Source of the DNA: Candidatus Poribacteria bacterium
Lineage (GTDB): Bacteria; Poribacteria; WGA-4E; PCPOR2b
DNA length: 64,000 nucleotides
NCBI GenBank assembly: GCA_022826645.1
Contig: JAJDUM010000100.1
Span: 1-64,000 of the forward strand
Reading direction: 5' to 3'
Shown here: positions 1 to 64,000 of the stretch, in pieces
How the letters are laid out: every line of letters begins with the position of its first letter
Numbering within the stretch: position 1 is the first letter of the stretch
Translations under genes and position numbers: made by a program
The notes under the pieces: generated by a model
Seen by the model: only the letters and a program-made list of their open reading frames with translations
Told to the model about the DNA's origin: nothing
Database searches by the model: none

Positions 1-64
1 CGACTTTCTGCTTGAACGATTGACTATATCTCTTGAAGATACGATTTGCCAATGGATCAGACAT
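1..64 (-). CDS. IS3-like transposase OrfA, N-terminal fragment (runs off left edge)
   Basis: An ATG at 62-64 read leftwards opens a frame that stays open to base 1 (21 codons). It is preceded by a strong AAAGGAG ribosome site 7 bases upstream. The peptide contains FKRYSQSFKQKV, which resembles the start of the helix-turn-helix OrfA of IS3-family elements (K/R-RYS-x-xFK-x-x-VV). In that family OrfA binds the element ends and is joined to OrfB by frameshifting. Only the first residues are visible, so the element's type, completeness and terminal repeat cannot be defined. If correct, an insertion sequence abuts the 3' end of the methyl-transfer operon. Confidence 0.5.
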   Translation of the reverse strand, partial: MSDPLANRIFKRYSQSFKQKV

Positions 65-148
65 CTGAATGCTCCTTTCTACATCTATAATAGTGTAGTA
101 ATCAAGAGCTATTCATGTAAAGCTTATTTAGGACGGGTCACTTATGTA

Positions 149-1753
149 TTACTCGTTATTCTTCGCGTGATGATCCCGCTCCAGAAAAGTATTGCCCCAA
201 GCACTTGTACCTTTGAGGGCTCCATCCTTGAAAATTGCTGGGCCATCCAACATCTTCTCTTCCTCGCCGTAGGCTTTGAGGCGGTCATACGCCCTTGCCC
301 AGATGCAGTCCTTCTCCCCAATTTCGCATTTGCCCTGACGGGTGCCGCCGCACGGTCCGTTGCGCTGGTTTTTCACGCACTGCGATTCGGGACACAGATA
401 CGCGATATCGGGCAATGAGCAGTCGCCGCAGTCGCGACAATCAAAGCCAGTAACCTTAACCGCTTGTTCCGCACCGTGTATGACTTTCTTTACCGCCTCG
501 CTTGCCCCGTCGACTGCCTGAGAGATCCGCTTGCCGATTGTGAATCCCAAGCTGCCTTTTTCAAAAACCTGATCGTGCACCGTGCGATTAATCTTATAAC
601 TCAGGGGAATTTCCCCTTTGGCAGCTTTCAAGGCTTCTGGCCGTTTTGAAAAGAGATACTGACGGCTAATCTCGGTTGAACTGAGCCCGGTCTCCGGTTC
701 CGGTTCAAAAAGGTAAAATTCGTCGGGGTAATGGAAACAGATCTCCTTTGCGAAGTCCTTCCAATCGTCTTCTCCAAAACGGTTTACCATGTTCAGGATT
801 CGCTCATAGTCCCTGTAGCGTATATGACCTCCTAAATACGCGCCTCGATAGCCTAATCCTTTGGCGATAGCACACTGCTTGGCAGCAAATTCCAAAAAGA
901 AGGCTTTGCCTTTATCCTTCGATTTTGCCTCTTTTTCGGCTAAGTTCAGTAACTCATCGGTTACGGTTACACCGGGGATGTTGCCCTTGTTGAAGAAGCG
1001 AGCGACTGCACGGTTTAGGACGTAAACGTTGCCAATTACTGGCACATGTAGGTCCTGGGTCGCCATATACTTCAACAGTTCATCCTGTTTGCGAGAGTCG
1101 TAACCGATCTGATTAATGATAAACGCAGCACCGTTCTCAATTTTCTTTTTTAGCTTGAAGTACTGCGGCATAACCTCGCGTTCATAGCGTTTGTGGTTGT
1201 TGACCACCGCACCCAAGAAGAAATTGGTGCGTTCGAGCACCTGTGCTCTTTTCCCTGTCCCGACCTCCATGCCGGCGTTCATGTCAGCGAACATCTTCAA
1301 CAATCCCACCGAGTCGGTATCAAACACGGGGCTTGCTTGACCACTATAACCGTCGATAGGATAATCGCCAGACAAAGCTAAGATATTGTGAAACCCTTCA
1401 CTCGCAAGCTGCCAAGCCCGGCTCTGAAGCGCGTTTCTGTTCCAGTCCTTGCAGGAAAGGTGGATAATCACTTCCTGATCGCGGGAGAGGAGATCCCGTC
1501 CCAAGGTGTCGGGACCGATCATGGCGTTACCACCCGGATTGTCGGTAATGCTCAAGCCATGTATGCGCGGATTGTCCCCCAATTGTTGTGCCAACTCCAA
1601 TACCTGGCGTCCGTCGGGATCGGTAACAGTTCCACGCGAGGTGACCACTTCCACACAGGTAAGAAATGTATCTGTCTCCTGAAGCAGATAGCGCAGAGAG
1701 GATTTTTGTGAAGCGTCAAGGTCAGGGGTCGTTTCGGTGGGGGATGTGTTCAT
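149..1753 (-). CDS. metF: Methylenetetrahydrofolate reductase with fused C-terminal cysteine-rich domain
   Basis: A 534-residue protein. The N-terminal two thirds is a MetF TIM barrel that interconverts 5-methyl-THF and 5,10-methylene-THF with a flavin. The last ~110 residues carry a cysteine cluster (CRDCGDCSLPD, then LCPESQC, GPCGG, GKCE) typical of the MTHFR C-terminal domain. In acetogens the related MetV protein is a separate subunit and binds metal or Fe-S. It is the last gene of a minus-strand run with a corrinoid protein, an MtaA-like methyltransferase and a RACo-like activator, 102 bases after the PhyH gene. That context suggests catabolic oxidation of corrinoid-derived methyl groups rather than methionine synthesis. 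The start at 1753 has only a weak ribosome site. Confidence 0.87.
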   Translation of the reverse strand: MNTSPTETTPDLDASQKSSLRYLLQETDTFLTCVEVVTSRGTVTDPDGRQVLELAQQLGDNPRIHGLSITDNPGGNAMIGPDTLGRDLLSRDQEVIIHLSCKDWNRNALQSRAWQLASEGFHNILALSGDYPIDGYSGQASPVFDTDSVGLLKMFADMNAGMEVGTGKRAQVLERTNFFLGAVVNNHKRYEREVMPQYFKLKKKIENGAAFIINQIGYDSRKQDELLKYMATQDLHVPVIGNVYVLNRAVARFFNKGNIPGVTVTDELLNLAEKEAKSKDKGKAFFLEFAAKQCAIAKGLGYRGAYLGGHIRYRDYERILNMVNRFGEDDWKDFAKEICFHYPDEFYLFEPEPETGLSSTEISRQYLFSKRPEALKAAKGEIPLSYKINRTVHDQVFEKGSLGFTIGKRISQAVDGASEAVKKVIHGAEQAVKVTGFDCRDCGDCSLPDIAYLCPESQCVKNQRNGPCGGTRQGKCEIGEKDCIWARAYDRLKAYGEEEKMLDGPAIFKDGALKGTSAWGNTFLERDHHAKNNE

Positions 1754-1855
1754 GGCTGTGGGCTCGCTTGGATATGTGTGGGTTTAGAAATTCTTAGGTA
1801 AAATCGTTGATATTTTGAAAATCACAGTTATTTTGGTGTGGATAGTTCCATAACC

Positions 1856-2653
1856 TCACACAAACAGCGGTGTCGGCTTTGGAGGTCCAAAACCGAGTTC
1901 CACCAACCTTGAGACCATTCGTCGGAGTCGGGGACGGTCACTGTTGACCATTTCTTCTGGTGGATGTAGTGAATAGTTCCAGCCATCGTATAGTCCCTTT
2001 ATGTAGGCGACCTGTTCTTCTGTTACAGGGTTTGCCATGAAACTGATGGCGTGTTGGGAGCGTCCCGGTGGACCGCCGAACGCACCGTGCCATAGCGATT
2101 CTGGAAAGACTATGACATCGCCGGGCTGCGATTCGATAACAACGCTGGGAACGTCCGCACCTGCCACCCCGAACGGCATCGCAGTCGGATCTTCCTGCTG
2201 GGCGGTCAACGGCTGAATTAGTCTCCTAAATTCTAACTTATGAGATCCCGGAATGAAACGCAGTGCCCCTGTCTCTTTGGTGTTCGGCTCAAGATAGAAC
2301 GCGATCTTGATATGTGGCACCGGTTCCATATCAAGCCCACCACCGTGCCACTGTGTATCGCCGACGTGGAGGTTTCCCTCGGTAGCGTTCAGGATGAAGT
2401 CAGGTCCGAGGAGGTCTTCTCCTAGCCCGTAGATGCGGTCGTCCTCAATGAGCCATTGGAGCCGAGGGTTCAACTCAAAGAACGGGATCATGGCTTGCCG
2501 CTCCTCTCCGGGGAACGGTTTGCCTTGGCGATTTTCTTGTAACGTCGCATCGGACTCACGGCGGATGACATCAATTTCCTGCGGCGTAAAGAGCTGGCGC
2601 AGGACAAGGAAACCAAAGGTCTCAAAGTGCTGCTTCTGTTGAGCCGTTAGCAT
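1856..2653 (-). CDS. PhyH-family Fe/2OG-oxygenase-like protein with HxG in place of HxD
   Basis: A 265-residue phytanoyl-CoA dioxygenase-like protein. The frame opens at 2677, but the ATG at 2653 is preceded by AAAGGGGG and is the likely start. The PhyH fold is clear: the ETGALRFIPGSHK strand, the distal H189 (LWHGAF) and the 2-oxoglutarate-binding R198. Normal members have H-x-D as the first two iron ligands. Here the motif is W-H103-G-G105, read from cac-ggt-ggt, so the Asp is Gly. This is the only PhyH in the window without HQD. HxG or HxA is the facial-dyad state of SyrB2/WelO5-type halogenases, where halide takes the Asp site, but loss of activity is equally possible. The gene lies 41 bases after the RACo-like gene in the corrinoid operon, an unusual place for a PhyH. 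Confidence 0.85.
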   Translation of the reverse strand: MLTAQQKQHFETFGFLVLRQLFTPQEIDVIRRESDATLQENRQGKPFPGEERQAMIPFFELNPRLQWLIEDDRIYGLGEDLLGPDFILNATEGNLHVGDTQWHGGGLDMEPVPHIKIAFYLEPNTKETGALRFIPGSHKLEFRRLIQPLTAQQEDPTAMPFGVAGADVPSVVIESQPGDVIVFPESLWHGAFGGPPGRSQHAISFMANPVTEEQVAYIKGLYDGWNYSLHPPEEMVNSDRPRLRRMVSRLVELGFGPPKPTPLFV

Positions 2654-2694
2654 GTTGCCCCCTTTATCCGTCCACAATCGGATACCCTTACTGG

Positions 2695-4644
2695 TTAGGA
2701 ACTATTTTCGACAAAATCCGTTGGCATCGGTTTAAACTGACAGCCCTCGACAAACACTTCAAAGAAGTCGGCGGTTGTCTCCAATTCTACATGTTCAATC
2801 CCTTTGACCAAACGCTCGATATCTTCACGTTTCTTTCGTGAGAGGAGCACCTCCTTCGCGCCTTGCACCGCAGCGTTGCCGATCTTAACAATGCGATCCT
2901 CGGCTACCGGTGCCAAGAATCCGATATCAATAGCGTTATGAACATCTACGTAATTGGCGAAGCCACCCGCCAAATAGAGGCGACTCACGTCCGCCGGATT
3001 GATGCCAAATTTTCGCATGACGATGAACTGACCGCAGTAATTGGCAGCTTTCGCTTGAGCGAGATTGCTGGCATCTTCACGAGAGAAGGTGATGCCGTGC
3101 TCCGGGACGATCGGTATCTCACGTGTTTTTCTGTCCCCGAATACACCCATTTCAGTCATCCGCCCATGGCGACGGAGTTCTGCTAACAGATCTATTAAGC
3201 CGGAACCACAGATTCCTTGGGGTTCAACACCACCGATTGTACTATACTCAATCTGATCGTCCTTCCAACGGATTGACTCTATGGCTTCATCATAGCCCGG
3301 CATCCCGTACTTGATACCACCGCCCTCAAAAGCGGGACCCGCCGGACAGGAAGCTGCGATTAAACGCTCCGGATGCCCGACCACCACCTCGGTATTGGTC
3401 CCGACATCAACCAACATAACGACCTCTTTTTGAGATGCTATATCCAGTGCCACGAGATCCGCTGCGACATCGGCACCGACATGGCTGCCGATCAACGGAA
3501 GCCCATACACCCGTGCCTTGGGGTTGGCTCGAATCCCAAGTCGGCGCGTCTTCTCAACCAGCGAAGTGGTTTCACGCTCACCCGCGCGATATTGACCCTC
3601 GATTATCGATTGGTAAGGCTTTTGACCGATGCTCTGCACATCCAACTTAAAGAAGATGTCCCGCATCGTTGAGTTTCCGACCACAACAATCTCGTAAATT
3701 TCTTGACGGACGAACCCTAACTGCTTCCCCATTTCTTGGATTTCGTGGTTGAGCGCGTTGATGACCGACCAGCGCAACTCCCCGCTAAACTCTCCATCAT
3801 ACGAAATGCGGTGCATAATATCGCTGCCGCCGAATCGCTGTGGGTTTTCAAAGGAACTGACGTGGACGCTCTCGCCGGTCTCCAGATTGACCAAATCAAT
3901 GACTACGGTTGTTGTGCCGAGGTCAATCGCCAAACCGTAGATATGACCGCGATATTTGTCAACTGCCTCATCCTCATAGTAGACTATATCATCGCGTCGG
4001 GTCACTAACGGATCTATTTGGAGCGGTTTTTCGTGCGTGTGGGTAAGGATCTTGGGGGTACGTCGTACCGGCGCGAACGCGATATCGACATCGGGGTCCT
4101 TGACCACCGCTTGGCAGGCGAGTCGATAGTTCTCCCGCAAAAACGACTCAGCTTCGTTCCGCGGTCGCAACGCCTCCATCCCCTCTTTAATCTCCACAAT
4201 GCACTCATGACACTGTCCGGTACGGAAGCAGGAGGTCGGCACCTGAACCGCGAGCTCATCGGCATAATCGAAAATGGTCTTCCCGGCTGCGAGCGGATGT
4301 TTTTTGCCGTCGTACGTTACTGTTCCCTTACCGTAGCTTGCCTCACTTTCGATGAAAGCCCCTTCAGCAGTCTCGGTTTCCCACGCAGTCCGATAGTCTA
4401 TCTTATCGTCTCCACCACACAGCAGCAATTCTTCCTTCGGCGTATTGCGACCACTGTCCTGCTTGCCAGCCAAGCCAGCATTAGGTGGTTTCCGCTGGTT
4501 TCGACACCCAAACTTAGCCGTACATTGATCGAAGCGGTTCTTGTAAGGGCATCGATGCATAGATTGTTCGTCGGCATGGGCGACCATGCTTGAGAACAAC
4601 TCTGATATTTTGTCCAGACGTTCTTGATATTCTTTTTTGCTCAT
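2695..4644 (-). CDS. RACo-like reductive activator of corrinoid protein (2Fe-2S ferredoxin plus ASKHA ATPase)
   Basis: A 649-residue protein of the RACo/DUF4445 family, which uses ATP to return inactive Co(II) corrinoid proteins to Co(I). Residues ~1-85 form an extension with extra cysteines (C32, C41, C47). Residues ~105-185 are a plant-type 2Fe-2S ferredoxin with a C-x5-C-x2-C cluster (SCFRTGQCHEC) and a distal CQ. From ~235 onward is the ASKHA ATPase-like fold, with the phosphate-1 motif DLGTTTVVIDL, VDVGTNTEVV and a late LAGGFANYVDV loop. It lies 51 bases after the corrinoid-protein gene, its expected substrate. The start at 4644 has AAAGG about 10 bases upstream. The N-terminal cysteine extension is not part of the core RACo architecture and could hold another metal centre. 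Confidence 0.87.
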   Translation of the reverse strand: MSKKEYQERLDKISELFSSMVAHADEQSMHRCPYKNRFDQCTAKFGCRNQRKPPNAGLAGKQDSGRNTPKEELLLCGGDDKIDYRTAWETETAEGAFIESEASYGKGTVTYDGKKHPLAAGKTIFDYADELAVQVPTSCFRTGQCHECIVEIKEGMEALRPRNEAESFLRENYRLACQAVVKDPDVDIAFAPVRRTPKILTHTHEKPLQIDPLVTRRDDIVYYEDEAVDKYRGHIYGLAIDLGTTTVVIDLVNLETGESVHVSSFENPQRFGGSDIMHRISYDGEFSGELRWSVINALNHEIQEMGKQLGFVRQEIYEIVVVGNSTMRDIFFKLDVQSIGQKPYQSIIEGQYRAGERETTSLVEKTRRLGIRANPKARVYGLPLIGSHVGADVAADLVALDIASQKEVVMLVDVGTNTEVVVGHPERLIAASCPAGPAFEGGGIKYGMPGYDEAIESIRWKDDQIEYSTIGGVEPQGICGSGLIDLLAELRRHGRMTEMGVFGDRKTREIPIVPEHGITFSREDASNLAQAKAANYCGQFIVMRKFGINPADVSRLYLAGGFANYVDVHNAIDIGFLAPVAEDRIVKIGNAAVQGAKEVLLSRKKREDIERLVKGIEHVELETTADFFEVFVEGCQFKPMPTDFVENSS

Positions 4645-4695
4645 CTAATCCAGACCTTTGAGATAGTAGGGGTAAATCCTGATTGAGACAATCTC

Positions 4696-5463
4696 TTATT
4701 CCTCGTCCCAGTCCTCGTCCTCTTCTTCAAGGAATTTCTTTGCCAGTGCCACACACTCAAGGGCGTCCTTACCGTAGCCGTCCGCCCCCATGTCATCAGC
4801 GAACTCTTGGGTCACCGGGGCACCACCCACCATAATCTTAACCTCTTCCCGGAGATCTTCATCAATGAAGGCTTCGATTGTTTTGCCCATATTCGGCATC
4901 GTTGTGGTGAGCAACGCCGACATTCCGAGTACAGGCGCCTCATGCTCCTCCACTGCTTCAATGAACTCGTCGTCCGAGGTGTCCACACCCAAGTCATGAA
5001 CGACGAATCCTGCTCCCCGCAACATCATAATGCACAGGTTTTTACCGATGTCATGGAGATCGCCCTTCACCGTTCCCATAATCACAGTGCCAATGGGGTC
5101 AATGCCGGAGGCAGATAGGATAGGTTCAATATATGCCATCCCAGCTTTCATTGCGCGTGCACAGGCGAGGACTTCCGGGACGAAGATAAAGTTCTCTCGA
5201 AACTTGATCCCAACAATCCCCATCCCTGCGATCAGGCCGTCATCCATGATTTCGAGTGCTTCGGTGCCCGCTTCCAAAGCAGCTTTGGTCAACTCATCCA
5301 CACTGTCATTGTCTCCGTCGATGAGTGCTGCGGCGATGTCTTGCATCTCAGGGGCCGCTTTGGCAAAGATGTTAATGGTGCGCTCCCGTTCGTCAGGACG
5401 CTCAATAAACTCCTCAATCTCGTCTACAATAATTTCATTTTGGATGTCAGTAATTTCTGCCAT
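4696..5463 (-). CDS. Corrinoid (B12-binding) methyltransferase carrier protein, MtbC/MttC-like
   Basis: A 255-residue cobalamin carrier. An N-terminal helical cap (~30-110) precedes a Rossmann-like B12-binding domain with the cobalt-ligand motif G-D-L-H-D-I-G and the usual downstream SALLTTTMPNM. Such proteins take a methyl group from a substrate methyltransferase and hand it to a second one. The frame opens at 5499, but the ATG at 5463 follows GGAG at a good distance and leaves an 11-base gap after the MtaA-like gene rather than an overlap, so 5463 is chosen. The acidic C-terminus (EEEDEDWDEE) is unusual for the family. In chloromethane degraders the CmuA protein fuses this domain to an MtaA-like domain. 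Here the two are separate adjacent genes. Confidence 0.9.
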   Translation of the reverse strand: MAEITDIQNEIIVDEIEEFIERPDERERTINIFAKAAPEMQDIAAALIDGDNDSVDELTKAALEAGTEALEIMDDGLIAGMGIVGIKFRENFIFVPEVLACARAMKAGMAYIEPILSASGIDPIGTVIMGTVKGDLHDIGKNLCIMMLRGAGFVVHDLGVDTSDDEFIEAVEEHEAPVLGMSALLTTTMPNMGKTIEAFIDEDLREEVKIMVGGAPVTQEFADDMGADGYGKDALECVALAKKFLEEEDEDWDEE

Positions 5464-5474
5464 AGTGTTCTCCG

Positions 5475-6524
5475 CTAATTCACATGTTCCTTGTGCCAAT
5501 CCTGCACCGCCATGGGGATCTCTTTGAGGTTTTCAATAGCAGTTTGCAGCGGAATTGCACACTCTGGGCCGACAAGGTGTACGCCGGATTCCAGATTCTT
5601 GTAGACTTCACCACGAACCTCCTCTGGACCCTTTGAGAAGAGTGTCTCCGGGTTGTTAATGTTGCCCACCAGAGAGATTCGTTCCTTCACCACTTCCATA
5701 GATTCACCAGGCTCATTCTTAGAATCGTAGTGGAAGGCTGCCATTCCTGTCTGAGCGATATACTCCATTCTGTCCACCGTCCTCCCGCAAATATGCAGAA
5801 TCAGCGGGATGGGAATCCGATCGACGAACTCGGTGTGCATATCGCGGAGGTAACGCTCATAGTATTCACCGCTGACCAGATCGCCGGTAGCGTGGTCGGG
5901 TAGGGTCAGTGCATCTGCTCCCGCTTCAATCTGTGCGACTCCAAACGCTATCGTGGCTTCCTTCAGTCTATCCAGCGCGAGTTTTGTTTGGCCCGGATCG
6001 TCCAAAGATAGTAGTAAAAAAGGTTCCACGCCGAAACAGTGATAGGCCTGAGACCAAGGTCCCATCGTCTTTCCGATAATAGCGACATCATCGCCGTATT
6101 CCTTCTTGAGAATCTTAATCGCGTCGAGTACGCATTTGGTATCCTGATGGGTCAGATAATCTGACGGGATCTTGATTTCGTCGACATCTTCCCAGATCGG
6201 CTCACGCATTCTAACCGTGGGCCAATTGTCCTTCTGCTCCCATTGAATCTTACACCCGAGCGCAGAGGATTCTTGGATAATCGTGAAAACGGGCATAATC
6301 GTATCGAAACCTAACTCGGTATACCCGGTAGCGGCTAAACGTGCCATCAACTCAGGTTGCCGGTTCGCTTCCGGGAACGGTGCGTCCACTAAGTCCATCA
6401 GTTCTACTGTGGCGACAGACGTTGGGTTGCAGGTTGGTGTTCTGTCCACAGGTTCTCGCTTCAACGCTGCCAATACCCGTTCTTTGCCGGTCATCGGTCC
6501 GACTGTTTGTTGTTCGGTTCCCAT
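5475..6524 (-). CDS. MtaA/CmuA-like uroporphyrinogen-decarboxylase-fold methyltransferase
   Basis: A 349-residue protein of the URO-D superfamily branch that contains MtaA, MtbA and the N-terminal half of CmuA. It opens with the family signature GKERVLAALKREPVDRTP. It has the zinc-ligand pair H-x-C (ILHICGRT, near residue 245) and a later Cys in GPECAIP, consistent with a zinc-dependent methyl transferase rather than haem biosynthesis. The ribosome site AGGAGG lies 6 bases before the ATG, and the upstream gene ends 9 bases away. It is immediately followed by the corrinoid protein gene, its probable partner. The methyl donor or acceptor cannot be told from sequence. No MtrH/CmuB-type methyl-THF transferase is present in the window. 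Confidence 0.87.
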   Translation of the reverse strand: MGTEQQTVGPMTGKERVLAALKREPVDRTPTCNPTSVATVELMDLVDAPFPEANRQPELMARLAATGYTELGFDTIMPVFTIIQESSALGCKIQWEQKDNWPTVRMREPIWEDVDEIKIPSDYLTHQDTKCVLDAIKILKKEYGDDVAIIGKTMGPWSQAYHCFGVEPFLLLSLDDPGQTKLALDRLKEATIAFGVAQIEAGADALTLPDHATGDLVSGEYYERYLRDMHTEFVDRIPIPLILHICGRTVDRMEYIAQTGMAAFHYDSKNEPGESMEVVKERISLVGNINNPETLFSKGPEEVRGEVYKNLESGVHLVGPECAIPLQTAIENLKEIPMAVQDWHKEHVN

Positions 6525-6533
6525 ATTTTCCTC

Positions 6534-7169
6534 CTAATTCTGTTGGCTTGGGGCTGCGAGGATGCCGCGTGCGGCTGCCATCTCCTGTTCTCGCACAATG
6601 GCTCGCACGTTCGGGGCACGAACAAGCAGCAACCCGATGAGTGCGTCGTGGGAGTGGCCACACGGAAACGCGACCTTGTCGAGGGTTCCCTCCACCTCTT
6701 CCATCTCTCCCAATTTCATTAAACCGCCAGCAATCGCGGAGATGCGTCTGTCGGCGCGTCTGCCCTCACCATCAGCCTTCACTTGGTAAATCCCCTCTCC
6801 GAGACTATCAACCGTGATGGTCAGCCCCGATTTTTTATCCAAAACCTGTAAGGGACGTGGTTCTACCGAATCGTTCGGGGAGAACTTGCACGACTCTAGA
6901 AAAATTCGCCTGCAAGCGAGTTGGTGTCCTGACCCACAGGGGAACTGGAGCATCCCGTTCGCAGTCACAACCAGGTTTCCCAAGCGCGTCATCGCTTCGA
7001 TCGCAAACTGAATACGCTCTTGAGCCCCTTCCATCTGGCTGTAAGTATGCACTAAGAACAGGGGGCTCTCATCCGGTCCCTGTTGGTACAGGGCAATCGT
7101 TATGTCGTGGAAATGAGGGTCCATCGGGACCAATTCAATACGTTTTCCAATATCGACTGTTTGACCCAT
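6534..7169 (-). CDS. Unknown protein, first gene of corrinoid operon, paired FPCG motifs
   Basis: A 211-residue protein that I do not recognise. It is probably soluble: no signal peptide or membrane segment is seen. Two similar Cys/His motifs stand out, FPCGSGHQLACRR near residue 77 and FPCGHSHDALIGLLL near 168, each an FPCG followed within 2-3 residues by His. They suggest an internal duplication or a pseudo-symmetric metal site. A second Cys (ESC) follows the first motif. The gene is the promoter-proximal member of the operon and has a strong GAGGAGG ribosome site. It directly precedes the MtaA-like gene, so a role in methyl transfer (substrate subunit, metal delivery or control) is an inference from position only. 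Confidence 0.75.
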   Translation of the reverse strand: MGQTVDIGKRIELVPMDPHFHDITIALYQQGPDESPLFLVHTYSQMEGAQERIQFAIEAMTRLGNLVVTANGMLQFPCGSGHQLACRRIFLESCKFSPNDSVEPRPLQVLDKKSGLTITVDSLGEGIYQVKADGEGRRADRRISAIAGGLMKLGEMEEVEGTLDKVAFPCGHSHDALIGLLLVRAPNVRAIVREQEMAAARGILAAPSQQN

Positions 7170-7221
7170 GGCTGCCTCCTCGTTAGGAATTATTATTCTT
7201 GATTCTCACTTGCAATTTTGC

Positions 7222-7250
7222 TTGACAACGGAGAATTTTATTCGCATAAT
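7222..7250 (+). promoter_or_regulatory. Predicted sigma70 promoter of the GntR regulator, in the divergent region
   Basis: TTGACA at 7222-7227 and CATAAT at 7245-7250 are separated by exactly 17 bases. Transcription would start near 7257 and give a ~74-base leader to the ATG at 7331. It lies in the 161-base gap between the divergent methyl-transfer operon and the regulator gene, where an operator for the FadR-type protein would be expected. No convincing palindromic operator was found by eye. Confidence 0.6.
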
Positions 7251-7330
7251 AGTTAATGGTCTGACCTTTGCGGCATAAGTTTAACTCAAAACTAGGAAAT
7301 TGTAAAGCGAAATTTTTGTTGTCGTATATT

Positions 7331-8065
7331 ATGAAAACGCAAGAACAAGAAAAATTGGCGATGAAGGAGATGAAGCCTGATGCCCGCACCTCTCTGAGTG
7401 ATGGAATTGTGGAGCAGGTCGTTGACTTGATCTCTCGGGATGTGCTGAAACCCGGAGACCGGTTGCCTTCTGAGCGGGAATTGTGTAAGCGGTTAGGCGT
7501 GGGACGAAGCTCCCTAAGGGAGGCTTTGCGTTCCCTCGCTGTCATGGGAATAATAGACGGACGGGTCGGAGATGGCACCTTTGTTTCTAACAGTAATAAA
7601 CGGTATCTGGAGAAAACGCTGCAATGGGGGCTGCTGCTCGACCGAAAAAGGGTTCAAGACCTTATCGAAACTCGGCTTATGTTAGAATCCCAAACGGCGT
7701 TTTTGGCTGCGCAGCGAGTCACACCTGAGAATATTGAGGCAATCGAGGAGACCTTGCGGGGGATGGAAGCCTCGATCGCGCAGCCTGATAAGTACTTGGA
7801 ATTCGATTTGCAATTTCACCTGACCATCGCACGGGCAACGCAAAATTCGATACTCTACAGCCTCTTGAGCATGATACGGGGGTATCTGCAAGAGTGGATT
7901 AAGGGGAGTCTCGCTGAGTCATCGACAGGTGAGAAGACGCGGGCGGAATTGTCCTTACTGGAACATCAGAAAATCCTTGATGCCCTCCGAAAAGGGGAAG
8001 CGAATCAGGCGCAGCAGGCAATGACGGAACATATTCTTTCCAGTAGCGTTGATCTTCAGAGATAA
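7331..8065 (+). CDS. FadR-subfamily GntR transcriptional regulator
   Basis: A 244-residue repressor/activator. Residues ~17-80 form a GntR winged helix-turn-helix (KPGDRLPSERELCKRLGVGRS, then LREALRSLAVMGIIDGRVGDGTFV). The rest is an all-helical FCD ligand-binding domain with R-x-x-LE (ETRLMLESQ), a D..H pair (LEFDLQFHLTIARAT) and a late EH. FCD domains of this type bind small acids, often through a metal. The frame can be opened upstream by a TTG at 7268, but the promoter would leave almost no leader, so the ATG at 7331 is preferred. No start has a good ribosome site, and 7361 is an alternative. Being divergent from the corrinoid operon, it is the natural candidate for its regulator. Confidence 0.88.
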   Translation: MKTQEQEKLAMKEMKPDARTSLSDGIVEQVVDLISRDVLKPGDRLPSERELCKRLGVGRSSLREALRSLAVMGIIDGRVGDGTFVSNSNKRYLEKTLQWGLLLDRKRVQDLIETRLMLESQTAFLAAQRVTPENIEAIEETLRGMEASIAQPDKYLEFDLQFHLTIARATQNSILYSLLSMIRGYLQEWIKGSLAESSTGEKTRAELSLLEHQKILDALRKGEANQAQQAMTEHILSSSVDLQR

Positions 8066-8073
8066 TAGTAGTA

Positions 8074-8090
8074 GGCATACTCCGTATGCC
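8074..8090. repeat. Palindromic intergenic repeat, copy 1
   Basis: GGCATAC-TCC-GTATGCC is a perfect 7-base inverted repeat just after the regulator gene. A near-identical element with the same flanks (TAGGCATACTC, then GTATGCCGTA) occurs at 40344-40360. This suggests a dispersed REP-like element. There is no T-run, so it is not a classical terminator. Confidence 0.55.
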
Positions 8091-8228
8091 GTAACTTTCG
8101 TGTGATAGTTGGTCAAGTGCTTCTTTCAGCCAACTGACAGCACGGATTTCCCAAGCACGCCCCTTAAAGCCCCAGCGGGGCGACAGGTGCCTTATTTTAC
8201 GATCTCGTGTTAAGAGTGCGCTAGCCTG

Positions 8229-8945
8229 TCAATCCGTCACCCTCCGAAAATAATCCTCAAGCCCACCCATAGGCGTGAATCCCAGCATCTGTTTCGCTTT
8301 CTCGACCTCATATTTCCCCTGCGCGAAATAGCTCAGTAGGTTGAAAGATTGGAAGTTACCGGGAACGGATTCAATCTCTAATGCCAAACGGCACGCGTGT
8401 TGCAGATCTTCCCACACCACTGTGAAGGGTGGGAAATCACCTTTGGTGACAACCTCTGTCGGCTTCGCACCAAGGCCATTGAAGAGAAAACAGACTGTTT
8501 GGATATCGTATGTTCGCGAGAAAATCTCGCATATTTCCATGCTGAGGTACTTGGTGATCCCGTAGTATCCGACGCCCGGTGCTAACGGCGGATCACTAAT
8601 ACCAAATTCGTGATCGTATGCGTTGCGTACCAACTGAGGACCGGTGTGAACCACCTTTTTGATCCCGAGTTCGGCGGCGGCTTTCATCACATGATATGCC
8701 CCCTTTGTACTCACCTCAAAACTCACCACCGGATCATCGCGCAACACGGCAAAGTTCATGATGGCATCCATCCCACGGCACACTTCCAATACATCCGGGT
8801 ATGAGGTTATGTCAACATTGATAACCGGTTTTCCATCTGGATGCGGCACGATATCCGATAGGTACAAATCGTAGTCCTTTTCCAAGTCTGGCGTGACGTA
8901 AGGGGCGATATTGCCCGACGCGCCCAGCACAAGCACCTTTCTCAT
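8229..8945 (-). CDS. NAD-dependent epimerase/dehydratase (extended SDR)
   Basis: A 238-residue Rossmann protein. The N-terminus VLVLGASGNIAPYV is an SDR dinucleotide-binding loop, MNFAVLRDDP follows as the usual N-A-A-like region, and YYGITK provides the catalytic Y-x-x-x-K. It is short for an extended SDR (usually 300 or more), so the substrate-binding C-terminal part is reduced. Members act on nucleotide sugars, hydroxysteroids and similar compounds, and the substrate here is unknown. The ribosome site TAGGAGAA lies ahead of the ATG. It is 68 bases after another SDR gene on the same strand, so the two may be co-transcribed and work on related substrates. Confidence 0.82.
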   Translation of the reverse strand: MRKVLVLGASGNIAPYVTPDLEKDYDLYLSDIVPHPDGKPVINVDITSYPDVLEVCRGMDAIMNFAVLRDDPVVSFEVSTKGAYHVMKAAAELGIKKVVHTGPQLVRNAYDHEFGISDPPLAPGVGYYGITKYLSMEICEIFSRTYDIQTVCFLFNGLGAKPTEVVTKGDFPPFTVVWEDLQHACRLALEIESVPGNFQSFNLLSYFAQGKYEVEKAKQMLGFTPMGGLEDYFRRVTD

Positions 8946-9013
8946 GGCTGAATTCTCCTATGCCTGAACCTTAAAATGTAATATGATTGCGTAGTCGAGT
9001 TTCTTCATTCGTT

Positions 9014-9766
9014 CTACCCGGTTGTCTTCAGGAAGAGGTTCTGAAAATTGTGAGCGGGTTGATACCCAATGCCGCGTGCTTGATCGATTAGGAATTTGGG
9101 ATTGGGAATGTCCGCGCAGATGTGATAGACTGCCCACCGTTGCGTCCACTCTGCACGGTTGCTGTTATCACGATTTAAAACACAGCGGAACGCACCCGCG
9201 GCATCCCGAATATCCAGCCACGCAAGGTTTGGTGCCTCCCCTTGAACTGTTTCCTCAAGAACCAACTCTCCCAGCCGCAGTCCTGTTACCGTAACCAAGT
9301 GGTCCCGCGCAAACTCGCGGGCGGTCAATTCGCCCAGATACTTTGTCATCTCCACAATTTCCGGCGACGGGAGCGGTTTCCAGAGTTCGGTAATGTACAC
9401 ATCATCGGGGTAGGCATTGAAAATAGACAGGGTACTTGCACAGATAAATTTCTTTATTCCCGCCCCAACCGCTGCGCTAAAGAGGACATGTGTGCCGCGT
9501 GTTGCCAAGTCGAGCAAGGTCTGTTCACGCGTTAGTTCATCCGATGGCAGGTTTGTCGGTGGCTCGCCGGTATGGATGAGGACATCGATCCCCCGAACCG
9601 CTTTCCAGGAATCGTCGGGATCCAAGATATCTCCCTGAATAAAGTCACAGCCTTCTGCTATGTCAACCGGTACACTATCCATGAGGCGCACACTGTGGTC
9701 CTCCGTCAGTTCAGACGCTATCGCCTGTGCCAGTTGACTGGAAGCACCGGTAATGAGAATGTTCAT
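9014..9766 (-). CDS. NAD-dependent epimerase/dehydratase-like protein with degenerate active site
   Basis: A 250-residue SDR-fold protein beginning NILITGASSQLAQAI. The nucleotide loop is G-x-x-S-x-x-A rather than the usual G-x-x-G-x-x-G. The region aligned with Y-x-x-x-K reads V-E-M-T-K, so the catalytic Tyr appears to be Val. Both changes suggest weak or altered redox activity, possibly a binding or regulatory role, or a different proton donor. FICASTLSIFNAYP is the normal Ser/Thr strand. AAGGGGG lies ahead of the ATG. It is the first gene of a two-gene minus-strand unit with the SDR at 8229. Confidence 0.78.
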   Translation of the reverse strand: MNILITGASSQLAQAIASELTEDHSVRLMDSVPVDIAEGCDFIQGDILDPDDSWKAVRGIDVLIHTGEPPTNLPSDELTREQTLLDLATRGTHVLFSAAVGAGIKKFICASTLSIFNAYPDDVYITELWKPLPSPEIVEMTKYLGELTAREFARDHLVTVTGLRLGELVLEETVQGEAPNLAWLDIRDAAGAFRCVLNRDNSNRAEWTQRWAVYHICADIPNPKFLIDQARGIGYQPAHNFQNLFLKTTG

Positions 9767-9922
9767 CGAGTTACCCCCTTCATATTTTTGCTCATCATAT
9801 CAGACAACCTTGACCCTGTCAATTTTTTCCTCCCTTCCACTGAAGGATGATATAATAAACCACGTTGCCATCTTACTGCTACAGCCGGGGCGTCTTTCCC
9901 TGATCCATAACCGGGGTAACCT

Positions 9923-12900
9923 ATGTCATTTCAACAGATCTGTCGTACCTACCAGCAAAACATCCAGCACACCCGCACACAGAGTGATGCAACCGTTGAG
10001 CTCTCCTTGCATCCGCACCTCAGGACGTTTTTGGAAAAAACGGCAGAACTTTTAGAGCACGAAATCACGATTACGTCCGAGCCTCGCAGATTGGAGATTG
10101 GTAGGCCGGATTTCGTTGTGAAAAATGGCTTACTTCCGGTCGGTTATATTGAAGCAGAAGCATACGGTAGGGACCTTGATTCCCTCACAGGTCATGCACA
10201 GACACAAAACGAACGGTTCATCGAAAACCTTGATAACTTCATCCTCACCAACTTTGTTGAATTTCAGTTGTACGCTGAGGGGCAACTGCTCGCAAAATCA
10301 CGGGTTACGGACGAAAGTACAGCTTCCTTAGAAAACTTGATCGATCGGTTTCTGAGCGCGAGCCTGATACAAATTGAGAGTCCAGAATTACTCGCCAAAC
10401 ACCTTGCACGGCGCACCCGCGAACTCCAAACGCAAGTTGCAACAACGCTCACCGATGAAGACAGCGATATCTACCGGATGTTCTTGGCATTTAAGGAACT
10501 GCTTCTTACGACGCTGACCCCCGACGATTTTGCAGATATGTACGCGCAAACCCTCGCGTATGGACTCTTTGCAGCGCGATGTACACTTCCCAATGCCACC
10601 AATTTCTCACGGTTTACTGCCGCTAGCGCGCTTCCCCAGTCAAATCCATTTTTGCGTCAACTCTTTTACCAAATTGCCTCCCCAGACCTTGAGGGGAACG
10701 TCACCTATATTGTGGACGATATTGCGAACCTGTTAGCAAACGTCCCCACAGAGATGCTCCGCACCGCTTTTGTTGCTCAAGCCCATTTTGAAGATCCGGT
10801 TATCCATTTCTACGAAACCTTCCTTGCCGAATACAATCCGCAACTTCGCTTTGACCGTGGGGTCTACTATACGCCGCCACAGGTTATCTCCTACATCGTC
10901 CGTTCTGTGGATGCGTTACTCAGAACAAAACTGAATAAAACCGACGGACTCGCCGATGACAGGGCACTGATTCTTGACCCCGCTACAGGCACCGGCAGCT
11001 TTCTCTTGGCGGTGTTGAGCCAAATCAGTGAATACATCGTGACCACTTACGGCACCGGGGAGTGGCATCAGTACATTAACGATCCACAACTGGTGCAGCG
11101 GCTCTTCGGTTTTGAGATGTTGGTCGCGCCATATACCATTGCCCATCTGAAACTGAGCCTGTTTCTCCAAGCGCAGGGTTGGGGGTCAACGGAACGTCTC
11201 CGTGTTTATCTCACCAACACGCTGGAGGAACCGATAGAAAAGGAGTTGTACGCCTTTGCAGAGTTTATCTCCGATGAGGCGAACGCGGCGGTTTCAGTGA
11301 AACGGGACGAACCGCTCCTTGTCATCCTCGGCAATCCACCCTATCCCCGTCACTCCATGAATCCAAGCCGCGATAGCGATGGGGAGTTCACCTTTATTGG
11401 AGGACTGATTGAGGATTACAAACAGGTGGATGGTCAGCCGCTCGGTGAGAGGAACTCGAAAGCACTTCAAGGGGATTATGTAAAGTTTATCCGGTGGGCA
11501 CAGTGGCGGATTGATAAAAACGGCGAAGGGGTTATCGGCTATATTGTCAACAATAGCTTCCTTGACGGTCCGATCTTTCGCGGGATGCGAAGGAGTTTGT
11601 TGGACAGTTTCAACGCCATCTACCTGCTCAATCTGCACGGCAGTAGTAGAAAGAGGGAAGCTGCCCCGACGGGGCAGAGAGATGAAAATGTGTTTGACAT
11701 CGTGCAAGGTGTTTCTATCCTGCTGTGCGTCAAGCAACGCGATAATCTTGCCCCCGCGGAGGTCTATTACACGGATATGTGGGGGAGCCGGGAAGAAAAA
11801 TATAGGAGGCTGTCGGAAACCGATTTCCAAAATACAGCGTGGAGCGAACTTCAACCAACATTACCCGACTATCTTTTTGTGCCACAAGCACCCGAACTGC
11901 GCGCGGAATATGAAGCAGGGTGGGAGATTACGGACATCTTTCAAATGGGTTCGGTTGCGATTGTCACCGGACGGGATAAATTGACACTCCATCGGACTCC
12001 TGAAACATTACAAGAGACTGTAGTCGATTTTGTTTCACTGCCTGAAGCGGACGCACGGGAGAAATACAAATTGGGAAAGGATAGCCGAGATTGGAAAGTT
12101 CATCGCGCCCAAGCGGATCTCCAGAATCATCCCGATGTAGAACAGCACATAGCACCGATTCACTATCGTCCCTTTGACACGCGCTGGACCTACTACACCG
12201 GGCGGTCGGCCGGGTTTCACATGACACCGCGCCATAATGTTATGCGCCATCTACGAAAGGACAACCTCGCTCTTTGTGTCTGCCGTGTTGTCTCAAACCC
12301 TATATGGCAACATGCTCTGATAACCGATAAAATTACAGAAAATCGTTATGTCTCAAATAGAGGAAGCGAATCCGGCCATGTGTTCCCGCTCTACCTGTAT
12401 CCCGATTCGGAGGAATTGGAGCTCGCTACAGAACGTTTACTTAACTTCAAACCAGATTTTCTCAAGGTGCTCTCAGAGAGGTTGGAGTTGCCACAAGCGA
12501 CGCGGTCAGGACTCCCCGGAGGCGTTTCGCCGGAGGAGATCCTCGCCTATATCTATGCGATCCTGTATAGTCCCATCTACCGTGAACGATATTATGACTT
12601 CTTGAAACATGGATTCCCGCGCATCCCCCTACCGCGCGACATTGAACAGTTTCGCAAACTTAGCGTGTTGGGGGGTGAGTTGATTGACTGGCATCTGCTG
12701 AAAGGGGCACAATCGCAAATCGCTTCTACCGGGAGCGGGGAGCCGCCGCGCCATCGATTTGAAGGCGTAGGAGAAGGGGTTGTTTCACAGGTCCGCTATG
12801 TGGACGGCAGCGTTTGGATCAACCCGAGCCAGCATTTCACAGATGTGCCAGCAGACGTATGGGAATATGAAGTAGGTGCACATCAGGTGTGTGAAAAGTG

Positions 12901-13033
12901 GCTGAAGGATAGGAAGGATTCGGCGTTAAGTTATGATGAGGTTAGGCAGTATCGGAGTATTTTGGTTGCGGTGGCAGAAACAATTCGACTCATGGACGAA
13001 ATTGACGAGGTAATTGAGGAGTTTCTTATCTGA
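9923..13033 (+). CDS. Single-chain restriction-modification protein (N6-adenine methylase with N-terminal nuclease and C-terminal specificity region)
   Basis: A 1036-residue fused R-M enzyme of the type IIG / type ISP-like group. Residues ~50-85 look like a PD-(D/E)xK nuclease core (GRPDFVV, then GYIEAEAYG). The third catalytic position is E77-A-E79, so the usual Lys is Glu. A helical connector follows. The gamma-class methylase has motif I LDPATGTGSF near residue 352 and the adenine motif NPPYP near 470. The last ~400 residues are the likely target-recognition region. There is no helicase block, unlike the ~1600-residue LlaGI type. It stands alone on the plus strand with GGGGTAA before the ATG, so methylation and cutting would come from one polypeptide. 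No separate specificity gene is adjacent. Confidence 0.87.
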   Translation: MSFQQICRTYQQNIQHTRTQSDATVELSLHPHLRTFLEKTAELLEHEITITSEPRRLEIGRPDFVVKNGLLPVGYIEAEAYGRDLDSLTGHAQTQNERFIENLDNFILTNFVEFQLYAEGQLLAKSRVTDESTASLENLIDRFLSASLIQIESPELLAKHLARRTRELQTQVATTLTDEDSDIYRMFLAFKELLLTTLTPDDFADMYAQTLAYGLFAARCTLPNATNFSRFTAASALPQSNPFLRQLFYQIASPDLEGNVTYIVDDIANLLANVPTEMLRTAFVAQAHFEDPVIHFYETFLAEYNPQLRFDRGVYYTPPQVISYIVRSVDALLRTKLNKTDGLADDRALILDPATGTGSFLLAVLSQISEYIVTTYGTGEWHQYINDPQLVQRLFGFEMLVAPYTIAHLKLSLFLQAQGWGSTERLRVYLTNTLEEPIEKELYAFAEFISDEANAAVSVKRDEPLLVILGNPPYPRHSMNPSRDSDGEFTFIGGLIEDYKQVDGQPLGERNSKALQGDYVKFIRWAQWRIDKNGEGVIGYIVNNSFLDGPIFRGMRRSLLDSFNAIYLLNLHGSSRKREAAPTGQRDENVFDIVQGVSILLCVKQRDNLAPAEVYYTDMWGSREEKYRRLSETDFQNTAWSELQPTLPDYLFVPQAPELRAEYEAGWEITDIFQMGSVAIVTGRDKLTLHRTPETLQETVVDFVSLPEADAREKYKLGKDSRDWKVHRAQADLQNHPDVEQHIAPIHYRPFDTRWTYYTGRSAGFHMTPRHNVMRHLRKDNLALCVCRVVSNPIWQHALITDKITENRYVSNRGSESGHVFPLYLYPDSEELELATERLLNFKPDFLKVLSERLELPQATRSGLPGGVSPEEILAYIYAILYSPIYRERYYDFLKHGFPRIPLPRDIEQFRKLSVLGGELIDWHLLKGAQSQIASTGSGEPPRHRFEGVGEGVVSQVRYVDGSVWINPSQHFTDVPADVWEYEVGAHQVCEKWLKDRKDSALSYDEVRQYRSILVAVAETIRLMDEIDEVIEEFLI

Positions 13034-13041
13034 TAAGATAG

Positions 13042-13057
13042 GACTTACGCATAAGTC
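13042..13057. terminator. Hairpin between convergent genes
   Basis: GACTTA-CGCA-TAAGTC forms a 6-base stem between the end of the R-M gene (13033) and the end of the small membrane-protein gene (13061). Only an imperfect T-rich stretch follows on the plus strand, so termination is plausible but not strong. Confidence 0.35.
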
Positions 13058-13060
13058 TAA

Positions 13061-13255
13061 TTACTCATCTTTTTCCTCATTACTACCCATTGGAACAGCA
13101 AGCCCCATAAGCGTCTTTCTTATCTCAGAGAGTTGTAACATAACATCATCGACTCTCTTATTAACGCCAGATAGACCCATTTTGACTACAGTGATTATCA
13201 GACCTGTGGCGACTAAAATGGTGGCAATAAGGGAAAGAGTTTGTGGCCAGCTCAT
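13061..13255 (-). CDS. Small single-pass membrane protein
   Basis: A 64-residue protein with one hydrophobic segment (about residues 6-26, LSLIATILVATGLIITVV) and a short amphipathic, probably coiled-coil tail with heptad-like spacing (VNKRVDDVMLQLSEIRKTL). The ATG has AAGGA 7 bases upstream and a TATAAT-like element just before it, which supports a real gene. It is convergent with the restriction-modification gene, 27 bases from its stop. The layout (N-out membrane anchor plus soluble coil) is shared with many phage-like and toxin-antitoxin-like small proteins, but nothing specific supports such a role. Confidence 0.55.
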   Translation of the reverse strand: MSWPQTLSLIATILVATGLIITVVKMGLSGVNKRVDDVMLQLSEIRKTLMGLAVPMGSNEEKDE

Positions 13256-13417
13256 GACAAGTCCTTATTATACATACGCTTTCAAATTACCAGCAGAAAT
13301 TGAACCCTTCCAATTCTTACTGATATTTTATAACAGGGATAGTTAATTGCCAACTTAATTGTCCTTTAGCCCAAAAGAGCAAGGTTCATATAAAAAGTAA
13401 AGTGTAAAGCGAGAAAA

Positions 13418-13449
13418 GAAACCGAGTTTTTCCGAAAAAACTCGGTTTC
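13418..13449. repeat. Perfect 14-base inverted repeat before the FadN-like gene
   Basis: GAAACCGAGTTTTT and AAAAACTCGGTTTC flank a 4-base loop (CCGA). The element ends 12 bases before the GGAAGGA ribosome site of the beta-oxidation gene. There is no following T-run on the plus strand. The compact palindrome resembles small mobile palindromic elements known from other genomes. It would form a strong hairpin in the leader. Confidence 0.6.
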
Positions 13450-13479
13450 TGTCGTATACTATGAAGGAAGGATAATCTC

Positions 13480-15810
13480 TTGCGAAACAGTCAATATCGC
13501 CAAATCAAGAGAATTGCTGTGATTGGAGCGGGGACAATGGGCGCTCAGATTGCCGCCCACATCGCCAACGTTGGAATTCCGTGCGATCTGCTGGATATCC
13601 CACCCACAGAACTGACCGCCGAAGAACGTGCCAATGGCTTGACGCTCGACAGTCCCGTTGTACGGAATCGGATCGCACAATCGGCTCTGGACCGGATGAA
13701 AAGTGCGAAAACTCGCTCGCCGTTTTATGTCTCTGATGCCGCGGAGTTAATTCGGGTTGGTAACTTTCATGATCACGCCGAATGGCTGGCGGATGCGGAT
13801 TGGATTATTGAGGCGGTGGTCGAAAACCTTGATGTCAAGAAGCAGGTTCATGGGCGGATTGACCAACACCGCAGGCACGGCACACTGGTGAGTTCCAATA
13901 CGTCCGGGATTTCAATTCGCACTGTTGCTGAAGACCTCTCGGAGGATTATCAAGAATGCTTTCTCGGGGCACATTTCTTCAACCCACCACGCTATATGTA
14001 CCTGATTGAGCTCATTCCGACGGAGGCAACCCGCCCGGATCTGATTGAATTCATCTCCGGTTTTGCGGAACACACGCTCGGCAAAGGGGTCGTCCGTTGT
14101 AAGGATACACCAAACTTCATCGCCAATCGGATCGGCATCTTCTCAATCATGCACGCGATCCATCTGATGCTTGAGGAGGGGTATACTATTGATGAGGTGG
14201 ATGCGATTACGGGTCCCCCGATGGGGCGTCCTCGCAGCGCGACCTTCCGCTTGGGAGATATTATTGGGCTTGATGTGCTCGTGGATGTGGCAAACAATGT
14301 CTACGAGAATGCGCCCGACGATGAACGGCGCGAAGTTTTTCGGGTGCCCGATTTTATTCTACAGATGGTTGAAAAGGGTTGGCACGGCGAGAAAACGGGG
14401 GGCGGCTTCTATCAGAGACGCCGTGGCGAAAATGGCAGCGAGATCTGGACGCTGGACTACAATACACTTGAATACGTCCCCCGTTCGGAGGTGCAGTTTG
14501 ATTCTATCGGTAAAATTAGACGAATTGCCGACACGGGGGAACGTCTGAAGGCACTGATTTGCAGCGATGACAGAGCGGGTCGGTTTGCGTGGGAATGCTT
14601 CAGTCATACGATGTGCTATGCGGCGGCACGTATTCCCGAAATCGCCGACGATCTGGAGAGTATTGATAAGGTAATGAAGTGGGGGTTCAACTGGGAACTT
14701 GGGATCTTTGAAGCGTGGGACGCGATCGGTGTGCCGGAATCTGCTGCACGAATAAAATCCGAGAACTATGCCATTCCACCGCTTGTGGAGAATCTACTGG
14801 AATCGGGACGTACTTCATTCTACAAGACATCGTCCACAAGTAAGCCTGTGAAATCCAATGCAGACGCAAGCCTCACCGACATGGGCGATGGGGTCCTATG
14901 CCTTGAATTTCATAGCAAGATGAATACGATTGATAACCCAAGCATTGAGATGATGTTTGAAGCGCTTGATGAGGTGGAACGTAATTTTAAGGGACTTGTC
15001 ATCGGGAATCATGCAGACAACTTCTCCGTCGGTGCGAATCTTGCCTTGATGCTTGAGCGGGCGCGGAACGGGGATTGGGAGGCACTTGAAGGAATGATCT
15101 CCGCCTACCAACGGGCGAACATGCGATTCAGGCTTTCCCCGAAGCCGGTAGTTGCTGCCCCCGCTGGCATGGCTTTGGGTGGCGGATGCGAAATAGCATT
15201 CGGCGCAGACCGTGTCTGTGCTGCCGCCGAAACTTATATCGGTCTGGTCGAGGTGGGTGTCGGACTGATCCCCGCTGCGGGTGGCGTAAAGGAGATGGCT
15301 ATCCGCTGCTTAGAGGATGTTCCATTAGATGCGGACGTTGAACTATTTCCACACGTTAAACGTGCCTTTGAGACCGTTGCCTACGCCAAGGTGTCTGAGA
15401 GTGCTGCGGGCGCAAAGCAGCTCGGCTACCTCCGCGAGACGGACACTGTTTCGATCAATCGGACGCATCACCTGCAGGATGCCAAGCAGCTGGTGTTAGC
15501 GATGGGAGCAGAAGGGTATCAGGAACCTCAACCGAGAGAAGTACTTGTGTTGGGTGGAACGGGACTTGACCCATTGAGATCAGAAATCGATCTGGCGCAA
15601 CGTGCTGGGAGACTCAGCGACCACGACGTGAAAATCTTGAATCAGCTTGCGTTTGTCCTCTGCGGCGGGGAGTTGACCACCCCGCAGTATGTTTCCGAAG
15701 ATTATCTCCTTGAGCTGGAGCGGGAGGCATTTCTGGGGCTCTGTGGTGAAGAGAAGACACATCAGCGGATCGAGTACACCCTCAAAACAGGGAAGCCGTT
15801 GAGAAATTAG
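13480..15810 (+). CDS. FadN-type 3-hydroxyacyl-CoA dehydrogenase / enoyl-CoA hydratase
   Basis: A 776-residue bifunctional beta-oxidation enzyme. The N-terminal NAD-binding domain starts IAVIGAGTMGAQIAAHIANVG and is followed by the helical dehydrogenase dimerisation domain (FFNPPRYMYLIELIPT, then KDTPNFIANRIGIFS). The C-terminal crotonase fold has SVGANLALML and the oxyanion-hole strand AGMALGGGCEIAFGAD. The order dehydrogenase-then-hydratase matches Bacillus FadN (~789 residues), not E. coli FadB. The start is a TTG at 13480 with the strong site GAAGGAAGGA 8 bases upstream, and no better ATG is available. It probably forms a unit with the MBL hydrolase gene 23 bases downstream. No thiolase gene (FadA type) is in the window, so cycle completion must be encoded elsewhere. 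Confidence 0.9.
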   Translation: MRNSQYRQIKRIAVIGAGTMGAQIAAHIANVGIPCDLLDIPPTELTAEERANGLTLDSPVVRNRIAQSALDRMKSAKTRSPFYVSDAAELIRVGNFHDHAEWLADADWIIEAVVENLDVKKQVHGRIDQHRRHGTLVSSNTSGISIRTVAEDLSEDYQECFLGAHFFNPPRYMYLIELIPTEATRPDLIEFISGFAEHTLGKGVVRCKDTPNFIANRIGIFSIMHAIHLMLEEGYTIDEVDAITGPPMGRPRSATFRLGDIIGLDVLVDVANNVYENAPDDERREVFRVPDFILQMVEKGWHGEKTGGGFYQRRRGENGSEIWTLDYNTLEYVPRSEVQFDSIGKIRRIADTGERLKALICSDDRAGRFAWECFSHTMCYAAARIPEIADDLESIDKVMKWGFNWELGIFEAWDAIGVPESAARIKSENYAIPPLVENLLESGRTSFYKTSSTSKPVKSNADASLTDMGDGVLCLEFHSKMNTIDNPSIEMMFEALDEVERNFKGLVIGNHADNFSVGANLALMLERARNGDWEALEGMISAYQRANMRFRLSPKPVVAAPAGMALGGGCEIAFGADRVCAAAETYIGLVEVGVGLIPAAGGVKEMAIRCLEDVPLDADVELFPHVKRAFETVAYAKVSESAAGAKQLGYLRETDTVSINRTHHLQDAKQLVLAMGAEGYQEPQPREVLVLGGTGLDPLRSEIDLAQRAGRLSDHDVKILNQLAFVLCGGELTTPQYVSEDYLLELEREAFLGLCGEEKTHQRIEYTLKTGKPLRN

Positions 15811-15833
15811 ACCTGAACCAAGGTGGCTATTTT

Positions 15834-16697
15834 ATGAAATTTGGTGAGTTTGAACTTTTTGTGGTGAGCGACGGCACATTCCGGTTGGACGGGGGTGCCA
15901 TGTTCGGTACGATACCGAAGGTGCTGTGGGAACGCACAAACCCTGCCGATGACCGTAACCGAATCCTGATGGGGTTAAACTGTCTGCTGGTTCGGACGCC
16001 CACGGAGAATATTCTGGTGGATACCGGGCTTGGAAACGCCTATGATGAAAAATTCGCTTTTCTGTATGGTGTTGACAAGTCGGGGGTAGATCTGCTGAGA
16101 AGCCTCGCAGCAGCAGGCGTAAGGGTAACGGATATCAACAAAGTCATTTTAACCCACCTACATTTCGATCACGTTGGCTGGAACTGTTTTCAAGTCGAAG
16201 ACTCGCGGAACGGAGAAGAAAGCGGAGAATTCAAACCCACATTTCCGAACGCTGTCTACTACATCAATCAAGGTGAGTTGGCGTATGCGAAGGAACCCGA
16301 CCCGCGCAGCAAACCCAGCTATCTCCCATACACTTGGGAGTCGCTCGAAAGACAGGGACAGATCGAGCTTATTTCTGGGGATAAAGAGGTGACTGCCGGC
16401 GTGACGATACTGCCCGCACCGGGACATACACCGAACCATCAGATCGTTAAGGTGCAATCCAACGGGCTGACCGCGTGCTTTCTGGCGGACTTGGTTCCGA
16501 CGCCTTCGCACCTGAAGACGCATTACGTCATGGGATTCGATCTCGACGCGTTGACTGCAATGAAAAACAAGGAACGGGTATTGAAACAGGCGCAGGCGGA
16601 AAATTGGCTACTTATTTTTGAACATTCACCAGATATCAAAGCGGGTTACTTGACCGAAGATTTAAAGATTGAACCGGTTGACCTTGCTTCTCTGTGA
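15834..16697 (+). CDS. Metallo-beta-lactamase-fold hydrolase
   Basis: A 287-residue MBL-fold protein. Metal ligands are seen in THLHFDHVGW (H-x-H-x-D-H), PGHTPNHQ and LADLVPTPSH, and the last His is late in the sequence. The general layout is that of lactonase/AttM-like and related hydrolases, which act on cyclic esters, thioesters or phosphoesters. The ATG follows AAGGTGG. It sits 23 bases after the FadN-like gene, which suggests an acyl-CoA or lactone substrate, but this is inference. Its stop overlaps an upstream extension of the PhyH-HEAT frame by 4 bases. Confidence 0.82.
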   Translation: MKFGEFELFVVSDGTFRLDGGAMFGTIPKVLWERTNPADDRNRILMGLNCLLVRTPTENILVDTGLGNAYDEKFAFLYGVDKSGVDLLRSLAAAGVRVTDINKVILTHLHFDHVGWNCFQVEDSRNGEESGEFKPTFPNAVYYINQGELAYAKEPDPRSKPSYLPYTWESLERQGQIELISGDKEVTAGVTILPAPGHTPNHQIVKVQSNGLTACFLADLVPTPSHLKTHYVMGFDLDALTAMKNKERVLKQAQAENWLLIFEHSPDIKAGYLTEDLKIEPVDLASL

Positions 16698-16768
16698 GGA
16701 TAAATGATGTCCTCGTGACTGAGACAACTTTTGCGGACAAAATCACAGCCGAAAGGAAAAGCAGAAAA

Positions 16769-18142
16769 ATGGTAGATACGAAATACCTGCTCACTGACGA
16801 GCAGATGCGGCACTTCATTGTCAACGGTTATGTAATCGTAAATACCGATCTGCCTGCGGGTTTTCACGATTTCATTTACGAACGGACAGAAGAGGTATTT
16901 GAGAAAGAGGGGAATCCGGGGAATAACCTATTGCCTCGAATCCCTGAGGTTCAAGCAGTCTTCGATGATAAGTGGGTTATCGGCGGGTTAATCAGTGTGT
17001 TGGGTGAGGACTACTACATGCAGCCCCATCGCCATCCCCACTTTAATCGACCGAAGAGTGATGGACAACGGATGCATCAAGACGGTGGCAGACGATGGTC
17101 ACATCACACGCGCAGGTTGTTGGTATTCTACTATCCGCAAGATACGCCGATAGAGCTCGGCCCCACCGGAATCGTGCCGGGGAGTCACTACTACAATACC
17201 CCTGACGGAGCAACTGTCAGCGACGAACTTCCGGTCTGCGGCAAAGCGGGCACAGTGGCGATTGTGAACTACGACCTTTGGCATCGCGGTATGCCGAATC
17301 GTACCGACAAGAACCGTTATATGATGAAGTTCCTATTTGCCCGCATGTCAGAGCCGCAGTCACCTTCATGGAACAGTGAAAGGAGGGATTGGGAGCCGAT
17401 TGGTAATACGGCACACCAAAAGATGTTTCAGCATGTTTGGGATTGGCACTATGGAAAGACGAATGGGGATATCCCAACCAACGGTCAGTCTACGGAATCC
17501 GTACCGGAACTTATCGAAGCAATGGGAAATGATTCTGAAGCGATGGGTCTCAGTGCGGCTTATACATTAAGCGAATTTGGGGAATCGGTAGTGCCGGCAT
17601 TGATGGAAGCGTTTGAGGGCGAATCGGAAGCGGTACGCCGATATGCGTATTATGCGCTGAATGCGATAGGTGCGCCTGCGGTTGATCCGCTCATCGGTCG
17701 TTTGAAGCATTTAAATTCAGAGGTGCGTGGGACCGCGGCGGAAGCGTTAGGAGATATTGGTGAGCCCGCACAACCCGCGGTTCCGGAATTGGTGGGTGCC
17801 TTGGAAGATGAGTCAGAGGAAGTCCGTTCCCGTGCGGCAGAAGCGTTGGGGACAGTCAGTCAACAGGAGTCAATAGCGGGTCGTGCACTAAGCACGGTGC
17901 TACAGGATAAGGATGAACGGGTTCGGCGGGATGCCATCTTTGCATTGGCACGGATTGGTCCTCACGCGACCGATGCCGTTGATGCGTTGGGTGGGATGTT
18001 TTCTGATGAGAACCGGTATGTACGGGGTGATGCGGTCCATGCCTTATATCGCATCGGTACGCCGGCAGCAAAGGAGACTTTACTTCATTTTCTGATGCGG
18101 ACTCGCTGGTGTCCCCTGACGAACCGAGAAAGCACGCATTAA
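16769..18142 (+). CDS. PhyH dioxygenase fused to C-terminal HEAT repeats, copy A
   Basis: A 457-residue protein. Residues ~1-240 are a PhyH Fe(II)/2-oxoglutarate domain with a full triad: HQD in RMHQDGGRRW, the distal His in NYDLWHRGMPNRT, and Arg in that stretch. Residues ~255-450 contain about six PBS-lyase-type HEAT repeats (AYTLSEFGESVVPAL, YALNAIGAPAVDPL, AAEALGDIGEPAQ, AAEALGTVS, ALARIGPHATDA, ALYRIGTPAA). HEAT arrays usually bind proteins, so the fusion may target a protein or carrier-bound substrate. The ATG at 16769 is chosen over an earlier frame start at 16694 because the paralog at 19321 begins at the same residue and both share an AAAGGAAA-type site upstream. Confidence 0.87.
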   Translation: MVDTKYLLTDEQMRHFIVNGYVIVNTDLPAGFHDFIYERTEEVFEKEGNPGNNLLPRIPEVQAVFDDKWVIGGLISVLGEDYYMQPHRHPHFNRPKSDGQRMHQDGGRRWSHHTRRLLVFYYPQDTPIELGPTGIVPGSHYYNTPDGATVSDELPVCGKAGTVAIVNYDLWHRGMPNRTDKNRYMMKFLFARMSEPQSPSWNSERRDWEPIGNTAHQKMFQHVWDWHYGKTNGDIPTNGQSTESVPELIEAMGNDSEAMGLSAAYTLSEFGESVVPALMEAFEGESEAVRRYAYYALNAIGAPAVDPLIGRLKHLNSEVRGTAAEALGDIGEPAQPAVPELVGALEDESEEVRSRAAEALGTVSQQESIAGRALSTVLQDKDERVRRDAIFALARIGPHATDAVDALGGMFSDENRYVRGDAVHALYRIGTPAAKETLLHFLMRTRWCPLTNRESTH

Positions 18143-18344
18143 GCCGTAGCTATGTTGGAAGGGAAATACTTGACTGTGTCGGTTGAGAGGATACTATCAT
18201 ATGGGAGACATTGACTTGGCTGAGAGGTAGGTGAATAGATGTTAAGGGGGAGATTCATCAGGAGGATAAATCACGTTTCATTCATACTGCGCCCTTGCAA
18301 GCTGCACCGCATAACTCCTACAGTTGTCCACGGCGGTTCTTGTA

Positions 18345-19073
18345 TCATTTGCCTTTTATCTCGTCCCAGTTCTCCTCGTCTTTTTTTGCATCATCGCCGC
18401 CACCGCGTCTGCCACCGCCACCACGTCTGCCGCCGCCACCACGCTCCCGTCGGATTGCTTCGAGTTTTCGACGACGTTCCTCCGGTGAGGCGGTACGCAG
18501 CCACTCACGCAACGCGTCGCGCTCCCGGTTTCCCCCGCGTCGTTCCGCTCTTTCGCCTCTGCGCTCATCACGGGATTGTTCTCCACCATCCGCGGACTCT
18601 CCACCTTCACCCCGTTTGTCGTCTGAACGGCTTGAACCGCTGAGGAACTGCATTCCTTCTGCTTTGAGGGTTATAATGTCATCGGAAACTTTGAGACTGA
18701 CTTGGTTCGCTTCAATTTTTTCGATAATTGCGTCTCCAACCTTTTCCCCTCTGGCGACATAATAGAGTTGGTTGGACCTTCGTTCCGTGACGAGTGCTTT
18801 TGCAACGGTTCCGCGTGTTCCGATCCATGTGGCGATCAGCGCGTAGTCGGGGGTACGGTCTGGTCGTTGCCAACCTAACGGACGGAATAGGTTGTTTTCA
18901 ATGATAACGCGATAGTAATCTGCACTGCTGTCCCGTTGTTCAACCGCCCGTCGGTTTACGCGCTTTTTAGCTCCGGTCTTAGGGTTTTTAACCTGCGCGT
19001 ATGCGGGCTGCAAGCTGAAGTACAATACGCTCATAGCACAGCACATCAATAAAATAGTGCGCTGACGTTTCAT
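18345..19073 (-). CDS. Exported GspC/PilP-like protein with RGG-rich tail
   Basis: A 242-residue protein with a clear signal peptide (cleavage about AYA-Q, residue 26). Residues ~50-145 hold a small beta domain with IIENNLFRPLGW, YALIATWIGT and GEKVGDAIIEKI. This is the pattern of the periplasmic homology region of type II secretion GspC and pilus PilP proteins. The tail from ~150 is low-complexity Arg/Gly/Glu, ending with RRERGGGG and RRGGGG repeats. No other secretion or pilus gene is nearby, so its partner is unknown. It has a good GAGGAG ribosome site. It lies between the two PhyH-HEAT copies on the opposite strand. Confidence 0.7.
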   Translation of the reverse strand: MKRQRTILLMCCAMSVLYFSLQPAYAQVKNPKTGAKKRVNRRAVEQRDSSADYYRVIIENNLFRPLGWQRPDRTPDYALIATWIGTRGTVAKALVTERRSNQLYYVARGEKVGDAIIEKIEANQVSLKVSDDIITLKAEGMQFLSGSSRSDDKRGEGGESADGGEQSRDERRGERAERRGGNRERDALREWLRTASPEERRRKLEAIRRERGGGGRRGGGGRRGGGDDAKKDEENWDEIKGK

Positions 19074-19320
19074 CCGGCTCTCCTCTCTGGTGTATCGAGC
19101 AAAAAATTGCGGTCAATTCGTTAGACGCTGAACCTCGTATTTTGTTCAGGAAAAATTTCTGATTCTTTTAGAATTGTTGCAAGCTATTGGTGTTGTTCAA
19201 CCCGACCGATGCTGCAGTAGTCGGCATATTACTTCGAATCTCGCGACGAGTCGGGAAGAGTTTCCGATACTATCGAACCACAAATTGGACAGATTTACAG
19301 CCAAAAGGAAAGAACAGAAA

Positions 19321-20703
19321 ATGATAGATAAGAAATACCTTCTTACTGACGAGCAGATGTGGTACTTCATCGTTAACGGTTATGTGATCGTCAACACAGA
19401 ACTTCCGGCAAGTTTTCACGATTTCATTTACAATCAGACCGAAATACTATTTGAGAATGAGGGCAATCCGGGGAATAATCTATTACCCAGGATCCCTGAG
19501 ATTCAAGCAGTCTTCGATGATAAGCGAGTTGCCGGTGGGTTGATCAGCGTTTTGGGCGAGGATTACTACATGCAGCCCCACCGCCATGCCCATTTCAATC
19601 AACCAAAGAGTGAGGGGCAGCGGATGCACCAAGATAGCGGTAAAGAATGGTCGCATCACACGCGCAGACTGTTGGTCTTCTACTATCCACAGGATACGCC
19701 TGTGATACTAGGTCCCACTGCAATCACTCCAGGGAGCCACTACTATAATACCCCTGATGGCGCAATGGTCAGCGATGAATTCCCGATCTGTGGCAAAGCC
19801 GGCACAGTGGCGATTGTGAATTATGATCTTTGGCATCGTGCCATGCCGAATCGTACCGACAAGAACCGTTACATGATGAAGTTCCTGTTTGCACGCATGT
19901 CAGAGCCGCAATCCCCTTCATGGAACAGTGAAACCACTGATTGGGAGCAAAGTAAGCCGATTGGTAACGGTGAGCATCAAAAGATGTTCGAGCACGTTTG
20001 GGATTGGCACTGTGGGAAGACGAACGGGAATACACCAAGTAACGGTCAATTGATGGAATCTGTACCGGAACTTATCGAAGGGCTGGGAAATGATTCTGAG
20101 TCAATAGGTCTCAGGGCCGCTTATGCGCTAAGCGAATTTGGAGCGTCGGTGGTCCCTGCGTTGATGAAAGCGTTCGAGAACGAATCCGAGGCGATACGCC
20201 GAAATGCGTATTATGCGTTAAGTGCGATAGGTGCGCCTGCGGTTGACCCGCTCATCGGCAGTTTGGGACATCCAAATTCGCAGGTTCGTGAGACCGCAGC
20301 GGAGGCGTTAGGGGATGTTGGTTCTCCCGCACAAGCCGCTGCCTCCGCATTGGTGGCGGCGTTAAAAGGTGAATCGGAGACGGTTCGTTACCATGCAGCG
20401 GAAGCGCTAGGGACAGTCAGTCAAGGGGAGTCAACAGCCATCCCCGCATTAAGCGCAGCACTACGAGATGAGAATGAACGGGTTCGGCAGGATGCAGCCC
20501 TTGCATTGGCGCGGATTGGTCCCCACGCAGCGGATGCCGTTAGTGCGTTGGAAGCGGTGTTTTCTGATGGAAACATGTATGTACGCGGCGATGCAGTCCA
20601 TGCCTTGTATCGCATCGGTACGCCGGAAGCACAGAAGGTTGTATTTCCGTTGCTGATGAGGACACGGTGGTGCTCCGTGACTGACCGAGCGAGTAGGTCT
20701 TAA
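19321..20703 (+). CDS. PhyH dioxygenase fused to C-terminal HEAT repeats, copy B
   Basis: A 460-residue close paralog of the protein at 16769, colinear over the whole length. It has the same iron triad (HQD in RMHQDSGKEW and His in NYDLWHRAMPNRT) and the same six or so HEAT repeats. One small insertion (EQSKP) lies just after the dioxygenase domain. The ATG at 19321 is preceded by AAAGGAAAG, as in copy A. A longer frame back to 19174 exists but has no homology to the paralog and is probably leader. The 3' flank (20735-20880) is also similar to that of copy A, so the duplicated unit extends past the gene. Both copies keep all catalytic residues, so both may be active. Confidence 0.87.
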   Translation: MIDKKYLLTDEQMWYFIVNGYVIVNTELPASFHDFIYNQTEILFENEGNPGNNLLPRIPEIQAVFDDKRVAGGLISVLGEDYYMQPHRHAHFNQPKSEGQRMHQDSGKEWSHHTRRLLVFYYPQDTPVILGPTAITPGSHYYNTPDGAMVSDEFPICGKAGTVAIVNYDLWHRAMPNRTDKNRYMMKFLFARMSEPQSPSWNSETTDWEQSKPIGNGEHQKMFEHVWDWHCGKTNGNTPSNGQLMESVPELIEGLGNDSESIGLRAAYALSEFGASVVPALMKAFENESEAIRRNAYYALSAIGAPAVDPLIGSLGHPNSQVRETAAEALGDVGSPAQAAASALVAALKGESETVRYHAAEALGTVSQGESTAIPALSAALRDENERVRQDAALALARIGPHAADAVSALEAVFSDGNMYVRGDAVHALYRIGTPEAQKVVFPLLMRTRWCSVTDRASRS

Positions 20704-21040
20704 GCAACGGTATTGCGTATTTTTCTAACTGTCTTACGGGCAGGGAGATACCGTGACTTTGTGGGTTGACGGAACGCTCTCAGATGCAAAGAATCGGTTT
20801 GACCGGAAGGCGGGGAAAAGGTCTTGGATTGGGGGTATATCCATCAGTAGGATTAACGGATATCTATCACTCGGCAATTAAACAGAGTCGGTATTCTTCT
20901 ATATTCTAAAAAATAAACCTGAACTTATTTTGTAACGTCACAGAACCAAAATCGTCAAATCTCTTGGAATAAAGAAAAAAGTTGAGAATGCTCAATTTTC
21001 TACTTTGCCGAACGGCTAACATATAAACAAAGGAATAACA
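20704..21040. other. Intergenic region of 337 bases; holds a possible 42-residue reading frame
   Basis: The first ~180 bases resemble the flank of copy A (18155-18280). They contain a GTG frame at 20753-20881 behind AGGGAG, whose product includes LWVDGTLSDAKNRFDRKAG. The matching stretch of copy A has an early stop, so this may be a decaying remnant rather than a gene. The rest (about 20882-21030) is AT-rich and should hold the promoter of the cyclase gene. No consensus pair is clear. Confidence 0.4.
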
Positions 21041-21721
21041 ATGCAAATCAATGTCCAAAAGGTAATAGATCTCTCTTACACAGTGGATGAGAACAGCCCA
21101 CGTGAACTTCCGATCGATCCTGTTAACATCTATGATACAGCAACAATCGAAAATGATGGTTACTTTGAGAGCCGGGTAGATCTGTCCGGGCACTGTGCGA
21201 CACATATTGACGTGCCTTGCCTGATGTATGCCGAGGGATTCACAGTCGCTGAAATCCCGCAGGAAAAATTAACCGGAGCTGCGGTGCTGATAGACCTTTC
21301 GGAATTGAAGCAGCCGGGTGATGCCGTAACCGCAGAAGACATCGAAAAATGGATTGCCGAAAACGGCGATATCCCTGCGGACAGCATCGTCTTTATGCGG
21401 ACCGGCATGGATCGGTATGCATACCAGGATAGTTTCAATCGTCAATGGATCGGTTTCAGCGAAGATGCAGCAAGGCTTTTGGTTCAGAAAGAGATCAAAA
21501 CGATTGGGACAGATGCCTGCAGCATCGACTCGATGGCCGGACACCCTCCGCAGCATGATGGGTTACCGCCAGCACATCTCGTTTTTCTCGGTGCTGGCAT
21601 TCCGCAGGTCGAAGATCTCTGTAATCTAAGTGAGCTACCGACAAACTTTCACGTAGCGATTGCACCGCTGAAATTAGCGCGAAGTTCCGGTGCCCCGACG
21701 CGCGTCTTTGCATTTGTGTAA
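21041..21721 (+). CDS. Cyclase / kynurenine-formamidase-like metal hydrolase, catalytic His replaced
   Basis: A 226-residue protein of the putative-cyclase family. It starts with the typical IDLSYTVDENSP, and GTDACSIDSMAG and LGAGIPQVEDLCNL mark the second half. In the metal motif H-x-x-T-H-x-D-x-P-x-H the sequence is H51-C-A-T-H55-I-D57-V-P-C-L61, so the last His, which in kynurenine formamidase assists catalysis, is Leu. Metal binding may persist with altered chemistry. AAAGGAAT lies before the ATG. The next gene, a PhyH, begins 31 bases downstream, so the two are probably one transcript. Confidence 0.82.
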   Translation: MQINVQKVIDLSYTVDENSPRELPIDPVNIYDTATIENDGYFESRVDLSGHCATHIDVPCLMYAEGFTVAEIPQEKLTGAAVLIDLSELKQPGDAVTAEDIEKWIAENGDIPADSIVFMRTGMDRYAYQDSFNRQWIGFSEDAARLLVQKEIKTIGTDACSIDSMAGHPPQHDGLPPAHLVFLGAGIPQVEDLCNLSELPTNFHVAIAPLKLARSSGAPTRVFAFV

Positions 21722-21752
21722 CCGCTCACCCAAAAACGGCTAAAGCAGATAC

Positions 21753-22613
21753 ATGAAAACTCAGACGGTCGGAGTTGAACTACGGGCAGAAGATCGACTT
21801 GCATATCGCGATCAAGGTTTTTGGATTGCTCCTCAGCTATTCGACGATGCAGCGGTGGGGGAGCTGCGCGATGCGGTCTGCTGCACCATTCGTGGTGAGC
21901 GAGATTTCGATTCAATGCACTGGGGACAGCCACCCAAATTTGACCCGCAAAGTTCAAAATTGGTACATGTGGTCAACGGCTGGTGGGTGAACGCCAGAAT
22001 CCGTGAATTGATTTGTTCCAACGAGATCGGTTGCCTTGCCTCCCAACTAATGGAGACGGAAGAGATGCGTTTGGTTCACGACCAGATCCTCTACAAACCG
22101 GGGATCAGTCCCGCGAGTGAAGAGGTTCCAGACGGCAACGTTGGTTGGCATCAGGATGCTGCCCACTGGACCATGTTCAACGCCACCACCTTCTGCACCG
22201 CTTGGATTGCGTTGCAGGACACCGACCTTTCCAACGGAGCCATGTGTTTCGTTGAGGGATCACATAAATGGGGACTAATCAAAGAGGCTGACGGTTTTGC
22301 GAATAAGGACCTACACGTTGCGGCAGAAAGATTTTCCCACGGTGACCGTCGGTGGGTAGAAACGCCTTGTGTACTCAAAGCGGGGCAGGTTAGTTTCCAC
22401 ACGGGATTGACCTTCCACGGTTCGGGTCCCAATCGGACGGAAGCACCGCGTCTTTCGATTGCGCTTAACATGATGCCCGGCGGAACGACCTATAATAAGC
22501 ATGGCAGAGATAATCTGATCGGTGCCCAACTCGGGCCCTATGTAAAGCACGGAGACCCATGTACAGATCCCTTCTTTCCCAGAGTTTGGCCCCCTCCGAA
22601 CCGTGCTGATTAA
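21753..22613 (+). CDS. PhyH-family Fe(II)/2-oxoglutarate dioxygenase
   Basis: A 286-residue PhyH protein of usual length. The iron ligands are HQD in VGWHQDAAHW and the distal His in LTFHGSGPNRT, with Arg in APRLSIAL. The strand SNGAMCFVEGSHKWG is the family core. It resembles the PhyH at 61741 (WHQD, SFHDNLTYHGSGPN) more than the others, so these two form a subgroup here. It follows the cyclase-like gene by 31 bases with only a weak ribosome site, which suggests translational linkage. The substrate is unknown. Confidence 0.87.
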   Translation: MKTQTVGVELRAEDRLAYRDQGFWIAPQLFDDAAVGELRDAVCCTIRGERDFDSMHWGQPPKFDPQSSKLVHVVNGWWVNARIRELICSNEIGCLASQLMETEEMRLVHDQILYKPGISPASEEVPDGNVGWHQDAAHWTMFNATTFCTAWIALQDTDLSNGAMCFVEGSHKWGLIKEADGFANKDLHVAAERFSHGDRRWVETPCVLKAGQVSFHTGLTFHGSGPNRTEAPRLSIALNMMPGGTTYNKHGRDNLIGAQLGPYVKHGDPCTDPFFPRVWPPPNRAD

Positions 22614-22614
22614 C

Positions 22615-22779
22615 AAGGGCGCGTTGACATTAAACAATATCTGGACGATGAACGCGGACGGTTCTCGTCGTGGTCAACTCACCCATAATGGAAGCTCGAA
22701 TATGCAACCCGACTGGTCGCCCGACGATCGCCAGATTGTCTTTACTTCAGGGCAAAATAAGGAGGATTGCCATGTTTAG
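22615..22779 (+). pseudogene. TolB/PD40 beta-propeller repeat fossil
   Basis: The frame whose codons begin at 22621 has no start codon in good context. It translates to NIWTMNADGSRRGQLT, then PDWSPDDRQIVFTSG, a textbook TolB-type PD40 repeat (DIW-x-MNADGS-x-LT, WSPDG-x-I-x-FTS). It ends at a TAG at 22777. The following protein gene starts inside its last codons in another frame. It is best read as about one repeat left over from a deleted TolB-like gene. Confidence 0.7.
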
Positions 22780-23746
22780 TCGTTTGTTTGCACTCTCAAT
22801 CGCCGTGATGCTTATTCTCTTTGCGGGCATGGGATATTTTCTTTATCAACAGCATACGGAAGAGATAATACCATCGTGGACTAACCCTGAAATTAACGAA
22901 ACTCCGCAGGTAGCTAGGCTTAATGGTCAATTGGCTAGGAAACCGTTGGCAAGTCCTAGTCCAACTAAGCCTCTCCCGACAGATAGGTGGGAATATAAAC
23001 CGGAAATCCAACAGCCTACAGTAACAGAAGATCTGGTCCTACTCCCCATGGATCAAATAGAGTTTCGAGAGGTTACAACCCCTGACGGGAAAGTTCATTT
23101 AGCTCCCTTCCCAAAAGGGAGTCCACCCATCGAAGGGGGATATATCAGTTATCCGGAAGATAACGAAAAATTGAGTGCTCCTAGGCAGGTTGTCTTGGAG
23201 AATTTTCAATACCCAAAAGGGGTAAATCGACGGGATTACCGGATCAAAATGGTTATAGCTGCAAGACATAAAATCTCGATGGAAGAAGTCGAAGCCAGGC
23301 TAAAACAAGGGACACTGGCATATACGATAGAGTCTTCTAGCGAGGATTGGGGTGATTTAGGAGGGGAAGCTGAAATCAAAGACTTCCTAATAGAAGCAGG
23401 TGTTTCGGACACTGCAATAGATCAAACCCTTAACTCGCTTAATGCAGTAGAAAAATCTACGAGTTCGGCTACCGAAGTCACCAAGACTCAGGACGTTTCT
23501 GTTTCTAACGATGAAACGTCTGTTGAGTCGCGCCGCTCTTTGAAGGACAATGGAGCGGAAGTACCCACATCATCCCAAAAAGAAAGTAATGTAAAGAAAC
23601 GTTACGAGACGGAAGAACGGTTGATAGAACGTTATGGACGAGAGGAAGGGCTAAAGCGGTTGAGGGAGAGAGGTTCCCACATTGCTGATGAGCCGGAGTT
23701 TAAGCAACCCGATATTCCTTCCGCGAATCCGAACAAAGATCAATGA
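22772..23746 (+). CDS. Membrane-anchored protein of unknown function
   Basis: A 324-residue protein. The ATG at 22772 has AAGGAGG 6 bases upstream and is chosen over an upstream opening at 22670 that lies inside the TolB fossil. One N-terminal membrane segment (about residues 5-24, LFALSIAVMLILFAGMGYFL) is followed by a hydrophilic, Pro/Glu/Lys-rich extracytoplasmic part. That part includes a helical stretch (IKMVIAARHKISMEEVEARL) and a charged C-terminus (RLIERYGREEGLKRLRER). No known domain is recognised. A strong terminator follows 28 bases after the stop, so this is the end of the transcript. Confidence 0.7.
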   Translation: MFSRLFALSIAVMLILFAGMGYFLYQQHTEEIIPSWTNPEINETPQVARLNGQLARKPLASPSPTKPLPTDRWEYKPEIQQPTVTEDLVLLPMDQIEFREVTTPDGKVHLAPFPKGSPPIEGGYISYPEDNEKLSAPRQVVLENFQYPKGVNRRDYRIKMVIAARHKISMEEVEARLKQGTLAYTIESSSEDWGDLGGEAEIKDFLIEAGVSDTAIDQTLNSLNAVEKSTSSATEVTKTQDVSVSNDETSVESRRSLKDNGAEVPTSSQKESNVKKRYETEERLIERYGREEGLKRLRERGSHIADEPEFKQPDIPSANPNKDQ

Positions 23747-23774
23747 AACCGTCTCGGACTCGATTCAATAAAAA

Positions 23775-23818
23775 AGCCCTTGACCGCCGATTCCCGGCAA
23801 CGGTCGAGGGCTTTTTTT
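23775..23818. terminator. Rho-independent terminator
   Basis: AGCCCTTGACCG (23775-23786) pairs with CGGTCGAGGGCT (23801-23812) over 12 bases with one G-U pair, and is followed by seven Ts. An A-run precedes it, so it could also work for the minus-strand gene ending at 23943. Confidence 0.9.
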
Positions 23819-23942
23819 GTGCGCTCCTCTATAGTTACTAGAGGCGGCATTGAGATTACAGGTTGAGCGTAGCGAAATCTCAATCTATCGGGGCTCAGGC
23901 TCCAGTTCGTCCCCTCTTTTCTCTCAAGAACTATACCAATAC

Positions 23943-24833
23943 CTACTGAATCAATTCTGCTTCTATCCCATCAAGTGGTATATCAAGTAAATCCTCTCCG
24001 AAGATGATATTACCCTCAAAAATCTGTCCCGCCTCATACAGCAGACGTTCACGTATCCCGGGACGTGCAACCTGCTCTGTTAGGTGGACCAGAACCAGTG
24101 TGCTGACTTGAGCGTCCCGTGCTGTGCGCGCTGCGTCCAAATGTCCTGAACAGCATCCTGTCAATCTGGGATCTGTAACAACCCCGTTGATAAAGTGACA
24201 CATGTGCACCAGCGCATCCGCCCCCGCTGCGAGTTTGGTGAGTTTTTCTGTTGGTCCCGTATCACCACCAAAGACGATTGAGTATCCTTGCGCCTCCAAG
24301 CGGTAGGCGAGACAGGTGAGTTGGGGTTGGCAGTGGACGACTTCTGCGACCTTGATGTGCCAATTCGCACACTCCATCACCGCTCCGTCAGCGACCTCGG
24401 TCACAGTCGGGTTTGGCCGCTCGCGTGGCAATACACCACCCCGTTTTTCATAGATGAAGTGGCTGCCGGGATGCTCGGTTCTTCCTGCCAGATCCGGTCC
24501 GAACACACCAGATTCATCGAAGAGCAATTTGGTCATCCTCTCCGTGTTTGGAGGCCCATGCACACGTAACTCTGGAATTTTGCCAACCCCTTGGTCCCAA
24601 CGCGACAACACCAGATAACCGTAATCGACACAGTGGTCATAATGCAGATGGGTGAGAAATAGATGTGTAATATGGGTCGGTGATACGCCTTTTTCCAGTA
24701 ATCGTCGGACGCAACCGGGGCCACAATCAAAGAGAAACATCTCCTCATCCAGTGATACCAGATAACTGGAACCCGCACGGTGAAGGAGTGGCGTTGGCGT
24801 ACCGGTTCCGAGAAGGGTTAAGCGGATTGACAT
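23943..24833 (-). CDS. RNase Z-like metallo-beta-lactamase-fold protein
   Basis: A 296-residue MBL protein of the RNase Z / arylsulfatase-like branch. It opens LTLLGTGTPTP, then has HLFLTHLHYDHCVDY (H-x-H-x-D-H), a metal Asp in IVFGGDTGPT and a late LVLVHL histidine. Members of this branch include tRNA 3' endonuclease and various phosphodiesterase-like hydrolases. Its length is close to RNase Z, but the extended exosite arm was not identified, so a hydrolase role is as likely as tRNA processing. AAAGGAG precedes the ATG. It is divergent from the beta-propeller gene at 24977, and the 143 bases between them should contain both promoters. Confidence 0.82.
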   Translation of the reverse strand: MSIRLTLLGTGTPTPLLHRAGSSYLVSLDEEMFLFDCGPGCVRRLLEKGVSPTHITHLFLTHLHYDHCVDYGYLVLSRWDQGVGKIPELRVHGPPNTERMTKLLFDESGVFGPDLAGRTEHPGSHFIYEKRGGVLPRERPNPTVTEVADGAVMECANWHIKVAEVVHCQPQLTCLAYRLEAQGYSIVFGGDTGPTEKLTKLAAGADALVHMCHFINGVVTDPRLTGCCSGHLDAARTARDAQVSTLVLVHLTEQVARPGIRERLLYEAGQIFEGNIIFGEDLLDIPLDGIEAELIQ

Positions 24834-24976
24834 TTGAAGTCGCTCCTTTGAATCGGGGATATTTGTGTTATTTTCTGAGCTGTTGGATTGCTGAACAGGC
24901 GGTGAATATCGTTGCTTTTGATGTTATCATGTATTATCTTAGCCTTCAACCTCTTTTCAGACATGCGGAGGAATCT

Positions 24977-26122
24977 ATGATTACTATTGATCGGCTTTCA
25001 TCGCCCCCGAAACATCATTTCTACGGATACTATGGCATTGAAGCGTGGGATCCATCACGGCGATACCACCTGTCGCTTGAAACTAATTTCCACGAACATC
25101 GACCAGTTGTTGAAGATGTCGCATCGGTAGGGTTGATAGACCGGGAGACCCATGCCTTTATTCCATACGCATCCACGAGTGCCTTCAATCTACAGCAAGG
25201 AAGCATGATGCACTGGATTGATGCTGGTTTTGGGAACGAGTTCACGTTTAACGATTGGGAAGATGAAGAACTGGTTTCGAGGGCAATTAACTTCCAAACA
25301 AGAGAAACCCGAACCATTCACGGTGCGGTTGCTGCACTCTCACCGACCCAACCGGTTGCAATTGGATTGAACTTCGCCCGCATGGCGCATTGTCGCGCTG
25401 TGGTTGGATACGCAAACGAAATGGATCCAGACAGTGTGCAGCCACAGCCCACAGACGATGGCTTATTCCTACTGGATTTAAGGGATGGAAGTTCAAATCT
25501 GATGTTATCGATCGCTGATGTGATTCGAGAAAGTCAGAACCTGGATATACCAGATGGGGTAGCTTGGTTTAATCATGTCCTTTTTAACACGGATGGAACG
25601 CGGATTCTGTTTTTCTGCCGTCTCAGATATGGAGATGGTTTCTTATCATCGCTTTGGACAGTGAATCCTGATGGTTCAAATCTAGCCCCTCAGATCCCAT
25701 TTGGAAATAAAGTTTCCCACTTTGATTGGCGGGACGAAAGCAGCATCTTAATCTCCAGCGATGTCATGGGCGGGATGCAGTTCTTGGAAGTTACGGACGG
25801 CAAGGGAGATTTTAAACCGTTCGGGACAGGCATTCTCCCACAGGACGGTCATGCCAGTTTTTCGCCGGACAGAAATTGGGTTGTCTGTGATACCTACCCG
25901 AAAAACCCACAACGTCTTGCAGACCTAATGCTCTATGACATCAGGCGAGAAAGGAAGGTTATGCTGGGACAGTTTTATTCCGAAGATATGTTTACAGGCG
26001 ACATCCGGTGTGATCTACATCCACGTTGGTCCTCCGATGGGAGAGTGATAACGTTCGATTCGGTGCACGAAGGTTCACGGCAGATTTATCTGGTAGATGT
26101 GGGGGAGATTATCTCACAGTGA
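24977..26122 (+). CDS. Beta-propeller protein resembling oligogalacturonate lyase/TolB
   Basis: A 381-residue cytoplasmic protein. The frame opens far upstream (24680) inside the antisense of the MBL gene, but the ATG at 24977 has GGAGG 5 bases upstream and starts the conserved part (RLSSPPKHHFYGYYG). Propeller-type blades are visible: DGLFLLDLRDGSS, FNTDGTRILFFCRL, SLWTVNPDGSNL, SFSPDRNWVVCDTYP, HPRWSSDGRVITFDSVHEG and RQIYLVDVG. The arrangement is like oligogalacturonate lyase family proteins. No signal peptide is seen. Catalysis is not established from sequence. Confidence 0.78.
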   Translation: MITIDRLSSPPKHHFYGYYGIEAWDPSRRYHLSLETNFHEHRPVVEDVASVGLIDRETHAFIPYASTSAFNLQQGSMMHWIDAGFGNEFTFNDWEDEELVSRAINFQTRETRTIHGAVAALSPTQPVAIGLNFARMAHCRAVVGYANEMDPDSVQPQPTDDGLFLLDLRDGSSNLMLSIADVIRESQNLDIPDGVAWFNHVLFNTDGTRILFFCRLRYGDGFLSSLWTVNPDGSNLAPQIPFGNKVSHFDWRDESSILISSDVMGGMQFLEVTDGKGDFKPFGTGILPQDGHASFSPDRNWVVCDTYPKNPQRLADLMLYDIRRERKVMLGQFYSEDMFTGDIRCDLHPRWSSDGRVITFDSVHEGSRQIYLVDVGEIISQ

Positions 26123-26168
26123 TGACCTGCATCCTCGGATAATAGGACCTTCGCCAATCCATTTTCTG

Positions 26169-26196
26169 TTGACACTTTCCACGATGTCATTATAAT
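26169..26196 (+). promoter_or_regulatory. Near-consensus sigma70 promoter of the Nramp-like gene
   Basis: TTGACA (26169-26174) and TATAAT (26191-26196) both match consensus exactly and are 16 bases apart. Transcription would begin near 26203, giving a leader of about 190 bases before the ATG at 26393. Confidence 0.8.
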
Positions 26197-26202
26197 GTTG
26201 GT

Positions 26203-26392
26203 GTGTCCAATTCGCCAAGCGAAAGGTTCATTGCTATGACGAATTGGCTGCGAAAATTGGGTCGAAATAGAATCTAACGGGTTATGATGAAGGAGCAGAA
26301 TTTGCTCCGATAAGAGGTGGTCCGTTAATCTCACTGGAATGCCGAGGAAAATTATCCGGATTATATCTCATCCCTGACTAATAGGAGAAGCT
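26203..26392 (+). promoter_or_regulatory. Long, structured 5' leader of the Nramp-like gene (candidate cis-regulatory RNA)
   Basis: Two helical units are visible. CCAATTCG (26207-26214) pairs with CGAATTGG (26240-26247). TAACGG (26275-26280) pairs with CCGTTA (26322-26327) and encloses an inner hairpin, GGAGCA (26292-26297) with TGCTCC (26303-26308). A short palindrome ATCCGGAT (26354-26361) precedes TAGGAG. I could not assign it to a known metal riboswitch class. Confidence 0.45.
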
Positions 26393-27889
26393 ATGGAGGA
26401 ACAACAAACAATCGATGAAGATCAAGAGGAGATAGGTACGGTCGAAATACCACCTGCTACCGGCGTTTTTGGTCAGCCGTGGTCGATGCGGAAACTGCTT
26501 GGTTTAATGGCCGTCTTTGGACCCGCTGCAATTGTAGCATCGGTCAGTATCGGTGCCGGCGAAACGATTGTCGTCGTCCGCACCGGTGCTTGGGCACGCT
26601 ACGATCTCCTGTGGCTCGTGCTTTTAAGCTGCATTGTCAAAGGCGTTTTTCTTACCTACCTGCTCGGACGTTATACCGCCGTTAGCGGTGAATATATTGG
26701 ACATCGTTTGGTAAGGCTGCCGGGACCACGGGGCTGGCTGTTACTTATGCTGATGCTGCTTGAGTTAATCGGCGGTCCAATGGCGTGGGTGCCGATTGCT
26801 AAGCCGTGTGCGGATCTGTTTCATTTTTTATTTAACGGAGTGCCCCAATCCATCCCTGAACCGATTTGGGAAAACGTCTTCACCTCTGCCTTCATTGGTC
26901 TCGCTTTGCTACTCAGTCTAAAGATGTCGTATAACAGATTGGAGAAGCAGCAGGTCATCATCTGCTTAATCCTTGTAACTGGTACGATTCTCGGAACGCT
27001 GATGGTGCGTCCGAATCTCTGGCAAGCTTTCATTGGATCCGTAAATGTTGGACACTTGCCATCGTTTCCGGAGTGGACACCTGACGATGCGCGTCAGAAC
27101 CCGTTATTGACAATGGCGACAACGTTTGCTTACGTCGGCGGCGGTGCGATGGGTTATATCGTCTACGCCAATTGGATTGGTCTGCACCGCTGGGGGTTGA
27201 CAGGACATCAAAATATTAACGCCATCCGCACCTACGCTTTCAAGCACGATGAGATTGACTACCTGCCATCTGCGCCTGAACAGGTCAGCCGATTACGACA
27301 ACTTGTCGCGCCGTTACGGTGGGATGCTGGCATGGGTGCAGTTGTTCTGTTTATTGTGACGGCCGCATTTATGATATCTGGTGCCGCTGTTTTGTATCCG
27401 TTGGAAAGCCGATTTGAAGGGTGGAGCCTACTCACCGAGCAGGCGCATGTCTGGAGTAACATCCATCCCTCGTTGGTCTGGGTCTACTACGTCTGTATCA
27501 TCGCCGCACTTTGGGGAACTCTGCAGGCGGTGCCCGAAGTCATTACCCGTGTATCACACGAATTTTTAGAAGCGCTGTGGCCCTCCCGCGAATGGCATTA
27601 TTCTAAAATCCAGCGTTTCATCTGTTCCTATTTTTTCGTCTCCACCTTTATTGTTATTTGGTGCGATCTAAAGTTTGATATTCTCACACAGATTGCGGGC
27701 ACTTTGGGAAACTTCACGGTTTCATTTATGATGGTTCTAGCGTTGCGCTTAAATGCTAAACTTCCCGGTGCGTATCGGACGCACCGTGTGATGTGGATCG
27801 GCGGAATTATATCTGCGCTGATTCAAATCGCTTTTGCAGGGGTTAGTATCTGGAGTTTAGGCACCAAACTCTTCGGTGGCGGGCAGTAG
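26393..27889 (+). CDS. Nramp-like divalent metal transporter
   Basis: A 498-residue polytopic inner-membrane protein with about 11 membrane segments after a soluble acidic N-terminus of ~35 residues. The first helices (MRKLLGLMAVFGPAAIVASVSIGAGETIVVV) align with Nramp TM1, but the metal-binding D-P-G-N of TM1 is replaced by S-I-G-A-G-E. True Nramp proteins use that motif and TM6 for Mn(II)/Fe(II), so cation preference may differ, as in the Nramp-related magnesium or aluminium transporters. GAMGYIVYANWIGL is probably the TM6 region. TAGGAG lies before the ATG. It stands behind a strong promoter and a structured leader. Confidence 0.82.
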   Translation: MEEQQTIDEDQEEIGTVEIPPATGVFGQPWSMRKLLGLMAVFGPAAIVASVSIGAGETIVVVRTGAWARYDLLWLVLLSCIVKGVFLTYLLGRYTAVSGEYIGHRLVRLPGPRGWLLLMLMLLELIGGPMAWVPIAKPCADLFHFLFNGVPQSIPEPIWENVFTSAFIGLALLLSLKMSYNRLEKQQVIICLILVTGTILGTLMVRPNLWQAFIGSVNVGHLPSFPEWTPDDARQNPLLTMATTFAYVGGGAMGYIVYANWIGLHRWGLTGHQNINAIRTYAFKHDEIDYLPSAPEQVSRLRQLVAPLRWDAGMGAVVLFIVTAAFMISGAAVLYPLESRFEGWSLLTEQAHVWSNIHPSLVWVYYVCIIAALWGTLQAVPEVITRVSHEFLEALWPSREWHYSKIQRFICSYFFVSTFIVIWCDLKFDILTQIAGTLGNFTVSFMMVLALRLNAKLPGAYRTHRVMWIGGIISALIQIAFAGVSIWSLGTKLFGGGQ

Positions 27890-28029
27890 TATCCTTTATA
27901 ACAACATATCGTGAATCTGTTAATCTGCGGCGAGCAAGCTTCTCAAGGATTATGAGCAGGTTTCTATAAGGTAATTCTCAACATTGAATAGCAAATATCT
28001 CACGACTGATGATGTGCAGGGGGCACTCC

Positions 28030-29271
28030 TTGCACACTTTTGAGGCTTTTGGCAACCGCAGTTACCGGTTGCTCTGGCCCGCGAATTTCCTCGCCTACAC
28101 TTGCCGTTGGATGCAGCTGACGCTGCTCGGTTGGCTGGTCCTCGAGTTGACAGATTCACCCTTTTCGGTAGCTTTGGTCGGTTTCTTCGGAATGCTGCCA
28201 CTCCTAATACTTGGTATGGTGGGCGGTGTATTGGCTGACAGAGTCAATAAGCACCGAGTCCTTATTATGACGCAGGTAGTCAGCTGTGTGGCTGCCTTTG
28301 CAATGGTGGTGCTGCTAAAGACAGAAACGGCACGGTTCTGGCACGCCTACGTAGTGATGGGATGCACCGGCGTCGGTTGGGCACTGGACATGCCATCTCG
28401 TCGTTCAGCAATACACGACTTGGTGGGACGGGCAGGAGTAACCAACGCTATCGCAATGGACTCTGTCGGCATGCAGGGGAGCCGTATGATCGGTCCGGCG
28501 TTGGCGGGTGCGCTGATAACCACGGTTGACGTGGTGGGAGGGTACATTGTTGTCAGTGCAATCTACGTCGTGGCGGTCGCGTTGATTTCAGCGGTGAAAC
28601 TGCCGCCCACTGACCGGAGTCGGCTCGGTTTGGTCAATGTTCTTGGTAACTTAGCCGAGGGGTTCCGGTATGTGAAGCGTGACAATGTGCTGGTGGCAAC
28701 GGTCCTTATCACCATCCTAATGAATTTGCTGCTTTTTCCCTATGCTCAGATGATCCCGGTCATCGCTCGTGACGTGCTTCGGATTGGACCTGGATTGATG
28801 GGTACCCTCCTCGCAGCGGAGGGATTAGGCGCGCTTTTTGGTGCGATCTGCGTTGCTTCAATAAGGGTTATCCGGTTCCATGGACGGTTATATGTCGGTG
28901 GGTCAATGCTTGGGCTGGTTATGCTCTTATGTTTTTCGATGGTGCGGTGGTACTATGCTGCCCTTCCAGTCCTATTTGTTTTGGGGTTCGGGACATCGGG
29001 GTTCTCAACGATGCAATCAACCCTTGTGATGCTGCGAGCTACGGAGGAGATGCGCGGACGTGCGCTGGGCGTCATCAGTCTCGCCATCGGTGCGGGTCCG
29101 ATAGGTGCGCTTATGATTGGTGCGATCGCGTCGCTGAGTAGTACACCATTTGCCATCGGAGTTGACGCTGTGCTGGGAATTGTGTTGCTTTCGCTGATAG
29201 CCGTGTTGATGCCGTCGTTGTGGCGACAACCGATGGCTTCAGACGAGCGGGTTCCCCAAGCGGGGTCGTAG
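28030..29271 (+). CDS. Major facilitator superfamily transporter (EntS/MFS_3-like)
   Basis: A 413-residue, roughly 12-helix transporter. It starts near FEAFGNRSYRLLWPANFLAYTCRWMQ and has the MFS loop 2-3 signature GGVLADRVNKHRV. Members of this branch export siderophores, drugs or other small molecules by proton exchange. A frame opens with ATG at 28009 without a ribosome site. The TTG at 28030 is preceded by AGGGGG at about 7 bases and is preferred, though ATG 28009 remains possible. It is convergent with the TPP-enzyme gene, whose stop lies 15 bases away. No regulator is adjacent. Confidence 0.82.
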   Translation: MHTFEAFGNRSYRLLWPANFLAYTCRWMQLTLLGWLVLELTDSPFSVALVGFFGMLPLLILGMVGGVLADRVNKHRVLIMTQVVSCVAAFAMVVLLKTETARFWHAYVVMGCTGVGWALDMPSRRSAIHDLVGRAGVTNAIAMDSVGMQGSRMIGPALAGALITTVDVVGGYIVVSAIYVVAVALISAVKLPPTDRSRLGLVNVLGNLAEGFRYVKRDNVLVATVLITILMNLLLFPYAQMIPVIARDVLRIGPGLMGTLLAAEGLGALFGAICVASIRVIRFHGRLYVGGSMLGLVMLLCFSMVRWYYAALPVLFVLGFGTSGFSTMQSTLVMLRATEEMRGRALGVISLAIGAGPIGALMIGAIASLSSTPFAIGVDAVLGIVLLSLIAVLMPSLWRQPMASDERVPQAGS

Positions 29272-29286
29272 TATAAGTGGAGATTG

Positions 29287-30939
29287 CTACGAGAAGGGAC
29301 GTCTGTATGAAAAGGCAGTTTCTTCGCTGGTGATAAATTCAAGAAGCGACGCTTGTCCATCCTCAGTGGCTTTCCGAGCCCGCAGAATTGCTGGTCCGAC
29401 ATCAGCAGGATCATCTACCCGTTCCGCCCATCCTCCCATAGCCAACGCCATATCCGCGTAGTTCCCGCCGATATCCCGTGTCCCGTATAGTTCATGAGAT
29501 CTCGCCATATGCGTTGTTTCTATAGCCATGGTGGAGTTGTTCAACACTATGGTGAGGATCGGTATGCCGTTTCGGGCGGCTGTCTCGAAATCTAACCCCG
29601 TCATCCCGAATGCAGCGTCCCCCATAAAGTTGACCACAAATTTGTCGGGCGCAGCGAGTTTCGCCCCGATGTTAAGTCCGAGGCCGGTGCCAAGCCCATG
29701 CGATTTGCCCCAACCTAAGTAGGTTCGTGGACCCCCCGATTGATAGAACGGCATGAGCTGATCGCGTGGACTGCCAGAGTCGTGGGTGACGATAGCCTCC
29801 CTCGGATCCACGCTGTTCATGAACTCCCAGATCACACGATAGGGAGCGATGGGAACCTCATCCGATGTGAGCTTGGGCAGCCACTCCTTCAACCACGCTT
29901 TCCTGACAGATGCGATCTCTTCCACAACTTTGTTGTCTTCTTGGTTGATGCTTGCGCTTTGGAGATCTTTGCAAGTATCTATGAACTGCTGCAGCACCAA
30001 CTTGGCATCCCCGATAATCGGATAGTCGGTGTAATAGTCTTTATCTATGTCTATCGGATCATTTGTCGCATGGATAAAGACCTTGCCCGAAGGGATGGTG
30101 GTGGTCATACTGTGCTTTGTGAAGGAGGTGCCGATCCCAAATACAACGTCAGCTTGACCCAGAAAATGGTAGACGCAGCCGTTCATAACGCTTGAACCGC
30201 TGCCCAGAGCTAAGGGATGCTTTTCAGGGAAGGCACTTTTTCCTGCCAAGGTAGTCATGACGGGTACCTGTAAAAGTTCCGCCAGTTCTACTAACTCCTC
30301 AGAGGCGTCAGCATATAGAACGCCCTGCCCGGCGTAGATAATAGGGGATTTTGCGTTGAGCAGCGCACGGGCTGCGGATAGGACAGCCTGAGAATCAGCT
30401 TGGGAAAGGGTGGCTTTGATGGGTCTGTAATTCTCAAGAATTGATGCGTCCACCTCTGCGTCTGCGATGTCAGAGGGGATCTCAACCATGACAGGTCCCG
30501 GTCGCCCCATCTTGAGCCTGGCGAACGCCCGGCGCATCGTTTCACCCACTTGTGAATCAGTGCTAATCTGCTCGACGAACTTGGTGATATCTGAAAAGCT
30601 GCGTACCGAACTAAACTGGGGAAATACGCCATCACGCTCTCTGGGATGGCCCAATGGGAGTAACAGGATAGGCACGGCGTCCGAGTAGGCGGTGGCAACG
30701 CCGGCGAAGGCGTTCTCCGCGCCGGGCCCGTTCTGCATGGCGAACACTCCCGGAGAATTCCCATTGGTCACCCGCGCGTAGCCGTCTGCGATGCCGACTC
30801 CCACCCGTTCTTGACGACAGATGATTGGTCTTATGCCGACCTCTGCGGTAGACTCGATTAGCGCGGTTGTAGGGTAGGCACTGAGGTACTCAACGCCCTC
30901 CTTTTTCAAAATATGTGCTATGACGTCGAGAACTTTCAC
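29287..30939 (-). CDS. Thiamine-pyrophosphate enzyme, acetolactate-synthase-like
   Basis: A 550-residue protein with the three-domain TPP enzyme layout. It has the catalytic Glu in CRQERVGVGIADGYAR, a central domain with GQGVLYADASEELVELA, and the TPP motif GDAAFGMTGLDFETAARNG, with NN soon after. This family covers acetolactate synthase, benzoylformate decarboxylase, oxalyl-CoA decarboxylase and others, and the substrate is unassigned. A frame opens at ATG 30969, but GTG 30939 follows AGGGAGG by 7 bases and gives the usual KVLDVIAHIL start, so it is chosen. No small regulatory subunit (ilvN) is adjacent, which argues against a dedicated branched-chain synthase. Confidence 0.85.
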   Translation of the reverse strand: MKVLDVIAHILKKEGVEYLSAYPTTALIESTAEVGIRPIICRQERVGVGIADGYARVTNGNSPGVFAMQNGPGAENAFAGVATAYSDAVPILLLPLGHPRERDGVFPQFSSVRSFSDITKFVEQISTDSQVGETMRRAFARLKMGRPGPVMVEIPSDIADAEVDASILENYRPIKATLSQADSQAVLSAARALLNAKSPIIYAGQGVLYADASEELVELAELLQVPVMTTLAGKSAFPEKHPLALGSGSSVMNGCVYHFLGQADVVFGIGTSFTKHSMTTTIPSGKVFIHATNDPIDIDKDYYTDYPIIGDAKLVLQQFIDTCKDLQSASINQEDNKVVEEIASVRKAWLKEWLPKLTSDEVPIAPYRVIWEFMNSVDPREAIVTHDSGSPRDQLMPFYQSGGPRTYLGWGKSHGLGTGLGLNIGAKLAAPDKFVVNFMGDAAFGMTGLDFETAARNGIPILTIVLNNSTMAIETTHMARSHELYGTRDIGGNYADMALAMGGWAERVDDPADVGPAILRARKATEDGQASLLEFITSEETAFSYRRPFS

Positions 30940-31051
30940 CAACCAGCCTCCCTGAGCATCCTGGAGCACTTGATTACAAAGGAAAGTGGGACAACAAAGT
31001 GGTTTCCTTGCTGCCCCGCTTCCCTATACTTTTACTCTCGTATACCTACGC

Positions 31052-32044
31052 TCAAGCACAGCGGGGATCGTCCGTCTTCCAGCGGTGGAAGGTGGGATTG
31101 TCATCACTCCCCGAGAGCCGGCTGCGCGTCTCATACCACCTATTTGCCCACTCCTCGGGATCGTGCAATTCACTCTCCGGATTGGACCGGCTGCGCGCAA
31201 CGAAGCCCGGAAACGCACTGCGCCCGGTTGGCTGACCTGTCGGGTTATAGCGTAGGTCAAAGCTCCAGCGAATATTGTCGCTGTTATTCGGCAGCGAGCT
31301 ATGGCAGTTGAGGCGGTGGAAAAATAGGACGCCGCCACGTTTGAGCGGAATCGGTACGCTATCTGGCTCACGCAGAAATTTGCCCGGAATGTGGCGACCA
31401 AATCCTCTAGACAGGTCGGTGCTCGTGATGCAGTGCTGCAGCAATCCCTCACGGTGGCTCTTGGGAATAACTTCGAGACAACCGTTTTCAATGGTTGCAT
31501 CCCACAAGCCGAACCAAACTGTCAGCATATCGGTTTCATCAGCTTCTTCTGTGACAACCCCGTTATCCTGATGCCATGGGGTTGCCCCTATCTGGGGACG
31601 TCCGGTGTCCTCGTTGACGGGACAGAGGTGTTCCGGTGGCTTCAGCCGTACATGCTGCACCGGGTTTGAGTAAATTTCGGATCCGATTAACGATTCGATA
31701 GCATCGAGAAGTTTCTCGTTTCGGAGAAGGCCGAAAACCTGAGGTCCCACCCACATCGGTGTGTCCGGCTGCACATTCTGCTGAGGCAATGAAAAATCGA
31801 AATACTGTGCATGTACCCTGCCAGATTCAGCGTAAATTTTCGTCAATCGATCGCCAAACGGCAGGTCATCATACGTCGAAGATATCTCACCTTCAGCGTA
31901 CAAATCTTGGGCAAGCTGCTCCAAAACGCCTGCGTACTCTTCAATAACTGGATCTATATCTTGTTCGGGGTCCAGCACGTCTTCAACGACCAGATACCCC
32001 TCTTGCTTAAAGTGTGCCACTTGAGATTCGGTAAGATGCGCCAT
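31052..32044 (-). CDS. PhyH-family Fe(II)/2-oxoglutarate dioxygenase (long form)
   Basis: A 330-residue PhyH protein, longer than most here because of an insertion after the N-terminal helix (about residues 30-85). Triad: HQD in TPWHQDNGVV, and the distal His in FHRLNCHSSLPNN. The conserved strand is ENGCLEVIPKSHREG. The ATG at 32044 has GGAAGG 8 bases upstream, and an earlier ATG at 32077 has no such site. It is divergent from the symporter operon, so both share the 315-base region 32045-32359. The C-terminal extension (SGSDDNPTFHRW) is typical of this subgroup. Substrate unknown. Confidence 0.86.
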   Translation of the reverse strand: MAHLTESQVAHFKQEGYLVVEDVLDPEQDIDPVIEEYAGVLEQLAQDLYAEGEISSTYDDLPFGDRLTKIYAESGRVHAQYFDFSLPQQNVQPDTPMWVGPQVFGLLRNEKLLDAIESLIGSEIYSNPVQHVRLKPPEHLCPVNEDTGRPQIGATPWHQDNGVVTEEADETDMLTVWFGLWDATIENGCLEVIPKSHREGLLQHCITSTDLSRGFGRHIPGKFLREPDSVPIPLKRGGVLFFHRLNCHSSLPNNSDNIRWSFDLRYNPTGQPTGRSAFPGFVARSRSNPESELHDPEEWANRWYETRSRLSGSDDNPTFHRWKTDDPRCA

Positions 32045-32359
32045 CTTGTTACCTTCCTTTGTGTAGATTGTATCCAATTGCTTCCGATAGGACAGGTTAG
32101 TGGAAGCAAACTATCCCTCCTACAATTATAACAGAATTCTGAAGAGTTGAGAATACAAAAAGTCAATAGGGACAAAATAGAGTGCCAAATAGAATTACAG
32201 ACGACGTTTTGATCCGGTAATTGTGAAGACGAAAAGGGTGTTGACCGATTTTTTGAATTGTGCTATAATTCCAAACTAAACTAAGTTGGTTGTCAAGTAA
32301 CTCTTCATTAAGGGTTTTGGCGAACTATAAAAAGGGGTCATATTTTTGGGAATCGCTTC
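32045..32359. other. Divergent intergenic region between PhyH and symporter genes (315 bases)
   Basis: AT-rich. It holds a clear plus-strand promoter for the symporter genes at 32241-32269. On the minus strand a TATAAT lies upstream of the PhyH gene (complement of ATTATA about 32126-32131), without a good -35. No protein or RNA gene was seen. Confidence 0.6.
32241..32269 (+). promoter_or_regulatory. Sigma70 promoter of the symporter operon
   Basis: TTGACC (32241-32246) and TATAAT (32264-32269) with exactly 17 bases between them. The predicted start is near 32276, about 84 bases before the first gene. Confidence 0.8.
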
Positions 32360-32608
32360 ATGATAGATCAATTTGTTGTATTCGCTCGGAGTATTCTGTC
32401 GGACAATTGGTTCGCGTGGTTCTATCAGTACCTATTCGGCGGAGTGTTCTTCTTTTTCTCGCTCTGGCTTACGTTCCGCGCCGGTACGATATACAAAGGA
32501 CTGCGTGCTGACCGACGAATCATCTGGATACTCGTCATTGGGTTCTTCCTGTTCGCTGGCATCCACTTAATCTGGATCTATTCTGTGGAGGGACCCCCCG
32601 GCAAATGA
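32360..32608 (+). CDS. Small two-helix membrane protein, symporter partner
   Basis: An 82-residue protein with two hydrophobic segments (about residues 17-38 and 53-74). Between them is a conserved-looking FRAGTIYKGLRADRR loop. Its stop overlaps the start of the sodium:solute symporter by 4 bases (ATGA), a strong sign of translational coupling and complex formation. The arrangement recalls small symporter subunits such as DUF4212 partners of VC_2705-type symporters, but the sequence is not recognisably DUF4212. It is the first gene after the promoter at 32241. Confidence 0.7.
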   Translation: MIDQFVVFARSILSDNWFAWFYQYLFGGVFFFFSLWLTFRAGTIYKGLRADRRIIWILVIGFFLFAGIHLIWIYSVEGPPGK

Positions 32609-34437
32609 GCGATTCACTCCATACACTTGATTACACTGTTATTGTCCTCTATTTCGCAGCTATTGTGGCTTGCGGTATCTATTTCGGGCGATACACAAAG
32701 TCTACGGCGGACTTCTTCTTCGGCGGCCAACGCTTCGTCTGGTGGTTGATTGCCGCGTCATGTATTGCCACCCTCGTCGGATCCTACAGTTTTATCAACT
32801 ACTCTGACCTCGGCTACGACAGCGGGCTTGCCAGTATGACGTACTACACGAACGACTGGTTCATCATGCCGCTGTTCCTGCTCGGCTGGTTCCCCATTAT
32901 CTATTTCAACCGCATAAGCACTATCCCTGAGTATTTTGAGCGCCGGTTCGATCGACGAACACGGTTCATGGTTCTGATTCTGATTGTGCTATATCTCGTC
33001 GGTTATATCGGCATGAACCTACAGACGATCGCGGTCGTTCTGAACCGGGTCATAGGGATGCCCATAATGATAGGGGCTGTGGTGGTAGCGATCATTTCGC
33101 TCGCCTATATGCATAGCGGGGGGCAAATGTCGGTGCTCATGACCGATCTGTTCCAGAGTATGATCCTGTTCGTCGCCGGTATCGGTATCTTCATCCTCGG
33201 CATCAATCACGTTGGCGGTTGGGACGCGTTTTGGAACGGACTGCCGGCGACCCACAAAGTTCCCTTCCCTCAATTCAATGAACCCGCAAACTTTCACTTC
33301 ATCGGCACGTTCTGGGGCGACGCACTTTCAGGAACGGTGGCGTTCTTTTTCATTAATCAGGGTATTATTCTGCGGTTCCTGTCGGTCAAGTCCGTCCATG
33401 ATGGTCGCAAAGCCATGATCGTTATGGTGCTTGTCCTGATGCCTATTGCAGCGATCGTTGTTAGCAACGGGGGTTGGGTTGGCAAGGCGATGGAGACCTA
33501 CGGTTGGCCCGAAGCTCCTGAAAAGGCGAAGAGTGTTTTCATCATGGTGATGAAAATTATCACCCAGCCGGGAGTATTTGGTTTGGTCGTCGCGGCGCTG
33601 CTCGCGGCACTGATGTCTACGCTCGATACACTTATCAACGCTGTCTCCGCCGTAGGTGTCAATGATATCTGGAAAACAATTGTTCCCGGAAAAGACGACA
33701 AATACTACCTCCATGCCGCTCGCTTAGCAGCTGTCGGCGCAACACTTCTGGGGGTGGTGCTGGTGCCCATCTTTGAACTGGACGATCAGATCTATACAGC
33801 TCACTCAAAGTTCTTCACGACGATACTGCCATCACTGATTGTCGTCCTACTTATGGGTGTCCTCTGGGCCCGTTTCACGCCGACAGCAGCGTTTTGGGCA
33901 CTCCTCTTGGGATCTCTACTTACCCTTGTTACCCATCACAAATCCCTCTATTTCCTAATTGAGCCGCTCGCCCACGGTGTGCCGGCCGATAAGGGATACA
34001 TATATATGCGCGGCCTGTTCGGTACACTGGTCACAGTCGTTTTGGGTGTGGGTATTACTTTTTGCAGCAAGCCGCGACCAAAGGAAGATATCCCCGGCCT
34101 CTGCATCGCTACCTTATCCGATGGAATGCGGATATTTAAGGGTGGTGAACCCAACCGATCTGAGCCGAAAACTTCCTCTCCCCTCCAACTTCGTACAGAT
34201 TCGGTTGACACCGACCGCGTACTGCTGCCAGTCGAATTGATGGAAGAACTTTCCATTCAGGAAGGGGATCTCATCTACGTATCGGACGCTCGCAAATGGC
34301 TCGGTGGTCTACGCTCCGTGCATCTGAAAGCTGGTGTGCCACACCAGGAAACCGGTGTCGTCATCCTACACGATGAAGCCGTTGATCGTGCGAACTTTAG
34401 CGTCGACCTACCTGTCACAGTTGAGAAGCTGCTTTGA
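32605..34437 (+). CDS. Sodium:solute symporter (SSS family) with C-terminal soluble domain
   Basis: A 610-residue transporter of the LeuT-fold SSS family with about 13 membrane segments up to residue ~490. It couples solute uptake to sodium. Family features include GRYTKSTADFFFGGQ, IPEYFERRFDRRTRF and LAALMSTLDTLINAVSAV, with the Ser/Thr-rich sodium region of TM8. The last ~110 residues are unusual. A linker leads to a compact soluble domain (VLLPVELMEELSIQEGDLIYVSD, then HLKAGVPHQETGVVILHD) that looks like a small beta-barrel regulatory module. The gene starts inside the stop of the small membrane-protein gene. The substrate is unknown. Confidence 0.86.
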   Translation: MSDSLHTLDYTVIVLYFAAIVACGIYFGRYTKSTADFFFGGQRFVWWLIAASCIATLVGSYSFINYSDLGYDSGLASMTYYTNDWFIMPLFLLGWFPIIYFNRISTIPEYFERRFDRRTRFMVLILIVLYLVGYIGMNLQTIAVVLNRVIGMPIMIGAVVVAIISLAYMHSGGQMSVLMTDLFQSMILFVAGIGIFILGINHVGGWDAFWNGLPATHKVPFPQFNEPANFHFIGTFWGDALSGTVAFFFINQGIILRFLSVKSVHDGRKAMIVMVLVLMPIAAIVVSNGGWVGKAMETYGWPEAPEKAKSVFIMVMKIITQPGVFGLVVAALLAALMSTLDTLINAVSAVGVNDIWKTIVPGKDDKYYLHAARLAAVGATLLGVVLVPIFELDDQIYTAHSKFFTTILPSLIVVLLMGVLWARFTPTAAFWALLLGSLLTLVTHHKSLYFLIEPLAHGVPADKGYIYMRGLFGTLVTVVLGVGITFCSKPRPKEDIPGLCIATLSDGMRIFKGGEPNRSEPKTSSPLQLRTDSVDTDRVLLPVELMEELSIQEGDLIYVSDARKWLGGLRSVHLKAGVPHQETGVVILHDEAVDRANFSVDLPVTVEKLL

Positions 34438-34458
34438 GGAAATTTCAAATCCTCTCAG

Positions 34459-35403
34459 TCATCGTCCTACACGTTCAAAGAGCGTCGGTGTTTGGTGCAT
34501 GTGTTCAATAATTGCCTTCGCCTGTGCCTCAGTGGCGGTGGCGATTGGGGGACGCATGGCGTAGGTCTCTGCAAATCCCATCCCATAAAATACCACTTGA
34601 TTGCGTGCCATCCAATGGAGGTCTGGCAGTGTGAGGCCACTCTGTGCGTCCGCCTCCAACATCTTAATCACTTCCAGGTAATTGTTCTCGTCGAGTAGCT
34701 CAAACATGCGTTGTCCATGCTTGGGGTTATAGATCCCGGCAAACTCACCTTGGTTGGGGAAGTGATGGAAGAAGATGTAATGAGTGAACATGCCACCTCC
34801 GGTGATACCCATCCGTCCAGAGAACCTACGGACCAACTCCATGCGATTGTCTAATATGTAGATGTCGTCCTTGATACCGATAAATTGTTCATCTTCGCAA
34901 AGTTCCTCAAAGCGCTGAACGGGCAGCATGGTTTGGGAAGGAGTGCTCCAAGGTACCGGCAATGCCACCGCCAACAGAGGGATTTCGGTTTCTTTGGCAA
35001 CGGCACGGATGTATTCTACGTAGAGTTCGCCACAGTGGGAGGGGTTTTGCAGGCAATGTTCTGGGAGATGCACGAACGCTGCGTGTGCGCCTATTTCCTC
35101 AAACGCTTGCACTGTCTTGATCGCCTCGTGCAAGGGACCGCCACCTGTGCAGGAGATGAACACCGCGTCGTCACGCACCACTTCGGTCACCGTGCGTGTC
35201 ACGTCCACAATCTCCTCACTCGTAACAAAATCGAGTTGGGAATAGGTGAAGGTCAGACAAAAGTTTTGAGTGTCGTTCTCTAAGTGCCAAGCGACATATT
35301 GCGCCAATCCTGCATGGTCAATCGAATAATCATCGCGATACAAAATCGGTAAGGGGACCATCTGACGATGAATCCGATTGCGAATGCCGTCGTAATGATT
35401 CAT
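34459..35403 (-). CDS. Dihydrodipicolinate-synthase-family aldolase/lyase
   Basis: A 314-residue class I aldolase of the DapA/NanA superfamily. It has an N-terminal RQMVPLPILYRDDYSID and the Schiff-base lysine region FIGIKDDIYIL. The residues aligned with the Y-N-x-P loop of true DapA read L-P-V-P-W, so the acid/base Tyr is not conserved. This argues against lysine biosynthesis and for a sugar-acid or keto-acid aldolase/dehydratase. TTGTCTGG-type allosteric residues were not assigned. AAGGAG precedes the ATG by 6 bases. It is convergent with the symporter gene (21 bases apart), which might import its substrate; that link is speculative. Confidence 0.82.
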   Translation of the reverse strand: MNHYDGIRNRIHRQMVPLPILYRDDYSIDHAGLAQYVAWHLENDTQNFCLTFTYSQLDFVTSEEIVDVTRTVTEVVRDDAVFISCTGGGPLHEAIKTVQAFEEIGAHAAFVHLPEHCLQNPSHCGELYVEYIRAVAKETEIPLLAVALPVPWSTPSQTMLPVQRFEELCEDEQFIGIKDDIYILDNRMELVRRFSGRMGITGGGMFTHYIFFHHFPNQGEFAGIYNPKHGQRMFELLDENNYLEVIKMLEADAQSGLTLPDLHWMARNQVVFYGMGFAETYAMRPPIATATEAQAKAIIEHMHQTPTLFERVGR

Positions 35404-35477
35404 AATCTTCTCCTTATCTCATGGGACAACATCGAAAGTCCTTGGGTAAATTGATTGCATTAATACCAACTTACCAA

Positions 35478-37406
35478 TCAGAACAGGAACCGGTATGTTG
35501 GAATATTCCAGATAGCACCACGTAACGACCAGAATCCACCGATGACAAACTCACCCAGAATCAAGCCCAGAAATAGTGGTATCGCCTTTTGATGCGTTTT
35601 GATGCCACCCAACTTTAGCAGAATCAGTTTCAGCAACCAACTCACAAAAATTGAACCCCAGAACACGTTCATTGACCAACTGCTCGATACCGCAAATCCC
35701 GCCGGATGGAACACCCACCAGATAAAACGCATCCGCATCACCATTAGAAACAGGGTTGTCATCATGCCGAAGATCAGTCCACCCATTGCGCCGTAGTTCG
35801 GGGAGAGCGGGTGATATAACCACGACTGTAAATTATTGAACGGCCGCCACGCATACCCTATAGCGCCGGAGTATCTATAGCCATCGCTGAGATAAGCCCA
35901 AAATGCAACCGGTCCCGTCAATGCAATTGCGACAATCATCCCCCACAACAGGCGTCGGTGGCTTGCCCGCGCACGTTCCATCAGTTTGAATCCTTCAAGC
36001 TGATGAGGCATCACATGCCCACGATAAGCACGATTGAAGAAGTGGAAAAGCCCGTACATGGTCAACTCATTGGCGTTGAGAACACGAGTCCCTAGTGCCT
36101 TGACCAGCGTTGTGTCCGGTCCTGAGAAATGCAGGTCGTGGACCGGGGATCCTAACTCCGCGCGCATCCGTGTAATCGCTGTCGATATCGCGTAGTAGAT
36201 GAGGAAAAAGAGGAAGCTACTCCACAGTGCCATCCCTACCTGATGGCAGAAAAAGAGAAGTCCGGCGAAGACAAAAATCAGTCCGATCAGTGCAGCGCGG
36301 TAACTCATCGGTTCCTCCGCTGCCTCCCCACTCACACCTCTGATGGCAGCGGAAACAACCCGCTTCAGATGGTGCCGCGTCATCCAAAGCGCGATGAGAA
36401 ATAGCCCCAAATACGCACCGGTGGTCTGTTGTTCGATATAGGGAAATTCTGGGATGGAGTGCAAGCCGAGGACGTTTGCGAGAATCCGCTCTGCTTTCCA
36501 GAACAGGTAGAAGAACCAACAGGCGAATGAGAGATCGAGCGGGATTAAGAACCCGAGTCCAACCGCATACGGAAAAACGGCGACCGGTGTCCAGCCTATC
36601 GCATTCCACGGTTTGTTTGTGAAAAAGGGACGGAGGTCGTAGAGGCGTCCACCCAGACCGGGGATAATTGGATACAGAAAATGAAGTCCGTTGAGTATAT
36701 CGAGTCCTGCCCCCAGTCCAAACCCAATCCACATCATTCGGTTCGAGAGAAAAGAGGAGCGTCCATCGGTCATCTGAAGCGGAAGTTGAATGATTGGATA
36801 ACTCAGTTTCTCTGCCTCTGTCCACGGTCTGCGTACCAAGACATTGATGCAAAGCATCCCGAATACCAGTAGAAAAATGAACCCCGACCAGATGAGGATG
36901 GGGGTTATCCATGCCCTTACGACCTGAGTTACATAAAAACTGGACTCGCCTTCGGCGAACCCTTTCAGAATCTCCTTGTCTTGGACCGCGAGCCAATGCG
37001 GGATAAATCGCCAGAAGAGTTCCGCCCATTCGTTCTCCGGGCGCGCATACCAGAACGGTCCCACTAAGACCGCCATCAGCACCCGCATCATGTCGAGTCC
37101 CGCAATTCCGGAGGAGATCGACAGCATCACATAGACAATCAGTAATTCGCCTTGATTCAGCGCAGCGTGCGGGGCGATCTGTTTGAATAGTAGATTCAGC
37201 AGGAGCAGGACGAATAGGATAAAAACAATATTGAAAAAGAGGGAGACAGTCGTCGAGGTGGCTTCGCCGGAAGCGATCCAATAAGCGTTGGCGGGAAGAA
37301 GTAAGGTGCCGATAACCACGGCTCTCCATCGCGTTCGGTTCGCGGGTTGAGAGTCGTGGCTTGGCTGCGGGCGGATCGAATCATCCTGTTCTGTGTTTTT
37401 AAGCAT
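35478..37406 (-). CDS. Large polytopic membrane protein (DUF6785/DUF6784-like)
   Basis: A 642-residue inner-membrane protein with about 13-14 membrane segments and a hydrophilic N-terminus of ~25 residues. Recognisable features are GELLIVYVMLSISSGIAGLDMM, RPWTEAEKLSYPIIQLPLQMT and ARASHRRLLWGM. The pattern resembles uncharacterised proteins frequent in Planctomycetes-like genomes and is loosely similar to oligopeptide transporters. Function is not established. It follows the DapA-like gene region on the same strand 74 bases away, so it may be first in that unit, with DapA-like as the second gene. AGGGAT precedes the ATG. Confidence 0.72.
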   Translation of the reverse strand: MLKNTEQDDSIRPQPSHDSQPANRTRWRAVVIGTLLLPANAYWIASGEATSTTVSLFFNIVFILFVLLLLNLLFKQIAPHAALNQGELLIVYVMLSISSGIAGLDMMRVLMAVLVGPFWYARPENEWAELFWRFIPHWLAVQDKEILKGFAEGESSFYVTQVVRAWITPILIWSGFIFLLVFGMLCINVLVRRPWTEAEKLSYPIIQLPLQMTDGRSSFLSNRMMWIGFGLGAGLDILNGLHFLYPIIPGLGGRLYDLRPFFTNKPWNAIGWTPVAVFPYAVGLGFLIPLDLSFACWFFYLFWKAERILANVLGLHSIPEFPYIEQQTTGAYLGLFLIALWMTRHHLKRVVSAAIRGVSGEAAEEPMSYRAALIGLIFVFAGLLFFCHQVGMALWSSFLFFLIYYAISTAITRMRAELGSPVHDLHFSGPDTTLVKALGTRVLNANELTMYGLFHFFNRAYRGHVMPHQLEGFKLMERARASHRRLLWGMIVAIALTGPVAFWAYLSDGYRYSGAIGYAWRPFNNLQSWLYHPLSPNYGAMGGLIFGMMTTLFLMVMRMRFIWWVFHPAGFAVSSSWSMNVFWGSIFVSWLLKLILLKLGGIKTHQKAIPLFLGLILGEFVIGGFWSLRGAIWNIPTYRFLF

Positions 37407-37493
37407 TCATATCCCTATTGCTGGTTACTCGGTGCAAATCCAGGTCCGGGGTGCCTTAATCAATAACCTCAATTGCGCGGGGATGGCTTAGAT

Positions 37494-39017
37494 TCACTTC
37501 TGATTTCGGACCCAACCCCAGAATAGATTGTCGCGTTGGTTGCCTGCGTCCAGATACTCGGCTTTTAAACGCGAAAGTTCATCATCCTTGTAGTCCTCAA
37601 TCGGTTGGCCATCGCTATCCAGTTCGATACCGTATTGGCCCGCGGCATTGATTCCAAAAATGGCGTTTTTCACTGGACCGTCTGCGGGCCCCAACGGTTC
37701 CAGATCGTGTTTGTCCTGCAAGTCTGCCGGGATCTCGATACGGCGTAACGCCTCGATCTGCCATTGTGGGGAGCCTGCCCAGATTGAATCGGTCCCCCAC
37801 AGTACGTGGCTGGTGCCTAACCCCTTGACCAATATCCCCAACATCGCCGCCGCAAGCCTCGGATGCGTAATCGCCAGTGCGCCGAACGACAGACCGATAT
37901 CAGCGTACACATTCGACACACCGTATTTTTCGGGGATAGTAGCCATCTCGTCAATCCACGGCAAACGTCCAGTCTGTTCAAATGCTTCGCTCACTCCACG
38001 CGCGTCACGCCACATCTTCAAGCCAGCGTGATAGATATGGAAATTCAGGTGGGGCCAATCTTGGGCAGCCTTTCCCAGATCATCCAACGTCGCATAGTGC
38101 CAGTTTGGGATCCGCTCGTAGTCGACCGGCAGCACCCCCTTGTGGACGCAGATATTTCGGACGCCGTACTTCTGAGCTTTCTCGTAGGTTGGGTAGGTCA
38201 GATCCTCGTCGTCCATGCGCCACGGTTTGTCGAAGGTAGGTTCTGCACCCAGAACGTCGCCGATGGTGTAACCCTTCCACGAATCCACCTTGAGCTCCGT
38301 GGCAGCGCGATCCATCGCTTCCAGATATTCAGGAACGCTGGGCCAAATCACTCCGTGCGCCAGCATCCGTCGCGTACCAGATAAGCGATTAACCAGATTG
38401 CGTGTGGCAACCATCTGATCGTCGGACAACAGTATCTTATAGGGATCGACCGATGGCGATGTGCTAAGCAGCGCGATTGTGGTGTCGCTGTCGAAGAACA
38501 TGTCCTTAAGGTAGTAGTCGAACTTGTAATACTTCAGATCAAGTTTCTGTTCGACCAGTTCTGGGTTCCACGGTATCTGAGATTGGTTGTTACCACGGGC
38601 GGCGTCCCGTATCCAAAGTTGACCTTCCCACCTGTAGTCATCGTGGACGTGATGGGTGTGAACGTCAAAGATGAATTGGTCCGCAGTCTCCTCTTTTCGC
38701 GCCCGTGCTGCATCTAGATCCTCAGCTTCGTCAACATTTACATTGTAGACCTCACCGTGCACCTGATTCATCGCTAAAAACGCAGCGGCCATACCGCTGG
38801 AAGAGCGGAGGTAGATTCGGCTAGGAATTCCCAGACGCCGAGCGTACAGATCTGCGTCCTCCTGAATAAGCAATTCAACCTGTGCCTGCTCTTGGGTTTG
38901 CGGTGGTGGAAAGCACTCTCCGCTGGAGATCACCTGCGTTGGCACAGGGCATTCGACCTGCTTCTGGTATGCGCGCTGTAGGTGCTGAAGTTGATGATCG
39001 GTGAGCCACATGGACAT
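37494..39017 (-). CDS. Amidohydrolase-superfamily TIM-barrel hydrolase
   Basis: A 507-residue metal hydrolase of the amidohydrolase_2-type group. The H-x-H metal pair is in FDVHTHHVHDDY, NFHIYHAGLKMW supplies a further His, and HVLWGTDSIWAGSPQWQ supplies the terminal Asp. Residues 1-80 form an extra N-terminal helical cap rich in Gln. Enzymes of this branch act as decarboxylases or hydrolases on aromatic or carboxylate substrates. The start is taken as ATG 39017 (MSMWLTD). It has a weak ribosome site, and ATG 39011 is equally possible. It lies 59 bases after the 133-residue unknown gene and probably forms a transcript with that gene and the PhyH at 39484. Confidence 0.82.
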   Translation of the reverse strand: MSMWLTDHQLQHLQRAYQKQVECPVPTQVISSGECFPPPQTQEQAQVELLIQEDADLYARRLGIPSRIYLRSSSGMAAAFLAMNQVHGEVYNVNVDEAEDLDAARARKEETADQFIFDVHTHHVHDDYRWEGQLWIRDAARGNNQSQIPWNPELVEQKLDLKYYKFDYYLKDMFFDSDTTIALLSTSPSVDPYKILLSDDQMVATRNLVNRLSGTRRMLAHGVIWPSVPEYLEAMDRAATELKVDSWKGYTIGDVLGAEPTFDKPWRMDDEDLTYPTYEKAQKYGVRNICVHKGVLPVDYERIPNWHYATLDDLGKAAQDWPHLNFHIYHAGLKMWRDARGVSEAFEQTGRLPWIDEMATIPEKYGVSNVYADIGLSFGALAITHPRLAAAMLGILVKGLGTSHVLWGTDSIWAGSPQWQIEALRRIEIPADLQDKHDLEPLGPADGPVKNAIFGINAAGQYGIELDSDGQPIEDYKDDELSRLKAEYLDAGNQRDNLFWGWVRNQK

Positions 39018-39076
39018 GAGGTTTCTCTGAACGATTTGGGGTGTGTATTAATGTGAGAATTCTATACTGAAAGTCG

Positions 39077-39478
39077 TCAGGTCGAACATATAGGACACTG
39101 AATAACCTGTCCATTGTTTGGTTCCGGATGTTCCTTGTTATCCAACTTCCCGTCGGGCCCCTCTAATTGATGCCACATCGTGCATTGCTGTCTGAACGCT
39201 GCCTCGGTTGATTCAACATATTGAAAAGAAAAAACGCGGTAATTGGAGTCGAGCCAACCTTTCAGCATCTCCGAGAGATTGCTGTCTGTACGACCAATAA
39301 GGGCACGGTAGTGCGCGTATTTTGGGGTCTCCTCGATTCGCCGAAGCAGAAAAACCGCGGGACCCGTGTTGTTGATAACAGTGTCGATAACACAATCCGT
39401 TAATTGAAATGGCCCCTCCATCTCGGTATCCTCGGTCGGGTGTAGGGAATAACGATCGTTGTTCCCTACGAGCTGCAT
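39077..39478 (-). CDS. Small unknown protein with C-terminal C-x-x-C
   Basis: A 133-residue soluble protein not recognised as any family. It ends with QVIQCPICST, a C-P-I-C motif suited to a metal site. The middle contains VFLLRRIEETPKYAHYRALIGRT and a WLDSNYRVFSFQYVES strand, which gives a compact alpha/beta look. Its ATG lies 5 bases after the stop of the PhyH gene, with an AGGA overlapping that stop. It is thus the second gene in a PhyH, unknown, amidohydrolase series. A structural or electron-carrier role for the PhyH is possible but unsupported. Confidence 0.6.
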   Translation of the reverse strand: MQLVGNNDRYSLHPTEDTEMEGPFQLTDCVIDTVINNTGPAVFLLRRIEETPKYAHYRALIGRTDSNLSEMLKGWLDSNYRVFSFQYVESTEAAFRQQCTMWHQLEGPDGKLDNKEHPEPNNGQVIQCPICST

Positions 39479-39483
39479 AAGTC

Positions 39484-40311
39484 CTATCCATGAAAGAACT
39501 TTATGCGTTCGGCGGATTTACCGGTCACCGTATCGGGAGAAAGTGCGTCCTCTCCGAACACTATCGGAAATGTATCGCCCGTAACTACCGATCGGGTTGT
39601 AACATCCATATAGGTTGCGCTGAACGCTCGACGGGGTGATGTAGTTGTATTAACACCCGAACGATGCAGCAAGAAGTTGTGCAGCAGAATGGCCTCTCCA
39701 GCTTCCGCTTCTAAGTCAATTACATCTTCGTCTCGGGTATATTTCGCTTGGTCCTCCTCCGAAGTAAAGTGCCTTTCGTTGAGAATCCCCAGATTATTGC
39801 TGCCCGGCACAATTTGCATACAACCGCTGTGCACAGTCGCCGCATCGAAGGCGGTCCACACCGTCGTGGTCGGATTGGTATCAATTTTCCAACCAACCCC
39901 GATATCTTGGTGCCATACTAACTCTGTCCCACGCTCGGCAGGTTTGTTCATGAACATAGAGCGAAAAACCGCAACATCTTCCCCAATGTAGCGACGGGTA
40001 ATTTGACGGATGAGAGGATGCTGCATGTACGCAAGAAAAAGCGGGTCCTGTTCCAAATCATCAATGCGTCGGTAGTTTAGGGTCGCTTCTTCGTTCCCTA
40101 CGGTACGTGTCATAGCGGTCCCTGTATGCCGCGGATCAAGTTGAAAGCGCATGTTATCATAGCGGATTTTGCCCAGCATAATATCGTCTATCCGCTGCTG
40201 GATCGCAGCCAGTTCGTCGGGTGACAGCAGTTTCCCCAGACGCAGATACCCCTGCTCCATGAATTGATCGTGGTGTTGGTCTTCAAACGAGGAAAGCGTT
40301 TCCAATGGCAT
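39484..40311 (-). CDS. PhyH-family Fe(II)/2-oxoglutarate dioxygenase
   Basis: A 275-residue PhyH protein. The iron triad is HQD in LVWHQDIGVG, with the distal His in FLLHRSGVNTTTS and R in SPRRAFSATY. The core strand reads HSGCMQIVPGSNN, with Asn where most have His. AAGGAG and a second AAGG-like site precede the ATG. The gene is first in a minus-strand unit followed by a 133-residue unknown and an amidohydrolase, so the dioxygenase may prepare a substrate for hydrolysis. The TRTVGNEEATLNYRR segment before the core is longer than in its neighbours. Confidence 0.87.
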   Translation of the reverse strand: MPLETLSSFEDQHHDQFMEQGYLRLGKLLSPDELAAIQQRIDDIMLGKIRYDNMRFQLDPRHTGTAMTRTVGNEEATLNYRRIDDLEQDPLFLAYMQHPLIRQITRRYIGEDVAVFRSMFMNKPAERGTELVWHQDIGVGWKIDTNPTTTVWTAFDAATVHSGCMQIVPGSNNLGILNERHFTSEEDQAKYTRDEDVIDLEAEAGEAILLHNFLLHRSGVNTTTSPRRAFSATYMDVTTRSVVTGDTFPIVFGEDALSPDTVTGKSAERIKFFHG

Positions 40312-40343
40312 TGCCTTAATCTCCTTGTATTCTACTTGTTCTA

Positions 40344-40360
40344 GGCATACTCAGTATGCC
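40344..40360. repeat. Palindromic intergenic repeat, copy 2
   Basis: GGCATAC-TCA-GTATGCC, identical to the element at 8074-8090 except for one loop base, and sharing flanking TA and GTA. It lies upstream of the PhyH gene at 39484. Confidence 0.55.
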
Positions 40361-40485
40361 GTAGCCCTTGTGCATTATGCTTTAACTGAGTTTCCTTCCC
40401 GGTATAGGTGTCACGACAGGTTTTAAGAAATTTCACTATTCTTGACCATGGGGTATCAGGTAACGTCAGCGTCGGCATATACCCA

Positions 40486-41490
40486 TTACGCCACCCGATA
40501 CTTTTCAATCACAGCCGTGTCCACTGTGATACCAAGCCCTGGACCCTCCGGCACCAGAAAGTGCCCTGCCTTAATTGTTAGTCCTTCTTTAACAACGTCG
40601 GCGACGCGGATGTGGGGCAACTCGTCGCAGGGAAGCGTCGCGCTGGGCAGCGTACATTGCACATGGACGGAATAGGCAGCCATTATACTCAAGCAGAGCC
40701 CCCCTATCTGTACCCAGCAAGGCACATCTGCGGCTTCAGCCAATGCAGCAGATTTGCGTACCTGCTGGGCAGGTCCACCCAAGTTCAGGTAGTCGATGCA
40801 CTCTGCCTTGAGTGCTGCCAGGACGGCGTCCGGAGGTCCCAAGTGTAGTGCTTGGGGGATGTGGGTTTTCTCGCGCAACAGGCGATACCCATCCAAGTTA
40901 TGGGTTAGGATCGGGTCCTCAAAGTTGGCAACCGTTCCGAACGGTTCAAGTTGTTCCGCCAAACGTGCTGCAACGTGTGGGTACTTGAATCCCATGTTTG
41001 GATCCAGGCCGACGGTGTAATCGGGACCTGCTACCTCCTTGATGAGGCGCACCGTTTCCACAACGTCCGCCGCACGTGCCTTGAGTTTATGGTTGGTAAA
41101 CCCTAAACGTGCGCCTACTTCTGCTTCCGCAGCGGTCTCATGCGGTTCCATCGTGGTAGACCAGTAGGAGACTGGTACCTCGTCACGCACCTTCTGACCG
41201 AAAAAGCGGTGAACAGGAATGCCGTACATCTGACCGGTGATATCCAACAAAGCGCAGTCGAACCCATCGGGCTGGGCGAATGGGTCTAATGCCAAGACCT
41301 CCTGATCGAGGTAAGACTGCGCCGTGACCTCGTGTAGAGATCGTGTGCCAAGATACTCTCCCCAGCCTTCAATCCCTTCATCGGTCTGAATGCGGCAGAG
41401 GGTAATGTCGTAGATCTTGGGAACGTATTTAGCAATCGGTGGGATGGGAGGGATTTCTACCTCGTAAAGATCAACTTGTGTGATTTTCAT
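40486..41490 (-). CDS. Enolase-superfamily (mandelate racemase/MLE-like) enzyme
   Basis: A 334-residue enolase-superfamily protein. The N-terminal capping domain precedes a TIM barrel with the K-x-K base pair (NHKLKARA) and metal ligands in VGLDPNMGF and ANFEDPI. The third ligand, normally Glu/Asp in a G-E strand, is not obvious: the site reads LHLGPPDA. The late base region WVQIGGLCLS is present. Function could be racemase, cycloisomerase or sugar-acid dehydratase. AGAGGC precedes the ATG by 7 bases. It lies on the same strand as the C45 peptidase gene, with a 133-base gap holding nested palindromes. Confidence 0.83.
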   Translation of the reverse strand: MKITQVDLYEVEIPPIPPIAKYVPKIYDITLCRIQTDEGIEGWGEYLGTRSLHEVTAQSYLDQEVLALDPFAQPDGFDCALLDITGQMYGIPVHRFFGQKVRDEVPVSYWSTTMEPHETAAEAEVGARLGFTNHKLKARAADVVETVRLIKEVAGPDYTVGLDPNMGFKYPHVAARLAEQLEPFGTVANFEDPILTHNLDGYRLLREKTHIPQALHLGPPDAVLAALKAECIDYLNLGGPAQQVRKSAALAEAADVPCWVQIGGLCLSIMAAYSVHVQCTLPSATLPCDELPHIRVADVVKEGLTIKAGHFLVPEGPGLGITVDTAVIEKYRVA

Positions 41491-41520
41491 CCGTAAGCCT
41501 CTTTTTGAAAGAGTTATTTC

Positions 41521-41597
41521 GCGGGAGTGTTCTTTTGTGCCATCCCGATAAAACCGGGATACTCCCCTCCCGCAAACTAATCCCGATACATCGGGAT
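41521..41597. repeat. Nested inverted repeats between enolase-superfamily and C45 genes
   Basis: GCGGGAG (41521-41527) pairs with CTCCCGC (41567-41573), enclosing ATCCCG/CGGGAT (41542-41560). A second palindrome, ATCCCGAT-AC-ATCGGGAT, lies at 41580-41597. Both inner elements share ATCCCGAT, which suggests a repeated palindromic unit. No T-run follows. Confidence 0.55.
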
Positions 41598-41623
41598 GCT
41601 ACATTTGTCAGATTGCCCAATGA

Positions 41624-42649
41624 TTACAGTTGGATTTCCTGATAGGTGTCTTGGCACGGATTACCATCTACAAACAACACTCGCCGACTCTGTGGGATTC
41701 CAATCATCGAATATTCTGTATGCGAATCATCTGTTCCACCGTGACGGCAGATACTTGGGTCACCGTGATGCTGCAGAATCGCTTGCATGTCGTCCAGACT
41801 GTAGTCAGGCAAATCGGAGAGACTCTGTTCCAGAAAATACTGTCTCGCTTTGGCATTGCATTTCCCGCTTTCGGTACGACGGTCAGCATCAGCGAGCGTC
41901 GGGAGCTGGTAGTAGTTGACGCAGTTCATGTGTCGGGTCTCCGGTGCTGGCTTGCGTATCTGCACGATCGGGCATGGTGCTTCAATGGAACACATCACGC
42001 CATCCGCGTCTACGGCAACGTGACTGTACCCCTTGCCTCGCGTCGGGAGTCGGGACAATCGCCGCACGAATTCCGATGTCGTGCGGCTCTGCATCAGACA
42101 CTCGTAAGCCCAAAGCCGTATCGGGACGAAATCATCGCTCTGTTGGAAAACGCTGCCAACCGAGGAGTGTCCTACCGCTACACCTTCAGCGTTCATACCA
42201 TCGGTGGTCGCTACCATACCGCAGAAGGTAAAAACTGTCGTAGGAATTGCATCGTTTCGGTGGATAACTCGCGCACACGCAGGTCGTCGCTCATCCTTGG
42301 CAAGCCCATCGTTGTTCTTGCCCCAGAGCGGACCATCTTTCCCGTCCTTAAATACGATGTTCGTGCACCCCTCATCAACCACCAGTTCATTCGCGTACAT
42401 CGGGAGATTCAGTTGGAAAACCGTATTGAGGGGGATATCTGCGCCGGCTGCCGTTCCTTCAATTTCCGCGAGAACCGCTGGTAGATAAGTTTTCAGTGTC
42501 TCTAAAAAGCGTGGAAACCGCTGTGCCCAAAGGGTACTGTCAATCTTTGGTGGAAAGAGAGCAAGGTGTTCGCGAATCTCCTCGCGCAACGTCTCACCGG
42601 TGAGGTTACCAATTTCGCGGGGTGAACCTGAGACTTCAATGACTTTCAT
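41624..42649 (-). CDS. C45-family Ntn hydrolase (acyl-CoA:6-APA acyltransferase-like)
   Basis: A 341-residue protein of the peptidase C45 group. The likely catalytic Cys is in VDEGCTNIVF near residue 95. Downstream motifs include GPLWGKNNDG, TVFTFCGMVATTDGMN and AVDADGVMCSIEA, typical of self-processing Ntn hydrolases that cleave at the Cys to expose a nucleophile. Known members hydrolyse or transfer acyl amides. No signal peptide is seen. AAGGAAAT precedes the ATG. Its stop is followed by the palindromes before the enolase-superfamily gene. Substrate unknown. Confidence 0.8.
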   Translation of the reverse strand: MKVIEVSGSPREIGNLTGETLREEIREHLALFPPKIDSTLWAQRFPRFLETLKTYLPAVLAEIEGTAAGADIPLNTVFQLNLPMYANELVVDEGCTNIVFKDGKDGPLWGKNNDGLAKDERRPACARVIHRNDAIPTTVFTFCGMVATTDGMNAEGVAVGHSSVGSVFQQSDDFVPIRLWAYECLMQSRTTSEFVRRLSRLPTRGKGYSHVAVDADGVMCSIEAPCPIVQIRKPAPETRHMNCVNYYQLPTLADADRRTESGKCNAKARQYFLEQSLSDLPDYSLDDMQAILQHHGDPSICRHGGTDDSHTEYSMIGIPQSRRVLFVDGNPCQDTYQEIQL

Positions 42650-42709
42650 GGTATTTCCTTGAGATGAAACATTGAGACTAAAAGGCTCCGCTTTCTCTGC
42701 TGTGGGGGA

Positions 42710-44182
42710 CTAATACGGAGACGCCTGCTGCAGCACAGAAGGGTACGGACCGTATTCTACGATAAGTTCTACTTCGTCCACCCTGAGCGGACTTACCAGT
42801 CCGTGTGCCCTTTTTTCCAGAATAATCTCTAACAGATTCTTGCCCTGTTTCGGCAGCACATCTCTCAGCTGAAATTCCAACCATTGACCGCCGTATGCGT
42901 TGATCTCTGAGCCGTGGGTGCGCAGGCAACTCTCATCCTTCAGGGACCTGTCGTTAAGCCGAATATCCAGTCGGTCGGCGGATACAAGGTCGGTGATGTT
43001 AATCCGGAGGCGGATCTGGCGTATCCGTCCCTTGGAGCCTGCGATATCATCAGCGATGTAAAACGGAATTGGATGCCGCGTCCTAACATCTGAAGCGCCA
43101 ATTTCGAGGGGCAGCGCTGTCGGGTAATGTGTTTTGTCGTCTTTGGCTTGGTGGTTTCGGGCGACAACATAGCACTTGTTTCCCTCATAAACCAGCTCTG
43201 GGTCGCCAAGTTCGGTTAGTATACTACGTTCAGTCTCTCCCAGGGGCCAACGCATGAACCAGGTGTATAAACCGTCAACACCACGTGCCCAGTTGTTCGC
43301 CACAGCCGCCCGCATCTGTTCTGGCGTGGGCCATACTCGTTGCGGTGCACCAGTCGTGGCATCGTGGACATAAGGTTGTAGAATACCGTAGACCGAGGCA
43401 TCTGCATGATGTGCCGTATCAATCAGCCAGTCGATGGGTATGTCGGGATCGAGGATCATGTAGGCATAACGCATCGGAACCGCAAAGTCAAGTAGACCGC
43501 GCTCAAACCACGTCCGCACGTCGAGACCTTGTGACAGGTTCATCTCCTCTGTGGGCAGTACGCGGACGCCAAGATTACACGAATCACCGCGGCGACTTCT
43601 GACCATTTCGGCGATCTGTTCGACATATTCAGTCAGGATAGGTATCATGTCTGGAGCATCCTCATCCCGCAGGATAGCGCTGCCACCCGGAAACGCAAAA
43701 TCCAGTTCCAGTCCTTCGGTAGGATACTCTGTTGCCAATTCCTCCAGCACCGCGAATTAATGGTCGCGCACCTCCTGATGCGCCAAACCTCGACCGCCGT
43801 TCTGGAGCCGATGTACCGGATCCATACCGCCGTGGCCGGGCATACGCAGACTCGCGATGAAATCCAATCCCTTATCGTGCGCTCGATCGATGAGAACCCG
43901 TAACGGATCCAGTCCTCGGTCAATTAAGCTCTGCATGTTGTTCCATGTGCGCCAGTACGCAGCCTGCTCAAAAGGTTGGATGTCTTCCCCAAAGCGCATA
44001 CCAATCTTGGACGGATAGAATAGTCCGTCGCCCCGCTCGACGCCGTAGCAGAACGTATCTACCGCTGTGCCAGCAACTTCGTCAACAGGAACCCAAGCGT
44101 CTTCCAGTGCCATCGGCGGCTCAAAGACGAATAGGTAGTAGTGACGCGCATCGTTCATATAGATGATCCGTTTTTTTCGCAT
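42710..44182 (-). pseudogene. Glycoside-hydrolase-like TIM-barrel protein interrupted by one in-frame TAA
   Basis: One continuous 491-codon frame is broken only by a TAA at 43757-43759. The first part (141 codons from ATG 44182) starts RKKRIIYMNDARHYYLFVFEPP and ends HQEVRDH. The same frame resumes FAVLEELATEYPTEGLELDFAFPGG and continues 340-odd residues to 42710, with a C-terminal beta-sandwich (IRQIRLRINITDL, WLEFQLRDVLP). The total length and the barrel motifs (GLELDFAFPGG, LDFAVPMRYAY) suit a glycosidase-like family (DUF187/glycosyl-hydrolase-10-like). The break falls inside a barrel strand, so the two halves are unlikely to be separate genes. A GTG at 43750 has no ribosome site. Confidence 0.75.
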
Positions 44183-44470
44183 AGGGGAATTTTCCTTTTT
44201 TGTAGAATCTGACTGAATACATCCTAGTCAGCGGAGGATTCTCAGGGTTAGAGTAAATACCATCGTAGCAGAATTTGCCCGCAGTGTCAACGGGAAAGCA
44301 GGGGATACCAAACAGGTAGAAGGACCGTAAACTATTCCCTTTTGGGTTCGTCAAATGGCTGAAGTCAATTGATGTAATATTCTTACGTTGTCTAAAAACA
44401 TCATTCACGAAAATGTCCGAAAACTGGTAGACGATGGGGGGAATCCTTATCGGAAAGGGATCTCGTTTGT

Positions 44471-45274
44471 ATGACTAAGAATCTAACCCCGATGCTCACT
44501 TTGAATCTTATGGTTTTGCGCGGTCTGGTGGTCTTATTTGCCCTGTTCACCGTTCAATTTCCGGCGTTTGCAGAAAACCATGCCGAGGATATTGATGTCG
44601 AGGCTATCGTCAAAGGGATGGACGAGCTCTATCGCAGCGAAACGAGCCAGACGAACATGGAGATGCAGATTGTCACGCCACATTGGGAGAGAACCTTGGC
44701 TTTGGAAGTGTGGACACAGGGAATGGACAAGACCTTCATCTTGATAACGTCACCAAAAAAAGAGAAGGGGGTGGCCACCTTGCGGATCGGGAATGAGATG
44801 TGGAACTACCTCCCCAAGACAAACAAGGTGATGAAGGTGCCGCCATCAATGATGATGGGATCTTGGATGGGGTCTGATTTTACGAATGACGATCTCGTCA
44901 AAGAATCGTCGATGCTTGACGATTACACCTACGAACTCGTCACACCGATAGATGCCCAACCGGATCATTTCTATATTGAGTTGGTGCCAAAAGAAGACAC
45001 GCCAATTGTCTGGGGCAAACTTATTGTTGCTATCCGGGCGGCTGATCTGATTCCAGCGTGGCAGCATTTCTACGACGAAACGGGGCATCTAATGCGAGTT
45101 ATGAATTTCAAAGATATCAAATCATTTGATGGGAAGACTATACCATCGGTGATGGAGATGCTACCGCAGAACAAAGAGGGGCACAAAACCGTCGTGCGAT
45201 ACGTGAACGCTGAATTTGACAAAGAGATTGACGAAAAAGTCTTCACGCGCCGAAACCTTCAGAAGCGAAGATAA
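44471..45274 (+). CDS. Outer-membrane-lipoprotein-sorting (LolA-like) periplasmic protein
   Basis: A 267-residue protein with a signal peptide ending near AFA-EN (residue ~35). The rest is a LolA-like beta-fold: DIDVEAIVKGMDELYRSETSQ, KKEKGVATLRIGNEMWNYLP, SMMMGSWMGSDFTNDDLV and PKEDTPIVWGKLIVA. Such proteins shuttle lipoproteins or other lipids across the periplasm. It is followed by two FtsX/MacB-type permeases, a LolD-like ATPase and an outer-membrane barrel, so the likely job is periplasmic carrier of that system. AAAGGGA lies 11 bases before the ATG. Confidence 0.83.
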   Translation: MTKNLTPMLTLNLMVLRGLVVLFALFTVQFPAFAENHAEDIDVEAIVKGMDELYRSETSQTNMEMQIVTPHWERTLALEVWTQGMDKTFILITSPKKEKGVATLRIGNEMWNYLPKTNKVMKVPPSMMMGSWMGSDFTNDDLVKESSMLDDYTYELVTPIDAQPDHFYIELVPKEDTPIVWGKLIVAIRAADLIPAWQHFYDETGHLMRVMNFKDIKSFDGKTIPSVMEMLPQNKEGHKTVVRYVNAEFDKEIDEKVFTRRNLQKRR

Positions 45275-45366
45275 ATTAAGGACATATAGATATAAATCAG
45301 TTTGTGGGGATTCGTGTTCCATTACTTCATTGGCTCGTTTACGTTTTACACCTCACATTTTACACC

Positions 45367-46584
45367 ATGATGACACTCAAGATTGCATTCCGCAACATCT
45401 TCCGTCAAAAGCGACGCACTATATTAACCGCACTCGCAATGGTGGTCGGATTTACACTTTCGTCCGTGTTCATCGGTTGGTCCGATGGTGTATATTCCGA
45501 CATTATTGCGATGTTTACACAGAACCGCATCGGGCACATCCAGGTGCATCTGAATGACTATCTCGATAAACCGTCGCTCTACAAAACGATGGATGACTAT
45601 GAATCAATCGGAGAAACCATCGGAAGCGTAAAAGGGGTAGAGGCGTGGACGCCGCGGGTGTACTCGGCTGGGATCGGTTCAGTCGGCGAAAAGAGCACCA
45701 CCGTACAAATCATTGGTATTGATGTAGAATGTGAGATCCAAGCCACCCGATTTGACAAAAAAATCATTGATGGCCGGGAACTCTCAGCGCAGCCAATGCG
45801 TGAAGCAGTGATAGGGAAGGGACTTGCGAAAAACCTTGCTGCGATGGTTGGTGATGAAATCGTCATTGTTTCGCAAGGTGCTGATGGTTCAATCGCCAAC
45901 GACCTGTACAAGATTGTTGGTATTGCAGAAAGCGGTGACGACATCACAGATCGGCTGGCGTGTTATCTTCATATCGGGGACGCACAGGAGCTACTTGTGC
46001 TTGAGGGACGGTCCCACGAAATTGTTGTGATTGTGTCAAACATCAATCGTGTCCACAAAATCACGAAGGCAATCGAAGCCAATCTTAATAATTTAACGCT
46101 CGATGTTGCGCCATGGCAGGTGGTCGCCAAGGCTTTCTATCGGGCGATGCAGGCGGACAAGCAGGGCGATGCTATCGGACGGATTATCATCATGCTCATC
46201 GTTGCTATCGGTGTACTGAATACAGTCCTGATGTCAGTGCTGGAGAGAACGAGCGAATACGGTGTGTTGAAGGCGGTTGGAACGAAACCGGGGCAAATCT
46301 TCTGGTTGGTGGTGTGCGAAGTGCTGATCATCGCCGTCGGCAGCATTGTCGTCGGTGGCCTACTCGGTACCGCGGGTAACCATCTGCTATCGATATATGG
46401 CATTACCATGCCACAGGAGTTTACTTACGGCGGTATCAAATTTCAAACGATGTACGCCGAAGTCAACGCACGGAGCCTTATCATTCCCGCGATTACTGTC
46501 ATTCTGTCGGCAGCGATAGTCAGTATATTTCCAGCCCTGAAAGCGGCGCGCATTCTACCAGCGAGGGCAATGCGTGCCCATTGA
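45367..46584 (+). CDS. FtsX/MacB-type ABC transporter permease 1
   Basis: A 405-residue permease of the LolC/LolE/MacB class. One N-terminal membrane helix after LKIAFRNIFRQKRRTILTAL is followed by a large periplasmic MacB-type domain (residues ~45-275), then three membrane helices ending SIFPALKAARILPARAMRAH. Family members pull lipoproteins or lipids out of the inner membrane rather than pumping through it. The start is ATG 45367 (or 45370). A frame back to 45304 lies in a repeat-like leader and is not used. It should pair with the permease at 46716 and the ATPase at 48171. Confidence 0.87.
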   Translation: MMTLKIAFRNIFRQKRRTILTALAMVVGFTLSSVFIGWSDGVYSDIIAMFTQNRIGHIQVHLNDYLDKPSLYKTMDDYESIGETIGSVKGVEAWTPRVYSAGIGSVGEKSTTVQIIGIDVECEIQATRFDKKIIDGRELSAQPMREAVIGKGLAKNLAAMVGDEIVIVSQGADGSIANDLYKIVGIAESGDDITDRLACYLHIGDAQELLVLEGRSHEIVVIVSNINRVHKITKAIEANLNNLTLDVAPWQVVAKAFYRAMQADKQGDAIGRIIIMLIVAIGVLNTVLMSVLERTSEYGVLKAVGTKPGQIFWLVVCEVLIIAVGSIVVGGLLGTAGNHLLSIYGITMPQEFTYGGIKFQTMYAEVNARSLIIPAITVILSAAIVSIFPALKAARILPARAMRAH

Positions 46585-46715
46585 AAACAACAATCGAAGA
46601 ACAGAATAAATTATTTGACTCATGTTAAGAAATCGTGCAACAGAGACTTATTTAGTTCATTAGTACATTAGTTCATTTTTCACGTTTCACGCATCACGTT
46701 TCACGGTTCAAAATC

Positions 46716-47945
46716 ATGTGGCTAACCCTCATTAAACTGGCTTGGAGAAATCTCTTTCGGAATAAACGACGCACTATCATTGCTTCAATAGCGATTGGTA
46801 TCGGTCTAGCTGTGCTGATCTTCGCCGATGCGTTTTGGATGGGAATGGAGCAGAACATGGTCAGAACTGCCACCGCTTCGTTTCTTGGCGATGGACAGAT
46901 CCATCGGGAAGGTTTCCGTGACACGCAGGCAGTCGAAATGACGATTAATCAACTCAATGAAGTGGTTGGGGACCTCTCTCAGGAAGGAATTGTTGAACAG
47001 TTCACACTTCGGACCTTCGCTTTCGGGATGATTACCTCGCCGGCGAATGTCAGTGCAATTAGCTTGGTAGGTGTCCAACCGTCGACAGAACGATTCTTAT
47101 CCAAGATCGATGACGCAATCGTAGAAGGGGCGTACTTTGAAGGGGATAACAATCGCGATATCGTGATTGGTGCGAAACTGGCGGAACTCCTTGAGGTGAC
47201 GCTTGGTAATCGGGTTGTTCTCACGGCTGCTCAGGCGGAAAGTGGCGATTTGTCTCAGGAGATGTTTCGGATTTCAGGGATCTACCGCCTCGGTGACGAA
47301 GCGATGGAGGCGGGCATGGTGTTTGTGCAGCTGGAAAAAGCCCAAGAGATGCTTGCCATCGGTTCCGGTGTCCATGAGATTGCCATTAAATTTACCGACA
47401 CAAAATACGGACAGGATAAAGATCTTCCATTTTGGGAGCGGTATTCTCAACATGACAACGAGGCGTTAGGCTGGACGGAAATCCTGTCCCAATTAAAAGC
47501 CGTATTTGAGATGTCCAAGTACAGCAAATACATCATGGGGGTTATCCTCTTTGGTGTTGTTGTATTCGGGATTATCAATGCCCTTTTTATGTCGTTGTAT
47601 GAGCGGATGTTTGAGTTTGGTGTCCTGCGTGCTGTGGGGACGCGCCCTTTTGGAATGGCACGGTTGATTCTATTTGAAGCAGGGGCGTTGGCGATTGTGA
47701 GCATCGTTTTCGGTACTATCCTCGGCTTCGGCTTAACGTGGATATTCACAAAAGTCGGCATCGATTACACCGGGATTGAGTACGTAGGCGTGACAATACA
47801 GGAACTCATCTACCCCATCATGACGGTCGAACCGTTCATCTTGTATCCGATCTGGGTGTTTGTCTTCACGATTATCACCGGGCTGTACCCGGCCCGATAC
47901 GCGGCGAAAATAGCTCCAGCGACTGCGATGCGTAGGAGTTTTTAA
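46716..47945 (+). CDS. FtsX/MacB-type ABC transporter permease 2
   Basis: A 409-residue paralog of the permease at 45367, with the same plan: TLIKLAWRNLFRNKRRTIIA, a single helix, a ~230-residue periplasmic domain, and three C-terminal helices ending GLYPARYAAKIAPATAMRRS. Two different permeases suggest a heterodimer as in LolCE. The ATG has only a weak ribosome site and is preceded by the repeated motif at 46651-46707. It is 131 bases after permease 1 and 225 before the ATPase start. Confidence 0.87.
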   Translation: MWLTLIKLAWRNLFRNKRRTIIASIAIGIGLAVLIFADAFWMGMEQNMVRTATASFLGDGQIHREGFRDTQAVEMTINQLNEVVGDLSQEGIVEQFTLRTFAFGMITSPANVSAISLVGVQPSTERFLSKIDDAIVEGAYFEGDNNRDIVIGAKLAELLEVTLGNRVVLTAAQAESGDLSQEMFRISGIYRLGDEAMEAGMVFVQLEKAQEMLAIGSGVHEIAIKFTDTKYGQDKDLPFWERYSQHDNEALGWTEILSQLKAVFEMSKYSKYIMGVILFGVVVFGIINALFMSLYERMFEFGVLRAVGTRPFGMARLILFEAGALAIVSIVFGTILGFGLTWIFTKVGIDYTGIEYVGVTIQELIYPIMTVEPFILYPIWVFVFTIITGLYPARYAAKIAPATAMRRSF

Positions 47946-48018
47946 TAAGCGACAGTAGCGAAAAGTAGCAGGGGCGAAAGGGAGAAAAGAACCTACCACA
48001 GATCCCGATTTTCGAGGA

Positions 48019-48170
48019 CTCCGATGAATCGGAGGACGCGGAGAACGCAGAGAAAAGCGAGATTTTTTTACTTCTTCTCTGTGCCCTCTGTGTCTCTGCG
48101 GTTAATTTTTATCTGCTCATGTTCACACCTTCTGTCTTTACGCATTACGTTTTATGTGAGGAGTCTAACG
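48019..48170 (+). repeat. Composite repeat-like leader before the ATPase gene
   Basis: CTCCGA-TGAA-TCGGAG (48019-48034) is a hairpin. A GCAGAGAA unit lies about 48044-48056 and a TTCTCTGTG / CTGTGTCTCTGCGG unit about 48075-48110, in opposite orientation. Then TCACACCTTC and TTACGCATTACGTTTTA (about 48122-48154) resemble the elements before the two permeases. No gene is evident. Confidence 0.45.
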
Positions 48171-48866
48171 TTGACGAATACTGATGTGATTGTCACAGAG
48201 AGCGTTACAAAGGTGTATGCAGAAAATGGCGTACCCGTCGAGGCTCTTCGAGGGGTAAATCTGACGATTCAGGCGGGCGAGTTTACCGCGTTGGTGGGAC
48301 CGTCAGGATCCGGGAAAACTACACTTCTCAACATCATTTCCGGGTTGGACGCGCCGACGGACGGGAAGGTCTGGTTGGCGGGCAAGCTGCTGTCTGGCAT
48401 GAGTGGCAATGAGTTGTCCGATTTTCGCCGAGACAACATCGGTTTCATTTTTCAGGCGTACAACCTCATTCCTGTGCTGACAGTGGAAGAGAATGTTGAA
48501 TACATTATGCTCTTGCAGCGTATGTCCAAAACGGAACGGCATCGACGCGTTATAGCAATGCTTGAGGAGGTCGGGCTATCAGGATTGGCGGACCGAAACC
48601 CGCCACAGCTTTCGGGTGGCCAACAACAGCGCGTCGCTATTGCACGGGCGATGGTCTCTGAACCCGCAATTATCCTCGCGGATGAACCGACCGCCAATCT
48701 CGACTCTAAAACGGGTGCAGATCTGCTTGATATGATGAGTCAACTCAATGCGCAGACAAACATGACGTTCGTATTTTCAACCCACGATCCAATGGTGATG
48801 GAGCGGGCAACGCGTTTGATAACGCTCAAGGATGGACAGATTGAGAGTGACGAAATCAAAACGTAG
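48171..48866 (+). CDS. LolD-like ABC transporter ATPase
   Basis: A 231-residue ATPase of the LolD/MacB class with all motifs: Walker [14 protein letters not shown]-loop [18 protein letters not shown], signature [16 protein letters not shown], Walker [16 protein letters not shown] and the H-loop FSTHD. The start is TTG 48171 with AGGAG 8 bases upstream. A longer frame to 48024 lies in a repeat-like leader and is rejected. The last 35 bases overlap the barrel gene, which implies coupled translation. It powers the two permeases upstream. Confidence 0.92.
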
Positions 48867-50094
48867 AGTATGCGTCACCTGTCAAATTCTGTCGTGGGGG
48901 TTGTCCCTGCTCTCAACCATCGCCTTTGCCGACGATGAATTTCACATCAGCGGATACTACAAAAACTTTTCCACAGGTTTAACTTCTCCCTTGCCGGACG
49001 AACCAATTATCGGTGCGGTGAACAACCGATTGCGACTGAATTGTGCTTACACCGCTGCCGATACGCTCTCGTTTGACCTCTCCTACGATTTTGCTCCCCG
49101 TATCCAAGACCCCTCGCTGTTTTCTGAACCCTCAATCGCAATTGCCACTGACTCACTCAGCTATCGTGTAGTGGATTTAGATTCTGCTATCTATCCGGGT
49201 AAGGATGATCCGGCAGGTAGTTTCGGCCTCTTTCAGAATCTCGATCGCGCTGCAATTGCGTACGGTGCAGATTTTGCCGATATAACAGTTGGTCGCCAAG
49301 CCATTGCATGGGGAAGTGCGCGAGTCGTGAACCCAACGGATGTTATTGCTCCCTACGCCTACGATCAACTGGACACGGAGGACCGAATTGGTGTGGATGC
49401 GATTCGGGTCCAGATCCCGATTGGCGTGTTGGGAGAGTTTGATACCGGTTATGTTTTCGGCGAGAACTTGGCTTTTGAGAAGAGTGCTTTCTTCCTTCGA
49501 AGCCAACTGAATGCGGCCGAGACCGATTTCTCTATTTCACTGGTGGGGTTCCGCGAACACCTGATGACGGGTTTTGACTTAGCGCGAGGGATTGGTGGAG
49601 CCGGCGTCTGGTTTGAGGCGGCTTATGTCTACGCCAACGCATTCGGGGATGAAGACAGGGAGGCGGAAAACTATCTCCGCGCGTCAGTAGGACTGGACTA
49701 CAGTTTCGTCGGTAGGGCTTACGGGTTCATCGAATATCATTTCAGCGGGGCAGGCGCGGGGGAACCAGACAATTACCTCGACAATTTGAGCGAACCAGCA
49801 TATACAGATGGGGCGATCTACCTCTTGGGCAGGCACTACCTTGCCCCTGGACTGACCTTTCAAATCACGCCGCTTATCTCGTTGGGGGGCGTTCTGCTAT
49901 CCAACATCTCTGATCCTTCCGTATTCCCCTCTCTACAGATTGAATACAACTTTGCACAGGACATTTATATCTCCGTCGGCGGGTTCATCGGGATCGGCAA
50001 TCCCCCTGAAACTGAGGACGATGAATTGCAATTCAGATCGGAGTTTGGCGGATATCCAACCCTCTTTTTTTCATCGTTCCGTATCTATTTCTGA
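48847..50094 (+). CDS. Outer-membrane beta-barrel protein (DUF1302-like porin)
   Basis: A 415-residue barrel. A positively charged start (KSKRR), a hydrophobic core and AFA-DD form a signal peptide if the GTG at 48847 is used; ATG 48832 is an alternative. The mature part is a run of alternating beta strands with the motif VGRQAIAWGSARVVNPTDV, typical of DUF1302-like outer-membrane proteins. It ends with aromatic SSFRIYF, the usual barrel C-terminal Phe. It overlaps the ATPase gene and ends the LolA-like, permease, permease, ATPase series, so it is the probable outer-membrane component. Substrate unknown. Confidence 0.82.
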   Translation: MTKSKRRVCVTCQILSWGLSLLSTIAFADDEFHISGYYKNFSTGLTSPLPDEPIIGAVNNRLRLNCAYTAADTLSFDLSYDFAPRIQDPSLFSEPSIAIATDSLSYRVVDLDSAIYPGKDDPAGSFGLFQNLDRAAIAYGADFADITVGRQAIAWGSARVVNPTDVIAPYAYDQLDTEDRIGVDAIRVQIPIGVLGEFDTGYVFGENLAFEKSAFFLRSQLNAAETDFSISLVGFREHLMTGFDLARGIGGAGVWFEAAYVYANAFGDEDREAENYLRASVGLDYSFVGRAYGFIEYHFSGAGAGEPDNYLDNLSEPAYTDGAIYLLGRHYLAPGLTFQITPLISLGGVLLSNISDPSVFPSLQIEYNFAQDIYISVGGFIGIGNPPETEDDELQFRSEFGGYPTLFFSSFRIYF

Positions 50095-50135
50095 TCCGAT
50101 CGACAATCTCGAACGAGTCAGGGGACTGTGTTGTT

Positions 50136-51602
50136 TTAGGCTTCACCCTGCCAACGATCATTCTTGTAGGGCGAAACCAAGGGGGCTTCCGGTGGCGGGA
50201 AGACCAGTTTCCCATCTGCTACCCAGCCACAATCCCGCGCTGCCAATTCCGAAATTAAGTATCCCCTCCACTTAGCAACTTCAGTCTGATATTCCGGGTG
50301 ATCAATCCGGTTATGACATTCTCCCGGATCCTCTTCAAGATTAAAAAACTGCATTTCATCAATCCGCGGTAGCCAAATCAACTTCCGTTTTCCATCGGTA
50401 ACGTATTGCATCTCCTGTTCATGGGAATAACAGGTGCAGTGTTCACCGTGAAGGTAAGGTCGCCAGTTCGGATCAGAGGATTGTGTCAGCGGGACGACAC
50501 TCTGTCCATCGACAGTTTGCGGAATGCCGATGCCAGCTGCATCGAGGATAGTCGGCATAATATCGCGTAGTTCGACCACCTCGTCGGCTACTTTACGGGA
50601 GGCTGCGGCACCACGGGTCGGTGGAGTAACAATGAACGGAATGCGAGCGCTCCCCTCGTAAGCGTAGGTTTTGCGCCAAAGGTTATGGTCGCCAAGCATT
50701 TCGCCGTGGTCGGAGGTAAAGATAAACCACGTATCCGCAAAGGGGTCCGGTTGATGCCGTCGAAACCAGTTCATCAGCCGCCCGATCTGGGTATCGATAA
50801 AGGAGATTTCACCGTAATATCCAGACCGTGCGCGGTGAATTCGCCTATCCGAGTGCTTCCCGCGCCACGCGTTGGGGTCAACTGCGTCTTCAGGCCTGTC
50901 GTGACAAGCAGCCCAATCGCCGACAGATGGAGCTGGGGTTGTGCCGTTATGATACATCTCGAAATAAGGAGCAGGAGGTACGAACGGAGAGTGTGGTCGA
51001 GCAAAGGAGATGTTCAGAAAGAAGGGACGCTCCCTATCCCGTTGAGAGAGGAACTGAGTCGCACAGCTCATCGTCCATGATGTCGGATGCAGATACTCCT
51101 CGGTGTGCCAAGGACGAGAAACCCAAGAGTTCCAATCGACACCGTGATCATCAGGCGTAATATCGCGTTGTTTCTCCGCATCGAACCAAGTCCGGTATTC
51201 GTCCTTCTGTCCGTGGCGCAGCATCCGTCCGGATTCGTCTAACTCGTGGCTTTCAAAACCCATCTTGGCGCGTTGGGGGGTGAAGTGTCCTTTACCAATG
51301 AGATGCGTTCGGTAGCCAGTACGGGTGAGTTCACCTGCCAACGTGTGTGGAAAGTCATTCGGAATTGGACCCTGGCCGCCGCCCATGCCGAGTATGCCGG
51401 TATGCCACTGATTCATCCCAGTCATAAGGGTTGCCCGCGCCGGGATGCAGGAGGGCGATGCAGTATAAGCGTGTCGAAACCGGGTGCCGCGGGCGGCGAG
51501 AAAATCGAGGTTCGGTGTTTCAATGTAGGTGTTGCCATCAGTGCCCAAGCAATCACCGCGCATCTGGTCTACCATCATGAGAATAATATTAGGACGACTC
51601 AT
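50136..51602 (-). CDS. Formylglycine-dependent sulfatase
   Basis: A 488-residue type I sulfatase. C52-I-P-A-R matches the C-x-P-x-R motif in which a formylglycine-generating enzyme oxidises the Cys. VDQMRGD near the N-terminus and TSDHGEMLGDHNLW give further metal ligands. The layout is that of alkaline-phosphatase-fold sulfatases, which cleave sulfate esters. No signal peptide is visible, so it is probably cytoplasmic unless exported by a non-classical route. No anaerobic maturase gene is nearby. AAAGGAAT precedes the ATG. It is divergent from the beta-propeller gene at 51872. Confidence 0.9.
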   Translation of the reverse strand: MSRPNIILMMVDQMRGDCLGTDGNTYIETPNLDFLAARGTRFRHAYTASPSCIPARATLMTGMNQWHTGILGMGGGQGPIPNDFPHTLAGELTRTGYRTHLIGKGHFTPQRAKMGFESHELDESGRMLRHGQKDEYRTWFDAEKQRDITPDDHGVDWNSWVSRPWHTEEYLHPTSWTMSCATQFLSQRDRERPFFLNISFARPHSPFVPPAPYFEMYHNGTTPAPSVGDWAACHDRPEDAVDPNAWRGKHSDRRIHRARSGYYGEISFIDTQIGRLMNWFRRHQPDPFADTWFIFTSDHGEMLGDHNLWRKTYAYEGSARIPFIVTPPTRGAAASRKVADEVVELRDIMPTILDAAGIGIPQTVDGQSVVPLTQSSDPNWRPYLHGEHCTCYSHEQEMQYVTDGKRKLIWLPRIDEMQFFNLEEDPGECHNRIDHPEYQTEVAKWRGYLISELAARDCGWVADGKLVFPPPEAPLVSPYKNDRWQGEA

Positions 51603-51871
51603 TGAGACATTCCTTTCATGTAAGCTATGTTTTATGGAGTTAATTGATTTCCGCTATACTAATATCATCAACGTATTCGTGGCTGATGTCAAGAGGATTC
51701 TCGATTCTGGAAACCGATTTCAAACATACCCCACAGGTGGATTACAGAGGGAGGTTTGACCGATTCGTATGGAATGTGTAGTGGTGTAATGATACAATAA
51801 TCAGGGTTTCCCCGCTATCTTGAAGAGTGTTCGCGTGAGAGTTGAAACTATCAGAAACAAGGGGTGATTGT

Positions 51872-53329
51872 ATGAGCGACAAGGGAACTGCTTATCTGTT
51901 TATTGATGATGCATGCATAGAAAGTCTTGAGGGTGCTGCCAAAGGCGTCGTCCCGGCGCAGAAAGTGTCCGACCAGCCACTGATTGAAAAGGATGAGCCT
52001 TGGGAAGAGGGGTGGAGGATCGGTAGCTACATCAATGTCATTTACGACGAGGAGGAGGACCTCTTCAAGATGTGGTATGGTGTTGGGCGGAAATTGAGCG
52101 ATGCGCGTGGCGAAGAGGCGGACGCCCTCGCCTATGCCATTTCACGGGACGGCTACCACTGGGAGAAGCCCGTCCTCAATCTTGTCGAGGACAACGGCAG
52201 CAAAGCGAATAACCTCGTCTTTCCGATGTTTAGATGGGGTGCAGGGACCGGGGTCATGAAGGATCCCATTGAATTAGATCCCGAGAAACGGTACAAAATG
52301 CTCTTTATGTTCCAGAGCGCGTCGATGCGGTTTGCCGGGATTGTTCAACCGGTCTGTGTCGCTTATTCGTCCGACGGGATCCATTGGAACGTGCCCAAAT
52401 ACTGGCTCAACCCTGTTATTCCAGAGGGATCCGACACCCACCTGGTTGCCTATTGGGATCCAAACCTCCACAAATACGTTGTCTATCTGCGCGGTAGGCC
52501 CAACGTCCGGCTTATCTGCATGTCTGAGAGCGATGACTTTGAAAACTGGACGCCACGGAAAATTATCGTCCAACCCGATGCGCAAGACCCCCCGCAGGAT
52601 CACGAGTTTTACGGCATGAGTTCGTTAGCGTATCGCGATTTTCGGGTGGGATTTCTGGCTGTATTCCACACGCTCAACGAGGGTTGGATAGCCCGGAATC
52701 AGATTGAACCGTGGATGCCCGAATGGATGAACCAGATGGACGTTCAACTGACATACTCGAAGGACGGTCGTACTTGGCATCGTGCGGGTGATCGTGAGCG
52801 GATTTTGGTCTGTGGTCCACGCGGCAGTTTTGACTCCGGTTGCGTTTATCCCCCACATGCTCCCTTTGTGCGTGACGAGGAGATCTGGGTCTATTACGGC
52901 GGTTCAAACGAACTACATGGTGAGCCACCCCGCCACGGTGAGGAAGTCCGTCGGGGGATAAGTCTGGCAAAAATCCAGAAGGACCGGTTGGTCTGTTTAA
53001 AAGCGGATAAAGAAGGGCTTGTAACCACGAGATCTCTCAGCATCAAGCCGGATTCGCTCTGGATAAACGCCGACGCTACGGGAGGGGCGTTGCAGGTGGA
53101 GCTGGTAGATCCTTTCGACCGAGTGATCTCTGGTTTCTCCAAAGACGATTGTGTGCCTTTCACCGGCGATGAAACGGAATATCAGGTGAGCTGGAGAGGT
53201 GACCGAAAAGCAACAACAAGCACCGAAGGCCTTGAAGAGAAGATGGTTTCCCAAGCAGCTGGCACTTTCAAAGTCAAGATCTACCTCAACAACGCCAAGC
53301 TGTTCGCACTTTACTCAGACATTGCCTAA
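51872..53329 (+). CDS. Five-bladed beta-propeller glycosidase-like protein (GH32/43/68 fold)
   Basis: A 485-residue soluble protein. The ATG at 51872 has AAGGGG 8 bases upstream, while an earlier TTG at 51842 is unlikely. Features are DLFKMWYGVGR, HWEKPVLNLVED, AYSSDGIHW, DDFENWTPRKI and VYPPHAPFVRDEEIWVYYGGS, the repeated D-G-x-x-W and WYYG signatures of five-bladed propeller glycosidases. From ~370 on is a beta-sandwich (DATGGALQVELVDP). Without a signal peptide it may act on imported oligosaccharides. It lies across from a sulfatase gene (divergent), a pairing usual in sulfated-polysaccharide use. Confidence 0.8.
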   Translation: MSDKGTAYLFIDDACIESLEGAAKGVVPAQKVSDQPLIEKDEPWEEGWRIGSYINVIYDEEEDLFKMWYGVGRKLSDARGEEADALAYAISRDGYHWEKPVLNLVEDNGSKANNLVFPMFRWGAGTGVMKDPIELDPEKRYKMLFMFQSASMRFAGIVQPVCVAYSSDGIHWNVPKYWLNPVIPEGSDTHLVAYWDPNLHKYVVYLRGRPNVRLICMSESDDFENWTPRKIIVQPDAQDPPQDHEFYGMSSLAYRDFRVGFLAVFHTLNEGWIARNQIEPWMPEWMNQMDVQLTYSKDGRTWHRAGDRERILVCGPRGSFDSGCVYPPHAPFVRDEEIWVYYGGSNELHGEPPRHGEEVRRGISLAKIQKDRLVCLKADKEGLVTTRSLSIKPDSLWINADATGGALQVELVDPFDRVISGFSKDDCVPFTGDETEYQVSWRGDRKATTSTEGLEEKMVSQAAGTFKVKIYLNNAKLFALYSDIA

Positions 53330-53343
53330 ATCGTTCCTGCGAA

Positions 53344-54378
53344 TCAGTCGGCGATTGTAACTTCCTTGCCCCTTTCAGCTGCTTCATACAGCGCATTCAT
53401 CACCCGCTGCACATCGAGCATTTCACTGAACTGAACGATGGGTAGACGGTTATCCAAAACGCTCTGGCAGAAGTCTTGGTAGACGCTATCAAATTGGCTT
53501 GTCGCATCAACGCGGGGCGTAACATCCACAATCTGTTCACCATCTTCCAGCGCAATCCGAAGCGGTCTTAGACTGGCAACTCCCCAATCGCCTAAGATTT
53601 CGGCGCCGCTGGTCCGGGATCGGGGGTGCGTCAGCCAGTTGCTTTCTACCGTCATCGTTGAACCGTCTGCAAAGTGCACTAAACCGACATTGAAGTCTTC
53701 AATGTCGCAGTCTGTCACCGATCCCTGCCACGTAATAGGGGGATTCTTCATCCGGCGCACTTTCTGATAGCTCGCCGCCGAAGCGCGTACCGGTTTCGGA
53801 TTTCCCAATGCCCAGAGGGTTGCATCGAGTAGGTGGACGGTTGTATGGAAAAGCACGCCTCCTCCTGCCAGGTGGCGCTTATACATAGTGGGGGTGCCCG
53901 GGATGTGCATCACATGTCCGTGCCAGAGCCGTGTATGGTAGACACTGCCCAGTTTTCCGTCAGCGAGGAATTGACGCAGCGCGCGTACTTCCGGATTGGA
54001 GCGATTCTGCAAGCCCATTGACATCAGTTTTCCGCAGCGTTTGGCTGCAGCGATCATCTCCTCCGCCTCGGTGAGATTCGTTGCCAACGGTTTGGAGACT
54101 AGCACATTGGTTCCTGCTTCAAAGGCATCTATCGCTGTTTCCCGGTTGGCTGCCGGCGGCAGGGCAAGGCTAACGATGTCCAGCGGGTGACGCTCAAGCA
54201 TTTCACGGTAGTCGGCGTAATGATGTGCAACACCAAATTCAACCGCTGCCTTTTGCGCTCTATCAGGGTTTAGATCTACGACAGCAATGATCTCTGCTTC
54301 GGGAATTTCCGCGTAACTCTGGATGTGTCCTCGTCCATGTGACCCGCAACCGATGATACCAATCTTGAGTTGGCTCAT
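53344..54378 (-). CDS. Gfo/Idh/MocA-family oxidoreductase
   Basis: A 344-residue NAD(P)-dependent sugar oxidoreductase. The Rossmann loop IGIIGCGSHGRGHIQSYA opens it, VSKPLATNLTEAEEM gives the E-K-P region, and GGGVLFHTTVHLLDATLWALG gives the D-x-x-x-H catalytic area. Members oxidise or epimerise sugars, inositol and sugar acids. The ribosome site is AAGG/TAGGAT. It is convergent with the beta-propeller protein gene (14 bases apart). It is probably co-transcribed with the upstream PhyH at 54442, 63 bases away. Confidence 0.88.
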   Translation of the reverse strand: MSQLKIGIIGCGSHGRGHIQSYAEIPEAEIIAVVDLNPDRAQKAAVEFGVAHHYADYREMLERHPLDIVSLALPPAANRETAIDAFEAGTNVLVSKPLATNLTEAEEMIAAAKRCGKLMSMGLQNRSNPEVRALRQFLADGKLGSVYHTRLWHGHVMHIPGTPTMYKRHLAGGGVLFHTTVHLLDATLWALGNPKPVRASAASYQKVRRMKNPPITWQGSVTDCDIEDFNVGLVHFADGSTMTVESNWLTHPRSRTSGAEILGDWGVASLRPLRIALEDGEQIVDVTPRVDATSQFDSVYQDFCQSVLDNRLPIVQFSEMLDVQRVMNALYEAAERGKEVTIAD

Positions 54379-54441
54379 ATCCTACCTTCCAAAAACGATT
54401 TTCAGTAAGAGACGGTTTGAGTATATCAATACGTGGGTAAG

Positions 54442-55278
54442 TCAGAGCGTTCGACGTACTTTCTCAGCGTCACTGAACAAGATCTCACGAACGGCATTGG
54501 TTGCCTGCTTGTGGAACTGAACTGCATCAGGATCGAGATCTTTAGTTGGACGCGGCGTCTCCTTGAAGTGACCGAACCGATCTGTACCACGCACAAGTGC
54601 TGCGCTGTCCCAATCACCGATGGTCTGTTGGGTGCTGGTGGGCATGTAGTGCATCGAAAGACCAATACGCCGATCTGTTGACCGGTTGGGACCCGATGCG
54701 TGCGCCAGCCGTACATTGTGAAGCGAAATTTCACCCGGCTGTAGCGGCATTGCTACAGTTTTCTCTTCATCAACATCCACCGAAATTTCCTGCCCACGGG
54801 TCAAGAGATTGTGCTCTTTATACTCATCTGCATGGGGCAAGAGATCGCCCTTGTGACTGCCCGGTAGAACCCGCATGCAACCAGTCTCGACTGTTGCCGG
54901 TGAGAGGGCTAACCATACACTGACCAGTTTATCGGTATCTAGTCCCCAATAACGCAGGTCCTGATGCCATGAAACGAAAGTTTCGCTGCGCGGCTCCTTG
55001 ATCCAGAAGAACGTGTTCCAGCAAAGAATATCGGGACCGATCAGATCCTCGACCGCATCAAGGATCTTTGTATTACGCATCAGTTCGTCAACCCATGTAA
55101 AGAGCAGATGGGACTTGCTCCGCTGTGCTCCCGCAATAGGGCTGCCTTGACCTGCTTCAAATTGCTCAAGTCGTGCCCGATTAGCTGCTACCTGTTCGTC
55201 GTCCAGTACCCTGACCGGAAAATAGTATCCGTCCCGATTGTATTGTGCGATGGCATTTTCATTCAGAAGTTTCGACAT
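54442..55278 (-). CDS. PhyH-family Fe(II)/2-oxoglutarate dioxygenase
   Basis: A 278-residue PhyH. Triad: HQD in VSWHQDLRYWG, His in VRLAHASGPNRS, Arg in DRRIGLSMHYM. Core strand ETGCMRVLPGSHKGD. It is of the usual length. GAGGAGG lies 5 bases before the ATG. It likely forms a unit with the downstream oxidoreductase at 53344 (63 bases). Pairings of a dioxygenase with a Gfo/Idh/MocA enzyme suggest oxidation of a sugar-like compound, but the substrate is not visible. Confidence 0.87.
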   Translation of the reverse strand: MSKLLNENAIAQYNRDGYYFPVRVLDDEQVAANRARLEQFEAGQGSPIAGAQRSKSHLLFTWVDELMRNTKILDAVEDLIGPDILCWNTFFWIKEPRSETFVSWHQDLRYWGLDTDKLVSVWLALSPATVETGCMRVLPGSHKGDLLPHADEYKEHNLLTRGQEISVDVDEEKTVAMPLQPGEISLHNVRLAHASGPNRSTDRRIGLSMHYMPTSTQQTIGDWDSAALVRGTDRFGHFKETPRPTKDLDPDAVQFHKQATNAVREILFSDAEKVRRTL

Positions 55279-55398
55279 TAGAACCTCCTCTAGAATCGCT
55301 AGCGACTGGTTTGTTTACCATCTTCGAGTATCATAGCAATAGCCATAAATTCTAAATATCTATTCTTACGATCAATTCTACACATTCTCTCAACTGCT

Positions 55399-56502
55399 TT
55401 ATGAGCTCCTATTTACTCGCACGGGACCGATGAACAATTCTTCAGGCAGAAAACTCGTCGTTTCAGTGGCGTACCTGTATTCAAAACCCTCGGTTGTGAC
55501 GACCCCCATCGCAGTGAAGTACTTGGACTCGCCGCTCGTTCCACTCTTGTTCCCACCGCTGTGACCACGTAGCCAAGCAGAGTCAATGATCTGTTCGCCC
55601 TTCCAGATGCCCCCCGTTGCGTTCAGATGGCCAAACCGGGCGAGATCCGACGCACTCATGACGACCCATCCGGGACCACTGCGAACAGGGTGCCCGCTAA
55701 TTTCATAGGGAGGGTCGAGGTAGGTGTACGAATCCGGAATCGTGGGGTAAAAATACTTCTGATCTTTGATATAGCCGCCTGTGAGCCAGTCCCATCTTTC
55801 TGCCGGAATACCTATCAGGTCAAAGAGGCGTTCCTGAATGACATCCTTGAGGTCATCGTTCCAGACATAGGTTAGCGCTTGGCCCAAACGCCAAAATCCC
55901 GCGCTACTGTAGACACCAACTGTGCCCGGCTCGGTGTGGGAGTAGAGGTCATAGAACGGATCACCGCTCCACTTCGCCCATTCGGGGATGCCTGGCATAA
56001 CGTTCGCCGCCTCAAGCCCCGTCACCTTCTCTCGCCAACGGATCCCCAACTCCATCGGAAATCCACCGTAGTGAAGGGACTCATGTTTTGATCCAATGAG
56101 ATGCTTCCAAGTCAATTTTTTGTGATGACCTTCGATTAAGTATTTATGGGGGTGGGAAAGTTCGCCCTCACCGGTCCAGTATTTGTTGATCGGCTCGTCG
56201 GGATCGATGCGACCGTCGGCGACTGCAAATCCGAGGATCGCCCACATGAAAGCCTTTCCAACGGAGGCGGTCTGATATCGATAATGCGGATCTCCCCAAG
56301 CATGAACCAAGTAACCGTCACGGGTAATCACGGCGCCATACTGGTCCCCGGAGTGATCCTCACCGCCGAAAGACGCTCCCTTGACTTCCATACCGTCTAT
56401 GAAGCCCCCGAATTTTTCAGAATCAAGCCCCGCTTCCTCTGCCGTAATCTCAACCCAGTCATCTTCAGGAAATGTTACCCAATCCGGAAGTTCGATAGTC
56501 AT
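55399..56502 (-). CDS. Serine hydrolase of the beta-lactamase class C/esterase family
   Basis: A 367-residue protein with the S-x-x-K motif (TASVGKAFMWAI) and a Y-S-S triad-like site (GVYSSAGFWRLG). Class C beta-lactamases have Y-x-N, so Y-S-S points to an esterase or peptidase rather than a lactamase. A further motif HSGGNKSG resembles the H/K-x-G third box. There is no signal peptide, so it is probably cytoplasmic. GAGGAAGGAG precedes the ATG. It is divergent from the D-2-hydroxyacid dehydrogenase gene at 56660. Confidence 0.82.
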   Translation of the reverse strand: MTIELPDWVTFPEDDWVEITAEEAGLDSEKFGGFIDGMEVKGASFGGEDHSGDQYGAVITRDGYLVHAWGDPHYRYQTASVGKAFMWAILGFAVADGRIDPDEPINKYWTGEGELSHPHKYLIEGHHKKLTWKHLIGSKHESLHYGGFPMELGIRWREKVTGLEAANVMPGIPEWAKWSGDPFYDLYSHTEPGTVGVYSSAGFWRLGQALTYVWNDDLKDVIQERLFDLIGIPAERWDWLTGGYIKDQKYFYPTIPDSYTYLDPPYEISGHPVRSGPGWVVMSASDLARFGHLNATGGIWKGEQIIDSAWLRGHSGGNKSGTSGESKYFTAMGVVTTEGFEYRYATETTSFLPEELFIGPVRVNRSS

Positions 56503-56545
56503 TCAATGACTCCTTCCTCATTAGTATTGTCATATAGCTATTCCC

Positions 56546-56574
56546 TTGACAGAAAGTTTGCCTTAGTATATCCT
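56546..56574 (+). promoter_or_regulatory. Sigma70 promoter of the D-2-hydroxyacid dehydrogenase gene
   Basis: TTGACA (56546-56551) with TATCCT (56569-56574), 17 bases apart. Predicted start near 56581, about 78 bases before the ATG at 56660. Confidence 0.6.
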
Positions 56575-56659
56575 GTTAGCATTCACAACTCAATTGAAAA
56601 AGGAGAGAAGCGGTTGAGTCCTTAAATCTGAATTTTGAGACTTCTGCCGCGCGATTTCT

Positions 56660-57610
56660 ATGAAATTACTTGTCGCTGCATCATGGTCCCAAGACCGACT
56701 CGAAGATGCACAGAAAACCTTTCCCGAAGTACAGTTCACCGTTGCTGCTGACCAAGATGATATTCTGCGCGAAATTGTCGACGCTGAAGCTGTTTTCGGC
56801 GCAATCAGTCGGGAAGCATTTCTGGCAGCCAAACAGTTGAAGTGGATCCAAAATACAGGTGCTGGAGTAGAAAGACTGGCGCGAATTTCTGAGATAGCAG
56901 AGAGCGATGTCACTGTTACTAACACTCGCGGTTCTCACGCTGCCACAATCGCCGAGCACGCTTTTGGATTGTTGATTAGCCTGACACGCCAATTACCAAG
57001 TCTTTTGGATGGGCAACGCGAACACAACTGGACACGTCCATTCAGCGGGCCTCAGGTCGGATTGACCGGTTTGACGCTGGGAGTGGTTGGCATGGGCAAT
57101 ATCGGTCGCGCCATTGCTAAGCGCGGCCACGGCTTTGATATGGAGGTCATTGGGGTTGACATCAACGAAGTGCCCAAGCCCGATTTTGTGGCTGAACTGA
57201 GTTTGTTGGATGGACTCGACAATCTGATGGAGCGTTCGGATGTCGTGGCAGTTGCAGCCCCAATCACACCAGAAACCGCCGGGATGCTCGGTCCTGAACA
57301 GCTGAGACTCATGAAGCCGACAGCCTACCTGATAGTTGTATCGCGGGGAGGCATTATAGACGAAGATACGCTCATGCAGATGCTGAACGATGGGCAGCTT
57401 GCCGGCGCTGGATTGGACGTTACAGCGATAGAACCGCTGCCCCAAGACAGCCCGCTCTGGGACACCCCGAACTTGCTAATAACCCCACACTGCTCTGGAG
57501 GTTCCTCCCAGACTGCTGCTGCTGGCAAAGCCATTTTTTATGACAATTTACGGCGATACCTCGCCAAAGAGCCGCTCACGAATCTGGTCGACCTGAAGCG
57601 GGGATTCTAA
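56660..57610 (+). CDS. D-2-hydroxyacid dehydrogenase
   Basis: A 316-residue NAD-dependent enzyme. The Rossmann motif is GVVGMGNIGRAIAKRG, the catalytic Arg lies in VVSRGGIIDEDTLMQ, and the His is in LLITPHCSGG. Length and order match GyaR/GhrB/PGDH-like dehydrogenases, which interconvert 2-hydroxy acids and 2-keto acids. The ribosome site before ATG 56660 is weak. A sigma70 promoter lies upstream. It stands alone between divergent and convergent neighbours. Confidence 0.87.
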   Translation: MKLLVAASWSQDRLEDAQKTFPEVQFTVAADQDDILREIVDAEAVFGAISREAFLAAKQLKWIQNTGAGVERLARISEIAESDVTVTNTRGSHAATIAEHAFGLLISLTRQLPSLLDGQREHNWTRPFSGPQVGLTGLTLGVVGMGNIGRAIAKRGHGFDMEVIGVDINEVPKPDFVAELSLLDGLDNLMERSDVVAVAAPITPETAGMLGPEQLRLMKPTAYLIVVSRGGIIDEDTLMQMLNDGQLAGAGLDVTAIEPLPQDSPLWDTPNLLITPHCSGGSSQTAAAGKAIFYDNLRRYLAKEPLTNLVDLKRGF

Positions 57611-57669
57611 TCGGATCTTGGCACACTACTTCTGCGGTGCGTCATCTTCAGGAGCCGCTGGGAGGGACT

Positions 57670-58521
57670 CTACTGAAAATCTTCGCCGGGAAATGTACCC
57701 CAAGGGACCGCTTTTGCCTTGCCCTCATAAACCGGCAGGAATGACTTTGTAATGTGGCGTGTTTGTTCAACCCAGTCAGCCCATTCAGATCTGCTTGTGA
57801 TGTGGTCGCGGATTAACGCCTTAACTTCGTCGGGTAGATCATCATAGGCGGGCCAATACCAGATAGTGAGCACTGTGCGACGCTGGTCGGTTTGGTTGGC
57901 GCGGGCGGAATGCAGCAGACGTGAGTCGCCAACGACAATATCACCGGCACGTACTGGCACGTTAACCTCACCCTCAACCTGTTGGAAGGCGAGATGATCC
58001 ATATCGGTTGCGCGGGTTACGGTGTCGTCGTCCCTTGGTCGCATATCGTGCAGTGGGTGACGTTTTAGGTGAGAACCGGGAATCAAGCGTAAACAGCCGT
58101 TGTGTATGTTCGTGTCAACTAAATAGTACATCAGGAAGTACTGCTGCGGCTGATTAGTGTAGCTGATGGGGTGTTTCCACAACACCCCGTCTTGGTGCCA
58201 GTATAACGGTGGACTGTGTGGAGGCTTACTAATCACAAAGCCACTCCAGAATTTAGGTACGTCAAATCCCAACTCGGCGAAAACCGCCATGGCCTCCGGA
58301 TCGATGAGGAGTTCGGTGAAGGAGGGATGGGGGCAAGTCCAGTAGGGAATGATACACCCCTGTGAACGGTGCTGCTCAAAGTGTTCCTCATCCTGTTGCG
58401 CGATCATCCATTCACTCATGGTATTTAGCTTCGCTACCATCTCCGGTGCCAGCACGTTCTCAAAGATACAGAAACCATCACGCATGAGCTGATCCCGTTT
58501 CTCCTTAGCGGCGATTGGCAT
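57670..58521 (-). CDS. PhyH-family Fe(II)/2-oxoglutarate dioxygenase
   Basis: A 283-residue PhyH. Triad: HQD in LYWHQDGVLWKHP, distal His in SRLLHSARANQT, Arg following. Core strand HNGCLRLIPGSHLKR. AAGGGAG precedes the ATG. It is the second gene of a pair with the PhyH at 58561, 39 bases downstream of that gene's stop. Both probably come from one promoter at 59490-59518. The two proteins are only distantly similar, so they are not a recent duplication. Confidence 0.87.
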   Translation of the reverse strand: MPIAAKEKRDQLMRDGFCIFENVLAPEMVAKLNTMSEWMIAQQDEEHFEQHRSQGCIIPYWTCPHPSFTELLIDPEAMAVFAELGFDVPKFWSGFVISKPPHSPPLYWHQDGVLWKHPISYTNQPQQYFLMYYLVDTNIHNGCLRLIPGSHLKRHPLHDMRPRDDDTVTRATDMDHLAFQQVEGEVNVPVRAGDIVVGDSRLLHSARANQTDQRRTVLTIWYWPAYDDLPDEVKALIRDHITSRSEWADWVEQTRHITKSFLPVYEGKAKAVPWGTFPGEDFQ

Positions 58522-58560
58522 TGATGTTCTCCCTTTCGTGTTGGCGCATTCCGTCTAAAT

Positions 58561-59298
58561 CTATTCGGGTTTCACAACAGTTTTTCTGGCAGTTGCGGCG
58601 GTTGTATGGTGGTTCCATCCGCGCAACACCAAGTTCTCGCTAAACTGATAAATGTCTTCCTTCCTATCCTTGCCAGATAACATCCTCGCAATGACGACCT
58701 TCCTCGATTTCTCAGAGCGGTTGGACATTGAACCGTGTACGATAAAATAATCGAAGAAGGTGACGTCGCCGGGCTCAGCTTCAATCAGTACGGCGTCCTC
58801 AAACGGGAACTTGTCATGAAACGCGTCATCAGTTGCTTTTGACGTCTCCATCCGTCCGTGCTTGTGCGATCCGGGATAGACCCTCAGACAGCCCGTTTCT
58901 TCTGTCGCTTCACTGACATGAATCATTCCGGCGATCATGGTGTTCTGCTGGGTCGGTAGGTAACTCCAGTCTTGGTGCATCTTGAAGGGGGTCTCTGCGG
59001 TCGTTTTTCGCTTCTCGAAGAGTGTCGAATGGTTAAGGACAATGTCGGGTCCAATGAACTGTTCAACAATGTCGAGAAACCCGTTGTGAAGCAGTGCCGT
59101 TAGCCACAGACCCGAATACTGCTGCACATTCCGCGTGGAGATAACACCGTTATGGTTCGGATTATCGTCGTCGGGTTTTTCGAGTTGGGCCACAATTCGA
59201 TCAAACTCCGCTTCAAGTGACTTTATCTCATCTGCTGAAAAGACGCTCTTTGCCAAATAGTATCCGTTCTCATCAAAGAATGTTCCGATTTTGCTCAT
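58561..59298 (-). CDS. PhyH-family Fe(II)/2-oxoglutarate dioxygenase (short)
   Basis: A 245-residue PhyH, the shortest here. Triad: HQD in FKMHQDWSYLP, distal His in YFIVHGSMSNRS, Arg in SRKVVIARM. Core strand ETGCLRVYPGSHKHG. AAGGAAAC precedes the ATG. First gene of a two-PhyH unit with the gene at 57670. It is preceded by a ~185-base leader from a strong promoter on the minus strand. Confidence 0.87.
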   Translation of the reverse strand: MSKIGTFFDENGYYLAKSVFSADEIKSLEAEFDRIVAQLEKPDDDNPNHNGVISTRNVQQYSGLWLTALLHNGFLDIVEQFIGPDIVLNHSTLFEKRKTTAETPFKMHQDWSYLPTQQNTMIAGMIHVSEATEETGCLRVYPGSHKHGRMETSKATDDAFHDKFPFEDAVLIEAEPGDVTFFDYFIVHGSMSNRSEKSRKVVIARMLSGKDRKEDIYQFSENLVLRGWNHHTTAATARKTVVKPE

Positions 59299-59656
59299 GG
59301 TCAGGGTTTCCTTGTGGACAAAATCTAAGCGATCTCCGAATTAATAAACCTTGTGCTTGCGCTGGAAGGGTGATAACATATCTCCACTGAAATCAGGCAC
59401 CCATAACCAGATGGAATACGCCAAGGTTGGAGGCGCATCCCTAACTTGCGCTAACACAGTTAGTTGAGAATTCTTGGGTTTAACGCGCAATTATACATAG
59501 GGTGGGTAACGTGGTCAAGCAAAAACAAGCGGTTCAGGCACCGCCCCAAAACACACCAGCACCTCCCCAAGACTTTGGGTTGGGAAGATGCTGTTTGTGT
59601 TTATCACTTCAAATAGGTTGATGTTAGGTTAAGTAGAATCGCTGAAGGGAGAACCG
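59299..59656. other. Divergent region of 358 bases with two promoters expected
   Basis: It holds the minus-strand promoter of the PhyH pair (59490-59518) and an unplaced promoter for the quinone reductase gene. Two short inverted stretches (CCCAA/TTGGG near 59567-59580) occur. No gene is recognised. Confidence 0.6.
59490..59518 (-). promoter_or_regulatory. Sigma70 promoter of the PhyH pair
   Basis: Read on the minus strand: TTGACC (complement 59513-59518) and TATAAT (complement 59490-59495), with 17 bases between. Predicted start near 59483, leaving a ~185-base leader before the ATG at 59298. Confidence 0.8.
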
Positions 59657-60637
59657 ATGAAAGGTATTATTAGAACCGGTGACGGGGGACCGGAGGTCTT
59701 GAAATTAGCGGAAGTCCCTGCCCCGAACCCCGGGCCCACACAGTTACTGATTGACGTAAAAGCAACCGCACTCAATCGAGCGGATACCATACAGCGACAA
59801 GGGGGATATCCGCCCCCGCCCGGCGAATCAGAGCTGCTCGGTTTGGAGCTTGCCGGGGTTGTTGCGTCGTGGGGAGAGGAAGTGGAAGGCTTTGAGCGAG
59901 GTGATCGCGTCTTCGGTCTGGTCGGTGGTGGTGCTTACGCGGAGCAGGCGGTCATTGACTATCGCATGGCGATGCCCATTCCTGATGATTGGAGTTTTGA
60001 GAAGGCGGCGGCGGTTACAGAGGTCTTCTTTACTGCCAACGAAACGCTCTTTACCCTCGGTGGTCTACGTGTAGGTGAATCAGTACTCATTCATGCGGGC
60101 GGCAGTGGTGTTGGAACAGCGGGGACCCAGATGGCGCATGAGGCGGGTGCTCGTGTCTTTATCACAGCTGGTTCAGCGGAGAAAATTGAGAGAAGCAAGC
60201 AACTTGGATGTACAGAAGGCATCAATTATAAAGAACAGGACTTTGCGGAAGAGATTATGCGACTGACAGACGGGGAGGGCGTGGAACTTGTTCAAGATTT
60301 CATCGGTGCGCCCTACTTGGAGCGGAATCTCTCAATTCTCAAGACGCGAGGGCGTTTGGTTATGGTCGGCTTGATGGGCGGTGCTGCTGCCGAACTTAAT
60401 CTGGGGACAATTATGCGGAAACGGCTGCAGGTCTTCGGATCGGTGATGCGCCCACAGTCGATCGAAGAGAAGATTGGAATCACACAGCGTTTTGTTGATC
60501 GATGGCTACCTCTGCTCAAAGAAGAGAAGATTCAACCGATTATTGATAGCGTGTTCCCCCTGTCGCAAGCCTGCGAAGCACACGAATATATGGAGGCAAA
60601 TCGAAACTTTGGGAAGATTATCCTTAAGGTGGAGTAA
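59657..60637 (+). CDS. Zinc-independent quinone oxidoreductase (MDR, PIG3-like)
   Basis: A 326-residue medium-chain reductase. Features are ALNRADTIQRQGGYPPPP near residue 40, LGLELAGVV, GDRVFGLVGGGAYAEQ and the cofactor loop GGSGVGTAGTQMA. The zinc-ligand Cys/His set of true alcohol dehydrogenases is missing, which fits quinone oxidoreductase/PIG3-like NADPH enzymes. These reduce quinones or enones. GAAGGGAG precedes the ATG by 6 bases. It is convergent with the zinc alcohol dehydrogenase gene (54 bases apart). Confidence 0.87.
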   Translation: MKGIIRTGDGGPEVLKLAEVPAPNPGPTQLLIDVKATALNRADTIQRQGGYPPPPGESELLGLELAGVVASWGEEVEGFERGDRVFGLVGGGAYAEQAVIDYRMAMPIPDDWSFEKAAAVTEVFFTANETLFTLGGLRVGESVLIHAGGSGVGTAGTQMAHEAGARVFITAGSAEKIERSKQLGCTEGINYKEQDFAEEIMRLTDGEGVELVQDFIGAPYLERNLSILKTRGRLVMVGLMGGAAAELNLGTIMRKRLQVFGSVMRPQSIEEKIGITQRFVDRWLPLLKEEKIQPIIDSVFPLSQACEAHEYMEANRNFGKIILKVE

Positions 60638-60691
60638 CACGAAGGCTTGTAGTACCGCGGTTTGCAATTTTCCTATTGCGTTTTGAGCAAG

Positions 60692-61726
60692 TTATTCAGG
60701 GCGCAACATTAACTTTACTCCTTCCCGCCTCTCAAAGAGATCGAACGCCTCCTGCCATTCGGAGATGGACATTTCGTGGGTAACCAATGCCTTCGTAGAA
60801 ACCATACCGTGCTCCATCAGTTTAAGTGCACGCTCCCATGCAGTCTTCTTCTGTGAGATGAATCCCGTCACTTGGAGTTCCTTAAAGGCAATCTGCTCAA
60901 AATCTATGTTGATCGGGTTGCCGAACAGGCCCATCTGCGTATACTTCCCACGCTTACGAGTGAGTTCTATGCCTAACGGTGCTGCCGGTGCTGCCCCAGA
61001 GCATTCCAAGACAACATCGGCACCGTAGCCGTCGGTATGTGCCTTGATGACCTCCACGGCATCCTCCTTCTCAATGTCGATCGTCAGGTCTGCACCGAGT
61101 TCTGCCGCATGCTTGAGCCGATTGGCGTCAACGGATGTGCCACACACGGCAACGATGCCTCCTTCCGCCTTCGCTACCTGCAAGCTGAGTAGTCCAATAG
61201 TCCCTGGTCCAGTGATCACGACAAAGTCACCAGCCGAGACCTTCGTCTGCTCGATTACACCGTGAACACAGCAAGCGACTGGCTCTGTCAGTGCTCCAGA
61301 GATTAAGTCTACGTTTTCGGGCAGTTTGTGTAAGCCGTGTTCGGGAGTGGTGCAATATTTTGCGAACGCCCCATTATGCCAGTAGCCTATAATCTCCCGG
61401 TGATTGCACAAGTTATAAAATCCTGAACGGCAGTAGTCGCACCGTCCACAGATCGAAAAAGTGGGTTCAACCGTCACTCGATCTCCGACCTTGACGCGCG
61501 TAATTTCCGAACCACACTCGATAATTGTACCACTGAATTCGTGACCGATGACAACAGGGGGGCGCATTGGAAGGTTGATGTGATCGTGATGGATATGCAG
61601 ATCCGATCCACAGATGCCCGCACTATGCACCTCAATGAGGACTTCATTGGCGTTAGGTTTCCGAACATCAACGTCTCTGAGGTCGGTAAACCCGTCGCCG
61701 CGCTGATATTTGACGACACCTTTCAT
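60692..61726 (-). CDS. Zinc-dependent alcohol/polyol dehydrogenase (MDR)
   Basis: A 344-residue dehydrogenase of the threonine/sorbitol type. Catalytic zinc ligands are in GICGSDLHIH and IGHEFSG; structural zinc cysteines are CGRCDYCRSGFYNLC. The cofactor loop is GPGTIGLLSLQVAKA. It probably oxidises a polyol or 2-hydroxy compound. GAAGGAG precedes the ATG. Its start is 14 bases after the stop of the PhyH at 61741, so the two are likely one unit with the TIM-barrel gene before it. Confidence 0.89.
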   Translation of the reverse strand: MKGVVKYQRGDGFTDLRDVDVRKPNANEVLIEVHSAGICGSDLHIHHDHINLPMRPPVVIGHEFSGTIIECGSEITRVKVGDRVTVEPTFSICGRCDYCRSGFYNLCNHREIIGYWHNGAFAKYCTTPEHGLHKLPENVDLISGALTEPVACCVHGVIEQTKVSAGDFVVITGPGTIGLLSLQVAKAEGGIVAVCGTSVDANRLKHAAELGADLTIDIEKEDAVEVIKAHTDGYGADVVLECSGAAPAAPLGIELTRKRGKYTQMGLFGNPINIDFEQIAFKELQVTGFISQKKTAWERALKLMEHGMVSTKALVTHEMSISEWQEAFDLFERREGVKLMLRPE

Positions 61727-61740
61727 CAGAAAAACTCCTT

Positions 61741-62544
61741 CTATTTTGTGCCGTAGATTACCGGACAGTGCGTAGGCGTATCGATGAATGCCGTTAATCC
61801 ACTCCGGAGATTGTCAACCGGTCTAGACTTTTCCGTGCGCAGATGAACTGCAAAACTCCGGCGAGGTGCTCCCGATAGATTGGGACCGCTGCCGTGGTAG
61901 GTGAGATTGTCGTGGAAGCTAATCCCACCGGGTGATAGGATGGCGGAAACCTCGTCCCAACTTTCACCGTCAGGCACTTCGATTTCCTTGCGCTGTGCTT
62001 CGTGATCCTGCCCATAGAAATCGCTATGACCGAGCAATCCCCACCTATGGGAGCCACGCACAAATTTCATGGGACCGGCTTCCGCTGTGACATCGCTGAG
62101 TGCAATCCACGCTGTGAGGAGTTCGCTGCCTTCCTCCCATGTCTGCCAGTAGTGGCGGTCTTGGTGCCAGCCAATATTCGTGGGTGTAATTTCATCGGGG
62201 TCAACGGAAGGCTTGTAGAGGAGTTGCACCCACCACACCTGTACCATCTCGGCGCCTGTAATCTCTGCTGCTAGTTGTCCTATTGATGACTGGCTGACCA
62301 GATCCATTATGGCGTGGTTTGCAATTTGGGACATCTCAATCTTGCATAACTTCTTTGGATCATCACCGGGATTCCAAGCCGACGGACGCGGAGGTGTGCC
62401 TGTTTCGTATTCTCCCGTCCGGACTGCGTCCATGCCCTCGACAGCACGCTCAATTACCATTTTATCGATAACAGGTTCGGGGAAAAGGTAGAATCCATCT
62501 GCCTCATATTTTGTGCGTGCCTGAGAAGATCTTGGCGTTCCCAT
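61741..62544 (-). CDS. PhyH-family Fe(II)/2-oxoglutarate dioxygenase
   Basis: A 267-residue PhyH. The ATG at 62544 is preceded by AGGAGGG at 8 bases and is chosen over a GTG at 62565 that lies inside that ribosome site. Triad: HQD in IGWHQDRHYWQT, distal His in LTYHGSGPNLS, Arg in APRRSFAVH. Core EAGPMKFVRGSHRWG. It resembles the PhyH at 21753. It lies between a PEP-hydrolase-like gene (upstream) and the zinc dehydrogenase gene (14 bases downstream), a likely three-gene unit. Confidence 0.87.
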   Translation of the reverse strand: MGTPRSSQARTKYEADGFYLFPEPVIDKMVIERAVEGMDAVRTGEYETGTPPRPSAWNPGDDPKKLCKIEMSQIANHAIMDLVSQSSIGQLAAEITGAEMVQVWWVQLLYKPSVDPDEITPTNIGWHQDRHYWQTWEEGSELLTAWIALSDVTAEAGPMKFVRGSHRWGLLGHSDFYGQDHEAQRKEIEVPDGESWDEVSAILSPGGISFHDNLTYHGSGPNLSGAPRRSFAVHLRTEKSRPVDNLRSGLTAFIDTPTHCPVIYGTK

Positions 62545-62561
62545 CAATATCTCCCTCCTAC

Positions 62562-63392
62562 TCACGATAACTGAATCGACTTGAACGACTCAATCTGAGC
62601 AGTAATCGCACGTTCTGTTGGTAGGCGCTCGGCACTTGATGCACCGTAGAATCCAACAACTCCATTCGTGTTATCAAGGATATATTGGGCATCTTCTGGT
62701 TCGGCGATCGGACCGCCGTGACAGATGACCAAGATGTCGGGATTGACCGACTTCGCTGCATCGTGGATAGCTTGTACCCGTTTGGCGGATTCTTCAAGCG
62801 TCAACGCTGTCTGTGCACCGATACTCCCCTTTGTCGTCAAGCCCATGTGTGCAACAAGAATGTCTGCGCCGGCATCTGCCATCTGTTCCGCCTCCGACTC
62901 TTTGAAGGCGTAAGGGGTGGTCAACATGCCAAGATTATGGGCAGTGCGGATCATCTCCACCTCTGGTCCATACCCCATCCCTGTCTCTTCCAGATTCTGT
63001 CGAAAGGTGCTATCAATTAAGCCTACTGTCGGGAAATTCTGTACCCCAGAAAAGCCTATCGCGTCAATCTGTTTCAGGAATACATCCATCAAGCGAAACG
63101 GATCCGTCCCACAGACCCCCGCAAGCACTGGTATGTTCTGAACAACTGGTAACACCTCACTCGCCATTTCAACAACAATTTGGTTAGCATCACCATAGGG
63201 CATCATTCCTGCGAGCGACCCTCGACCCGCCATGCGGAAGCGACCTGAGTTATAAATCACGATGAGATCTACGCCGCCAGCTTCTTCACACTTGGCAGAG
63301 ATGCCGGTACCTGCGCCCGCACCGATAATCGGCTTGCCTGCCTCAACGTTTGCTCGCAGTCGGTTTAAAATGTCTTCACGTTTGAATTTCAC
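62562..63392 (-). CDS. Phosphoenolpyruvate-hydrolase-family TIM-barrel protein
   Basis: A 276-residue TIM barrel of the PEP mutase/PEP hydrolase-related family. Features are [32 protein letters not shown] (read in parts), [22 protein letters not shown] and [18 protein letters not shown]. The start is GTG 63392 with GGAGG 6 bases upstream. An ATG-led frame to 63431 has no such site. Some members carry an extra signal domain, but this one does not. It is the first gene of a unit with a PhyH and a zinc dehydrogenase. Substrate not known. Confidence 0.82.
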
Positions 63393-63506
63393 TATACACC
63401 TCCAAATCCATTTGGAATAAACGAATATCAATCCTGTAGCAATTTATCTGGCGAATTCCTCAAATTCGGCTGTATGAAAGTTTCAAATTTCGCACGGCTT
63501 GAAACA

Positions 63507-64000
63507 CTACACAGGGAAAACCAGTTTCTGATCAAAGAAGACCTGACTCACGGAACGGCGCTGGTGAATCCTCAGAATCGCTTCGGCAAGCAGTGGGGCA
63601 ATAGACAGTACCTTGACTTTGTTGCCAAGCCGTTTCTCAGCAGGAACAGGGATCGTATTCGTGACAACGACTCCCTGAATCGAAGGGCGATTCAGACGTT
63701 CTAGCGCAGGACCAACAAGCACCGGATGCGTGATGCTAAGGTACGCTGGCTTGGCGCCCGCTTCAGCGATCGCATCCGCCTGTTGATAAATGCTTCCACT
63801 CGTTACGAGGTCATCAATGATAATTGGAGTCTTGTCCACAACATCGCCGATGATTTCGGTGACGACCTTTACATCTCTCCCACCGGTTCCGCTTCGCCGT
63901 TTGTGCATGACTGCCAATGGCATGCCGAGCATATCGACGTACTTATCCGCCAATTTCGCCCGACCAGCATCAGGAGACACGATTACGCCGTCTTCAATCT
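63507..64000 (-). CDS. prs: Ribose-phosphate pyrophosphokinase, C-terminal part (cut by window edge)
   Basis: The frame is open from 63507 to 64000 and continues beyond the window, so only ~164 residues of a normally ~315-residue enzyme are seen. VSPDAGRAKLADKYV, MHKRRSGTGGRDV and the PRPP loop IIIDDLVTSGSIYQQA are diagnostic of PRPP synthetase, which makes PRPP from ribose-5-phosphate and ATP for nucleotide synthesis. In the loop, Leu stands where most have Met/Ile, a minor change. The first visible ATG (63980) is internal, not the start. The C-terminus SVSQVFFDQK is the typical end of the enzyme. Confidence 0.93.
   Translation of the reverse strand, partial: IEDGVIVSPDAGRAKLADKYVDMLGMPLAVMHKRRSGTGGRDVKVVTEIIGDVVDKTPIIIDDLVTSGSIYQQADAIAEAGAKPAYLSITHPVLVGPALERLNRPSIQGVVVTNTIPVPAEKRLGNKVKVLSIAPLLAEAILRIHQRRSVSQVFFDQKLVFPV

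Follow-up and report, generated by a model that had tools for sequence, protein, structure and literature searches.

In Fe(II)/2-oxoglutarate oxygenases of the PhyH family two histidines serve as iron ligands and an arginine binds 2-oxoglutarate. One solved enzyme with a PhyH-type fold is the hygromycin B oxygenase HygX (PDB 4xc9, 4xca, 4xcb and 4zpi), and the abstract of the paper on it reportedly speaks of variation in metal coordination. According to passages of PMC8234114, HygX is part of hygromycin B biosynthesis and tied to orthoester formation on sugars. In excerpts of two papers (PMC12816917, PMC13168262) human AspH is described as a natural HXG...H hydroxylase which does not halogenate; the excerpts of the latter state that its D721 forms a hydrogen bond to a water in the carboxylate site and that the D721A variant is substantially less active, and its authors suggest that the site water hinders halide. 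The exchange of the carboxylate for Ala or Gly is named in part of PMC8407142 as the usual halogenase change, and passages of PMC8252765 give HXA/G...H as the motif used in searches for Fe/2OG halogenases. From a study of a BesD homologue (PMC13244439, in excerpt) it emerges that the carboxylate-to-Gly exchange alone is insufficient for efficient halogenation, and according to PMC2767507 prolyl 4-hydroxylase loses its activity when its triad is rearranged.

The protein considered here is encoded in a stretch of 64,000 nucleotides from a bacterium of a sponge-associated kind, analysed as a whole (“the window”) by an ORF spanning 1856..2677 (-), whose ATG at 2653 gives rise to 265 amino acids. 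It matches PF05721 (PhyH) with an E-value of 2.8e-14 and 54.4 bits (gathering cut-off 22), and a Pfam scan at E 0.001 or better returns no family except PhyH, which places it outside the AspH sequence family. Residues 102-106 read W-H-G-G-G, with the codons of H103 and G105 at 2345-2347 and 2339-2341, respectively. Judged from the sequence, membership in PhyH stands while the canonical iron site does not: in the HxD...H...R pattern the Asp is replaced by Gly, whereas both His and the Arg are retained. A profile search finds nine other PhyH domains in the window, all with HQD, which confirms the difference that an earlier, sequence-only reading of this DNA had drawn between W-H103-G-G105 and nine HQD proteins. 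The range given there, 2300-2653, covers the N-terminal part of the gene only (Table 1), and that reading did not mention a second distinctive feature, Glu185 four residues before the distal His (position -4).

Table 1. Coordinates of the PhyH gene, its presumed active-site residues and the neighbouring genes in the window
Feature	Position	Strand	Remarks
PhyH-family Fe(II)/2-oxoglutarate oxygenase, 265 aa, HGG type (clade 1)	1856..2653	(-)	Pfam + motif, AlphaFold2 mean pLDDT 92.8
H103-G104-G105: proximal iron His, Gly at Asp position of PhyH hydroxylases	2339..2347	(-)	
E185: carboxylate, -4 from distal His; may stand in for Asp as ligand or hold a water	2099..2101	(-)	
H189: distal iron His	2087..2089	(-)	present in 36/36 aligned rows
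R198: 2-oxoglutarate-binding Arg (by family homology)	2060..2062	(-)	present in 36/36 aligned rows
MTHFR with C-terminal DUF5981	149..1753	(-)	next gene downstream of PhyH
RACo/RamA-like corrinoid activation protein	2695..4644	(-)	next gene upstream of PhyH
Corrinoid (B12-binding) protein	4696..5499	(-)	
MtaA/CmuA family (UroD fold) methyltransferase	5475..6524	(-)	TIGR01463 254.6 bits vs cut-off 235.4
211-aa protein	6534..7169	(-)	no Pfam or NCBIfam match
Divergent GntR/FCD regulator	7268..8065	(+)	

The protein belongs to a group of 11 genes, designated clade 1, which comprises six poribacterial genes as well as L030, L053, L031, L032 and L047. The poribacterial orthologues occur in six of the nine genomes of the window's family, share 79-100% identity and without exception carry HGG; beyond them, a search of 84 genomes of the phylum at E 1e-60 yielded HxD paralogues only. 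The relatives that bear a name and whose genes share 79-95% identity are MAGs of Poribacteria. L030 (68% identity, HGG) stems from a genome labelled Gemmatimonadetes which falls into the same phylum as Latescibacteria UBA6620. Three clade-1 genes are present in a SAR202 genome, two of which, L031 and L032, have HGP while the more distant L047 has HGG, and L053 (53% identity, HGG) was found in another genome of the same class. At E 1e-90, clade-1 genes were detected in 2 of 393 genomes of this class and in 1 of 64 genomes of the other phylum, that of L030. Among 134 pattern matches examined for viral relatives none was confirmed. The distal His and the Arg, which the sequence-only reading had described as kept, are present in all 11 genes and are surrounded by many invariant columns. 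The 15 pairs among the six poribacterial orthologues give dN/dS values of 0.055-0.104, where the dS of pairs including L028 (1.7-2.3) is near saturation. Since HGG or HGP is retained across the clade and dN/dS lies in this range, the loss of Asp was not random, and decay to a pseudogene is ruled out as well. The question raised earlier of whether orthologues in the same operon share HxG is thus answered by HGG in 6/6. HGG together with E185 is a real, conserved feature. The poribacterial HxD paralogues of the L003 and L002 types, although of equal size and 42-48% identical to the 265-aa protein, differ from clade 1 in having HxD and H, M, Q or V at -4.

Glu occupies position -4 in 11/11 clade-1 genes (E185-x3-H189), while His, Met, Gln or Val is found there in all 25 rows of HxD relatives (23 distinct) and Glu in none. 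A broader view is provided by the genome from which the window derives (6.04 Mb), in which at least 151 PF05721 matches are present, 150 of 251 candidates having been scored. By comparison, one of 14 control genomes gave a match. We surveyed 156 distinct PhyH domains of this genome, collected from PF05721 regions, earlier loci and the window. At face value Asp is present at the HxD position in 142 and absent in 14 of them; L154, whose row was misaligned at first, proved to be HGA, raising the number of domains without Asp to 15. The sequence-only reading is hence right in regarding the motif as unusual within the window, not within the genome. Apart from the 265-aa protein, all non-HxD domains of this genome fall into one further clade (the second clade; SH-aLRT 94), whose 15 rows are L158, L154, L172, L162, L141, L148, L102, L152, L122, L137, L164, L069, L126, L083 and L090. 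All 15 rows carry Glu or Asp at -4 of the distal position, and 14 of them lack HxD. The remaining one, L090 (841-1740, -), combines HGD with Tyr at the position of the distal His and may, by its sequence, be an inactive copy.

In the face-value survey an acid at -4 accompanies 14/14 non-HxD but merely 5/142 HxD domains (Fisher p 3.7e-16, shared ancestry being ignored); the latter five are L154 and L090 of the second clade plus L080, L084 and L111, which are plain HQD. With the trait letters masked, an AU test rejects the union of clade 1 and clade 2 as a single clade (p 1.3e-5), a value obtained with a quick-type tree and for a group named after an earlier tree had been seen, while the test assumes prior naming. 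The same result speaks against one HygX-type clade taking in clade 1 along with the second clade, the latter standing as the HygX-like clade in a tree whose sequences do not include HygX. In the free tree clade 1 groups with HxD relatives (100*) and needs two changes instead of one, although the AU test does not reject clade 1 as one clade (p 0.31). Three independent pairs (starred branches) are available, too few for a sign test; the acid runs opposite to Asp in about two of them and shows no difference in about one, so that Asp loss and acid gain appear to have changed together about twice. Alternatively, the switch may have been gained and then reverted in the HxD relatives. E110 was considered as another place to which the carboxylate might have been relocated and seems the less likely one: Glu is present there in 10/11 clade-1 genes, yet in several HxD relatives an acid stands in the adjacent column, and E110 therefore tracks the loss of Asp less cleanly than E185. 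Literature searches, in which the HxG/E-x3-H pairing was not itself named, turned up no paper on it.

The arrangement found in clade 1 has a counterpart in HygX, which in the printed alignments reads LHGGNSE ... NEALMHG and thus combines HGG with E-x3-H, just as clade 1 does. A PDB search with the single 265-aa sequence ranks HygX first (E 1.1e-4), the stretch pairing E185 with the Glu of HygX reaching E 0.24 on its own. Foldseek, run with the AlphaFold2 model (mean pLDDT 92.8), likewise places HygX first (E 1.8e-12, TM 0.59, 21-23% identity), nearly level with SnoK (2.6e-12) and EctD (4.8e-12), and there is no chlorinating enzyme among the 50 matches listed. The clade-1 profile, however, finds the ectoine hydroxylase EctD (PDB 4mhr) first (3.7e-6), followed by PAHX and GriE before HygX (0.0011, residues 2-76). 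EctD is of the HxD type, the printed alignments showing WHSDFE at the place of WHGG in clade 1. The likeness of clade 1 to HygX is consequently remote and its margin over other solved relatives slight. HygX is distinctly closer to the second clade, whose profile has it as nearest solved relative (E 3.3e-28, compared to 0.0011 for clade 1) and for which it is first in Foldseek too; SyrB2 is also matched by the second-clade profile (7.5e-17). A further parallel exists in AspH, where D721 sits at -4 of H725, i.e. at the same offset as E185 from H189, so that an HXG...H motif with an acid at -4 is common to both. This comparison is based on published residue numbers only, and AspH differs in belonging to another family, in acting on a protein substrate and in using Asp instead of Glu. 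The chlorinating enzymes SyrB2 and CytC3 (TIGR01762), members of a remotely similar fold family, resemble clade 1 in their non-acidic HxD position. Together with L256, the one member of TIGR01762 found in 369 genomes of one class (424.6 bits), they show HQA and Ser at -4 as opposed to Glu in clade 1, the Ser rule being our own and drawn from these three members.

On these grounds it is probable that the 265-aa protein is an active Fe(II)/2-oxoglutarate oxygenase with a reorganised third iron site of the HygX/AspH type. H103 and H189 would bind the iron and R198 the 2-oxoglutarate, while the role of the HxD Asp would pass to E185, which would ligate the iron directly or, like D721 of AspH, act by way of a water held in the vacated site. 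An iron site so arranged is expected to be unfavourable to halide and to promote oxidation or cyclisation of the ordinary kind, perhaps on a sugar-like molecule. The sequence-only reading had raised the possibility of a non-haem iron halogenase, with Gly105 opening the site for chloride, and had made this depend on no other residue filling the Asp site; E185 is now indicated as such a residue at the level of sequence only. A halogenase would agree with the conservation of HxG, with the Ala or Gly that usually replaces the carboxylate in halogenases and with a weak match to TIGR01762. HxG is, however, not diagnostic of a halogenase, as AspH is a hydroxylase of this motif which does not halogenate, and the same arrangement recurs in HygX. 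The match to TIGR01762 amounts to 18.6 bits against a cut-off of 226.3, is confined to residues 2-51 and is surpassed by that of the ectoine hydroxylase model (24.5 bits). Two relatives moreover have Pro at position 105, E185 is present in 11/11 clade-1 genes where the three chlorinating enzymes have Ser, and in the BesD homologue Gly alone did not suffice. Halogenation is thus very unlikely.

We consider it just as improbable that the protein is a pseudo-enzyme, as had also been suggested, or that it binds iron and 2OG only as a non-catalytic partner or sensor. The canonical ligand is indeed lost, and PAHX D177A/G is reported in excerpts of PMC12816917 to be inactive in vitro; yet both His and the Arg persist in all clade-1 genes amidst invariant columns, the dN/dS values are those given above, and two HxG enzymes, AspH and HygX, are active or solved with cosubstrate. 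Somewhat less remote, albeit still unlikely, is an enzyme relying on its two His, in which E185 binds substrate only and the third site holds water, substrate or nothing. That two His can suffice is suggested by FIH, whose Asp-to-Gly variant retains some activity (PMC8252765, in part), and the three HQD proteins L080, L084 and L111 carry an acid at -4 as well. Against this, the acid accompanies the loss of Asp in two clades set apart by the AU test, and the corresponding acid of AspH serves to hold the iron-bound water. A fourth proposal, in which the protein would catalyse a step specific to the corrinoid methyl-transfer pathway, concerns the genomic setting and would be compatible in its chemistry with an E185-based oxygenase. 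It takes support from the position of the PhyH gene, which follows RACo on the same strand in 6/6 genomes and precedes MTHFR in 5/6; in the sixth, G003, the 860 bases 3' of PhyH up to the contig end contain no MTHFR match. The methyltransferase (UroD), however, occurs in 70 of 84 genomes of the phylum at E 1e-80 (one only 48% identical), the HxG PhyH in six. In G007, a genome of the same genus given as 96% complete, the operon is present without PhyH, RACo and MTHFR being about 100 bases apart; G024 is like G007, and in G002 the operon lacks PhyH and, at this place, MTHFR. Unrelated genes, too, are found at the same junction: in L027, L029 and L224 RACo and PhyH are separated by the gene of a 214-235 aa protein, and L027 and L029 also carry, after PhyH, genes for a 312-aa protein and a methylase. 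As all these extra genes are co-oriented, co-orientation with the operon is weak evidence of partnership. Outside Poribacteria, the relatives have other neighbours altogether. The operon partnership implied in the sequence-only reading finds no support in these observations, and a dedicated pathway step is accordingly rather improbable. PhyH is an accessory member of the poribacterial methyl-transfer operon, which occurs without it as well and in which the gene may have been either gained or lost.

Some details of this operon may be added. In relatives it also includes a pterin-binding methyltransferase, which in the present case would lie past the end of the window. Besides PhyH, the RACo/MTHFR junction contains extra genes in L027 (5336-9362), L029 (5363-9343) and L224 (5654-6361), none in the window (1753-2695) and L026, and nothing at all in G007. 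In a Pfam search of the L029 copies only, the methylase matches Eco57I while the other extra genes give no match. At L028 (G003), small ORFs follow PhyH up to the contig end (4592-5455). In L224 (1689-3466, G005) the matches to the methyltransferase and to the corrinoid protein are both split into two pieces that overlap, as frameshifts or errors in the assembly would produce. The 211-aa protein is located near an MtaA/CmuA-type gene in 10/10 loci without PhyH, and it was also found where the stretch showed no match to a corrinoid protein or RACo.

The second clade is present in the phylum of G084 as well, with up to at least 41 matches per genome (about 41 candidates scored per genome). Its 30 best loci there (L226-L255) have Glu at -4 in 30/30 and in 27 cases no Asp at the HxD position, which is occupied by Ser in 21, Thr in three, Asp in three, Gly in two and His in one. 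Three second-clade proteins of this phylum combine HGD with E at -4, and an HSD protein on one of the 30 loci has Asn at -4. It is conceivable, if somewhat short of likely, that PhyH proteins switched repeatedly to a rearranged facial triad H-x-G...E-x3-H with the carboxylate supplied from just before the distal His, and that they form a large unrecognised class of oxygenases, shared by Poribacteria, SAR202 and the phylum of G084 (with Latescibacteria UBA6620), whose members HxG motif searches would misfile as halogenases. The comparison suggests a testable rule, according to which HxG/A with E or D at -4 would denote an oxygenase and HxA with Ser at -4 a SyrB2-type halogenase, BesD and WelO5 being outside the comparison. 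If an acid at -4 does mark non-halogenating HxG enzymes, a single residue separates both classes, and many proteins would be saved from misfiling, considering that one genome may hold 41 or more second-clade matches. The two clades would then also provide natural examples of a moved carboxylate, contrasting with the result obtained for prolyl 4-hydroxylase.

As to the substrate, a carbohydrate-like compound is a possibility which, with few loci to judge from, we put forward with reserve on the basis of HygX and of the gene neighbours outside Poribacteria. L030 has three such neighbours, one from the enolase superfamily, one of the Gfo/Idh type and one GHL10-like (under the Pfam cut-off); L032 is accompanied by an SDR gene and a 25% homologue of this GHL10-like protein, and L031 by a GH32/43-type gene, while enolase-superfamily, DHDPS-family and polysaccharide-deacetylase genes are found at L257. 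Five ORFs scanned around L047 (L258) include no such gene, which does not fit the idea of a sugar. In the window itself, homologues (25-29% identity) of the three L030 neighbours are located at 40495-44227 and 53911-54372, far from PhyH.
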